NCBI RefSeq assembly: GCF_022201045.2 | Contig: NC_068563.1 | Location: forward strand, 3,596,001-3,660,000 | Reading direction: 5' to 3' | Source of the DNA: Citrus sinensis | Lineage: Eukaryota > Streptophyta > Magnoliopsida > Sapindales > Rutaceae | DNA length: 64,000 bases | Part shown: piece after piece, positions 1 to 64,000 of the stretch | How positions within the stretch are numbered: position 1 is the stretch's first letter | Layout: each line of letters begins with the position of its first letter | Made by a program: the position numbers and the translations under genes | The notes under the pieces: model-generated | Told to the model about the DNA's origin: nothing | The model's database searches: none | What the model saw: the letters and a program-made list of their open reading frames with translations, nothing else

Positions 1-23
1 CCAAGTAAAAGTGAGCAAAATGT

Positions 24-239
24 TGAGCAAACCACATTGCCCAGGTGCTATGCAGACCACCTCAACCAGGTGGTATGAGCTTGAGCAGACCACCTCGACC
101 AGGTGCTATGAGCTTGAGCAGACCACCTCGACCAGATGCTATGAGCTTGAGTAGACCACCTTGATCATGTGCTATGAGCTTGAGCAGATCACCTCGACCA
201 AGTGGTATGAGCTTGAGCAGATGACCTCGACTAGATGAT
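24..239. repeat. 33-bp tandem repeat, about six to seven degenerate copies
   Basis: Units begin with GAGCTTGAGCAGACCACC and recur at about positions 77, 110, 143, 176 and 209, with two shorter, diverged units to the left. The period is 33 bp and copies differ by a few substitutions. The array ends near the LTR-like fragment that follows, so it may be an internal minisatellite of a degraded retroelement. There is no coding signal. Confidence 0.85.
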
Positions 240-325
240 GACTAGGAATCAAGACTCAGTTAAAATAACCCACCACAAAGCTCTTCAGAAAAATCAGGGC
301 ATGAATTTGATCAATTAATGGTTAT

Positions 326-763
326 TGTCACGATCTAAAGTCGTGGTGTGGGGTGTTTATAAAAACCCCGAGAAAACCACGCCAATGGGGGCTCTTTTTC
401 TCTTGGTATTACTGAGAAATTCTTTCTCTATACTCTACTTTACTTTTCTGCAAATGATTCAAAAAGCTTTTGGTTTTAAGGCAATGTTTATTAAGCCATA
501 TGAGAAATGATATATTTAGTTTTTCCTGTAAACCCGATAACTGACTTGAGCGTCGGAGGGTTTACGCCGGAAAAACTTTCGGCGCCTCTAACCATTCTCT
601 TTAATTTCAGGTACTTGTTGATCATCAGCTTGAAGGTTATCTGCTCATAGTCGAAGGATCTTCTTGGAGATCAACCAGCAACTTCCCACCAAACAAATTA
701 AATGTTGATACAGGGATCTAAGATCGAGTCACTAACCAATTCATCCGGATTTTGGCATCAACA
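326..763 (+). mobile_element. LTR-like fragment of a retrotransposon (tentative)
   Basis: The segment begins TGTCACGATC and ends ATCAACA, the TG...CA form expected of an LTR. It contains a TATA-like TTTATAAAAA at about 357 and a GC-richer stretch with an inverted repeat (CGCCGG..CGGCGCC) at about 566-592 that differs from the AT-rich surroundings. No target-site duplication is visible, so it may be one end of a larger, degraded element extending to the left. Assignment to the Gypsy group is only an impression. Confidence 0.4.
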
Positions 764-1366
764 CCATTTGAAATTAGTTACTTATTTATAAAATGATTAA
801 ATTATACATTTATTGAATATATTGAAAACATTAGGGGGCTAAAATGTTGCTGCTGCTTTATTTTAAAAATTCTAATTGAAAAAAATTATGTCAATCTAAT
901 ATAAAATTTTCACTAATATTAAAAGTACTTTAAAAAAACATGTAATAGCAATTATCAGCATTTTCATAAACTTTTTATGTGAATTTTGAGATTTCATTTA
1001 ATAGTAAGTTAGAAAATAAAACTTGAGTATTTTGAGAAGCTTTTCATAAAAGAATCATCAATATATGATTCTTCAAAGAGAGTCAGAGCACCTACTAAAA
1101 AAACAACGGCATTCAAATACATATTTTTTTGGATGAGTTTAGTTTATTATTGAAACTTTTGACTAATGATATATTTATAATTTTAAAAGATGAATAAATT
1201 TTTTAGTTGTTTAATTTATTTAAGCCTAGTAGTTAAGTACTTGAGTTCAAACATTAAAGTTTTACTTACGAATTTTAATTGATTGTAATTACATGTATTG
1301 ATTTAATTTTAGCTTAAAATTATTAATTGATTTATTAATCCTTATATAATTATATTTTATGATTGA
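764..1366. other. AT-rich intergenic, nothing recognised
   Basis: This is low-complexity AT-rich sequence with no open frame of note, no RNA gene and no clear repeat. Confidence 0.6.
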
Positions 1367-1557
1367 TGATACAGCCACAAACTCTTTGTACAAACTTATT
1401 TTGTACAAACTGATGTGGCATCAATTCATTAGTTGAATGAAAATATAAAATAATGAAAATAAATCATGTGGGCCAACAGATATTTAATTTAACCAGTTTT
1501 ATCATACCATATCAGTTTATACAAGATAAGTTTGTACAAGAGTTTGTGGCTATATCA
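1367..1557. mobile_element. MITE with about 55-bp imperfect terminal inverted repeats
   Basis: The left end reads TGATACAGCCACAAACTC and the right end, reverse-complemented, TGATATAGCCACAAACTC; the match continues inward for about 55 bases with few changes. At 191 bp with an AT-rich core and no coding capacity this is a miniature inverted-repeat element. I could not find a convincing target-site duplication, so the superfamily is unassigned. Confidence 0.75.
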
Positions 1558-2481
1558 TTACTCATATTTAATTAAAAGTTGCAATGTTGGATTTCATAAT
1601 TGAAAAATAGGGTTTTTATATTTGAATTACCTTTTGTTTTCTACTCTTTTTTTATAAGTATTTTTATCTCGAGTACGTATTTATAAAGATAAGGTTCCTT
1701 ATGTCCCTTTTATTTGATGCACTTCTTCCTACTTATAAATTTTTATGATCACTTCAAAATACAAATTTTTTAATTTAGCCCAGGGTAATATAAATTCTTG
1801 GGCCCGCCCCTGGCTGTCTGCAACCCCGTTATTTTTTCGAGAAATATGAGACATTTAAAAGACATTTTTGAAAATTAAAGCTTGTCCTTGTGTACAATTA
1901 AGCCAACTGTTAGGAAGATCCTAAGGAGAATCAAAGTGAACAGAATTAGGCATTGAACCACAATATATATGGAGAAAATGTTTTAGTATGAAACAAAAAT
2001 AAAAAATAGATAGCAATAATTATTGTAAGAGCGTGATTTTTAATTTTGAAATGTGTATATTACTATTTTTTGTGATATTGCTTGACAAACGTAACGACAG
2101 TCACCATCATTATGCTAATGAGTGACGTTTATTATTAGTTAAGTGCAGAGAATTACGAAGTATTATTAGTATTAATCTCCACACCTAATAATTTTAAAAT
2201 TGTAAGGATAATAATCTCACTATTATTGATCATATTTTTCTGAGTTAATAACTCGAAAATAGAATAGAACTGTGATATGGAGGTGATTTCGAGACTTCAA
2301 TAAAAATGATATTGAAAAACTCTTTACTTAATATATTATTTGATTATAGTTATGTTAAACTATGTCAAAGTTAAGAACTTTTGTTTGGCTTAGTTTACTA
2401 TTAAGGTGTTGTAGCTCAAAAGGTATAGTTGATGTTAAAAAAAAATTATGTAGCTATATCAAATAAAGGTTGATAGTATAT

Positions 2482-3782
2482 TGTTGTGCAAATTTTATTG
2501 AACTCGCAAGTACACAAATATATTGTAGAATAGATCAATGGTGATGAGTGTTGATCCCACGAGGAGGTTGATTCTAATTGTATGTAGAATTAATTTTTCT
2601 AAATTGGTGGTTGGATTTGTGGTGAAAGTAAATTAGATTATCCTAAAATTTGAATTAAAATGACGATAATAAATTGAAGCGAATTCTATTGAAAAGCAGC
2701 ACATGGGTATCTGGATCCGTATCAACATGCACCATGTGCTAAATATTCTTTATTAGTGCCAATTAAATCATGAGGGGGGTATCCACACCTCATGAACCAC
2801 ACTCTAATCAATATGGTGCTAAGGGCTTATTGTGTTAAATAATAATAACATTGTACTAGGGAGCTGGTGAAACCAGTGCGATATCTAGACAAGATTATTA
2901 TTATTTATTGACAAAAAGTCAAAACATCCACAAAAATTAGAGGGGAAGAGAAAATAAATTTACCAAATAAAGCTCATGACACATGTTGAGACTTCACTTT
3001 CAACCCAAACTTGAAAGAAAACTAGCTACTCATAATTAAACTAGGGGCAAAATGGAAATTTATTAAAATGCGAAGAAAATACAAGATGGAGAAGGAATTA
3101 CATAAAATAGAGCTCAAAAATGGATTCAGAGATATTAAATTAGGGGGGAGGCTCCCTTTTTATAGATATATTGAGTAAATCATAGTCATCAGATTAAAAA
3201 CAGTTTGGATGCTCAGGATTGCGCCACGTCATCAGTCAACAGTACTCGGTTTAAACAGTGACACGGTTTGACCACGCGGTTTGAATAGTCAACCGGCTTG
3301 ACCAGTGATGCGGTTTGGTTGAAAATAATCTTGTGTATATGCATGTACCGTACGCGCGATTTTTGGTCCACTAACATGCTGCCACGTCACCGATCAATAG
3401 TGCATATAAATTTTGTCCAATAAAATTGTGACACCTCATCAGTCAATGCCACATCATCGTTCTGTGAACAGTGTCGTAAACAGTATCATGGACAGTATCG
3501 TACATGTGAATAATGTCGTACATGTGAACAATAACATTTTTTCTTTTTTGCTCCTCCTAAGGTTTTCGACTGTCCTGAGTTCAAAAGTTATGTCCGTTTT
3601 GCCGTCTGATTTCTCGTTCATTGTAAAATGACCATGATACCCCTAAAATATTTAATTAAAATAAAACACAGGTAATTAAATCACAAGAAGCTTAAATACA
3701 TAAAAGTAAGAGTGTTAGTAAGACTTGAAATGTAAAATGACGATTTTCTCCTTTATAAATATACATTTGCTAACACTCAACA
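2482..3782. mobile_element. Solo LTR, 1.3 kb, in block A
   Basis: The sequence starts TGTTGTGC and ends CTCAACA, so the ends are TGTTG/CAACA, and it is bounded on both sides by the 5-bp duplication TATAT (2477-2481 and 3783-3787). Blocks B and C lack this 1.3 kb at the matching place, giving an empty site. No gag or pol coding sequence is present. The element is therefore a solo LTR left by recombination between the two LTRs of a retrotransposon. Its family and orientation were not determined. Confidence 0.85.
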
Positions 3783-4498
3783 TATATGACAATATATAGC
3801 TTTCAAATAATAATTGTGCTAACAATATTTAAGACAGTATAAGATTTTCATTATACAAGCGTAGAATAAAATTAATTTAATTGTCAAATTACAACAGTTA
3901 AGTGTTTATGAAATACTTTGAGTTGAAGTTAGAGCTATTTAACCACAATACTAAATAGGGCCTTAACCTAGGCTAAATTACAATAATTTTTCAATAAATA
4001 TTATTTATTAACACCACATGAACTTTTTAGTCATATATATGAATCTTTTTATAGTGACTAATATGCATATTATTAATTTTGGTAAGATTAAATTACAAAT
4101 TATGTTAAGAACAAAGATTAACTTACTTTATTATTTTTTTGGGTAAAACTCGGAAGTGAGAGAGGATTTTATATTAAAGAGAAAAAGAAAACAATGTAGT
4201 AAAGAACACTTATCTTATTATGATTTATAAATAAATTTCAAAATTATTGGGTCACAAGAAACCCTCTGTAGCTTCACCTATATGTTAATAATAATTAACG
4301 AGTCACCAATCAATAACTATCATGTGTTAGATAATAGTTGACTTTTTGTATTATCAATATCATCAATAAATGAATGAACCATATCATTTAGTATACAAAT
4401 TATGTATCCTAACTTTACAAGCATATCATTTACTTATAGCAATAATTAATTTTAATTATAAAACAACCTATATCACTTCTTCTTTTTCTTCTTCTTAT

Positions 4499-5202
4499 GG
4501 CCAGTTTGGGAATGTTGTAGCTTTTGAAATAATTGTTGTTAATTGTGCTGTAGAAATAATCAGTTGTTAAGAGAATCAATTAAGTGTTTAGTAAATTTTG
4601 TTTTTAGAAGTACTGTGAGTTTTAAAATAGTTATGGACGTTTGGTAAATTTCATTGTTAAACTGCTGAAAGAAATCAAATGACTAAAATGTACATAGTGT
4701 AGGATTAAATTTACTTATACATATAAAAACATTTACATACAATACTTTTAGTTATGTATTATAATAATTTTAACTAAAAATAAAATCTATAATATATTGA
4801 TTTTAATTTTTTATTTTTTCTTAAAATAATTGATAATTAAAATTCTATAATATAGTGAAACAAATTTAATAATAATTCGACCAACAAATTGATATTAATA
4901 AATTTATAGTGATGAATTATAACAAAAATTTATTAAAATATTGATTTTGTTTCCGATTTGAATAAGGATAATTTTAGGTTTAGATAATAACTTTAAGGAT
5001 ATTTATGAAATTTTATTAAAAGATAAAATTGATTCTCAAAATCAGAATCTAAAAGCTACTCCTTCTATACTTTTCAAAATCAACTGTAGGAGGAGTTAGT
5101 TTTGACAAAAGTGATTTTGATTTTTTTTTACCAAACACTACAATTAATTTTTACATTTTTAAAATCACTTTTAAACCTCCCAAAAACAATTCCAAACGGA
5201 CC
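4499..5202. mobile_element. Non-autonomous hAT-like element in block A
   Basis: The ends are inverted: GGCCAGTTTGGGAAT on the left against GGTCCGTTTGGAATT on the right (reverse-complemented). The flanks are CTTCTTAT (4491-4498) and CTTATTAT (5203-5210), an 8-bp target-site duplication with one change, which fits the hAT superfamily. Blocks B and C have the uninterrupted site at about 12326 and 20748. There is no transposase reading frame in the 704 bp. Confidence 0.75.
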
Positions 5203-5540
5203 CTTATTATGTTATACTTTGATCACTAACTTCGCTACAATTTTTATTATACCTCACTGGTATACTGTTCATTCATGAGGAGTCGAGCATGACCTCTATT
5301 CAAAATGTTATAATGCGACAATTTTATTGTAGTGGATAAGGAAGAAGAAAAAACAAAGAAGAAGAAGAAGAAACGCGTGCATTTTATCGTTATAAAGTCA
5401 TCAAATTATTACATACATTATATGAAAAGAAAAATGCTGCAAGTGACTAGTACAATGGTATAACATTAGTACCTAGCCATGTAGAATAGTTTAAAACGTA
5501 ATACTCCTTCAAAACTTTATTTAAAACCCAATTTATTGTA

Positions 5541-5552
<12 letters not shown>

Positions 5553-5596
<44 letters not shown>
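5553..5596. repeat. (GT)n microsatellite beside the cupredoxin A stop
   Basis: A run of about 20 GT units ends only a few bases past the stop codon of cupredoxin copy A, so it lies in the presumed 3' UTR. Copy C has a shorter GT run at 21167-21182 and copy B none, so the length differs among paralogues. Confidence 0.9.
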
Positions 5597-5598
5597 TA

Positions 5599-6262
5599 CT
5601 AGAAATGCCAGCGACGGAGCAGCGGCAGGACCATGAACTTCATCCTGCCTTCTCTGCAGTGGAGGCCGCCGCGTTCGCCGCAAGCAAAGTAGTAAGGCAG
5701 CCACCTCTTCAGCACAAACTCGAAGCCCTCCCCGTCACCTTGTGTGGCGTTTGCAATCATCTTGGCTCTTGAGAGGTCGCATCTCAAGTAACTCCACAGA
5801 TTTGGTAGCTGGTACACACTGTGTGGGAAAATGGTGTCGTTCGGGGCATCATACTTGAACACTGCATGCATGCAATATCAATATATGCCGCGCGCCATCG
5901 CAATAAATATTATATTCATACGCATATATGAAAAAGATATTTGTAAAATTAAATTTATTGTTATATGAGAACTAAATTAATTAATTACCTAGCACATCGT
6001 TCACGTAAAAGGGAGCATTTTTGAAAGCCCAAACGCTGTAATTGAAGCCAAAGCGCCAGTTATCAGAGCCACCCACGATGATCTTTTTTGGACCATCATC
6101 ATCATTTGTGTTATTGGAGTTATGGGATTCATTTTTGTGACCCCATGGCCACTGATATGTGTTGTTGAATCCATTAGACCAGCCCCGGTTCGCCGAGCAT
6201 ACTGCCAGCATTGAAGCAGCCGATAGAATTACAAGGAGTGAATGTGCAGCTTTGAAAGCCAT
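5599..6262 (-). CDS. Secreted plastocyanin-like (phytocyanin) protein, copy A
   Basis: This is a two-exon gene: exon 1 5989-6262 and exon 2 5599-5861, with GT/AG junctions and a 127-bp intron. It encodes 178 aa. Residues 1-24 form a signal peptide ending in CSA. An Asn-rich stretch (about 27-58) with N-glycosylation sequons at N33, N44 and N50 precedes the cupredoxin fold, which begins IIVGGSDNWRFGFNY. Predicted type-1 copper ligands are H105 (FPHSV), C152, H159 and M165; C119 and C160 would form the phytocyanin disulfide. The spacing C-x6-H-C-x4-M is longer than the usual C-x4-H-C-x3-M/Q. No GPI tail follows. The likely role is an apoplastic copper or redox protein; the physiological function of this subfamily is unknown. 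Copy A has R156 where B and C have H. Confidence 0.88.
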
Positions 6263-6366
6263 TGATTAATTATTAATTTGTAATGAAACAATTAAGAACT
6301 GAAAATTGTTAGTTGTAGAGAGAAGAGGTTTTTGATGTTGCGAAGATGGGTGCATTATTGGCTCTT

Positions 6367-6373
6367 TTTTATA
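6367..6373 (-). promoter_or_regulatory. TATA box of cupredoxin copy A
   Basis: TATAAAA on the minus strand lies about 105 bp upstream of the start codon, inside a stretch (CCCCTATAAAA) conserved at the same place in copies B and C. That spacing fits a core promoter with a short 5' leader. Confidence 0.6.
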
Positions 6374-6642
6374 GGGGGAAAAGGGAGAGTGTAGAACTGC
6401 CGAATTTAACTATTTTTTAGGTGAAAAAAAGAAAAGATTAAGAAAATGATTATGATGTGCTCTAAATTTCAACAAATTCATCAACATCCTTCTAGTTCAG
6501 GTCAATATTGCTTCCCAAGAGTCAAATTTGCAATTTGTGCTCTCCAATGGTAGACTTAAATTGATCAGTGTGAAAGCATTTAATGTGTTTTCAACCAAAT
6601 GAACTTGAGAAGTTTTATTAACGTTCAAAGGAGCTACAATAT

Positions 6643-6862
6643 ACCAACAAAGTGTTGGCTCCACTAGCAATGGAGTCACCTTAAGTGGTTTGATTGTGTT
6701 TGCTCTCCAATTCGAGTCGCAGGGAAATCGCCTGTGTTGGGAGAATCTGTGCCTCCCGATTCGAGCAGAGACTTTTAGTCTGATTTGTGGTACGGGCTTA
6801 AAGGTGCCTCCCATAATTGGAGCCCTCCCCAAAATACCTCGTGGTTAAGACAAAAAAAAAAA
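6643..6862 (+). mobile_element. SINE inserted in block A
   Basis: A 220-bp insertion ends in a poly(A) tract (about 6852-6862) and is flanked by a perfect repeat AAAGGAGCTACAATAT (6627-6642 and 6863-6878). Blocks B and C have the single, empty site (about 13878 and 22267). Near the 5' end, TGGCTCCACTAGC and AATTCGAGTCGC sit where tRNA-type A and B promoter boxes are expected. Length, tail and duplication size identify it as a SINE; the family was not determined. Confidence 0.85.
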
Positions 6863-7171
6863 AAAGGAGCTACAATATTTAATGGGTTGGTACTTGGCTG
6901 GCTGGTAAAGAGGGAAATTCCTCCATCAAAATCGAAAAAGGAAACTTACGCGATCTTATGCTATAATCATTTCTAATTACCTTTTAATTTTAAAGGTTGA
7001 TCCCCTGACCAATTAATTTTTATGAACTTAATGAAGAATTAATAAGAATGTAATTGTGCTGGTTTAACTAATGGAATTTGACGAAATTAAGTTGGACCAT
7101 AGGAATTAATGTAAAATATCTTATTACGGTTAAGTGACGTGATCATGATGACACGATTTATTTGGTTTAAA

Positions 7172-7199
7172 TGCAATACACACACACACACACACACAT
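7172..7199. repeat. (CA)n microsatellite
   Basis: A short run of about 12 CA units lies just past the conserved GACACGATTTATTT box of block A. Around 7410-7440 there is a further mixed CA/TA run. Confidence 0.8.
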
Positions 7200-9051
7200 T
7201 ATACTCTTACATAATAGCTTTTCGGACTTTAACAATGCTCAAAATTTTGGACTAGCTTTAATATATATTAGAAATTTCTTAATGAGGATTCCCGTACTTA
7301 AAGTGCGGGATGGACTTTCACACTGTTGTGAAATGTTATAAAAATATTTCATGCCGTTATGAAACCCTTTCACAATAGTTTGAAAATTCATCCCCCACTT
7401 TATCAAATATACATACACACACACATATATATATATATATACATGTATGTATTAATTATTCTTAGCTGTAGGCACTGGTATTCTCTAAAGTACCAATTTG
7501 GGATTTCACATTGGTGTCCAATGCTTTAACATCATTGTAAACTATTGAAATATTATTTTACATTGCTGTGAAAGTATTTGAGACTATTGTGAAATCCCTA
7601 ATTCTTATTTTAAAAAAATACAAGTGCTCCCAGTAGAAAATGACTTATATATAATATTTTTTTTCGGGCTTTAATTACAAAATTCGGGATCCTAAATTGA
7701 AACATCTACATACATACATGCATACATATATATTAATTTTCTAATAAGAGATTTAACTTTTTTAAAGGGTTTTTTTTAAAAAAAAAAAATATGGCGGGGA
7801 CTTAATCCGTAGCTATTAAACTGTCAGGTTCATGGACGCCATAATGGAATTGGTACATTGGCGATTCAGATAGCTAAATGCCAATAAGTTAAAGTCTTTC
7901 TTCAAGCATGTCTAGCTCATCTTATGTCAATTATTCAATTTAGATGTATTCACGGTTTTTAGATATGTTATTGCTCTCGAAAAAGAGAGGAAAAGCTGGC
8001 GTTTTGCAAGAGTCCTGGATCTTGGATCTTGGACCTTGATGAACAGAAAATTCCTCTATTTTTAGCCCTTGGTTTTTTATTATATTTATCATTTCTGATC
8101 AACTATCAGAATTAATATGTATCACATTAATATTTTTTTGAAGAAGCTACTATTGATTTTTTTTTGTTATGCAGACAATAAGATGCTTTTGAAAACTGAT
8201 ACTTTTGAAGATATGATCTAATTCATCTTATGCTTGAAGTAGCTTTGTTTTTCGGTACTTCCATTTTCATTTAACCTTTGTTTACTCCAAAGGGTAGGTA
8301 CAAATTCGAAGTGCCTTCTAATTCTGCTGCTCATATTTCCAGCCTTTTCCCCTTTGTTTTAATTTGGTTTATTGATTGTGGACATGTCTGATTTAGTTTA
8401 TATCATTATTGGACTAAATTGTTATCCATGACTCCATTTTCAATACACTTGACGTTGCATACAAGTCTGAACAGTGACTCCATTCTCACACTCATAAATG
8501 ATCATATATGCATGTGATCGTGATCTCACATACCGAAAGACATAATTATACTTGATAGCGCTCAATAGCTAAACTAAAACGGTAATGAGATTTATAAATA
8601 TACCACTATAAATGGGATTTGTAGCAAGCCTACAGAAGCAATATCAGCTGTCGGTATTATTTAATTAGGAAGACACCTGCATAATACAAAGACAGAGAGA
8701 AAAATATATATGACCTAGACCTAGCTAATGCCATCTGTGAGTTGAAATGCGTTTCTCTAAAACCATCTGATAGGGCATCTTATTTCAGGAAACAGTTTCA
8801 AGTACTCAGGCAGAGAGCTAGCTTTTCACTTCAACAAAACTTTCAAGTGCTTTTTGCTGAAACACTTTCACAATAAAACAATCCTAGTAATTTATTTCTT
8901 CTTTCTTTTCCATGCCTGAATATTTGTATTTATTCCTTAAAATGTGGCTGAGCGGCTGGCTAAGGGTTTTAAATCTCTGTTTTCTATTCTAAAATTTCAA
9001 TCTTCTTTTTCTTCTTCTAAAGAGCTTTTTAATACGATGATGATCATCGAT

Positions 9052-9524
9052 ATGGATGGCAAAATGACATATCCCAAATTTTAACTCAATTGACTCGATC
9101 TGAATTTTTTGAGATTTGACCCGAATTTAAGGGTCACAAGTTAGGCTCAGGTCTAAATATTAGGGCTCGATTAAATTCGAGTTAGGGTTTGGGCCTTGCC
9201 TAACCCGAACTGAACCCAAAACTTTTTATAAAAAAAAAGCCATGACTTTTGTTTATACTTATTTTATTATTTATATAATTATAGGGTTAAGACCTTGAGT
9301 GATTACGCTTATGTTAAATTTTAATATATATGAGAGGTTATGTCCCTTTTTTTAAACAAATTAGATTACTTAAATATAAAAAAATTCTTTAAAAAAATTA
9401 TGGTCGGGCTCGGACAAAGCCCAACTTGACCCTGACCTGAATTGGGTCAAGCTGGAATGACTGGATTTTTTTTTTCAATCAAGCCTTTTATTTTAGTAAT
9501 CGGATCGGGCGAATTGCCATCCTT
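9052..9524. mobile_element. hAT-like element remnant of the ATGGATGGCAA family (block A)
   Basis: The left end ATGGATGGCAAAAT and the reverse-complemented right end TAAGGATGGCAATTC are inverted repeats. The interior is rich in GGGTT/AACCC motifs. It interrupts sequence that continues in block B. The terminal motif resembles the elements at 14810, 17191 and 39164. No clear 8-bp duplication was found here. Confidence 0.5.
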
Positions 9525-9694
9525 AATCAATGGCGTGGTTCTCTTTGAAATGAGTTTTTCCAAGGGCATATGTATATGTTTTCACCAAATTAATTTAGCT
9601 AGGATCTAGTTTGAACAATTTAGTGGTTGTTCTTACCAAGTATAGCCCAAATTCTATTTAAACAAATAAATTTATAATTGAGGGAGTTTGAGCT

Positions 9695-9712
9695 AATGAT
9701 AGTTTAGGTGTG

Positions 9713-9743
<31 letters not shown>

Positions 9744-10205
9744 TTATGTTGGGGGGTGGCATGTGGCATAGCTGAGGTGAACTGGGAGGTGATCTGAGGT
9801 GTTTTAATTAAGTGGGGAATATTATGAAGAGCTTAGTGGAGCTCCTAGGAGTTAGTTTAAAGAGTTGATATAGAGAGCTTAAGATAACTTAGGGTACCTT
9901 AGCTGCAATTAGGAGATAACTTTAGAGAGCTTATCTACAAAGCTCATTATATCTCATGGTATAACTCAAGTGAATTCATATATGAAATAATAATGGTTTA
10001 GGTTTGTTTTCTGATGTTTGAGGGGGTAGTTGGTTTAGCTGAGATGCTGTGGGAGGTGATCTGAGGTGTTTGAAGTGGGGAATAATATGGAAGCTCAATA
10101 GAGCTTACGAGAGTTAGTTTAGAGCTCAGGTAGTTGGGAGATACCTATGGAGAGCTTATCTGGAGAGCTACGAGCTTATAGTATAACTCAGGTGAATTCA
10201 TTTAT
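9695..10205. repeat. Tandem duplication, about 250-290 bp, in block A
   Basis: Two adjacent degenerate copies (about 9695-9985 and 9986-10205) share GGGAGGTGATCTGAGGTGTT, a run of AGAGCTTA and AGCTC motifs, and end ATAACTCA(A/G)GTGAATTCAT. Block B has this segment once (about 17838-18085). A (GT)n and a poly-T run lie inside the first copy. Confidence 0.75.
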
Positions 10206-12820
10206 AAAATGTGATCTAGGCATCAAAATCATCACAATAAGCAGAAAACAAGTATGAACAATAAAGAACACAAAAAAATTTACATGATTCACCCTTTTAG
10301 CCTACATTTACGAGAGTAATTATCTCTAATCTACTATGTAAGTGAAATATTAAATAATTTTTATTACATACAAACAGAACTTTGTTAAATTTTGTTTTTA
10401 TGGTGAATGATAACATGATGGATAGTATGGATTTTATAGAGAAAAGAAAAATAATCTAAAATAAGAATAAGAAAAATGTTCTTTTGAAAGATGAAGTGGT
10501 TAAGATCTTCCATAAAGTTTTTAAAAATTGAAGAAACCTTAGAAATGATGGAAAAAGATGATGAAGCTCCAAAGAATTCAGATCTCAAAAGATGCCCAAA
10601 GATCTGTCAAAATTGAATATATGGAGCTTATATCGGAGTGTTCCTAAGAGTTTCTTGATAATTCTTGAGAGCTAGCAAATTTTCATCAGTTTGTCCTCCT
10701 TAAGTGAGTTTATATTTGTCTTTTTCTTTTATTTACTTGATAGTGACCCAAATTACTGGTGAACAAGTAATTCCATTCGCTTTCACATATTACTTGTCCT
10801 TTGCCACGTGAAGATGTTGGTATAATGGGCTCATTACTTTTTAGGGGACAGTTAAAGAGCAATGGTATGTCTTTTTCTCATTATTGTGCTTAACTGATCC
10901 ATTTTTCTATTGATCCTTATTTTAGCCTAAAGAACAAGATATTTATTTATTTTTCGATGGCATGCACCTCCAACATGTGAGGGCTCGAGTTATTATTTTT
11001 TATTTTGCCCCTTAAACTGGACAAATTCATATGAGCTATTTTAGTTGAGAGTAACCTTATTGTATTGAAGCCATCTTCCATTCTAATTACAGTGATGACT
11101 TTTCTTCTATTTTATTCTCTATTGCCACATGTAGCTGGCCAATTGGTCCAAATCATCCAAAATTTAGTAATGTAGTAACTATGGCATAATAAAAACATTA
11201 GGTGTCTTCAATGGAAATAAAAATAAATAATAGATAGCAAATAATTATATGAGCATGATTATATTTTTTGTGATACTATTCAACGAAGATAACGGCATTG
11301 ACTATTATATTAACGAGTAACATTTATTATTAGTTAAGTGTAGAGAATAATGAAGTATTATTAGAATTAATCTTCAGACCTAATAATTCTAAGATTGGGA
11401 TGATAATAGTTTTATGATTATTAATCATATTGAAAGATTTTTTCTTATTTAATAGCTGGAAAGTAGAATAGAACTTTGATATGGAGCTAAATTTGACACA
11501 TTCAATAAAAATGATATTGAATAAGAATTTACCTAATATATTTGATTATAGTTATGGCTAACTATGGAGAAGTTAGGAAATTTCTTAGCCTCTATTTACT
11601 ATTGAGGTGTTATTGTGGCTTAAAAACTGGAGTTTATGAAAAAAAAAAGGTTATAGCTATGAAATAAAGTGTACACACACACACATACATTTCTCATTAT
11701 ATAAGTGTGGAATTAAATCAATTTAGCTTCCAAACTATAACAAATAAGTGCTTACAAAATACTTTGGTGCTAAACTCTTAAACTATCTAACCACAATATT
11801 AAACAGGGTCTTAACCTATCCTAAATTAAAATAATTTTTCAATAAATATTATTCATTAAAATAGTATTTTTTTTTAAAGTCATGCAACGAGTCTTTTTAT
11901 AAGGACTGTTATGCATATTACTAATTTTATGGGGATTATGAAAAATTATGTGAAGGACAAATATGAACATTATTTATTTAATTAGTTTTTTAGGTAAACC
12001 TCGATGGTATAAGGGAGGATTTTGTTAAATGAAGAGAAAAGAGAAAATGACACCTAGTTAGGGGAGATTTATTTATTTTATATATTATGATTTATAAATA
12101 AATTTTAAAAATTATTAGGCCACAACCAAATGTCGAAACTCTCTCTTGGTGTTGCCTATCTATTAATGACAAATGACGTGTCACCAATCAATGACTGTCA
12201 TGTATTAGATAATGATTGACTTTTTATATAATCACTATTATCAATGACTCAACTTTATATACTTATTATTACTTATAGCTCTTATTAATTTTAATTATTT
12301 ATCAAGCTAAATCACCTTCTTTTTATTGTGTTTTGCTTTGATCACTTACTCCCTACAACGTTTATAATACCTTATTGGTCGTTACTGATTTGACATTAAT
12401 TAGAACCAGGGAAAAAAAAAAAAAGTATGGCCGGTTTCAGAGGCGGGGTGGTCCGGGTGGATATTTATTTGTTATCACCAAATTTTAATGGTCTTCTGTT
12501 CATTCATAAGGAGCCGAGCTTGACCTCATCAATTCAAATTGTTATAATCCAACAATTTTGTTACAGTGGATAAGGAAGAAAAAAGAAGAAGAAACGCGGG
12601 CTTTTTATAGTTATAAAGACATCAAATTATTACATACATTCTATGAAGAAAAAAAAACAAGTAATTTAAAACGTGACACTCTCTCAAAACTTTATTTAAA
12701 ACCCAATATATAATCGCTTAAATCAAGGAAAAAAAATAATATAAATGCTCAAAGATAACCTAAACGATGGCTTCATCTCCCTCAGCTTCTTAATTTTATT
12801 GTAAAAATATATGTGTGATA

Positions 12821-13484
12821 CTAGTAATGCCAGCGACGGAGCAGCGGCAGGACCATGAACTTCATCCTGCCTTCTCTGCAATGGAGGCCGCCGTGTTCAC
12901 CGCAAGCAAAGTAGTAAGGCAGCCACCTCTTCAGCACAAACTCGAAGCCCTCCCCGTCACCTTGTGTGGCGTTTGCAATCATCTTGGCTCTTGAGAGGTC
13001 GCATCTCAAGTAACTCCACAGATTTGGTAGCTGGTACACACTGTGTGGGAAAACGGTGTCGTTCGGGGCATCATACTTGAACACTGCATGCATGCAATAT
13101 CAATATATGCCGCGCGCCATCGCAATAAATATTATATTCATACGCATATATGAAAAAGATATTTGTAAAATTAAATTTATTGTTATATGAGAACTAAATT
13201 AATTAATTACCTAGCACATCGTTCACGTAAAAGGGAGCATTTTTGAAAGCCCAAACGCTGTAATTGAAGCCAAAGCGCCAGTTATCAGAGCCACCCACGA
13301 TGATCTTTTTGGGACCATCATCATCATTCGTGTTGTTGGAGTTATGGGACTCATTTTTGTGACCCCATGGCCATTGATATGTTTTGTTGAATCCATTAGA
13401 CCAGCCCCGGTTCGCCGAGCACACTGTCAGCATTGAAGCTGCTGATAGAATCACAAAGAGTGAATGTGCAGCTTTGAAAGCCAT
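12821..13484 (-). CDS. Secreted plastocyanin-like (phytocyanin) protein, copy B
   Basis: The structure matches copy A: exon 1 13211-13484, exon 2 12821-13083, 178 aa, with the same splice sites. All four predicted copper ligands (H105, C152, H159, M165) and the disulfide cysteines are kept, and the frame is intact, so it is probably functional. Differences from A are few (for example K34, T20, V102, H156). Exon 2 and the intron are nearly identical to A, whereas the signal peptide (LFVILSAASMLTV) and the promoter are those of copy C, which suggests gene conversion. Confidence 0.88.
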
Positions 13485-13582
13485 TGATTAATCTGTAATG
13501 AAAAAATTAAGACACTGAAAATTGTTAGTTGTAAAGAGAAGAGGTTTTTGATGTTGTGAAGATGGGTGCATTATTGGCTCCT

Positions 13583-13589
13583 TTTTATA
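13583..13589 (-). promoter_or_regulatory. TATA box of cupredoxin copy B
   Basis: TATAAAA on the minus strand lies about 100 bp before the start codon, in the same conserved context as in copies A and C. Confidence 0.6.
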
Positions 13590-14809
13590 GGGGAAAAGGG
13601 AGAGTGTCGAACTGCCAAATTTATCCTTTTTTTTAGGTGAGAAATAGAAAAGATTAAGAAAGTGATCATGATATGCTCCAAATTTCAACAATTCATGAAC
13701 ATCCTTTTAGTTCGGGCCAAACTTTTGTTCTTTAAATTCTACAAAGTTCAAGAAATATTGCTTACCATGAGTCAAGTTTGCAACTTATGCTCTCTTATGG
13801 TAGACTTAAATTGATTAGTGTGAAAGCAGTTTATGTGTTTCAACAAAATGAAATTGAGAAATTTAACTAACGTCCGAAGGAGCTGCAATATCTAATGGGT
13901 TGGTGCTTGGTTGGCGGAGAGGGAAATTCCTCCCTCAAAATCGAAAAGGGAAACTTACTCGATTGTATGCTATAAATCATTTCTAATTACTTTTGAAGTT
14001 TAAAACGTGGACCTTTGACCAACACGAAGTCAATTAATTTATATAAAATTGATTTAGAAATTAATTTGACGAAATTAAGTTGGACCGTAGGAATTAATAT
14101 AAGATATATAGCTTATTACGGTTAAGTGATGTTATGATGATGACACGATTTATTTAGTTTAAATGCAATATGATATATATAATGTCATTATACTGTTACA
14201 TCACGTGGTGTAACATATTTTCGGACTTTAATAAAATTTAGAATATTTGATCAGAGAGTCTTTAATATATAGATTAGAAGTTTTTCAATGGGAGTTCCCC
14301 CGCTTTATTAAAATATAGGACGAACTTTCACACTATTTTAAAATATTATAAAAATATTTTATATCATTACGAAACCCTTTCACAATGATTTGAAAGCCCA
14401 TTACACACGCACACACACACAAAGATTTCTTGAGCATTATGCTACTAAATCATATGACCTAATAACTTTCTTGGACTTAAAGAAATTTAAAATCTTAGAC
14501 CAAATTAATCATTACTCTACACACACACACACACACAAAATATATGAATATGATTAGGTGCGCGACAAGCCACGTGTCACCTGATTATTGGACGGACTAA
14601 GAGATGCAAACCAAAGATCAGTGACACATGGCCATATATATATATATATATAGAATTGGAGATTCACAATAGTGTCTATTGCTTGAACACCATTGTAAAC
14701 TGTTGAAAAATTATTTTACAATGGTGTAAAAGTATTTGACACTATAGTGATATCCCAAATCCATATTTTTAAAATATATGATCGCCCGCCGTAGAAAATA
14801 ACTTATATA

Positions 14810-14983
14810 TAGGGATGGTAATTTTTCTTATTAGGATAGAATCCTACGAGATGGGATTGGAACATACTTTTGTCTCAAGAAAATAAAGGAACATGAATGA
14901 GACTTTTTTTATCCCACTTGCATAAATGGGAGAGGATTGGGATTTGACAAAACTCGTCTCATCCCATCTCATTGCCAACTCTA
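14810..14983. mobile_element. AGGGATGGTAAT-family MITE (block B)
   Basis: The left end TAGGGATGGTAATTTTTC and the reverse-complemented right end TAGAGTTGGCAATG are inverted. The interior contains GAGATGGGATTGG and ATCCCATCTCATT segments shared with the 17191 element. At 174 bp it is non-coding. No clear target-site duplication was seen. Confidence 0.6.
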
Positions 14984-15214
14984 GTTGTTGTTTTGGTTTA
15001 TTATTACGTTATTGAATTATTGGATATTTTAACATGGATGAAGTTAGTTACTATCTAAATCTATAGCTTTTATCAAGCATTTCAATAAACAACTCGAAGA
15101 CAAATTACATTACATTAGAGTCTATATATATATTTTTTTTGGTCTTTTACCTTATCTCTAACTTTAATGGAGTAAAAAAATTCCTTATATATATGGCCAC
15201 CTATGGATTTTTAA

Positions 15215-15300
15215 GTAGGAGATTGGCAATGGAACGAGACAGGACATGATTTACCAATCCCAGTCTTGTCTTGTATATGTAAGTGGGATAAAAAATGTTA
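15215..15300. mobile_element. Fragment of the same MITE family
   Basis: AGTAGGAGATTGGCAATGG followed by ACCAATCCCAGTC and a GTGGGATAAAAAA segment matches the left half of the 17191 element. The right end is missing. Confidence 0.5.
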
Positions 15301-17190
15301 TTTAAATATGGTAGGGGTTTAATCTGTAGCTATTAAACTGTTAGGTACATGGAGGCCATAATGGAATTGGTACATTCGCGATTCAGATAGCTAAATGCCA
15401 ATAAGCTAAAGTCTTTCTTCAAGCAGATCTAACTCATCTTATGACAATTTCTCAATTTATATGTATCACCGTTTGTAGATATTTTATTGCTCTCGAAGAA
15501 GTGTGGAAAGCTGGCTTTTTACAAGTATCTTGGATCTTGATAGAGTAGCAAACGCCTCTATTTTTAGCCTTTGGTTTTTTATTATATTTATCATTTCAGA
15601 TTGATGAGCAAGACTAATATGTATCACGTTAATATTGCCTTGAAGTAGCTACTATTCATTCATTTATTACTTTTTTTTTAATGCAACACAATAAGATGCT
15701 TTTGAAAACTGATACTTCTGAAGATATGATGATCTCATGCTTGAGTAGCCTTTGTTTCAAAATACTAATTAACTGAATATATATATATATATTCTCATCT
15801 CATGCTTGAGTAGACTTTGTTTTTCGGTACTTTCTTCTTCATTTAACCTTTGCTTACTCAATAGGGTAGGTACCCCTTCCAAGTGCCTTATAATATTTCT
15901 ACTTCATGTTTCTGCAATTCTGTTGTTCATATTTCCAGCCTTTTCCCCTTTTTTTAATTTGGTTTATTGATTGTAGACATGTCTTATTTAGTTTATATCA
16001 TTATTGGAGTAAATTGTTATCCATGACTCCATTTTGAGTGGAAGATCTGAACCCATCTATTATTTGAAACACTTAAAATTGCATGTAAGTTTGAACACTG
16101 ACTTTATGCTTACACTCACAGATGAACATATATGCATATAATTGTGATCTTACGTACCCAAAGACATAGTTATGCTTGATAACGCTCTATAGGCTATAGC
16201 TAAACTAATATGGTGATGATATAATAAATATATTATATATACCCCTATAAATTGAAAGTGCGGTAAGCCTACAGAAGTAATATCAATTATCAGCAGTTGG
16301 TACTATTTAATTAGGAACACACTTGCAAGACAAAGGCAAAGACAAAATTATATATATGATCTAGACCTAATGCCATCTGTAAGTTGAAATGCCTTTTTCC
16401 GAAACCAGCTGATTTTTTTTTTTTTCCAGGAAGCAGTTTCAGGTACTTAGGCAGAGAGCTAGCTTTTCACTTTAATAAACTTTAAGTGTTTTTGTTGAAA
16501 AACCTTTACGAAAATAATCCTAATAATGTCTTTCTTCTTTTCTTTCTAATGCATGAATATCTGTATTCATTCCTTAAAACTTAAAAGGTGGCTGAGCCGC
16601 TGGCTAAGGAATTTTAAATCTCTGTTATCTATTCTTCTAATAGTTCAATCTTCTTTTTCTTCTTCTAAAGAGTTTTTAACTTTTACAGGTTGCTTCATAC
16701 CTCAATATGGTACCTATCAGAGGTGGTAGTTCCCTGTTCTTCCGTAGGATAAGATTAGTGAGTTTCTTTCAGTCTTTACATTGCAGTTTGGAGAATTGAG
16801 TAATGATAGTTTGTTGCTTGTTATAATTATATGTATATTCTTAGCGTCTGGACAGCCTTAAACTCGTTTACAGGACTTCTACAAATGGATTTTGACATGT
16901 TTGATTTACTTTATTATGCGTTTGAAATAAATAATACTACATTTAACGTGTTTAATTTATGTATAATTATTTTGTTAGTTATCTTATATTCACTCATAAT
17001 ATAGATACTTCAAAAATTAAATCCATATTTTATTTTATTACGAAGAATGAGAAGAAAAAAGCTTATGAAATAATATTATTGAATAAATAAATGAGAACAC
17101 TGAAGAAAAGGGTTACATATTTTTGAGCGCCTAAATTAGTATTTTCAAGGGTAAATGCAGCTCGAATTGTGTAATTATTTGACTTCCAAG

Positions 17191-17561
17191 TAGGGTTGGT
17201 AATGGGACGGGATGGGATGAGATTTACCAATCCCAGTCCCATCCCGTATATGTAAATGTGATGAAAAAACATCCCAATCCTATCCTTATATTTTTTTTGG
17301 GACAAAAATATGTCTCAATCCCATCCCAAAAGAGATGGGATCCTGCGGGATCTCATCCCAATTGGAAAAATTTTCATTCTTAATTGGTAATGAGATGGAA
17401 TTTGTCAATCTCATTCTCATCCCACATATGTAATTGGGATAAAAAAATGTCTCAATTCCATCCCTAAATTTTTTTATGGGACAAAAATATGTCTCAATCC
17501 CGTCTCAAATGGGATGGGATCCCGCAGGATCCCATCCCATCGGGAAAAATTGCCATCCCTA
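17191..17561. mobile_element. hAT-type MITE, tandem dimer, with 8-bp target-site duplication
   Basis: The terminal inverted repeats are TAGGGTTGGTAAT and TAGGGATGGCAAT, bounded by a perfect 8-bp duplication CTTCCAAG (17183-17190 and 17562-17569), diagnostic of hAT elements. The interior is two head-to-tail copies of about 185 bp that join at about 17380, where a decayed right end (CATTCTTA) meets a decayed left end (ATTGGTAATGAG). It is non-coding. Confidence 0.85.
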
Positions 17562-19904
17562 CTTCCAAGAGATTGTTCTGAGGGTAGTTAATGTCATTTT
17601 CGAAACAATACTATATAAAAAAAAAAAAATCCTCTAACAACTTATTGGAAACTATCTTTTTCCAATGTAACTTAATTCAACGATGGTCAACGGCATGATT
17701 ATCTCGGAAATGACTTTTTTCATAGGCATATGTATATGTCTTCATCGAATTTAGTTAGGGTTTGATTTGAACAATTTATATAGCTCAAATCCAATTTAAA
17801 CAAATAAATTTATAATGAAGGAAGATTGGGTTAATAATTGTTTAGGTGTGTTTTCTGATATTTGGGGGGGCATGTGGCTTATCTGAGGTGATGTGGGAGG
17901 TGATCTGAGGTGTTTTAAGTGGGGAATAATATGGGAGCTCAGTTGGAGCTCATGTGAGTTAGGTTAGAGAGTTGATATGGAGAGCTTAAGAGAGTTCAGT
18001 TATCTCAGGTGCAGTTACGAAATACCTATGGAGAGCTTATCTAGGGAGCTCAATAGAGCTCATCATATAACTCATGTGAATTCATTTATGAAATGTGATC
18101 TAGCCATTAAAATCATCACAATAATCAGAAAACAAGTATAAAAAATAAAGAAAATAGAAAATTTTACGCGGTTCAACCTTTTAGCCTACATCTATAGAAG
18201 TAATCATCTCCAATCTATTATGTAAGTGAAGTATTATATAATTTTCATTACAATATGATGGAGATTAGAGTGTACGGATTTTTAAAAAAAAAAGAAAAAT
18301 AATCGAAAAGAAGAATAAGGAAAATGCTCTTTTAGAAGATGGAGTGGTCAAGATCTTTCATAGAGTTTTTTTTTTTTACAAAAAAAAGAAGACACGTTAG
18401 AAATGGTGGAAAAAGAAGATAAAACTCCAGAGAATTCATATCTCAAAAGAAGCCCAAAGATCTTTCAAAATTGAACATGTGGAGCTTATGTCAGAGTGTT
18501 CATGAGAGTACCTTGATAATTCTTGACAGCTGGCAAACTCTCATTGGATCATCCTCCTCAAATGAGGTTATTTTCATTTTTTTTCTTTTATTCACTTGAT
18601 ATCAACCCAAATAACTGGTGAACAAGTAATTCCCTTTACTGTCATATATTACTTGCCCTTTACCACGTGCACACGTGACAAGTGCTAGTGTAATGGTCCT
18701 GCTACTTTTAGGGGGATAATTAATGAGTAATGACGTGTCTTTTTCTCATTATTATGCTCAACTGATCTATATTTCTACTGGTCCCTTGATTTTAGCCTAA
18801 AGAACAAGATACTTATTCCTTTTCCAATGACATATAGCTCCCACACCTGAAAGTTTAAGTTACTATATTTTATTTCTAATTTTGCCCCTTAAACTGGACA
18901 AATTTATAGGAGCTGTCCTACTTGAGAGTAACCTTGCTGTTTTGAAGCTATCCTCCATATTCTAGCTATATTGGTGACTTTTTCTTCTATTTTATTCTCT
19001 GCGTGTCACCTACCATTTGGTTAAAATCAACATCCCAAATTTACCTCCAAACAGTGTATTACCGAGGGTATTTTCCTTTGCAAATGACCTTTTTGTTCTA
19101 CTCAATTATGTAGTAATCACGGCATAATAGAAACATTTGGTGTCTTCAATCGAAATAAAAAGAAATATAATAGATAGCCATAATTGTATGAGGTTGATTA
19201 TATTTTTTTGGGATATTATTCAACGAACATAACGAAAGTCACTATCATTATATTAACGAGTAACATTTATTATTAGTTGAGTGCAATGAATAATGAAGTA
19301 TTATTAGAATTAATCTTCACACCTAAGATTGTGAAGATAATATTAGTGATCTTATTGAAAGATTTTTTCTGAGTTAATAGTTGGAAAGTAGAATACATCT
19401 TTGATATGGAGGTAAATTTTACACATTTAATAAAAATGATATTGAATAACAATTTACTTAATATATTTTATTGTAGTTATGCTAACTACGGAAAAGTTAG
19501 GAAATTTCTTAGGTTCTATATACTATTGAGGTGTTCTTATGATTTAAAAACTATAGTCTATGTAAAAGAAAAACTTTTAGTCATGAAATAAAGGTTGATA
19601 GTTATTTATAGTTTTCAAATAATAATTTTATAAAAAAATACTAGCTCCAAATCACAACAGCTACGCCTTTACAAAATACTTTAGTGCTAATGCCTTCAAC
19701 TGTCTAATTACAATACTAAACAGGGTCTTAATCTATGCTAAATTAAAATAATTTTTTCATAAATATTATTCATTAAGATATATGAACTTTTTAGTCATAT
19801 ATATGAATCTTTTTATAATAACTGATATGCATATTACTAATTTTATTGAGGTTATGAAAAACTATTTGAAGGACAAATATGAACATTACTTATTTTATTA
19901 TTTT

Positions 19905-20373
19905 TGTGAGGAAATAAGTTGTTGGTATGTTGGGTTTAAATGCAAGATTTGAATAATTCTTGGGGCAGTGTGCAAATTGACTTCAGTTGGAGAGGTCTTG
20001 TTGGAAAACGTATGCTGATGTGGCAGAATTCATTGAGAGTTCGTTATGACGTTTTCCAGAAAGATCAGAATAAAAGGCACTTGTGACTAGCATCTGATAT
20101 CATATTGATATCTTCTTCATTTCTTGTTCATTTTTCTTGCAATTTGGTTCTTTGTGATCCTTGTAATTTCTTCTTTGTAATCAGCCTCTAATTCGATTGT
20201 TGAGATCAATAAAAAAGAAGTTTTTTCCTTCATCAATTTATGTACTTGGAACTGTGCTCTAAGTATAATTCTTGTGATTTCTTTCTTGTTGGATTAATCT
20301 GGTCTGCTCTTTCAAGTCTGATTCATCAAAGTGCTTCTCGAAATATCTTGTGTAGCTATTAGGAGTTATAACA
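19905..20373. mobile_element. Solo LTR, 469 bp, in block C
   Basis: It starts TGTGAGGAAATAAG and ends GTTATAACA (TGT...ACA), and is flanked by the 5-bp duplication ATTTT (19900-19904 and 20374-20378). Blocks A and B lack it at about 4135 and 11985. It is free of coding sequence. It contains an AATAAAAA stretch near 20208, as expected for an LTR polyadenylation region. Short length and ends suggest a Copia-type LTR, which is inference. Confidence 0.85.
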
Positions 20374-21203
20374 ATTTTTTGAGGTTAACCTTGGCAATAT
20401 AAGGGAAGATTTTATTAAATAAAGAGAAAAGAGAAAATGACACCTAGTTAGGGGGGACTGACTTATTTTATATATTATGATTTGTAAATAGTTTTTAAGA
20501 GTTATTAGGCCACAACTAAACATTCAAACTCTCTTTTCGCTTTGCCTATCTATTAATGATAAATGACGTGTCACCAATCAATAACTATCACGTATTAGGT
20601 AATGGTTGACTTTTTATGTAATCATTATCATCAATGAATGAATGAGCTTTATTTTATTTTAAATGCAAATTTTATATCCCAACTTTATATACTTATTATT
20701 ACTTATAGCACTTATTAATTTTAATTATTTAGCAAGCTAAATCACTTTCTTTTTATTGTGTTTTGCTTTGATCACTTACTCCCTACAACGTTTATAATGC
20801 CTTATCGGTCTTTTGACATTAATTGGAACTGGACAAAAAAAAAGTAGTGGCCGGTTTCAGGGGCAGGGTGGATATTTATTTGTTGCCACCAAAACCTTAA
20901 TGGTCTTCCGTTCATTCATAAGGAGCCGAGCATGACTTCATCAATTCAAATTGTGATAATGCAACAATTTTGTTATAGTGGATAAGGAAGAAAAAGGAAG
21001 AAGAAGAAGAAACGCGGGCATTTTATACTTATAAAGTAATCAAATTATTGCATACATTCTATGAAAAATAATAATTTAAAACGTAACACTCTCTCAAAAC
21101 TTTATTTAAATGCTCAAAGATAACATAATCGATAGCTTCAGCTCCCTCAGCTTCTTAATTTTATTTTGTGTGTGTGTGTGTGTCTGTATCTATATGTGTG
21201 ATA

Positions 21204-21867
21204 CTAGTAATGCCAGCGACGGAGCAGCGGCAGGACCATGAACTTCATCCTGCCTTCTCTGCAATGGAGGCCGCCGTGTTCGCCGCAAGCAAAGTAGTAA
21301 GGCTGCCACCTCTTCAGCACAAACTCGAAGCCCTCCCCGTCACCTTGCGTGGCGTTTGCAATCATCTTGGCTCTCGACAGGTCGCATCTCAGGTAACTCC
21401 ACAGATTTGGTAGCTGGTACACACTGTGTGGGAAAACGGTGTCGTTCGGGGAATCATACTTGAACACTGCATGCATGCAATATCAATATATGCCGCGCGC
21501 CATCGTAATAAATATTATATCCATACACATATATGAAAAAGATGCTTATAAAATCAAATTTATTGTGACATGAAAACTACATTAGTCAATTACCTAGCAC
21601 ATCGTTCACGTAAAAGGGAGCATTTTTGAAAGCCCAAACGCTGTAATTGAAGCCAAAGCGCCAGTTATCAGAGCCACCCACGATGATCTTGTTGGGACCA
21701 TTATCATCATTTGTGTTGCTGGAGTTATGGGATTCATTTTTGTGACCCCATGGCCATTGATATGTTTTGTTGAGTCCATTAGACCAGCCCCGGTTCGCCG
21801 AGCACACTGTCAGCATTGAAGCTGCTGATAGAATCACAAAGAGTGAATGTGCAGCTTTGAAAGCCAT
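21204..21867 (-). CDS. Secreted plastocyanin-like (phytocyanin) protein, copy C
   Basis: This copy has the same two-exon design (exon 1 21594-21867, exon 2 21204-21466) and encodes 178 aa with an intact frame. The predicted copper ligands H105, C152, H159 and M165 and cysteines C119 and C160 are conserved. Substitutions against A and B include L32, S51, N56, N59, S97 and Q146. Its intron is the most diverged of the three. The downstream GT repeat is short. It is likely functional, since all three copies keep signal peptide, splice sites and ligands. Confidence 0.88.
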
Positions 21868-21965
21868 TGATTAATCTGTAATGAAAAAATTAAGACACTG
21901 AAAATTGTTAGTTGTAAAGAGAAGAGGTTTTTGATGTTATGAAGATGGGTGCATTATTGGCTCCT

Positions 21966-21972
21966 TTTTATA
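21966..21972 (-). promoter_or_regulatory. TATA box of cupredoxin copy C
   Basis: TATAAAA on the minus strand is about 100 bp upstream of the start codon, in the context shared by all three copies. Confidence 0.6.
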
Positions 21973-22590
21973 GGGGAAAAGGGAGAGTGTCGAACTGCCA
22001 AAATTTATCCTTTTTTTTAGGTGAGAAATAGAAAAGATTAAGAAAGTGATCATGATATGCTCAAAATTTCAACAAGTTCATGAACATCCTTCTAGTTCAG
22101 ATCCTTTTTTTTTTTTTGGGTCAAATTGTTCAAACTTAATGAAATATTGCTTACCAAGAGTCAATTTTGCAACTTATGCTCTCTTTTGGTAGACTTAAAT
22201 TGAATAGTGTGAAAGCAGTTTATGCGTTTTCAACAAAATGAACTTGAGAAATTTAATTAACGTCCAAAGGAGCTGCAATATCGAATGGGTTGGTACTCGG
22301 TTGGCAAAGAGGGAAAGTACTCCTCCTTCAGAATCGAAAAGGGAAACTTACTCGATTGTATGCTATAATCATTTCTTATTACCTTTTAAGTTTAAAAAGT
22401 TGATCCCTTTGACCAAGACAAAGTCAATTAATTTATATGAACCTAATTAAAATATTAATAAAAACGTAATTGTGCTATGTTAACCAATGCAATTTGACCA
22501 AATTAAGTTGGACCATAGGAATTAATATAAGATATCTTATTACGGTGGAATGATGTGATGATGACGACACGATTTATTTTGTTTAAATGG

Positions 22591-22594
<4 letters not shown>

Positions 22595-22632
<38 letters not shown>
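22595..22632. repeat. (AT)n microsatellite at the end of block C
   Basis: A run of about 19 AT units sits exactly where homology to blocks A and B stops, so it may mark the duplication breakpoint or a later deletion. Confidence 0.85.
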
Positions 22633-24846
22633 CCATTTTTAGGTGTCGAGCGCCCTCATTTTTTCTGATGCAGACACACGCTCTAAAACTGTGAGGTTTA
22701 ATAGGCTTATTTTTAATGAACTATAAAGTCGTACGGTTTAAGCATTAAAGACTAACTCTCTTAAGTTGTACAGCTAAAGCATGTCTACATGAAAAATAAA
22801 TAAATAAATAACGGTGCCCACACGAGAGAAGGACTCATATGTTAATTATATATAAAATATCATATATAATATTGAATACTCTGTATAAGGGTAATGGCGG
22901 TTAGTACAACTTATAAGATGACATATTTGGAACTATATGAAACATAAGGTTTCTCTCAAAATTAGATTTTTTTAAAAGTTACTCATTTCTTATTTTTGAA
23001 AGTATGTTTTATAGCATAAAGTGATTATCACAAATGATTTTTTTTTTTTAAAAAATAACCAATACTTAAAGTAACTTTTGGCTTCTGAAAATTACTTTTA
23101 ATTATCCTAACCACAATTACAAAATTGATTCTCATCAAATCATGTCTTATGATGCAACTATCAATAGATTGGTAATGTGACTTTAATTACCAAACAAAAA
23201 AATTCAAGAGGACTTAACTACCTAAATTAGTTTATTTATAATGTAGCTCGATGTATCTGAACTCATTTTGAACCAAGTCTAAACTTATTCACGGTCATAT
23301 TTGTTTGATTTGTGTGAAATTTACTCTCATTTAAGGAAAAAAGATAGACCCATAAGGGCTCTTGAGCGATAAACACAAATTGAGAATGGGGGTAAGAAGT
23401 TATTCTAATAAAATGCGGGAGACTTCTTGATGAGGATAATTTTAGTAAAAATGGTCATTTTAGTAAAACATTTGTGATCAAGTTCATCTTCTCTGTCAAT
23501 AAGGCTCTTTGTTGAAGCTTATGGAAGGCAAATTCAGTATAAGAATAAATTTGCAATGCAAGCAATCCTATATATCACGTACATAATTTAGTTTTATCCG
23601 TAGGTAAAGCTATGTCACTTTCGGATATGAATTCAAGTTTTTAATAGAAAAAACACTTCTAAGATTAATTAAAAAAAAAAAAAAAGCAAGCATGTTAAAG
23701 ATGAATAAGTGAATAACCATGGGGTGGGTTATTTGTATTTTAAAAATTATTTTCAACAATCTATTACTCTGTATACTCATATATTAATTTATAAAAAAAA
23801 GTTTTGATTTGTACACTCTTTAAAAATGCAAAAATAAAATTATTACCTAAACCATTTAAATTAATTAATTTTATTTCCTTAGAATACTAAAAAAACTATC
23901 AATATACCTATTTTAAGAGATTTAACAAATATTTACAATAAATGTAGTCAAATACAAAGTGGAGACAAAATGTTAACACATTTTAGTTATTAATTTTTTT
24001 TATTTACTTTCAATATTGGACTTTGCACCCAAAACATATAGTAATGCGAACATAGTATAAAAAATATATATTTTTTCTATAAATATTTCCCCCAAAAAAA
24101 AGAAGCACAAGAAGAAGATGAAGAAGAACAGTCAAAAGCTTCTTTTTTTTTAAAAAAAAGAAGCTATTTGATAGTTCTTATATTTATTTTATTTAAAAAA
24201 ATTACACATATTTTGTAGTTAATTTTTTTTAAAATATTACTTCCTCATTGTTTATCTAAGTATTGATATTATTTTTTTTGAAAAGATCTAAGTATTGATT
24301 ATGATGTCCAGAAATAAAAATTTTAGAGTTTAAAACATGAGAATTATAAATTAGATCGTAAATACCACACATAAGTTAGGCGGTAAACTATTTAAGAAAT
24401 TTTTTTTAATTATTTGGAGATAAATTTGACCACCCACAAATTCAAATTGCACCATAATGGAGTTGTTTTGATTGGTTGTATGTTTCAAGATTTAGACCGT
24501 AATATAATATTTAAACAAAACTTGAATTTAATTTCAAGAATTGAAAAAAAAAAACAGTAGGATAATAGATAGGCATGGGAGAATCAATATCATCAAATAT
24601 CATGCAAAGCCCGTGTGTGCCCATTTCAACGCGGCAAAACGACAAAATCCAGGTGATAATAACCCGGCCCGCATCCATATCCATTCGATAAATTCAAAAC
24701 TGCTCCGATTCCAATTTTCTTCTTTGACGCAACGGAGTCTCTCCTCCCGACGACAGGAAGAGTCTACATATAAAACGATTTTATTAAATGAAAATGAAAA
24801 GCTAAAAAGGAGTCGTATTTTGACAAGAGAATCTGGAGAAAGAGAA
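22633..24846. other. AT-rich intergenic and presumed promoter of the RNF170-type gene
   Basis: I see no gene here. The sequence is very AT-rich, with many poly-A/poly-T runs, for example about 23038-23056 and 24142-24163, the latter a small inverted T/A palindrome. The last 200 bases rise in GC and include the presumed 5' leader of the next gene. Confidence 0.6.
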
Positions 24847-27800
24847 ATGGAAGAGAACGCGAGCAATCCGGTGGTGGAAGTTTCCGGAGAGGGAAAAGGT
24901 GAGAGTATTGAAGGAAAAGATGGACCGCCTGTAGACGATTGCTGCCCGATCTGCTTCGGCGATTTTACCATTCCTTGTAAAGCCAATTGCGGTCACTGGT
25001 ACTGCGGTTAGTTTTTCTTTTCTATTTTTTTTCCTTCTTTTAATTTTTAATCAGTTGAAAACTTATATGAATCTTATTACTATTATTTTTACTTGTATTT
25101 TACCTTTGTTTGGATAGAGGCGTACTTTTACGTTTGGGAGAGAAAGTTTGAATTGAAAATTAGATTATTGCTCTGGTACCTGTACTTAGGGTTTTTGTTT
25201 TGTTCGGTTGCTGAGAAAATGTTGGACAGTAGTTGAAATTACCTCTTATTATTTTGTAATGTTTTTTCTTTTCAATTTTCTTAATTTTTTTGAAATTATT
25301 TATTTATTCTAAATTTAGGGGGTTTAGTCGTGATTTTGTTCAAATGCTGGTCGGGCACGCACAATTTAGTAACTACTGTTTTTGTCTCGTCTATGAATGA
25401 AAATGGTGAGGTGGAGCTGTTTTCGGTGTTTAACGATTTGTTTGTTATAGTATGATAATTAGGAAGCTTTTGTCAGTGTTTGCACATAGTTTGAAGGCAA
25501 GAATATATCCTACTTGTGAAATGCTAGCCCATGGTTTTTTTTATTTTTTATTATTATTAGCATGTATCAAAGTGCAAATTGGAAAGACACGAGGAATAGA
25601 GGACTCTGCCTATGTCTTAGTATTCTGTTCTATTTGATCTTTATTTCCGCTTAAGTTTGTGCTAAAAGGGAATTAACTTTCTGCCTTCTTTTCCTTTTAA
25701 CAGTTTTTGGTAGTTGGATTTTGTGGCTATGTTATTGAAGATTGTAGCTTACCAAAAGAAAAAAAAAAATTGTGTAGTTTACAATTAGTTTGAAATGCTT
25801 CTTCTAATCTCTGAGATTCTAATCTCCAGAAGGGGTGTGAGATACATTGCGTGGAGTTGGTGTTAGTCTATGTGTAGTTTGAGGATAATTTAGTGATTTG
25901 CTATCACAATATGCATTTGTTGTCAAATAGCCTGGTGATTTTGTCAACTTTTTGATGGTGTCAAGTTGGAGGAGTGTCTTAGAGAAACCTATATTTGCGG
26001 AAGTAGTAGTGTCTTTAACTTGTGATTGATCCATAAGCTCAAGATAAATATAGAACATCTTTTTGTTGAGAGTATTTCTAAGTGAAAGGACTGAATCCTC
26101 GGTGGACTTTATTTCTTGATTTATTTTGGGAAAATGCAACTGGTAGTCCTCTGATTTAACCATTTAATGAAATATTGGGCATGAGTTGTCTTACGATTGG
26201 TGTTTGTTCTGCAGCCAATTGCATTTTGCAGTTCTGGAATTATTCTTCTGCATCTAAGCCTTGCAAGTGTCCCATGTGCTCTCGCTACATTAACAGGTTG
26301 ACTCCAGAGTCATCACTATCCCTCCAGCAGGAACAGGAGGTTGCTGAAGTTCTGAAAAAGGTTGTGAGGTACAACCTCCTTTTTGTTGGGGGGGCACGTG
26401 GCCTTGTACAGGTATAGTTTTAGTTGATGATTATCTTTTTAAACATTGATAATTTTTATATGTGACGGCTTTAGCTTCATAATATTTTTTAGAGTTTGGT
26501 GCTTCATGTTTGTTACTTGGAATATGGTTAGTGCAATTCAGTTCCTTAATCTACCTGAGAAATATAATAAAAGATGTTCTTATTCTGGTGTGTTTGCTAA
26601 TATGAATTTTCAGTCACATATAGAATCCTATTTCTATCAGTGTTGTAATTCTGTTCTTTGGTTCTTAAACCCTTTTCAAGTACTTATGGTTTTTTTTTAT
26701 AAGTTTTTTATTTTTTGTTCTCATTTTCCATTGTTATTTCAGACAAGGTGTTTTTGCAATTTGTATGCATGAATTTTCATGCTTTCTTTGTGACTCATCA
26801 GTTGCCTCAATTGCACTTCAAGCATATTAGAGAATTTATTTTCTTTGTCAAGATGGTTTGAATATTGTCTTCATTCTGCTCTTAACAGAAAGTGTATGAG
26901 CTGCCATTCTTCATGAAGAGGATTTTTGTAGCAATGATGGATCCCGATACAGAAGATTCCTATCTGCAAGAAATGAGAATTTTTGCAGTTAAGTTCGGCC
27001 AAATCTCTGGTTGACTATATTATGTTCTTGCCATTTATTTTTATTTTGATTGAATTATTCCTGTATGGATTGGTGGACTTAGTGGTTTTTTATTTTCGCT
27101 AATTTTTTCTGATGTCTGGACTTATTCTGACTCTTTTTGCTTGAAAATCTGCATGCTTTAGATAGTATACATATAATATGTTTGGTTGCCTATTTAGGAG
27201 TATTTATGTGTTGTATTGTCAATTCTACCCTAGATTTGAATTCTTCCAATAAAAGCTTTTTGGATATGAAGCTGATATGAAATTAGTATGGAGTAGGAGA
27301 GCTTCTACTTATGTTAGTGTCACTGAAGGGAAAGAATTAATGTCCTGAGGTATAATAAATGTAGTTAACTTGGATGTCTTGTTTTAATCTACTTATGTTG
27401 GCATCTAACTGGTAGTTGAATTTAAATGCGACAAAGTGTAGAGATTTTTGCTTGCTTTCCTTCGTTGATGATTAGTTGAAGGCCATTTCTACTTATCACG
27501 TTGAGTTCTTTGCACAAAATCGTCAATAAGTGAATGACAGTTGTGAGTTACTCTTTATGTAATCTGTTTGTTTGCATTGCTCATCTCATTTTTGAAATTT
27601 ACCTTCGAGAGTCTTATTAAAGTAAACACTAATCCTCTTTCTTTTCCATAGATGGCCTTGAGTGTCCTCTATGCAGCCACTCCTTTTGATTTCATTCCAA
27701 CTGGTGAGGTTTTCTTTTTTGAAAACAGGCTTCTGGACTTGTACGTTATTTATTGGAACAGTTATTTTCTGTCGTTTCAAGCATACATAATGATGAACCC

Positions 27801-28126
27801 GTTATACTGTCATTGACATCTGTCCTGTAGACGATTAGGATTAAATGATGCTTCTGGTTCATTTCACTAAATACTGGAAGTTTCTAACATTTTCGAAAAA
27901 TATGTTAGCAAGTTTTAAACTTGAAGGTTTCGAGTTCTAGTATTCAATGTTTGTGGCTTGCCTCCTGATATAAATTGATGGCTGCACATATACAGGGAGT
28001 TTGGGAATTGTACGAGTGTTTGACTATGCTGCTATCACACTGGTACTTATCCTTCGTTTAATTGGAATATACCGCCGCCGCCGACTAACTCAGCGTGTGA
28101 GGCAGTTAGCAGCTGCTGATGAATGA
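24847..28126 (+). CDS. RING E3 ubiquitin ligase, RNF170-type with DUF1232
   Basis: Five exons: 24847-25006, 26215-26411, 26889-26987, 27652-27703 and 27996-28126, all GT/AG, giving 212 aa. The C3HC4 RING is complete: C33, C36, C48, H50, C53, C56, C72, C75. The C-terminal half (about 125-195) is a DUF1232-type region with the conserved motif TPFDFIPTG (161-169) and hydrophobic segments at about 153-170 and 173-195, followed by RRRR, so the protein is probably membrane-anchored. In animals RNF170 acts in ER-associated degradation; a similar ER role in plants is inference. The chosen ATG gives MEENASN; the frame stays open further upstream, but that part looks like leader sequence. Intron 1 is 1.2 kb and interrupts the RING. 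Confidence 0.9.
25819..26163 (-). other. Antisense 114-codon open frame in intron 1 of the RNF170-type gene
   Basis: An uninterrupted ATG-to-stop frame runs antisense to intron 1. The product is hydrophilic, with no signal peptide or recognised domain, and ends in a Pro/Thr/Ser-rich tail (LTPTPRNVSHTPSGD). Composition is more protein-like than the other chance frames nearby. It could be a relic of an inserted sequence or coincidence; I do not recognise it. Confidence 0.25.
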
Positions 28127-28600
28127 AATACAAGAATCCATGATTTCCAGCCCCCTTTTCCCGAGTTTGACGGTGACTTTTTGGAGTACTGTGAATATGT
28201 GGATGGATTGTGTATATTAGGTTTCTACTTTTCTTAAACTTCACTTGAGCCAACTGCCAATCTTTCTTCTGGATGAGATATTGGATCTCAGGTGGCTTAA
28301 AATAGTTGGGGTACCCCTTTTGATGATATTATACTATAGTTTGATGATTGCTCTGTAAATAGCTGAACTACAAACTTTAAATTTGGGTGTATATTCTATA
28401 TTTTGTTGTATTTTGGCATTTTGCTTTTCTAGAAAGCCGGTATACGTTGGTTAGAAGGTTTTCATGACCTCTTGAATATAGAAGAAGAAATCTTTGATTA
28501 CATGCCTTTTAGACTCTTTTTACTTTATTGCTTTGCCTAGTGTTCGAAGCTTTTTTGTCTTTTTTTTTTTTAATATTGATGTATAAGACTATTACACTTT

Positions 28601-29100
28601 AGATTTTTAAACCCTTAGTATTTATAATTAGATTATACAATTGAGACATTTTTAAATTCTCTCTAATATTCTAATATTTAGGGAGTGTCACATTGATCTT
28701 CAAGGGGTGTTCTGTTGAGATTTTTAAACCCTTAGTACTTATAATTTGGTTTACACGACTAGAACATATTTAAATCATCTCTAATATTCTAATATTCCGG
28801 AGGTGTCACATTGATCTTCAAGAGGGTGTCTCATTAAGATTTTTAAACTCTCTCTAATTTTATAATTAGATTACAACCGGGTTTCTCCAATATTCTAACA
28901 TTCTAGGGGTGTCACATTGATTTTCAAGAGAGTGTCTCATTGAGATTTTTAAACACTTTGATATTAATATTCGAGGGATGTTACATTGAGAATTTTTATC
29001 ACATTGATCCTGATCTTCAAGAGTGTCTTATTGAGATTTTTTAACCATCTCTTATATTAATATTCAAGGGATGTCACATTGATCTTCAAAGGAGAAGATT
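28601..29100. repeat. Degenerate tandem repeat of about 90-118 bp units
   Basis: Units start with AGATTTTTAAAC at about 28601, 28719, 28837, 28943 and 29034 and contain GTGTCACATTGATCTTCAAG near their end. About five copies are recognisable, with further fragments to about 29200. It fills the gap between the RNF170-type and ARMC6-type genes. Non-coding. Confidence 0.8.
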
Positions 29101-29703
29101 GTCTCCATTTAAGTATGAAACTAATTTTAAACTCTCTCAATTATGAAATTAATCTTAAATTCTCTTTAATATTAATGCTCGACGGGTTTTACATTGATAT
29201 TCAAAGGAGAAAATTATCTCCACTTTATTATTAAAATTAATTTTCATAATATTTTTATAAAGTTTCAACACCTTACTCTCACACATTGTGAGAGTAAAAA
29301 TTCTTTTATTAGGCGAAAGACTCGTTAGTGTTCGAGGCTTTTTCTTTTATTTATATTTTGAATAATAATCTTTCATCTACCAGAATTAATATACACACAC
29401 ACAACCTACCCGTTATAAAATTTCATTTGAGGATTTTTGGAAAAAAGAAAAAATGCAAAATTCAAAGAAAATTATGGTGATGTTTGAATTTGTAGGGGAG
29501 ATGGTGTGAAGAAATTCCCGCTGGCAAAGCTGAGAGGTGTTATGAGAACAGTGCCAAAATCCTATTACAAACATTTTTCAAATTCAGAACAGATTGATTT
29601 CCAAAAACAGTCATCACTCATCACTCTCCCACAGCCACGAGCTCACCCTTTCGTTCCAAAAGACCATCCTTTCTTCGTGCGAACCGATCTGACGGTTCAC
29701 GAG

Positions 29704-32700
29704 ATGGGCCCACCGAATACAGTACGTACGATATCGCAGGAAGCCTTCGACGAAGTAGTGAAGGAGAACATGGAAGATCTCGGAATGGAACCCACAGAAG
29801 CCCTCCAAGACGCCATTCAGACCCTCAGTCTCCAAGGCGTCGATCTCTCCGGTAACTCTTTCTGTTTGTTTCCACTTCCCCGAGAAAACAGAAGCCAAAT
29901 TCCAATCAGCCAAACATCGCTCTACTGATTCTTTGCACTTGTATTCCTCATATTGCAGGGATTGTGAAGTGCGTGCCTGGAGAGAGTAGCCTGAAAGACA
30001 ACCCCTTGATACAGTCTTTGGAAAGACTGAAGCAGTTGGATTTGAATTCCAAGGATAAATTCAGTGATGAAGATTTAAATGAGATGATGGGATTGTTTGA
30101 TAAGTTAATCGAGTTATGTGGAGGCAATGAAGGATCGGTAAATGCGGCTGTAGCAACTAAGAATGGTGGCGTGGAATTGGTTTGTTCGATATGTTACAAG
30201 ATGCGATGTGGGTCCAAACGCGTTCTTGATTCATGTTTGAAGACAATGGCGTTGTTAGTTCATGGTAAATGGTTTAGCTATAGAGTTAATTTGGTATTTT
30301 ATACGTTTATGATTGCTAATTTATTCATATATGTGGATAACGTAACTTGAGCTGAATCTAGTTATTTTTTAGGGTGTTTTATTTAGATGTCTCTCTCTTT
30401 GTTATAAGCAGATGTCCAAAGTACAGAAACATTTAGGACAGGTGGTGGACCAAAACTTCTGGTTAACATCCTAATAGATGGCAATGAAGATCCAGAGATC
30501 TTGAATAGTGGTTTTGCTGTTGTTGCTGCATCTGCAACTGGTAATGAGGTGGTCAAAGAATCATACATGGAGTTGAAAATTGACGAGCTTATTTTGGAAA
30601 TACTCAGTAGACAGAGAAATGACAGCATTCAGAGTTTATACGATGCTATACGTGTTCTGTTAACACCTGATGATGATCAAGTTGTGGCCTCTCAAGTAAG
30701 TGCAGGATTATTAGCAATCAAACCTGCATTTCAGAACCTCACTTGTTGGGCTGAGCAAGCTTTTCTTTGTGAAATTTACAAATAATAATAATAATAATTG
30801 AGCTACTCATGAACTGGGTTACTTGAATTAATTGTGACTGTTATGCAAACTTCAGGTTTATGGGTATGCGCGACGATTTGCCAAAATTGGAATTGCTAGA
30901 GCTCTTGTCCATTCACTACATGCAGGGCTTAGCTCACCTAGTCTTATTTCAGCTAGCATTGCATTAAAGGCTGTTGCAGTCAATGTAAGTTTTTCAAAGC
31001 TGATAGGTTCTTAAGTTTCATCAAGTTTGTGTTTTGAGGTTTTATCATTTGATTTGCATGTTCATTTTGTGGTAGTGGTGAGAGAATATTCTTTATATGA
31101 ACTACTTTCCCAGTTTCTTAGAAATGTATGATTAGCAAATGATCTGGCAACATTCGTATTTCACGCACTGTTTGTGCTTCCTATTTGGTAAATATTCTTT
31201 TAAGAAATTTTTTAGTTAAGATTGCAAACACAAGCCTTCATTGTTATTCTTATCTAGGGAAGGTTTAGAAGACCTTCTGGGGATCAGGATACCCACTACT
31301 ATACCTAAGTGAAACATGTTTATGTATGTGTGCATAATTGTTGGGAACTTTTTCCCCCCTTGCTGCAGGATGAAATATGTAAATCTGTTGCTGAAAATGG
31401 TGGTATTGATGCACTTCTCCGATGCATTGATGACAGTGGCCTACAGGGAAACAAAACTGTTGCTAGAATTTGTTGTTCTTTGTTATCCAAGGTATAAAGC
31501 TCAAATCAACCCTTTGGTGTAGCAATTATTTTTTCTTGTCTTAAATCGAATTTCAATATCAATTTGTATTTTCAAAATATAAAAATCTAGCATTCAACTT
31601 CCTTGCTTTCATTAATGTCTTTCTTGTGTACTGCTTAAAATCAGACTAAACACCTTTCTCAAACTTTCCATATCTTTTCTTCCCTGAAAAAGAAGTGGTG
31701 GATTATTTTGTGATCAATTTCCTTTGTTTTTAAAAGTCATTGGCAATGAATTCATCCATCAATGAAATGCGCATATGTTGTTAATCTTTTGTATCACTTG
31801 GCAGTACAGAATTTGTTTTCATTTTAGTGAAGTTGTAGAATGTTGAGTTTTCTTTCCAGATACGTAATCAAATGATCCCTTCCACCAGATACTTTTGCAA
31901 TCCCAGCATTCTTAGTTAATTTTGTAGCAGTAGTTGTCTATTTTTTGGTAATCTCTTATCTGTAGTACTCCTTGTTGAAGCATTTAAGCACTTTATATGT
32001 TTTATCTGATTAGTTGGCAGGAAGTGACTCAAATAAGAGTGCTATTATTGAGAATGGAGGAATGGACAAGCTAATTGTAGTCTCAGCCAGATTTTCTGAT
32101 GATGCTTCTGTTTTGCAAGAGGTAAGCAGCGGACAGGACCTATATAAAAGAATGTGCCTGATGGCATATCCAGTGCATCCATGGTCAGTCTAGCATTCTG
32201 CTGAACTGAAAGTCTCAATATGAAAATTGGATTAAAATCCTCACTTAAATCTTGCCATACTATTAGCTATGGGAATTTCTTTTAAATTTTGCCTGTCATT
32301 GCAAGGATGCCCCAAATGAATGGCAGTTCTGTGTCCACAGATAAGGATGTGCCTAGGAATTCTTTGCTGTATTTCAGCGTAATGCTTGGAATAGTGATGC
32401 TTTTATATAGTGGGTATCACTGAAGGCTTGTGTACCATACTTCCCTGGCACTCAGTCCAATAACTGTCATCTTTAATATCATTAGGCAGATCGTATAGTG
32501 GTATACATGCATTTACATGTTATATAGTTCATTTTTAATTTATCATTTCCACTGTGGTTTTAGGTTATGTCCATCATTACTGTACTATCATTAAGATCTC
32601 CAGAGAATGCAGCCCGTGCCATGGAAGCTGGATCCGGAGACCTTGCCATCCAAGCCATGCTAAAATTTCCCAATGCTCAACAACTACAGAGAAGCTCCTG

Positions 32701-32996
32701 TTTCATGATCCGCAATCTTGTAGCAAGGAACCCAGAAAACAGGTGAGCGCATTAGGAATAAACTTGGTTTGAAAGGTTTGCCAGGTCAGCTTCAACTTCT
32801 ATAAGCTTGCATTTCACCATTTGCATGCGGATTGAGACCACAGTTTTTCTAATATGATTTTTAATTGAACAGAAAGCTTCTGCTCAGTAATGGTGTCGAG
32901 AAACTTATCAGACAGGCAAAGGAGAACCACGAAATCTGCAAGGATGCAGCCACTGATGCATTGAGAGATTTGGGGCTTGATGACTACAACAAATAG
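29704..32996 (+). CDS. Armadillo-repeat protein, ARMC6 type
   Basis: Eight exons: 29704-29851, 29959-30264, 30412-30695, 30856-30984, 31369-31491, 32014-32121, 32564-32742 and 32873-32996, all GT/AG, summing to 466 aa, close to animal ARMC6. The N-terminus (TISQEAFDEVVKENMEDLGM) and the segment through GVDLSGIVKCVPGE are hallmarks of the family; the rest is a string of helical ARM repeats, for example VAENGGIDALLRCIDD and IENGGMDKLIVVSARFSDD, ending in LRDLGLDDYNK. The function of ARMC6 is poorly known; ARM folds act as protein-binding scaffolds. Start: an in-frame ATG at 29542 would add 54 residues, but family members usually begin just before the PP(N)xxRTISQEAF motif, so 29704 is preferred. 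An out-of-frame ATG at 29501 gives a two-codon upstream frame. Confidence 0.88.
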
Positions 32997-33044
32997 CTTG
33001 TTGTAAGACACTGCCGTTTTAGTAAAGATTCTCCTTCCCCAAAA

Positions 33045-33066
33045 CCCCCCCCCCCCCCCCCCCCCC
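33045..33066. repeat. Poly-C run (22 C)
   Basis: An uninterrupted run of 22 C lies about 50 bp past the stop codon of the ARMC6-type gene. A second run of 13 C followed by CT repeats is at 35002-35014, inside a CYP40 intron. Such runs are prone to sequencing error, so exact length is uncertain. Confidence 0.85.
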
Positions 33067-33069
33067 AAC

Positions 33070-33946
33070 CAAAAAAAAACACTGGTACAATTTCTTTTTA
33101 TCTATTTATTTTTTTTCTTTTAAAAAATTTTGATGGTGATAGGAAATCTTGCCCAGTGATTCTATCCACATTGTTCTTAACTAGTGATCCAGTTTCACAG
33201 TAATTATGAATTCAAAGCAGGGTTGCCGCATCTTAATCCTAAATTGCGCCTAAATTGAGAAAAATTTCAACCCAGATTAATAAAAACAAACCGGTGGCAA
33301 TCTGAAGTGCAGTTCATGAGATTGCTTCATCATAAAAGGTAGTCTAAATGTCATGGAACAGAGAAAATTGTACAAATTATACTTCAAATGGAACAAAACA
33401 GGATCTGATTAAAATGTCATGGGCAGAGAAAATTCATCAGTTTCAGCAGTACTATGCTACTGGAGTTACATTCCTTAAGAAACTTGTATGAAAATTCTAT
33501 TAAGAATTGGTTCAAGCCTCAAAATTTGTACAGTTGAATATGCTGTAAAGATGCCTCTGCTGTAAAACAAACCTGCAAATTAAATCCTGCGAAGTAAGCA
33601 ATGATGTTATACTTAAATCTCAGCAATCATAGTTTGCCACATTTGTACGCACACCGAACATAGTACCACACATAAGATCTTTACAAAGTCGTGAGTAAAA
33701 GTAGAGGTTGAATGTTAATTAATACCTAAGACATCCCCTCCAGATTATCAGAGCTTCTAACAATTTGGGGGAAAAAAAAAGCCTGAACCAGTTGTTATCT
33801 AACCATCATATGGTATCAGCAGCCTGCATTCCAAAACCAGATTACATAGTCATTCCAGACATCAAGAGAATAATAATAACTTTCAAAAGATTATTTACCT
33901 AATAACTTTCAAAAGATTATTTAGCCACCAGTTGACTACAGAAGTG
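33070..33946. other. 3' flanks of two convergent genes
   Basis: About 0.9 kb separates the stop codons of the ARMC6-type and CYP40 genes and must hold both 3' UTRs. A 22-bp direct repeat (AATAACTTTCAAAAGATTAT) occurs at about 33876 and 33900, close to the CYP40 stop. No other gene is seen. Confidence 0.6.
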
Positions 33947-36900
33947 CTATTGAAACATCTTGCGATATTGCTTTTTCTCCTGCTCACGTCTTTCATGAAT
34001 CTGTGACAAGTTTTACAATTTAAAACCCAGTTAAACATAACTAATTATTGCTACATAAATTACAAATTCAGTTTCATCTACTAACCTTCTTCTTAGCAAC
34101 AGCAAGTTCCTTCTTTATACCACCTGAATGCACCAAATAACAAGTTAGCTACCCATAACTGATTCTAACGGCTGTTTCTGTGTAAACACTGACTTGGCTA
34201 GACCATTAATGCTTGTGTTAGACTCTTCAAATTAACAGAAATGAACAACTGAGTCGACTACAGATACATCTTTTGTGACATATTATTCCCCTATTTTCCA
34301 AGCATTGAAGTAAAAGCCAGAGCAAAAAGTTCTAACAAGGGATGCCATTCCATCATTAATTTTGTGGCAGTGGCTCAGTCAAAATTACTCACGTACCATC
34401 ATTTGGCTCCAATTTTAGTGCCTTCTCAAAGCTTTCAACTGCAGCATCAACATCATTAAGGGCCATGTATGCCTAATAGATAAAAAGAACAATCATTAAG
34501 ATTAGAAACTACCTCAGGGGACCCAAAATGCAATTACAACTTTCCAAACACGAGTAAACTATCCAAAATTTAAAGAAATTATAGCACCGAAACTTGTCAG
34601 ATGAAGCAGAGAAACAAAGCTTGATTCGGTCAACTCCCAGTTGTTAGATTCCTTACAAAAGAATGATACTAACCTGACCTTGGCGAAACAAAGCTTTCAC
34701 ATTGTCATCTCCATCACGCATTGCAAACTCAGTATCCAACAATGCGCCTTTCAGATCACCCAATTTCAGTTTACAAGCCTACAGCAAATAGAAAGCACCA
34801 ATTATCAAAGGAAAATAATCCAAGGAAAGAATAATAATAGTACACAGGCTTAGGAAAAGAAATAAATAAACATGCCGCCGACAAAGATGGAAGGAATAAG
34901 CCCCCACTAGAGGTTTTAGTGATCAGAAATACAAACACGTGCATGAGCTAAACTTGATCGGCATTAGCTTTTGAAGACTACAAGTCTATTTGTAACATAA
35001 ACCCCCCCCCCCCCTCTCTCTTTAACACTGATTAAAAAAAAATTCAAAGAAAAATGTTCCACATAAATTTTTTTCCCCATATTTTTACATGGTATGCACT
35101 GGTAGAATTGTGCACATACTAGGAATTACCAGAAACCTGTCATAAGAAGGTCCACAAAGTCACAATTGACAGGGGAATTTAAAGAGAAAAAACCTCTACC
35201 GGAAAAACTCTGGTTTCAATAGATCATGTTACTTTGAAAATGAGTCAAACTAGTGCAAAAGTACGGGTGAATACTTATCATGACTAATCATTTTCATGGA
35301 TGCTGCAGCTTTATGATATTCTGTTCAAACTTTATTACATAAACCTACATATTTATGCCCACAAATATGTACAAGTAAATGTGTTTGTACAAGAAAAATA
35401 TGTTCGCAAGTACGTACATGCAAGTATATATGCACATAAGGAAAAGTGATGATCATTTTAGTCAAAGAGCTGTGAGGAAAAATATTTACATATAGAGCAC
35501 TCATTGATCAAACATCAAAAAGCATGAAAAACTTACAGAACTATTTGTGAAGATCTGTGACTTTGTCTTTCTTAAAGATGAACTCTTCCCTGCAGAATCA
35601 GAGGGAATAGATTAAGTATAATCAGGTATCAGAGGCTCCGTAAAATTTGGAAAACGTTGTAAAATACCATAGTTGCAGTGAAGAGATAACTAACCTTCAT
35701 CAATCCCTTCTTTTTCCCAGCAGATATCCAGATAGCGTAAGGCCTTCCGGTACTTCCTAAGTGCCATCTTATAGTCTTGTTTCTGCACATAATCATCAGT
35801 GTGGAATTAAAACTTCTATTGTAGGAAAAATTTGTAAAAAGAGTAATTGAAGAGTGATAGATAAACATGAGAACTACTAAGACACTGAAAAAGACGGTAA
35901 TGTTAATTTCCTCCCGACTTCTAGAACTTCATCTTCGCCGAAGTACTATTTAATATACCAAATAAAATTGAAACCATCACGATACTATTACCTTGTAATG
36001 TTCGTTTCCAAAAACCTTAATAGAATCAACAGCATTCATCCACCAAGAAAGTTCATCAGGTGTCTGATCAAGGTCAGCTGGCCAATCAGGATATGAATCA
36101 CCATCGTTGAAAAAATTAGATATCCCATCATCAGCCCCCTCAGGAATCTCTCCGCAATCTGTGATGGCAACATCAGCAATGGGGCAATCATTGTCACCAG
36201 TCATGACATGTTCTATTGAACGAACAACTCCCATTCCCTTAGTTACCCTCCCAAACACAACATGTTTCCCATCTAGGTGAGATGTACGAGTTGTGGTGAT
36301 GAAGAATTGAGACCCGTTTGTATTGGGACCAGCATTAGCCATAGACAGCATTCCTTTTCTTTCATGTTTCAACTCAAAATTCTCATCCTCAAACTTCAAT
36401 CCATAGATTGATTCTCCACCAGTCCCATCTCCAGCAGAAATATCTCCTCCTTGTATCATAAACCCTTTGATGACACGATGAAAGCGAACTCCCTGAAACA
36501 ACATAAACCTAATTAGACTAAAAAAGCAGCATTAGATAAAAGATGCCGGGTAATCACGGCCCCCCACACCAAAGTAAATGGTAAACCTACAGTGCAAACA
36601 ACTAGCCGGCAGCATATTCTATCAAATTGATACTTGAAACAATCTTATATCAAAATTTATCACCGCTTAGGGAGTCTTTGCACTCTCGAATAGATGATAA
36701 ATCTTCGATGAAGAGATCAAACATGCTTCAAACAAAGTCAGTAATCCACATATTGCCTAAAAATTTGGAAAACAACTCACAATCAAAAAGGTCAACCAAC
36801 CATCAAACTACATACACGAGACATTCAACAACCAGCAATGCCCTTCTAATATTATCTCCTCCCATACTTCTAAAGTACACTAATATCCCACAATTTGTCC

Positions 36901-37286
36901 CCTTCATCAAAATTCAAGATCATTAGCGTCACTTTATCATCAACAACTGGAACCCATCATTTACATAACCAACACAACTTCAAAAACACAAACACCCTTC
37001 AAAATGCGTGCCAAAATCATAAGATTATAACAAAGAACCAACCTTTGTCCCACAACAAATAATGAAAAGGTCAACTTTTAAAACAGAAACAGACACATTC
37101 ATATAAACAACTCACCTTGTAATGAAGAGGGACACCAGTATTAGGCCCAATGCCCTTCTCACCAGTACAAAGAGCCCTGAAATTCTCAGCAGTCTTGGGA
37201 ATCACGTCGTTGTAAAGCTCCACAATAATCCTTCCTTCAAGCTCCACTCCAATGCTTATGTCCAAAAAACACCTTGGTCTAGCCAT
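33947..37286 (-). CDS. CYP40: Cyclophilin 40 (peptidyl-prolyl cis-trans isomerase with TPR), SQUINT type
   Basis: Eight exons on the minus strand: 37116-37286, 35992-36492, 35695-35782, 35537-35589, 34674-34778, 34397-34472, 34086-34123 and 33947-34000, giving 361 aa, the usual plant length. Residues about 7-173 are the cyclophilin domain with the catalytic [14 protein letters not shown] and the [16 protein letters not shown] block; the Trp of single-domain cyclophilins is His (SHLDGKH), as normal for CYP40. After an acidic linker come three TPR units from about residue 217 ([20 protein letters not shown]) to about 340 and a basic tail. The TPRs bind the Hsp90 C-terminus; in Arabidopsis SQUINT promotes AGO1 loading with miRNA and phase change. 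It is convergent with the ARMC6-type gene. Confidence 0.95.
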
Positions 37287-37360
37287 CTTCTCTTTGAAGA
37301 TTGTTAGAGCTCTCTGTTTGTTTCTGGAGGAAACAAGAAACAAACCCTAACACCGCTTGT

Positions 37361-37368
37361 TATTTATA
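37361..37368 (-). promoter_or_regulatory. TATA box of CYP40
   Basis: TATAAATA on the minus strand lies about 75 bp upstream of the CYP40 start codon, which would give a leader of roughly 40-45 nt. A (CAG)8 run (minus-strand sense) at 37447-37473 is then in the upstream promoter rather than the leader. Confidence 0.55.
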
Positions 37369-37446
37369 GTTTGAAACAAAGAGCAGAGGGCGGAGAGATG
37401 GGGGTGGGGGCCCTTTGAGGTTTGGTTCTTGCTTGTTTTGTCTTGT

Positions 37447-37473
37447 GCTGCTGCTGCTGCTGCTGCTGCTGTT
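37447..37473. repeat. (CTG)n trinucleotide repeat upstream of CYP40
   Basis: About eight perfect CTG units lie 160-190 bp upstream of the CYP40 start codon, probably in the promoter. Confidence 0.9.
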
Positions 37474-38022
37474 GTTTCGTTTTGTTCCTGGGTGTTTTTT
37501 CTATCTAAAATCTTTCGGGGTTTGTGTGGGGTTTTATGTAATTCTATAATTTCTCTTAGCGGTCCCTGTATATTTAAATATTTCGATTCAGGTCCCAAAT
37601 TTTAGTTCTTTTTACAGATTTTGGACTGTATCCAGAAGAATCGATTTGATGGTAACCGTTTGGAAGTGGATAATATTAATAGGAAACCCAACAACCATTA
37701 ATAATAAAAGTCATCTAGAATATTCATGGAGCTGTCGTTTATATTTGTAAAAAGCACATGCTTACAAACAGAGATCGTGTCCTTGTTGTTTGAAATTTTC
37801 TTTTTTGCGAATAGTTTTTGACGTGTTAAAAAAAAAAAAAATTTAATTTTATTATCCATTATTAAGAAATTCGAGTAATGCTGAGAAGTCAGCCTGAGAT
37901 GACAAACAAACCTTAAAAAGGATTCAATATGCTATAATTGAAAATTAGGGCGAAGCTATACGTTATTTATTAATAAACTAATTATGTGGGTCAATATTTT
38001 TCTTCAAAGAAACCTTTGGGCC

Positions 38023-38628
38023 ATGTTTGGTTTGAAAAAAAGGGAGGAGAGAAAAAGAGTGGAATGGAGAGGAAGAGAGAAGAGTAGTGAAATTAAATTT
38101 TGTTATTTAGTTTGATATAAAATTTAATAAGGAAATGAATTATAATTTTTTTCTTTAGATAAATTTATCATTTACCTTAAATATTAAATTATTTATATTA
38201 GTAATAAAAAAATATATTTATAAAAAATAAAATGGTGGTCTGGTGGCTAGCGGCGAGGTCCAGCAACTTTCCGACGTGGGTCCGACGACTTTCCGAAGAA
38301 AGTTCAGCGGTGATCCGACGGTAGTCCTGCGAAGTCTGGCGACTTTCCAATGGAGGTCCATTTATGTTATTAAATCAATAAAATAAAATTATAAATAATA
38401 ATTATTAATGGCATTAAACAAGTTAAAAAGTTAAAGGGTAATTTTGAAAAATTTAGTTTCTAACATAAGAGGAAATTAAATTCTTCATTACTTGGTGTGG
38501 AATTCAAATTCTACACTATGATGGATATTAAATTCTTATATATTTTGTCAAACCAAATAATAGAAATAAAAAGAAAATTTAAATTACTTTCTTTTCCTTC
38601 ATTCTCTTCTTCCAACCAAACACCACCT
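38023..38628. mobile_element. Non-autonomous element with GG..GTGTTTGGTT ends
   Basis: Left GGCCATGTTTGGTTTGAA and reverse-complemented right GGTGGTGTTTGGTTGGAAG are inverted repeats, followed on both sides by purine-rich GGAAAGAG-type sequence. A GC-rich island of CCGACGACTTTCCGA motifs (about 38240-38360) sits inside. It is about 600 bp, non-coding, with no clear target-site duplication. It interrupts the intergenic region upstream of CYP40. Confidence 0.55.
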
Positions 38629-39163
38629 TAAGGGTTAGCGAGTGATTCTTCTTCTTCTTTGACCTATTTATAGAGTAAGATTTCATCCTCCATGGTAATT
38701 ATATACACAATAGTTTAACTGTTAAAGTTTAATTCATGAACTACGTACTTCATATCGTGAGAGGTAACTTTGTGATTAATTATTTAGTTAACTTGAGTGA
38801 TTGAGTGTTTCCTAAATAATTTTATCTAGTGAGATGAGCCACATATTTCTATTAAGAAGTATTTACTTAAAGACTCCTAAAATCTTCTAAAACATCGGTT
38901 TAAGACACCGGATTTTTTTTTCTCTTATTCATTTTTTTTCGTATCATTTAAATAAAAAAATAAAAATCAACATTTGATATTACTTAAATCGACAAAAATT
39001 AATTTTATATACATATATCTTTTTTTTTTTAATTTTCCTTTTGAAGACGGATTTGGTTTGTCATGGGAATCAACACAAAGAATCCCCTCCATTTTGTGTG
39101 AGGACTCACTCAATAATAGTATTTAATCCATCTTATTATTATTATTATCCCTCACGTGCAAAG

Positions 39164-39350
39164 TAGGGATGGCAATGAGGTGGGGTGGGAGTGGGTGGAG
39201 AGTACAAAATCAAATCACACCTCATTAAGAATTTGAGAATTATTTTTTCCCTCACTCCCCACCCCATTTCCCAAAAATTATTCAAAATTTTTTCCATTTA
39301 GGGTGGGGCTTCATGGGATCCCAAACCCGTAAACAATTTTACCATCCTTA
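39164..39350. mobile_element. AGGGATGGCAAT-family MITE
   Basis: Left end TAGGGATGGCAATGAGG and reverse-complemented right end TAAGGATGGTAAAATTG are inverted. The interior has GGGTGGGAG and CTCCCCACCCC inverted segments. At 187 bp it belongs with the elements in block B; no clear duplication was found. Confidence 0.6.
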
Positions 39351-41065
39351 GCTCATAGCTCTTCTTAGAACCTTCACAAATTACGGCATTATTAACAACA
39401 TTACACCATTAAATGATATACCCTCTTGCCTATTTCTAACCCATCCTCTATCAAAACTCAAAAAGGGTCTTGGCCTTAGGTAATCAATATTCAATAATTC
39501 ATTATGAGTACACTGAAAATGAATCTTTCATGAATATGCAAAAATGACAACGGGGAAAGTTGATTGATGTTTAATATTTTTCTTCTCTGAAATTAAAATA
39601 TTGGTACGCACGTCGGTCGTGGGATTTATTTGTACCATAAGTTATCATCACGTGCATACAAAGAAGAGAAGGAAAAAATGTCTTTGCAGTGATCAATCAA
39701 CGGTCACGTCTTGTGTGTCTCATCAACTTTCGGGTAAGATTCGGAGAAAAAGAGAGCCACTGCCCATATCTATGGTACCAATTGTACTAGTGAAAGTTTG
39801 AAAAAATGGATCATTTTTCAAATTTCATCGACAGAACCGTGTAATGCTATCGAATGGCTGTAGCCACAGTATGATACTATTGTCCCTATAATTTAATTGC
39901 TTTCCATCACGTCTCAAATTTTTTGTAATTTATGCTGCACCACATGGTTCGGGTCGGGATATATGTAACACAAGATTTTGGACATGTAAAGAAAAAAAAT
40001 GTATGTGTGTGTATTTTTTTAAAATGCGGGCGCTCTTTTTTTTTTTTGTCGACAGACGGTTAAATATATAATTTAATAAAGTTATAATTTAACAGCATAT
40101 TCGTGTTTAAAAAACGAGAGTGTTCGCACCTAAAAATTATACACACACAAAAACAAACAAACATGCATACATACATACATCATGCTTAAAAAGAGATGGC
40201 CTATTCGGAGCTTGATGATCACAAAAGTTCCATCACTCGAAGAATTTGCCGTATCTTGAATAAGAGTGATCACAACTTGCTTCCTTGTGATGCAAGTATG
40301 GCCGTTATTTCCCTAAATTTAAGCTAACGCTACGGTATAAACTATGCTTCAACCTTCACCAGTTATTATCACGAGCATGTGACATAAAAATGAAATGGGT
40401 CCTCTCTCATATAACAAAAGCACAAATTCCCCAATAATATTTTTAGATATAGACACCATTATAGCATTGTTAGTTACACCATCAAACGAGATAAGTATTG
40501 ATAGTACGTAGAGATGTGATTAAATATTATTATTAACTATTATATTGCAAAAATAAATAAATAAATAAATAAAATGTTGGCATAAAACTCAGAATCAAAT
40601 AATAACTCGGCACCTTTAATGGAAAAGTCCACTTGAGTAGCATAGAAAATACATTCCAAATTGTCAATATTAAAGCAACTTGCAACAAATAAAAGAGACA
40701 AATTTTGAATATAAAAAGGGTGTCTACTAAAAGCTGACTCGTGCATAGCGACGATAATCGCAACTCCCAAGTGGAGCACTTAAATTTCCACTCATATATA
40801 GCAGTTGTTGATTGATTAGTCATTTATTTTTATATGGAAAGTGGCATGAGGTTTATTTTCTTCCTAAAATAATATATAATCTATCTTACATAGACTCCAA
40901 TTCTACACTATCACAACATTAAAAAAATAATAAATTGAAATTTAACTAAAAATTTGTGATTATGTGACGTTAAAGTCAATGGATGAAATTGTCATCCCTC
41001 TACTTAAAAAAAGAAAAAAAAAAGAAAAAGAAAACAAAGTCAATTTATGAAAGGCTGTGGTTTAA
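39351..41065. other. AT-rich intergenic, no gene recognised
   Basis: Short open frames here (for example at about 39601-39801 and 40533-40823) have no conserved motif and AT-rich composition. Mixed CA and CATA repeats occur at about 40140-40180. Confidence 0.5.
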
Positions 41066-41074
41066 TTATAAAAC

Positions 41075-41215
41075 GAGAAAAATTGTGGTGCAACTGTAGT
41101 ACCGTGCCATAGTTGTATTCAGCCGTTGGATCTCAATAAACCTCACTCGTTTAAGTAGATCCAACGGCTGGATGTAATTATGGCATGGTACCACAATTGC
41201 ACCGTAGCCGGACCC
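41075..41215. mobile_element. Mutator-like MITE (141 bp) with 9-bp target-site duplication
   Basis: The element is almost a complete palindrome: TGCAACTGTAGTACCGTGCC on the left pairs with GGCATGGTACCACAATTGCA on the right, and CAGCCGTTGGATCT with AGATCCAACGGCTG. It is flanked by a perfect 9-bp duplication TTATAAAAC (41066-41074 and 41216-41224), typical of Mutator-like elements. The element at 56372 has the same length and similar ends. Confidence 0.85.
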
Positions 41216-41224
41216 TTATAAAAC

Positions 41225-41284
41225 CAAGACTCACACAAAATTGAAAAGATTCATTGATTCACAAAATTGAAAAGATTCATTGAT
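41225..41284. repeat. 26-bp tandem duplication
   Basis: The segment CACAAAATTGAAAAGATTCA and six following bases occur twice in direct succession (about 41234-41285), immediately right of the 41-kb MITE. Confidence 0.8.
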
Positions 41285-41285
41285 T

Positions 41286-43838
41286 ACAAGAAGCCACAAG
41301 TTACCGGCATTTTTTCATGTCCATTTATCATGCCTCTCGATCAAGTCTAGACTTAGCCCAAGACACATTTTGAGTTGGGCCATTTGTTGTTGTTAAACAT
41401 GAGTGGTGTCCATAAATTTATTTACTTCCAACTAATGAGAGGGCAAAAGATTAAGTAAAACATGAACACACCACGGATGGTCTAAAGATAAGTGACAAAA
41501 AATAATCAAATATTATCTCTTTTTTTCAATTTTTAATAATTGAAATAAATGGAGCCAAACTTTTATGCACAAAATGAAATGATATGGGCTTCTTTGAAAA
41601 CTATTAAATTAAAGAAAAAAAAAACTTATAGAAGGAATGAAACTATCGGCTTTCATGATTCCAAATTTATATCCCAAAAAATTTGACTAACTGAGGTGTT
41701 ATGAATTCTAATTCACATCTGTCGTAAAATCAAATTACTACTTGATAAACAGTTACAAATGGGCTTACAAAACCCAAGCAAAACAGAACCAGATGGATTT
41801 GAGCACAGCACAAAGGGGAAATTACCCTTATACAAAAACTTAAATTAGTGCCCTCAATTTCGTTGAAGAAAAAATTACATAATTAAATTCCACTCGAGCA
41901 AAAGCGGGTACTAAAAGGTTGACTGACAGCAGAATCGAAGATTTGAAAGTGAAAGAGATAAAAAATTCACTAATAAAAGAAGACAACACAGTACACAGTT
42001 ACACACTACACAGAGAGCTAGACTACTGGAGTCATCAGCCTTTTACTTTTGAGTTGAGGTGAAAATAAATGGTGTCTCAGACAAAAGCTGCCTGCAACAC
42101 ATGATTCTCAAAACACAATCAGATTTCTCCCTTTCTCTATTATTTAAATTCATCACATACATCACCAATTCACCAGGCATCATCTTATACATACGACCTT
42201 TTAATTTCCAGTAGTCTAACGAGTGTGTTTTTGTCCTATATACCTTCTAAATTATTTATTTGAGGTCTCAAATTATATATATTAGAAGAGGTAGAATGCG
42301 TTTGAGATTGATGTTAGAAAGTTATAATTTTTTAAATTACAGTATTAATATATTTACTATATATTATTAATATTTTTTTATAATTATAGTTTTTTTTTTC
42401 ATAGCGGCTACAACTTAAAAAATACAGTATCTCAGTCTCAAACAGAATTGTAGAGTGCGTTTGTGGCAGCTGCATCGTGGCTGTGTAGCTGCCTCAAACG
42501 CGTCTGGAATCACCTAAATCCGTTAAATAGTTTCTCTATCATGTTAATATAGAAAAAAGAGTCTTGTGCTGCATCACTGTGTGTACAAAAGTGCAAACTT
42601 TATCTTTAATCTATATTCATGGCTCGACGTCTCACTACATTTATAGATTCATTATACTTTAAATAAGAACATTGACGTCTCATGTGAGGGGGTAAGTTAA
42701 AATTAATCTTTCATATTTATTAAACTCAAACCCGCTAACTTAAATTAACTTCTAAGTCAAACGATTTTTCTAGCATATCAAACGTATGTGGAATAACATT
42801 TTAGCTTTTGGGGTATATGAAAAAATGTTAATGCTGGTTTTGTAAAAGCTATGGTTTCTGGCATTTTCTTGATTCTTGGGAGAGAAAAGAAGAGGTGGGA
42901 AGCGAGACAAATTTGCGAGAGAGCCCAACTTTTTACACGTCTCTTTTCCATTATTAAGCCTCTCTGCACTTTTGCTTTTATAAACAAATATGTACGTGAT
43001 GCATTGTTGGCTTAGCTTTTGAATTTCTCAACTCTTCTACTGAAACTTGCAAGCTACTTTTTTTCTTTTTTTTTTATGGAATTACTGCTCAAACTATAAC
43101 TCATATTGTATGAGATTATAACTGATATTTACAAATCAGACTATTACTGATACCAACTTACATCAATACTAATAAAATTCTGTCCAGATTTTAATCTTCA
43201 CAAATATTCGAGAATATCTATTCTTCACTCTTGGATAAGGAGGAAGAAACTTACAAGCTCTTAATTGGTTAAACCGAGAAAAGTTTTTAGGTTAATAAAG
43301 AGCAAAATAAAACACATTCACTGATGAAAAAGGAGAATATATAGTTATTAAAAAAAAAAAAATTGGCCAAAAAGAGGCTCTCTTTTTTTTTTTTTTCCCT
43401 AAACAATATTCTTAATTCTTGGCAACATCAATTCATTCTCCGAAATGTTCATTAATTTATTAATGACTAAAACCCTAGTGTCTCTTATGCCCCAACAAGG
43501 AATGTTATGATGCATTTATAAATGCAAAATCTGCAAACTTTCACGTTCCCTCCTCATAACAAGAGTATCCTATGCCACCAATAACACAGTAATTAACCTA
43601 CCCAATTAAAGTTGTCGAATCCTCATCCGTACTCGGCCATTTTCTTTTATTCTTTTTGCCATAAACATAAACTTGAAGCATTAATTTTTATAAGATTTAT
43701 AAATAAAAAAAGGAAATTTACATGCCCTCATAAAATCACATAAAATAATAATACCCCACAAGAAAAATGAAATTAAGAAATTAACTTTAAAAAAAAAAAA
43801 AACTACCCACAAATGATGAATAGGCTCAAAATCAAGAT
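41286..43838. other. AT-rich intergenic, no gene recognised
   Basis: I see only AT-rich sequence with poly-A/T runs. Open frames are short and not gene-like. The part near 43800 is the presumed 3' flank of the small membrane-protein gene. Confidence 0.5.
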
Positions 43839-44270
43839 TCAAGATTCATTTTTTTTTGCTTGTCTATTCTCTTGATGAACTGGCTCTTGTACATGTTCCT
43901 CTTCTTTAATTTCTTCTTGTTGTTGAGGTTGAGGTTGAGGTTGAGCTTCCTCCACTACTACTACGGGTTCTTCAACGGGGATATCGGGTCGGGTGGTGCG
44001 ATGTGGAGCCGGGTCGATACTACCATCAAGACAAGAAGAGCACTTCCTCTCAACCCACCCTTCAAAATCGTACTGCCCGCTACCCATGATCCGACGACCC
44101 GTACACAGCCTCCCTATCATTCCGGCTATCACCCCCAAGATGGTGATCACCGCAAGAACCGCTATCACCGGCCCGACCGACCCGTGACCCGAATGGGCCG
44201 TGTACGCTTGCTGGGTCCCCTCCACCGCCGGCGGTGGCTGCTGCCCAATCACTGGCATCGACATACTCAC
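43839..44270 (-). CDS. Small single-pass membrane protein, uncharacterised plant family
   Basis: This intronless gene encodes 143 aa. The first 32 residues are Pro/Gln-rich and polar, residues about 33-55 ([20 protein letters not shown]) form one transmembrane helix, and a basic LCTGRR stretch follows. The juxtamembrane motif [21 protein letters not shown] (64-84) looks like the conserved core of a plant-specific family; the tail is Pro/Gln/Glu-rich and low in complexity. TATAAAAG lies about 60 bp upstream (44329-44336). I do not know its function. GC content is well above the flanks, which supports real coding sequence over the overlapping plus-strand frame. Confidence 0.78.
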
Positions 44271-44336
44271 ATAAATTTATCAGGGTTTCTGCGAGGTTTT
44301 ATGTTTTTTTTTTTCCGTTCTTGTGTAACTTTTATA

Positions 44337-47300
44337 AACAATTTTGATATTTGTTGTGGGAAAAGCATGAAAAATCAAATTATTATTGGTACATAAAAGG
44401 TGATGGAAATGAGAAAGATAAGCAATGTGGGATTTTTTTTTTCTTTTTTTCGTTTGCTTTTCTTTTTATTTGGGTTGTAAAGAAAAGAAAAGAAAAGAAA
44501 GTGAGGGGAAAACTTGAAGGGAAAGTCTTGTTCCAATGGAGAAAATGGGTTTCCTCTGTTGGGAGAATTGCTTCTGGTACTGAAAGGAAATTATTATGAG
44601 AAAATGTTTTGAAATGGGAAAAGCCAAATGGACTGGACTGGGTTCGTTGGGAGGTGCAGTCTCTTTGCTTTGGCAAAAAATTGAATCACATGTTGAGTGT
44701 ACCTGAAATTTTAATTAAAAAAAATCACAATTTTTTCACTTCCACTTTTAGGTATTGAGCCAAGAGATTCTGCATGAATAGTGATACTTTTATGAACAAA
44801 TATGTTAAAGTTTGAAATAAAGCTTTTTATTAATTATTTTGGTTATTTATAATTAAGTGGCTAACTAAAATTTATATTAGAGTTGAGTCGCATGATCTGA
44901 AAATGTATTCAGCTTTCAGATTTCACGAGAAAAAAAATGGGAGCAATCTTGCATGAACATTTTAGATGAAGGGCCTAATGGGTGTTTTATAAAAGTATTT
45001 TTAATTTTTTTTCAAAAAAACAAATTATAATGCCAAAGAGTATCAAACAAATGATATAATAACACTTCAATAATGTCAAAAACACTTTGAATCACACTCC
45101 AAGTCCAAAACACTTCCAAAAAGGTTAGAGGAAAGTGTGCTCTTAGTGCTCTTACTCATTATGAAGAAAGCCCTAAAATAACATTTTCGATCTTTATCTT
45201 CACTTTTGTACCTCTTTTCTTTTCTGATTATTTATTTATTATTATTATTGTTTATTTTTGGCACCGAATGAAGGAGCTCAAAGTGCCTTCATTCGTTTTT
45301 TAAAAATTGTTTAGTTAATTATGGGCACAGGATAAGTTTGCTTTTTTATGAAAGGTCAAAAAAGTTACATTTAAAAGATGTCCAAAAAGTTGCCAATTAT
45401 GTTCAAATAGTGAGCCAATCGGTCCATCTTTTTTTTTTCCTTCCTTCTCCTTTCTTTTTCATTCTGTCCCACTATAATGCCATGCTGGCCCGTAGTGATG
45501 GCTAGTTGTATTCATAGAATTTGCCACAAATGTTTCTTGTGAAGTGTATAAAATATGTGTTTTTATAATTCGAACAGAAGTCCTTTTTTTTAATAAAATA
45601 AAATAAAAGATTAAAACTTTTGATTACAATATGTTCCGTTCTATAAAAGATTATATTTAAATTAGATTAATAATACAAATACCCTTATGCAAACTAAGTT
45701 AGCAGCTTACTTATCGTAAAGAAGCTGTTTAGATAAAAGGATCACATGACCCGAATAATATTTTTACTAACTATTTTTACTTTTCAATCAATCACCGAAT
45801 GCAATATAAGTTGTTAACTCAATTCGTACAAACATATTTATATAATTATTTGCGGTTTATCATTGTTAACGTATAATCAACGTAAACATTTATATTTTCT
45901 AATGTAAATTTGAGACTTGATAATACTATTGACTGTAATTTAACATTATGTCATTAGCGAGATAATATTATCTTACCTCAAAATTGTATTTAAAATTGTC
46001 TGACTTCAAAATGATATGTAGAACCTGTACACATTTGCAAGGAGAAGAACTTTTCAAATTACTTCCCAAAATTGAAAAATAAAAATCTCTTCTTAATTTT
46101 TAAACTCGCCATTGTTATTATTTTTGTGCTATATATATATTTTCGAATTATGAAAAGTTGGAAACTTTCATTAGACGCTATCTTAATGATTAAGCCTACC
46201 AAAGCGTTGGCTGTGTAGAATTTTGTATAGGAGTCCGAGAAAAGGATAGCTCTTGCTTTTACATAATTCACCTATATACCCCCTGACACAAGTCACATAA
46301 GGATACAGAAAATTTTTCGGGTTCATTAAAATGATAGAACTGAAAGATTTTTCGGAATTATATTAAATTGCTTTGCACATTTTGAAATCCAAAAAATTGA
46401 TTATTAAAAAAAGAAATTAAAAAGCCTAGATGGGTAAAAAAAAAAGAAATATTGAGTAAACAAATCTCGAGAGTCAGCATGGAGAATCTATTCAGAAAGC
46501 AGAGAATATGTTTCAGAAGGAGGATGGTGATAAATCTGATGATCAAGCATGATTATGATAGCTCATGATTTATATACACCAATAAAACTTCGGCAGATCA
46601 AATTATATATATATATATATATATAAAGATTGGCTTTGCGATAAAAGTGCTTTTTCAATCGACGAAAGAGACAGAAATCTCAATGGTGAGTTTTATTAAT
46701 TTGTACAAGGGGTTGGGTCACTGCTCAGGCATCTAACCTGCAGCTCTCCTTTCATATTCCTTTTTGAATCCATGCACTCTTTGTCGGCTTCTTTTTATAG
46801 ATTTACGTGCATTTGAATTCAGCCCTATTTTATTATTCTTTTTCTCTTGTTAAACACTTTTCTTGATCCCAAAATCAAAGTGGAAGCCAAACAATTCATA
46901 AAATAATGTTAAGCAGTACAAGATTTTCTTGGCACTTGATATCTAGTGGTCGGTCACTTGGTCACACATAGTGGGCAGCCACTAAATATGAACCGTTTTT
47001 ATGGCAATAGTTATTTGTAGTAATTTTCATCAATTAGTTACCTAATTTAGTAGGGATTAAGATTCTCTCCTGATCTGATTATGTCGTGAGCAAACAATTT
47101 AATTGCTGATTGGTGGTTAATAAATAAAAAAATATATAAGAAATTAAATTTTATCCATACACTACCACTAAAAAATACATGGCAGAAGATCTTCAAAAAC
47201 TCAGAAGAGATCAGATCAAAAGAGAATCATTTTTCATTTAGTAGATATGTATAATTTGAAGTTAATGGGGCTTCAATGAGATGAAAATTCATAAGAGAAG

Positions 47301-47476
47301 CAAGTGGTCAAATATAATCACACTAAATATTCATTTTGATACACACACGCATGTATTTAGGCACACAAAGCACTGAGTTGGCCAGATTATTCCTGTGTTG
47401 ACTGCCTAATTTAGATAATTAATTAAACCACAGAAGTTCCAACAAAGAGACTAATTAATTCATTACAGACACCAAT
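44337..47476. other. Intergenic, no gene recognised
   Basis: This AT-rich span has purine runs just upstream of the membrane-protein gene (about 44480-44505) and an (AT)n at about 46603-46624. The part after about 47340 begins the peroxidase duplication: it resembles the 3' flank of the intact gene at 58650-58778. Confidence 0.5.
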
Positions 47477-49179
47477 TCAGTTAACAGACCTACAGGACTT
47501 CCTGATCTGCCCATCTTTCCCGGTGAGTATCCAATCTTACTCATCTTCGCCATTGATTCAGCAAAATCATAGGAGAAAAGATATGGGTTCGTGCTATAAG
47601 CCTTAACCAATGCGGCAGTCCTAGGATCGGCCATTAATGCTTGATCGGATTCGAGAAGGCCTGTGCTTCTAACAAGGTTTGGTGTAATACGCATTGTCAA
47701 GTCCGTGCACATGCACTTGGGGAGTCAAGAGGAGCAATGTTGCCGTTTGGTGCAGCTCGGTTAATCTGGACATGTGGCTTGCAAATTCGGCAGCGCAGAA
47801 GAATCGGGTGGAGGGTCTGGCTTGTAGTTGAAGAATCTGTGCTTGAAGGCGATGCATTGAGCAAAACCTATGGTGTGTGCTCCTGTTGAAAGAACCAGGT
47901 AGCCAAAGGTTTTTGCTAATTAGTTATATTTGATACATCACCTAGACTTTGTTTGTTACCAATTCATACGCAAATCATTCAAGCCGCTTTCTTTACATTT
48001 CAAGTCATTGAAATGAATTTTTAAGCTTGCAATGCAGGCCTAGAACTAGAATTTTGGTTTAAAGGGGGCAAAAATGAAAAAAATTGCGGCTCCTACAAAT
48101 AGAGGGGCAAAAAAGTATGATTTTCAAAGAAAGGATGGTGATATTTCTACCTTATAATTTTTGTAAACCCACTTTATTTTCATGAAATAATCACAATAAA
48201 TTTACATTATTTTTAAAAACTTCAAATAAAGAAGCAATTTTGAGATTTAATCAAAAAAATTAAATATGTGAACTATTATATATAAGAGCTCATGGTTCTT
48301 GTGGTAGTTTGGTCATTTTATGTTATAAAAGTAAAATAGTGAATAAAATTTATTTTAAAGCATCATTAATGGTTAACGATGGTTAAAAAAATCGGAGTAA
48401 AATGACTTATGAGGAGAATTTAGTTGAGTGACTGTTTGAACTTTTTATTGCTTTGTATTTTTAAAAATAATATGAATTTGTTATAACTATTTTCTAGAAG
48501 TGTGATGGAAATATCCCACCCTCAAAGAAATATGCTAAATTTCAATTAGGACCATATTTTCTATGGAACCTTTCACGACTGGCCCAGGTAAAAGCATAGG
48601 CTCGCCCTAGTTACAGTATTGATAGCCTTGAGATGATTTACCTATCACTTGAGTTCTCCTAGGCCTTTAATATATTCTTTTCTTATGATCATTTGTGACA
48701 ATGAATACTAGAGGTCAACTATTATTTATTTATTTATTCTTAACCAACTCACAATGAATCACATCTATTTTGCTAAGAAAAAGGTCGAATTACGATAAAA
48801 TTTAATTTTGATCCTTATGGACACATATATATAGGGACCTTATTAAGTTTTATAATAATAAAAAATTTTTAACAAGTGTGGTTTAATTGTTAAACACTCT
48901 TGAATTGTTGAGAACTCTCAAGTGGATATTAGTTATATTAATATCTAACCTAAACACATCCTGTACATAATATCAAACATTCAAGTATCATTTCTGTTGT
49001 GTTTTTTATGCTTCCTCTTAAACTTCTAGAACCTTTTTGCTTTCAATTGCGAGAAATATTCAGATGGATTAATGCTAATGAAACACCATTCATTAATTTC
49101 TCGAGGAGACCTTTAATGGCTGTTAATTTAAATAATATTTAAAATGAAAAAAAACTGAAGAATATAATCAAATGAGATT

Positions 49180-49357
49180 GTTATCTTACATAATCATATA
49201 AGATACATGATTATTTCACAACCGTTTGATTTGTTTGATGAAAATCAAACGGTTATGAAAATATAAATTAATAAAATTATGTTATTTTCACAACCGTTGG
49301 ATTTTCATCCAACGGTTGTGAAAGAATAATGTATCTTAAGTGATTATGTAAAATAAC
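49180..49357. mobile_element. MITE in intron 3 of the peroxidase pseudogene
   Basis: Left GTTATCTTACATAATCA and reverse-complemented right GTTATTTTACATAATCA begin inverted repeats of about 50 bp. The interior holds two further hairpins, so CACAACCGTT(T/G)GAT or its complement occurs four times. The intact peroxidase copy lacks this element. No target-site duplication was recognised. Confidence 0.8.
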
Positions 49358-49437
49358 AAAAGCCATAATCAAAACCGTACATGAGAGGACTACAATTTCA
49401 ACATCCTTTAAGTCAAGAACCTTGGCTAAAAACTTGG

Positions 49438-49450
49438 AAGTGATGTTATC
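49438..49450. repeat. LINE target-site duplication, left copy
   Basis: AAGTGATGTTATC, identical to 55272-55284. In the pseudogene this is one stretch of exon 3, and the intact gene has the related CAATGTTATCC here (about 59668-59680). Confidence 0.93.
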
Positions 49451-49534
49451 TTTTTTTTTTTTTGAAAAGAAAGTATGCCTTTCATAGAATTAACTTGAGC
49501 ACAAGTACAAGATGTCTGTTGGAATTTCATTCAA

Positions 49535-52500
49535 TCATATTACAAGTTCCTGCTTTTGCAAAGCTAATTTGGCTAACTCATGAGCTGTGCCATTATAGTT
49601 CCTAGATATGTGCTGAGCTTTAAAGTTCTGGAAATTCTTCTTTTTTTCCAGAATTTCGGCTATTAACCAGTAGATTTCAACCATACTGCTTGTCTTCATG
49701 TTTACTAGCTCAACTACTTCCAGCGAGTCAGATTCGAAAAATCCAGCAGTAACACCAGCTCTTAAAGCTACATGTAAGCCCCACTCCATGGCTGCAGCTT
49801 CAGCCATTGCCACATTCCCAGAAAACTTAGCAGCAGCTTTGCAAATTCCTTCTGAATTTCTAATCACCACCCCTAAGCCTATCACTTGATTCTCAGCATC
49901 CACATTTATTTTTTCCCAGCCCTTTGGTGGGGGGCTCCATTGATTCTGCTCCCCTGCCTTCTGACTTGCAACATATGTCCTCTCAGGTTGTTTAACTCTC
50001 TTAAATGATTCTACCATAGATTCTGCCCACGCAACTGCTCTGATTGGATTTTCTTTTTTGCCCTCAAACAACCATTTATTTCTTGCATTCCAAATAACCT
50101 ACAGAAGAGCAGCCACTGAAGCTCCGTCCCTTTGAGCTTGCTGCTGGGGCAAAGATTGCAGCAACCCAATTACATCCTAGTTTTGCTCTCTTTGAGAGCC
50201 ACCTGTCAATTGAGAGCCATTCCAAATCTTCCTTGCCATTTTGCAATCCTGCAAAGCATGCGAAATGGACTCCATTTTGCAGCGACATATTTGGCAAGTT
50301 GGTTCCTGTAAAACTTTATGCTTTCATAGATTTTCCGCTGTTGGCAGTAGGTCATGAGCCGCTCTCCACAAGAAGATTTTTATCTTTTCTGGTATTTCAA
50401 GCTTTCAAATCATATTCCATTGGAAATGGGTGGAGCAACTTGGGTGATCTGGGAACTTTATTTGCATAGCCACTTGGTAGCCACTCTTGACAGAATAGGT
50501 ATCTCTCTTGTCGTAGTGCCATATTAGTTGATCTTCCTTTGGCCTTCTCGGTAGCTGGATTTGAGAAATAGTTGCTACATCTTCTGTTGTGAAATGTTCC
50601 AAAAGTAAGTTTTCCTTCCAATTTTGTTCATTATCAATTAGCTCTGCCACTGTAATGTTGGCCATCATCGTTGGGGCTGAAATTGGTCTAAAGGTTGATG
50701 GTCTGGGAATCCAAATGCTTTTATACACCTTCACATTCTTCCCATCTCCAATTCTCCACCTAGACCCTTTTTGAATCACTTGCCTCCCCCACAAAACACT
50801 TCTCCAAATGAATGATGGTTTTAACCCCATATTTGCATCCATAAAGCTTATATGTTTAAAATACATAGCTTTCAACACTCTTGCTACCAGCGAGTTTGGA
50901 AACTGAAGAATTCTCCAACCTTGCTTCGCCACAAGAGCTTGATTAAAGCTTGAAAGATCTTTAAATCCCAACCTACCTCTGACTTTGGCGTGGCTTATTT
51001 TCTCCCACCTCACCCAATGGATGCTCTTCTTCTCTTGTTTAGTTCCCTACCAGAACCTAGCCACTACTCTTTGGATATCCTCACATAACCCTATGAGAAT
51101 TTTGAAAACATTCATAGCGTATGATGGGACTGCTTGTGCAACAACTTTAATCAAAACCTCCTTACCTCCACTTGAGAAATACTTATGCTGCCAACTACCA
51201 ATTTTGTTCAACACTCTGAGCTTGGTTTCCTTGAAAAAACTCTTATGCTTTCTCCATATCATTGAAGGTAGCCTTAAGTACTTTTCATGCCGAGACACCA
51301 CTTACATCTGAAAGATGTCTTTAATGGCTGAAATCTGTTCATTCTTAGTGCTCCCGCTGAAGAACATAAAAGATTTTTCAAAATTGAAAATTTGTCCGGA
51401 TGCTTTGCCATAGCACTCGAATAAGGCTTTTAAGTGTTTGCAGTCCTCCACTGTTGCTCTAGTAAAAATAAGGCTGTCACCCGCAAATAAGAGGTGGGAG
51501 ATCTTTGTATCTTTGCCGAAACGAATTCCATGGATAAACTTTTGGTGTTCTGCCTGCTCTAAGAGGCTTGAGAAAGCCTCAGCGCACAAAATAAAGAGGT
51601 AAGGGGATAGAGGGCACCCTTATCTGAGTCCCCTTTGGGGATGAATTACCCCCGTGGTTGTTCCATTAATAACAACAGAAAAAGAAACCATAGTGATACA
51701 ATACATAATTAAGTCAACTCATTTACTAAAGAAGCCTAACTTTAGCATTGTGTGCTTAAAAAAATCCCACTTCACTCTATCGTAAGCCTTACTAATGTCC
51801 AATTTCAAAGCCACCAGCCCGTGTTTTTTCCCTTTACTATGTCTAATTTTATGCAAGCATTCATAGCCGACAATGATGTTATCAGTAATTAAACGATTGG
51901 GAATGAATGCACTTTGAGTTGGGGATATGACTTGGTGGAGGATATGCTTTAGTCTATTTGCAATTGTTTTGGTTATAATCCTATAAATGACATTACGCAG
52001 GCTTATAGGTCTAAACTCTGTTACCCTCTGTGGTTTTTGAGTTTTCGGAATCAATACAATGTGCATGTGATTAAGTGGAGAGATTGTACCTCTATCATTT
52101 AGAATGTAGAGGCAAGTAGAGATAGCACATCGCTTTACTGAGCCCTAATGCTTTTGAAAGAAGGCTGCTGGCAGTCCATCCGGTCCCGGAGCTTTTGTTG
52201 GGCACATTTGGGAAAGTGATGTTGCTATTTCTTCCTCTATGAAAAGCTTGTCCAGATGGCTGTTCATTTTCGAGTCCACATTCGGTTTCAATCCTTCAAG
52301 GGCAGCCTATATTTGCATTTCTGTCGGACTGAAAGTTGCAAAAAGGTCTTCGAAATATTCACCGAACGCCCTCTCGATCTCTTCTTTATCTTCCATCCAT
52401 TCTTCTTGCCGATTTAGGATTTCCTTAATTCGATTCTTCATTTTTTTTCTGGAGGAGGCCTTTAAGTGAAAAAATTTCATGTTTTTGTCTCCCTCCTTCA

Positions 52501-53460
52501 ACCAATTTGCTCGAGATCTCTGCTTCCAATACACTTTCTCATCTAACAGCAGCCTCTCAATCTGTCCATCCGTGCTTTTAATCTCATTTACTTTGTCATG
52601 TTGTTTAAATTGATACTTCAAATTTGAAAGTTTTTCCTTCAGCCGTTTCAGCTTCTCTTCCCGCCATCAAATTCTTTCTTACTCCAAATCTGCAGTTGTG
52701 CCATTGAATTATTGGTAGCCCTCTTGAAGGTTTCAACTGGATCTTCTTCACCCCAGCTTCTACACTCCATCTATTCTCGTCTCACTATTCTTTTGCATTC
52801 TTCATATGGACTCCACATGTCCTCATAGTGGAGTCTTTGATAGGACTTCTTTTGGTGCCAATTAAACCGAGTCTTTTCTTGTATCTCTAACATAATATGG
52901 TTGTGGTCTGAGCACCAAGAATTCAGGTTTGTAACCGTAAGCTTATAAGAGCTTTGCTCCCAATCCTTACTCCCTAAGAACCTATCAAGCATTCCTTCAA
53001 TCAAATAGGGTCCATATATTTTATTAGACCACATAAAGGGGTAGCCCTTGCAGCCTAAATCTACCAAATTGCAGTCCTTCACCGCCTCCCAGCCAGCCTC
53101 CTTAGCAACGTCCAGGTATACCGTTTTTGCATTGATTTCGGATGACCGTATATTCCAATGCATCTCCAAATATTCCCTTTTACCCCATAAATAACAGCTT
53201 CTATATGATGGTTGCTGTGCGATACAATAATGACATCAATTTCATCGTTCCATAGCAAAGCCAAACTGCCCCCCATCCTTATTCTTCCCACCTTAAGGCA
53301 GTTCTCAAAACCTAGAATTTTCCCCATATTTGTCACTGCACAGGCTTCATCTTTGTTTCACAAACAAAAAGAATCTGAGGCTTGTGCTCTCGGAGAATGT
53401 CTTTTAGAGCTAGGAACGTCTGGGTATTCCCCAAACCCCGGACATTCCAACTTATGATTT
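49535..53460 (-). pseudogene. LINE ORF2 (endonuclease, reverse transcriptase, RNase H), degraded
   Basis: The frame is broken repeatedly. Endonuclease: starts KIISWNVRGLGN at about 53455, continues through 53079-53336 and 52771-53169 with CSDHNHIMLEI. Reverse transcriptase: 51719-52066 contains IPKTQKPQRVTEFRPISL and LKLDISKAYDRV; 51302-51589 holds the catalytic box as FAGD instead of the family's FADD, which would abolish activity. The zf-RVT-type region lies at 50405-51013. RNase H (RVT_3) at 49535-50071 keeps NVDA, a Glu in AEAAAMEWGL, ESDSLEVV and the RNYNGTAHELA motif. Confidence 0.9.
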
Positions 53461-54269
53461 TTATTGTTGCCGGCGGGGCTGAAAACTAGCCTCCGCCAAT
53501 ATCTCCTGTACTGTTGAGTCCAACCTTTCCCCCACCTCCATGGTTGTCACTCCCCAGCTTAGTTTGAGCTTAGTTAATGGGGAATTGTCTGCCTTTCGGC
53601 TCGATTTGTATTTGCTTGGACTTGCCATTTTTGGTCTTTTACTTTTTGGGCTATTCGTTCTTGTATCGCAGCTAGCCCGCTTGTCATTGTTAAGGTCTCC
53701 TTGGTTGCTGCCTTTTTTGTTTGTGGTTCGAGCTTGGTTTTTCTATCTCCTCTATTTAGTCTTTGGTTTCTTAGAAGAAAAATCCTTATTCACAACTTCT
53801 TCATCCGAGCTCATTTGGGTTGTGTTGGTGGAATTGGGCTGGTGAAATGTTTGGCCCAATAGAGAGAGCTTGTTTAAAGTCTTTCCCTTCAAATTTTCTT
53901 CTGCTTTTGAATTCCCACTCTCTGACTCAAGTTTTTAGAACTCTCCTTGTTATCAGCTGCATCAAGCTGTTTTTTTATATCAGTTTGCTGCAATCTCAGT
54001 TTCTGCCCCTGAGACATTAATGTTTCCTCAACTACCACAACCATGTGTTTTCCTCCCATATGTGAACTACTGACTTCTTCCTGGTGTTGGGTTGACCCTG
54101 CCCCAACTTCTCCCCCCGAGTTTGGGTGTTGAGGATGGTGGGTGTCTGTGTCCTTCGAGTTCTCAATTTCTTTTGATGTTCTTCTTCTTTGCTCCCTTAC
54201 TTCTTTTTCTTTATTCCTTTGACCCCTTATTCGATCCGTCAGTGAAGCTGCTTTTAACCAGGCCCCATA

Positions 54270-54863
54270 CTACATCTCCTCCTTTAGTTGGCCCTTATAC
54301 ATCGCACACTCTCTGTATTGATGTCCAATGAATCCACAGCAGAAACAATATTCTGGAAGCTTTTTATAAATCACCCCAACTGGAATTTTTCCTCCATCTT
54401 CTTGCTGAATCTTGAGGATCTTTTTTAGTTGCTTGGTAATATCTATTGATATTCTGACCCGCACATATTCACCGAAACAATCCCCGATTGCATCCGTTGC
54501 CACGTCTTCTACTTTTCCAATCTTGGCACCAATTTCCTGGATTGTGCTAGTATCCATACACATCAGTGGCTTATTATGCAGTTGTACCCAAAATGAAACA
54601 TGTGAAAAATGTTGTTCTGTGAGATTGCCAATACCACTCGGCTCTTGGAGTACAATAAGAGCACGATCAAAGTGCCATGATCCTCTTGTTAACACTCTTC
54701 GTTTATCTTCTTCTAAGGAAAACTTAAACATAAAGATTTTGTTTCGCAAACTTTCAACTTTGACTACCCCCACTGGTCTCCAGGCTTGTAGTAAAGCTGT
54801 TTGGATACCTTCATGACTGATACTTCTTGTAGTAAGGATTTTGCCCATCAAGCAACCTGCCAC
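54270..54863 (-). pseudogene. LINE ORF1 (DUF4283 with CCHC zinc knuckle)
   Basis: This open stretch of about 197 codons is the nucleic-acid-binding protein of plant L1 elements. It shows the DUF4283 core (SLEEDKRRVLTRGSWHFDRA) and ends with a zinc knuckle, CFCCGFIGHQYREC. The start codon is not clear and the part between this frame and ORF2 (53460-54270) is degraded, so I treat it as non-functional. Confidence 0.85.
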
Positions 54864-55271
54864 AATCTAAGCTCATTTTTTCCTTCATGTTACCCCCAAA
54901 GATAATTTTGTCTTCTTACTCGTATGCATACACTTCTTAATTAATTCGTCTGTTTCCATTCTTTAAAGGAGGCTGTAAAATCCTTTAATGCAATGTAACC
55001 ACCTTGCCAGCTTCGTTTCTTTCCTGCTCTTAACTCTTCACTCCTGTTTCAGCTTTCTAACACTCATGATCGATAAATACTCACACCTACCCTTTAGCCC
55101 TAATTTAAGACTAAGCTCTCTGAAGAAAAAAGAAAAGAAAGAGAAAAAATTAAAATGAAAATTACGCCCAACTAGTGGGCAGTTTTCTGGACCATAAGGA
55201 TCCAAAATTTGCTTCCATTCAGTGTTCTCTCATTCAGAGAGAAAACACTCTCGAGGGAAGAGTTTTTTGAA

Positions 55272-55284
55272 AAGTGATGTTATC
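55272..55284. repeat. LINE target-site duplication, right copy
   Basis: AAGTGATGTTATC, identical to 49438-49450 and continuing directly into the rest of pseudogene exon 3 (CGAGAGGCTCAAAAGG). Confidence 0.93.
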
Positions 55285-55390
55285 GAGAGGCTCAAAAGGT
55301 AATGGCAAAATTGTAGTTGCAGCCTCACTAGCTGTTAATTAATCCATCTCTACGCCCTAATCGAACTGGCCAATAGGGCCCTTCTGACTA

Positions 55391-55663
<273 letters not shown>

Positions 55664-55823
55664 CTATATGCGTACCCTAGACAAAAATATATTTGAACTT
55701 AAAAATTTGATATATAAATAACTATTCTCAAGTGCATATTTTATACGGATACGTACTTTTACAAGACATACGAATTTGTAAAATATTTTATAGTATTGTA
55801 AAATATTTTATAAGACAATAAAA

Positions 55824-55828
<5 letters not shown>

Positions 55829-55872
<44 letters not shown>
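55829..55872. repeat. (AT)n microsatellite
   Basis: About 21 TA units lie upstream of pseudogene exon 2, in the former intron 1. Confidence 0.9.
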
Positions 55873-55875
<3 letters not shown>

Positions 55876-56371
55876 CACTCTAGTATACACTTTTAGAATT
55901 AGATGTTGTTTGTGCTAAGTCATGACTCTTTTTTGTGCTTAAACTCTCTTTAAATAATATGGACTATAAAGACAAATTTTTAGGAGAATGATAAGAATAT
56001 GCTTCCTTTAAGGGTCATAGTATCATTTGACACACGCCCAAAAAAAAAATAAATAAAAAAGGAAGTTGAGAATCTTGTGATGTACAAGCTTTCTCAGTGG
56101 AATTTTGTATATGTAGCAGGAAAGTACAGATGATACTATTCGCAGCAAGATATTCATAAAGTATTGATTAATACTGAATATATATGAAAATGGGACTTAA
56201 TTAATATTACATGCCATGTTATATGAATGATTAGAATTTCTTCTAAATATGGGTACCAGCAAAAGTGTAAGAATAAAGGTCCAATTCCCGAACTGGATTT
56301 TAACGAGCTTCCATATGGTTGGACACAGAGCTCAGACCAAAAGGAAAAAAAGAGAAATACTAAATGAATTA

Positions 56372-56512
56372 GGATAAAATTATGTTGCAACTGTGGTATG
56401 GTACCACAATTACTTTTAACTGTTAGATTTATAGTTGTATAGTTACATAAGTTGGATTTAATGGTTAAAAGTAACTGTTGTACCATACCATAGCTGCAAC
56501 ATAACTAGACCC
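56372..56512. mobile_element. Mutator-like MITE (141 bp) with 9-bp target-site duplication
   Basis: The ends are GGATAAAATTATGTTGCAAC and, reverse-complemented, GGGTCTAGTTATGTTGCAGC, and the whole element folds on itself. The flanks are a perfect 9-bp duplication AATGAATTA (56363-56371 and 56513-56521). It has the same length as, and similar ends to, the element at 41075. It sits in the former intron 1 of the peroxidase pseudogene. Confidence 0.85.
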
Positions 56513-57141
56513 AATGAATTAAATCATGACAAGAGAATGACAAAAAAAATTATTTTTTAGTTTATTTTGAGGATTTATATACATATAATCATAAAAAAAA
56601 TTCAAAAAAATTTACATTGAGACAAATATTTTATTATCGTCCTTTTGTTCCTTTATCATTTTCCAAGAAAAAAAATCTAATAATTCCCTTTCCCAACAGT
56701 ATAACCTAATATGATAAAATAAAATACTAACTTTAATTTGCATCTAATAAGTTAATAACATTACTTCATTACTATTGGGTTTGTTAGCCTTAAGGTAAGC
56801 CGGTACTCTAACGTCTTAATAATGTTAAAGGCATTCAAGCCCTCATGAGATTCTTTTTTTCTTTTCAAAGATTTGTCTTCAATGTTATTATTATAAATAA
56901 ATTTTTGAGCTAGTCTCAAGTCTTAGTATATTTATGAGTCGTACTCTACTGTCAATGTCAATATAAATGTAAATATACATGTGCTTAGAGTCTCAATAAT
57001 GAAAATTGAAAAGGACTCGATGATAATGCAAAGAAGAAAGAATAAGTTTGAGAAGAGTTTCCTTAACGAAAGAATCATGAAAGTGCAACCGAAGAAGGGA
57101 TGCAACTATTCTGTCGTCATTCTATAAGAGAATGTGATCTA

Positions 57142-57666
57142 TATTAGCTAATTATGCTTGTGCAACCGAACACAAAGTATTTCTGGTGACCTGCTGAGGA
57201 CCATGCTAGGTTAATTTATACACAAATACGATGGAGGTGGAAGCATTTTGATTGGTTAAACCTGGAAAGTGGCCATGCCGCTGAGGTTAATTGGAGGTTT
57301 GATAAGCATCTAATGACATCATCCATTCACCTCAATGATATATATCACATTATTGACATAGACATAAGAAATGCCTTACATAAAACGATCACAAGCTTCA
57401 AAGCCTAAACATAAATTATTGAAAGCATTGTGAAGTTGGATGGATGATCCTCTTAAAGAAAATTTCATGTTAAAGATCAGTACGTGGGAAGTGGAACAAG
57501 CTCATTTGAAGACTAGTACATTTTGGATACCGATCATACATAAGAGCTTCATGAAACTGGACCATCAGGTAGTAATTAAATGCAAACATTTAGTTGCGTT
57601 TAACGGTTTAGGATATATAGTGATGGCATCTTATGGCTACATCTTGAATCTTTATTGTATAGAAAA

Positions 57667-57726
<60 letters not shown>

Positions 57727-58620
57727 CAAATTTAGATTATGTCTCTTGCTGCAGCAGTACTACTTTACTGACTTTTTAGGGAAGTCATTTATTGTACCTC
57801 TACCTAGAGTTAGCGTAGCGAAGAGTTTCACTCATTCAAGACATATTATAGGTTACACACAAAAGCGAAGGCGCTAGGTGCAAACTACATGCATAGTAGT
57901 CTTTGGTTTATTTTGTTCTTGAGAAGTTTTATGTCAATCTTTCGGACTCTCTTGGTGCTTGTGATCTTCAGGAGAAGTATCATTGGTTTGCAGCAGTGAA
58001 TGGAGTTTAGAAGAAGCAGTAAACAGTTTGCAGCAATTGAAGGCAATTAAGAAGCAACAAACACATTACCACTTGCATCAACCTATTATAACCAGTGGGA
58101 ATACAAGTGTCCCTTCTAAGGCAAGCTACCAAAAGATACATCATGCATCACTCTTCGTATTAGCTAATGTAATGTGATTGGTTCAATATGGTCACCACCT
58201 TGTTTAGTAATTGGTTCAATTCTTCAGTATATTGTTCTGGTAACATCATATATCGGCTGTCTTTACTCCCAGGGAAAATTCTGAGATTATTCCTTTGAAG
58301 GCTTAAAAATCAACTAATCAAGTATTAAGCCTTATCTTGATCTGTTTCCATGAAATTATTTCTGACGACAGGAAGATTAGTTCGCTACTAAATTCTTACC
58401 ATTCGATTGAAAGTGCAGGACTTCCCAGATTAGGTGCCTTTTTTTCCCCCCAGTGGCAAATACTCGACCTGTACCGAGTGATACTTGTAGGGGTTCGGGG
58501 TCTCATTTCTGCATTATACCTTTAAATGTGCACGGATAAAAATAGCAGTACCCATCAAGGGTCCTCACGTTGTCATTGAGTGAGAGTAAATATCACACAG
58601 GATTGAAATTTATGAGCAAA
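57142..58620. other. Intergenic between pseudogene and intact peroxidase
   Basis: Segments at about 57142-57300, 58089-58150 and 58270-58420 match the upstream region of the intact gene at about 60780-60930, 61914-61970 and 62080-62210, so this is the duplicated upstream flank of the pseudogene. No gene of its own is seen. Confidence 0.6.
57670..57726. repeat. (CT)n(AT)n compound microsatellite
   Basis: About 16 CT units are followed directly by about 12 AT units. An open frame crosses it by chance. Confidence 0.9.
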
Positions 58621-58778
58621 GCAAGTGGTCAAATGGCAGCAGCAATCTTCAAATATAAACAGACTATACAGACATTTTGATTCTCACAGATATGTAATTA
58701 GGCCAGATTATTTTTATGTTGATGGCCTAATTTGATACATAATTAAATTACATAAAGACTAACATTATAGACACCAGT

Positions 58779-60775
<1,997 letters not shown>

Positions 60776-60847
60776 ATTAGCTAATGCTTGTGCTAGTGAA
60801 CAGAAAGTAGTTCTGGTGACCTGCTGATGAACACCAATTCTTGGTTA

Positions 60848-60856
60848 ATTTATATA
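60848..60856 (-). promoter_or_regulatory. TATA box of the peroxidase gene
   Basis: TATATAAAT on the minus strand lies about 73 bp upstream of the start codon. The pseudogene upstream region keeps a related AATTTATACAC at about 57213. Confidence 0.5.
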
Positions 60857-62537
60857 CAAAAAACAATGGAGGTCGAACCATTTTCACTGGTTAAATCTGG
60901 ATAGTGGCCATGCCACTATGATTGTTTGAACCTAATTGTCTCGGCTATGAAAAATTTTACCACTTTTTTTTTCTTTTCTCTTTAATGACATCACCTCCAC
61001 ATACCTCTCTTACATAAATAGATCACAAACTTTAAACATAAGTTATTAAAAAAGTACTATTATAGGGACCATCATTTATGAACTGGTGGACGTTATTCTC
61101 GAAAAACACTTCATGTGAAAAATCACTACTTCGGAGTTGAACAAGCTTATTTCAAAACTACGGCTTCATCGTAGAGCGAAAATGCATGAGAGCTTCTTGA
61201 AACTGGACCCGTATTTCACTGAATGCAGAACATCTACTTTCAAGCTAGCTACCCATGTGTACTCTTTTGTATAACGTGGTAATATCCAGCTATTGAAACT
61301 TGTACTCTCCACTCTAAAGCTCTAGGATTGAACCAATTCATCAAGTCAATTGCATAAAAATAATTAACTAAATTAGATTAATGCAAGGTACACAGCTAAG
61401 TTTGCAGACTAGCTAGATGATAGTACCAGGCTAGATATTGTATTTTATGATGTTGACTCGTATACATATCAATATATTTAAGTCAAGATTCAATCTTCTT
61501 CCCACATTTGCACTGCAGTCTCAATTGGATTGTGACAACACAGAGGGTTATCTATCAGGAGAGGTTTCTTAATAAGATAATAACTATGTGATTTTCTAAT
61601 TGATTTCTTATTTCAACTTCAAGAATTCCTATATAATTTAAGCGACACTTTACAAAGAACCTTGGTAAAATCCAAATTGTCACCGTTTAATTTGTAAGCC
61701 ACCCTCACTGTAGTGCACTTAAAATATTTGAGCTTCTTTTGAGAAGAAGATGAATTAACAGTATTCAAAACATATTCATACATACGATTGAACAACCTAA
61801 AACATGAGTAGCATCTCACATCAGAGGGACATGCCACTGACTTTACTAAGCTAGTCAACTCCAAAAAGATAATGCACCATATATATATACACTTTGCCAA
61901 TTGCATCAAATTCTAACCAGTGGAAATACAGGTGTCCCTTTAAGGCAGGCTACTAAAAGATACATGTATAAGCACTTGGTGTTATGTAATCTAATTGCGC
62001 TTTTAGTAAAGTGCAGAGATAATAATGAGAAAGGCAGGCTGCACTACTTCAACATGATTGCTACCTAGTTTAATCCCATGGAAAAATTCTGAGATGATTC
62101 CTTCAAAGAGCTAAAATATTAAGCATTAAGCCTTATCCTGACCTGTTTCCGAGAAATTATTTCAAACGACAGGAAGATTAATTGGCTACTAAAGTCTTGC
62201 ACTCAATTGATGGGAAGTGAGTAATTGCATGTAATATCAAACCTTCACCCACATAATTTCCAAAATGTAGCGCATAAAGTTTCAGATAAAAGATGGAATT
62301 AGGAGGTAACATAATCATTTCTACCGCAATAATAAAATATCATGCGTTAGTGGATTAAACTAGCAAAAGTCTCCACACATACCTCAGTTACATGCCCAGA
62401 TATTTTGGCATGCGTTCCATCAGCGGCACTCTCTCTTTGTCTAATCTTCAAAATCGTGTTTAAAACCAGGAACATGCAGCATCATGAACAATCTGACAAA
62501 AGCAAAGCATGAAAACAAAACGAAAACATTAAAATCT
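60857..62537. other. Upstream flank of the peroxidase gene, no clear gene
   Basis: Parts repeat the flank at 57142-58420 (see the intergenic entry there). At 61619-61909 on the minus strand there is a 96-codon frame with an N-terminal hydrophobic segment (KCIYIWCIIFLELTSLV) and five later cysteines, which could be a small secreted peptide, but I have no family match and treat it as unproven. Confidence 0.4.
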
Positions 62538-62611
62538 TGGCCCATGCAGGTCTCGAACCTGCGACCTTCGCGTTATTAGCACGACGCTCTAACCAACTGA
62601 GCTAATAGGCC
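62538..62611 (-). tRNA. tRNA-Ile (anticodon AAT)
   Basis: The minus strand reads as a complete 74-nt cloverleaf. Acceptor stem GGCCTAT pairs with ATGGGCC (one G-T pair), the discriminator base is A, the D arm contains AGCTCAGTTGGTTAGAGC, the anticodon loop is CTAATAA with anticodon AAT, and the T arm is GCAGGTTCGAGACCTGC. A and B box promoter elements are intact and there is no intron. A T-rich terminator is not obvious within the first few bases downstream, though TTTTAATGTTTTCG follows. Confidence 0.96.
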
Positions 62612-63482
62612 AGATGATATTCTCAGTTAAAGATTAATTTTAATTTAAGTTTGTGTTGGTAGTGAAAAATTCTCTGCAAATGGCTTATTACACGGTGACT
62701 AATGCAAAGATTACATGAACCCGTTAAAGCTCGTGATCATGGATTCATTTTGATTTTGCTAGGGCCTAGGAGAAATTGTTGAGACGCTAGAAAGTAATTT
62801 ATTTTGATTTTCAAGTGGATCCGTATTATGTATTGCTTTTTACATATCAAGAAACGTTTGTGAAGCTGCTGCCATTGGTTTTGGTTCGGTCCTTCAAGCT
62901 CCAATAAAGGTTTTTTCTTTATGTTGCTTCCTTTATTATCTCACCTTAACATATTGAGAAGAAACTGAGGATTTTGACATTAACTCTGCATCGTTTCAAT
63001 TTTCTCATGCATTTATTTTTTCTTAGCATACAGTATATACAATAATTACACGAAAGCCATCTGTGGTTCTTTAAATAATTCGAAATGACAGATATTAGTT
63101 ATTAAATTACTGTTACACACACTTAGGGAAAAAACCTGAATGGTGTACTAGGGGGGAAAAAAAGAAAAGAACAAATATCCACTATGAGTGCAACAAAGCT
63201 AAAGCAAAAGGAGCCATAACTACACAACTTGAGAGCTATAACAACATATCAATATAATCCATCACTAAATTATGTAAAATTATAGAGCAGTCTACATATT
63301 ATTGCCTAGTTAACTGATCATTTCCTGCTTTCAGGAAATGCAGTGCCATTATCTGGGTAACTAATTCAGTGAAAGCAAAAGAAGAAATACATTTAGCTAG
63401 AGCACCATTCTAGCTAGAGCACCATTCATTCTTATATTCCTGCAGGGGGAAAAAAAAGGTGAAAATTAAAACGAAATTTAAT
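62612..63482. other. Intergenic, presumed 3' flank of the Arg/Gly-rich gene
   Basis: No gene is seen. An 18-bp unit, TAGCTAGAGCACCATTC, is directly duplicated at about 63393-63429. Confidence 0.5.
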
Positions 63483-64000
63483 TCAAGGTGAACTGGGTGG
63501 TACTGGGGAGCTCAATGGCTTGCCGCGTCCCATGGTGAAGCCCCTGGTACCGTCTGGCATTCGTGGACCTTTGAACGTTTGCTTGGCGGATGCTTCATTC
63601 TGAGTTGCATTGCTTGATTGAGGAGGTGGCGTAAGCAGGCTGCGGCTGTTGTGGCTTTGAGCACGTCCACGCCCCTTCCCGCGGCCTCTAGCCCATCCCT
63701 TCTTTGAACCCCCTGAGTTTTCTTCAACCTAACAAAACAATGTAGAATTGTCACAATTTCTTTTTTATATTCTTTAAAACTAATGTGCTATATAATGTAG
63801 CAACAATGCCTCTGTACATGATCATCACATGCTCATTTTATGTTAATGATGCTTACATTGTTATTCTCAGCAACTGATTCTTGGTTGTTTGGGTGAGAGG
63901 AATCTTCAGAGGCATCAGCCTCCTCATCATCTAAAATGCCTTCAAATTCTGACTTCTTGGTCTTGAGAACAGATTTTGGCTGCACAGTTTTACAATGGAA
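63483..64000 (-). CDS. C-terminal part of an Arg/Gly-rich protein (5' end outside the window)
   Basis: Two exons are visible on the minus strand: 63857 to beyond 64000 and the last exon 63483-63728, joined in phase 0 through GT/AG sites (donor GTAAGC). The readable 129 residues begin FHCKTVQPKSVLKTKKSEF, pass an acidic stretch (GILDDEEADASEDS) and Asn/Glu-rich linker, then a basic KKGWARGRGKGRGRAQ segment and end GRGKPLSSPVPPSSP. RG-rich basic tails after an acidic patch are common in RNA-binding nuclear proteins, such as La-type or RRM proteins, but the defining domain lies outside, so I do not name it. Confidence 0.7.

Follow-up and report, generated by a model that had tools for sequence, protein, structure and literature searches.

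In the 64,000-nucleotide stretch of Citrus sinensis DNA analyzed here (the window), an L1-type LINE splits the third exon of a peroxidase copy, P1, that most likely was already free of purifying selection when the element landed. We give a probability of about 0.83 to the whole account, in which a duplication was followed by early loss of selection on P1, later insertion of the LINE and neutral decay of the element. According to this account, tandem duplication would have produced the class III peroxidase genes P1 and P2, of which P2 was kept intact. P1 would early have escaped purifying selection, losing its start codon, a large stretch of exon 1 and a donor site and gaining frameshifts and MITE-like insertions. 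Later, the LINE would have entered the third exon by target-primed reverse transcription, in the same orientation as the gene. In the process, 13 bp of target would have been duplicated and the A tail placed beside the left copy; thereafter, the element would have decayed neutrally.

Results

A LINE with a perfect target-site duplication splits exon 3 of P1

The position of the LINE, the duplication and the tail were observed directly, and from these scars we infer the transposition mechanism. The duplicated 13-mer was located by sequence search:

49438-49450, no strand: target-site duplication, left copy AAGTGATGTTATC
55272-55284, no strand: target-site duplication, right copy AAGTGATGTTATC

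Both copies are perfect, there is no third exact copy in the window, and the left copy is directly followed by T13 at 49451-49463. With up to two mismatches, AAGTGATGTTATC is found at 8 places in the window; 100 shuffles, searched at this two-mismatch level, averaged 2.96 places, and 1 of them reached 8. When the flanks are joined without 49451-55284, the alignment to P2 exon 3 runs through the junction in register. In a self-comparison, 49367-49450 matches P2 at 59597-59669 and 55277-55665 matches P2 at 59662-60079, the two P2 segments adjoining with an 8-base overlap. LINE and P1 both lie on the minus strand. The preliminary description had placed the LINE in peroxidase exon 3 on the strand of the gene, with a perfect 13-bp duplication, T13 after the left copy and an uninterrupted paralogue as neighbor, and all of this is borne out; the P1-P2 alignment also places the 13-bp repeats at homologous exon positions.

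P1 is a pseudogene next to an intact peroxidase gene

The remains of P1 were delimited by alignment to P2, and the repeats within its introns by genome search:

47477-47882, minus: P1 exon 4 remnant, with frameshifts of +4, +4, +1 and -1 and a 12-bp in-frame gap
48137-48522, no strand: MITE-like repeat within P1 intron 3, with most genome copies at 70-80% identity
49174-49366, no strand: palindromic, MITE-like repeat within P1 intron 3, with genome copies at ~74-82%
49381-49450, minus: P1 exon 3, 3' part, with the left target-site copy
55272-55387, minus: P1 exon 3, 5' part, with the right target-site copy and a +4 frameshift
55468-55663, minus: P1 exon 2 remnant, with a +4 frameshift and GCD changed to GCY
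56380-56512, no strand: palindromic, MITE-like repeat within P1 intron 1, with most genome copies at 75-86%
57062-57142, minus: P1 exon 1 remnant, with the ATG start changed to ATA, ~130 nt lost, HDCF changed to HDSF and the donor GT changed to GA
58782-60775, minus: P2, class III peroxidase gene of 326 aa (exons 60563-60775, 59886-60077, 59606-59771 and 58782-59188)

The four exons of P2 agree in phase and join into an open frame without a stop. Its product matches PF00141 (E 1.9e-82), and the best solved-structure match is Peroxidase N (1qgj, E 9.2e-97, residues 33-326). Judged by this domain and by its likeness to solved plant secretory peroxidases, P2 is a predicted class III peroxidase. 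In the alignment with P3, P2 is shorter by a few residues in the stretch that joins the signal region to the first helix. P1 carries the disabling changes listed above, which were read directly, and has lost purifying selection, as constraint throughout (d = 0) is rejected with 2dlnL values of 52 (full codon set) and 24 (strict set). For the repeat at 48137-48522, the self-comparison contained no match in P2. Two pieces of the first tandem repeat of the window, searched against Pfam, gave no match at E 0.01.

The insert is an L1-type LINE with broken frames

The structure of the element was derived from alignments to its copies and from Pfam domains:

49451-55271, minus (sense): L1-type LINE of 5821 bp, with the A13 tail at 49451-49463
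49535-50098, minus: RNase H-like piece (RVT_3, E 1.4e-18)
51302-51619, minus: reverse transcriptase piece (RVT_1, E 2.4e-6, below the curated cut-off), with FAGD at the place of FADD in copy L031
51719-52144, minus: reverse transcriptase piece (RVT_1, E 7.9e-17)
53085-53095, minus: site of a 109-bp deletion private to the window copy, in a region that is endonuclease in L031
54270-54866, minus: ORF1 piece with DUF4283 (E 3.5e-20) and zf-CCHC_4 (E 1.4e-8)
55263-55271, minus: nine extra 5' bases, TTCAAAAAA

By DUF4283, zf-CCHC_4, RVT_1 and RNase H, the insert is assigned to the L1-type LINEs; it combines a reverse transcriptase and the nucleic-acid-binding domains of ORF1, all observed directly, with the A13 tail and the perfect 13-bp duplication. 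Identity is 91-92% to L031 and 83-89% to L032, the two nearest copies. The element had been called full-length, which holds for its start, ~10 bases before the matches of these two copies begin, but not for its contents: its reading frames are broken, and it is without 109 bp (around window position 53091), 13 bp and 12 bp that are present in both. The 109-bp deletion falls in the endonuclease region, where pieces 52771-53235, 53079-53357 and 53236-53357 gave no domain match; in L031 this region matches Exo_endo_phos (E 1.1e-6, and 8.2e-5, the latter below the cut-off).

P1 was probably unconstrained for longer than the LINE has been present

The comparison of the LINE's age with that of the P1 substitutions, proposed in the preliminary description, gave 0.034 neutral substitutions per site (0.024-0.042) for the LINE, against ~0.100 (0.061-0.12) during which P1 shows no detectable purifying selection in the full codon set; the comparison takes the exons and the LINE to have similar neutral rates. 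LINE-private changes were observed at codon positions 1, 2 and 3 in numbers of 34, 36 and 32 over 1034 codons, by which the LINE branch is neutral; two of the 11 pieces yielded no usable codons and the ORF1 piece only 34, as L032 is missing most of that part.

The full set comprises 260 of 326 codons, after removal of 53 exon 1 codons that precede the well-aligned portion, 12 gap codons and 1 P1 stop codon. A 12-base gap ending P1 exon 2, which accounts for 4 of the 12 gap codons, is an effect of the region cut, since the bases are present; it is in frame and adds no frameshift. Unrestricted branch omegas for P1, P2 and P3 were discarded, as the P1 branch reached an implausible value of 12, which we attribute to the near saturation of P3. 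A two-segment model with one omega for the functional branches was therefore used instead. Forcing the unconstrained time of P1 to 0.042 costs a 2dlnL of 16.05 with a clock and 17.34 without, and none of 60 bootstraps (clock, full set) fell at or below this value. With the strict set, i.e., 155 of the 260 codons, all more than ~4 codons away from any indel, the estimate is 0.074 (0.036-0.11), a narrow margin over the LINE age. Here, 0.042 is marginally rejected (2dlnL 3.69), 0.03 costs 7.58, and 7 of 100 bootstraps were at or below 0.042.

Observed counts bear on the same comparison. P1 and P2 differ at codon positions 1, 2 and 3 by 29, 30 and 36 (n = 260), compared to 63, 45 and 143 for P2 and P3. 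P1-private transversions number 16 in 780 sites, and the LINE branch has 27 in 4362 (Fisher p 3e-4). P1 exons 2-4 contain six frameshifting indels in 737 aligned bp (exon 1 indels excluded), where 1.2-1.35 indels would be expected at the LINE rate (P 0.002-0.003). The value of 1.35 derives from 8 LINE-private indels (four losses and four gains, the nine 5' bases extra); two of the gains lie where L032 is missing and are not assignable to the window copy, so that their inclusion makes the test more cautious. P1-private third-position changes (11/260, 4.2%) show little excess over LINE-private changes (150/4362, 3.4%), in a count that required P2 = P3 at sites where P3 is nearly saturated.

As P1 appears to have been unconstrained for longer than the age of the LINE, the copy had most likely escaped constraint before the element landed in it, less firmly so in the strict codon set. 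This order of events is derived from the codon model together with transversion and indel density, the LINE being the only disablement dated singly.

That P1 was instead still working when the LINE inserted and was killed by it, with the remaining damage accumulating later, is unlikely. Splitting a coding exon would alone be expected to abolish the protein, the lower strict-set bound of 0.036 overlaps the upper LINE age of 0.042, and the third-position density of P1 is about that of the LINE; however, the full codon set rejects this order with a 2dlnL of 16-17, transversion and frameshift densities in P1 exceed those of the LINE, and the richness of the LINE in transitions (G>A or C>T account for 81 of its 150 private changes) would inflate rather than lower its apparent age. 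Even less probable is that P1 persisted as an expressed variant under relaxed or altered selection until the LINE ended it: the codon model does not tell relaxation from death, but start codon and donor site are lost and six frameshifts are present, none of them singly datable. A misjoin that put the LINE into the peroxidase copy is highly improbable even for a locus seen in one assembly, as a misjoin would not be expected to create a perfect target duplication, to set the A tail at the correct end or to keep the exon halves in register, and the LINE, with the identities to L031 and L032 given above, is not a misplaced identical copy.

The 5' junction of the LINE

The nine extra 5' bases repeat the sequence of the LINE's body/tail boundary exactly and are missing from both near copies; together with the last three target bases they form a 12-base match to this boundary. 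A tentative, rather doubtful reading is that the junction records an end-to-end template jump, in which the reverse transcriptase would have copied a first LINE RNA to its 5' end, jumped onto the 3' end of a second LINE RNA and added TTCAAAAAA before second-strand synthesis. A genome-wide search for a source element with the junction TTCAAAAAACTCTTCC was uninformative, because 36 places matched with at most one mismatch versus 31 for the reversed control; two of the 36 were exact, one being the window LINE. In L033, a more distant family member, the 5' filler is partly identical to sequence elsewhere in the genome, and a search for the source of the L032 filler returned itself alone.

Discussion

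The LINEs of flowering plants are described as almost exclusively of the L1 clade, and (A)n ends are tabulated for 224 of 233 of their L1 families (PMC3747384). The window LINE shares with such elements an ORF1 piece carrying DUF4283 and a zinc knuckle, as well as RVT_1, RNase H, the A tail and the target duplication; the endonuclease is seen in its near copy L031. It differs by the private 109-bp deletion and the nine extra 5' bases, which are no difference in kind. P2 is like class III plant peroxidases in its PF00141 and 1qgj matches and its four exons, whereas P1 is a pseudogene.

In transposon-bearing duplicate pseudogenes, insertions and frameshifts collect in one of the tandem copies while its partner remains intact, and P1 and P2 follow this pattern. 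In contrast to the general case, the insertion in P1 is exonic, with a perfect duplication and near LINE copies, which makes the ages comparable. The insertion is a new case of a well-known type of event: the genome decay is of the ordinary kind, the mechanism is not new, and what is unusual is how cleanly the timing can be read. Its worth is that of a well-resolved example. Because the perfectly duplicated target lies in an exon, the tandem neighbor is intact and two near copies of the LINE exist, gene death and transposon arrival can be dated independently of each other, and the scenario that first suggests itself, a gene killed by a LINE, is here the less likely one.

Insertion of the LINE into the peroxidase copy P1

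The window (3596001-3660000) belongs to contig C8 of a genome of 299.7 Mb in 11 contigs. It contains two tandem class III peroxidase copies, the interrupted P1 and its intact neighbour P2, with the following features:

49451-55271, minus strand (sense), L1-type LINE inside P1, 5821 bp
60563-60775, 59886-60077, 59606-59771 and 58782-59188, minus strand, exons of P2, an open protein of 326 residues
62537-62612, minus strand, tRNA-Ile (AAT) gene

P2 matched PF00141 at 1.9e-82, and its best solved-structure match was Peroxidase N (1qgj, 9.2e-97). A genome search with P2 exon 4, in which all 84 candidates were scored, returned 81 matches. Apart from P2 itself, the highest-scoring was P3 on contig C7 (61%), an open protein of 329 residues, followed by P1. 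Self-comparison of the window placed 47380-47951, 49367-49450, 55277-55665, 57019-57122 and 57131-57282 colinear with P2 on one strand. Further matches pair 57441-57563 with 61087-61209 and 58061-58410 with 61889-62210, and the tandem duplication thus extends past the genes.

The window has just two exact copies of the 13-bp sequence AAGTGATGTTATC, at 49438-49450 and 55272-55284, and T13 directly follows the left one. When the insert was removed in a script, the P1 flanks aligned to P2 exon 3 with an unbroken junction. The 13-bp pair, this alignment and the self-comparison bear out the coordinates, exon number and strand assigned to the insertion in the preliminary description. The insertion of this L1-type LINE into an exon of the duplicated peroxidase is real and, as an event, ordinary. 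Among the open-licence PubMed Central papers listed for LINEs or retrotransposons together with peroxidase pseudogenes or citrus exons, none describes this case, judging by titles and the opening of abstracts; further listings gave surveys of the peroxidase family and general papers on LINEs.

Four of the 13 bases of the target duplication are different in P2. At three of these P1 equals P3, so P2 is probably the changed copy. The fourth difference, Ala to Ser at codon 174, is private to P1 and present in both copies of the duplication, and would therefore predate the insertion. As the terminal target base beside a filler T, it could alternatively stem from microhomology. The probability of a perfect 13-bp pair at the estimated age of the LINE is ~0.41. 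Of 14 LINE copies scanned, four had an exact target duplication of at least 13 bases: the window LINE, L033 (low complexity), L039 and L040. For the rest it was imperfect, doubtful or not found.

Elsewhere in the window, 2059-22605 holds three tandem units of ~7-9 kb each, 73-91% alike. Pieces of these appear phytocyanin-like by eye, and the two pieces scanned gave no Pfam match at E 0.01. A diverged tandem repeat with a main offset of 117 bases lies at 28598-29244; in the self-comparison it is 69% alike over 568 columns, with shorter pieces at 74-82%.

Structure and relatives of the LINE

Pfam matches were obtained in 4 of 10 LINE pieces: DUF4283 with zf-CCHC_4, RVT_1 (two pieces) and RVT_3. 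The other six pieces scanned, including two from the endonuclease region, had no Pfam match; Exo_endo_phos is present in L031, the nearest copy. The LINE was found at no fewer than 71 places in the genome (best 40 of 666 candidates scored), the nearest among the matches listed being L031 (C2, 91-92%) and L032 (C6, 83-89%, with an internal gap). Compared with both, the window LINE lacks 13, 109, 1 and 12 bases and carries 9, 1, 1, 1 and 2 extra bases, two of the single extra bases falling where L032 is missing. The motif FADD, which we take to be the one expected at this position, is kept in L031 and reads FAGD in the window LINE.

Nine bases, TTCAAAAAA, lie upstream of the point where near-copy matches start. 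The body/tail boundary of the LINE has the same sequence, and the match grows to 12 bases when the last three target bases are counted in; that 12-base string occurs three times over the two strands of the window, one occurrence lying at each end of the LINE. Template jumping and microhomology are known at LINE 5' junctions (PMC2881922). A template jump would be a plausible source of TTCAAAAAA.

Fillers between target duplication and LINE start were also seen in L032 (57 bases, beside an imperfect duplication) and L033 (56 bases, L033:966-1021). In the latter, 36 bases recur at three other genome places (100, 97 and 97%), within a ~265-bp segment common to L047, L048 and L049. Where the match was viewed, at L048, it lies just upstream of a peroxidase gene, and L047, 91% alike to L048, is near a peroxidase exon from the P2 exon 4 search. 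In L031 (C2:24177500-24185500), ~850-900 bp separate the start of the LINE from an imperfect target duplication; by eye, this stretch is DNA-transposon-like with inverted ends.

Age of the LINE

In a tree of eight copies, the terminal branch of the window LINE measured 0.042. The window LINE, L031 and L032 have 1034 codons in common; over these, changes private to each copy numbered, by codon position (1/2/3), 34/36/32, 28/31/31 and 40/54/105, respectively, and omega was 0.95 on the window LINE branch and 0.88 on that of L031. These two branches look neutral over their whole length, which suggests that both elements inserted probably about when they split. With source omegas of 0.05-0.3 assumed, the LINE age comes to 0.032-0.035 (outer bootstrap limits 0.024-0.042). 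Transitions of the types G>A and C>T account for 81 of the 150 private LINE changes; such an excess is expected in methylated DNA and would make the LINE seem older than it is.

Release of P1 from selection

In P1 the start ATG reads ATA, ~130 nt of exon 1 are missing, and the first donor is changed from GT to GA. HDCF became HDSF and GCD became GCY, altering a Cys and an Asp that are presumably a disulfide former and a calcium ligand. Exons 2-4 contain six frameshifting indels (+4, +4, +4, +4, +1, -1), and the exon 3 donor has five additional bases. P1 introns hold three MITE-like repeats, classed as such by shape and copy number, for which self-comparison found no P2 counterparts. Within 47480-55665, 4-base insertions make up four of the six frameshifting indels; at least one is a clean tandem copy (ATTAATTA), and they could be products of staggered-break fill-in.

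Over 260 codons, P1 and P2 differ at 29/30/36 sites by codon position, and P2 and P3 at 63/45/143. In a three-branch codon model, P1 evolved at the functional omega to begin with and at omega 1 over a final time d. When the P1 and P2 lengths were set equal, d was 0.100 of a branch of 0.108. Forcing d to 0.042 cost 16.05 in 2dlnL with a clock and 17.34 without; bootstrap limits on d under the clock were 0.061-0.12, with 0 of 60 replicates at or below 0.042. A strict set of 155 codons, each more than ~4 codons from any indel, gave d of 0.074 (0.036-0.11), with 7 of 100 bootstraps at or below 0.042 and costs of 3.69 at d = 0.042 and 7.58 at d = 0.03. The strict set points in the same direction as the full set and is, alone, not decisive at the upper age limit of the LINE.

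Checks without a codon model, which assume similar neutral rates in exon and LINE, compared P1 with the LINE directly. For private transversions, polarised by P3, the counts were 16 of 780 sites in P1 and 27 of 4362 for the LINE branch (p 3e-4); counting every private change gave 48/780 and 150/4362 (p 4e-4). By codon position, with 260 sites each, the P1 changes numbered 16, 21 and 11. At third positions this amounts to 4.2%, slightly above the 3.4% of the LINE, and the P1 excess thus comes from positions 1 and 2. These counts are lower bounds because P2 = P3 was required, with the largest loss at third positions. At the LINE rate, 737 bp would be expected to carry 1.2-1.35 indels, whatever their length, where P1 has six frameshifting ones (P 0.002-0.003).

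Whether the LINE inactivated the gene or landed in an already dead copy had been left open in the preliminary description. Most likely, P1 was already without selection when the LINE arrived.
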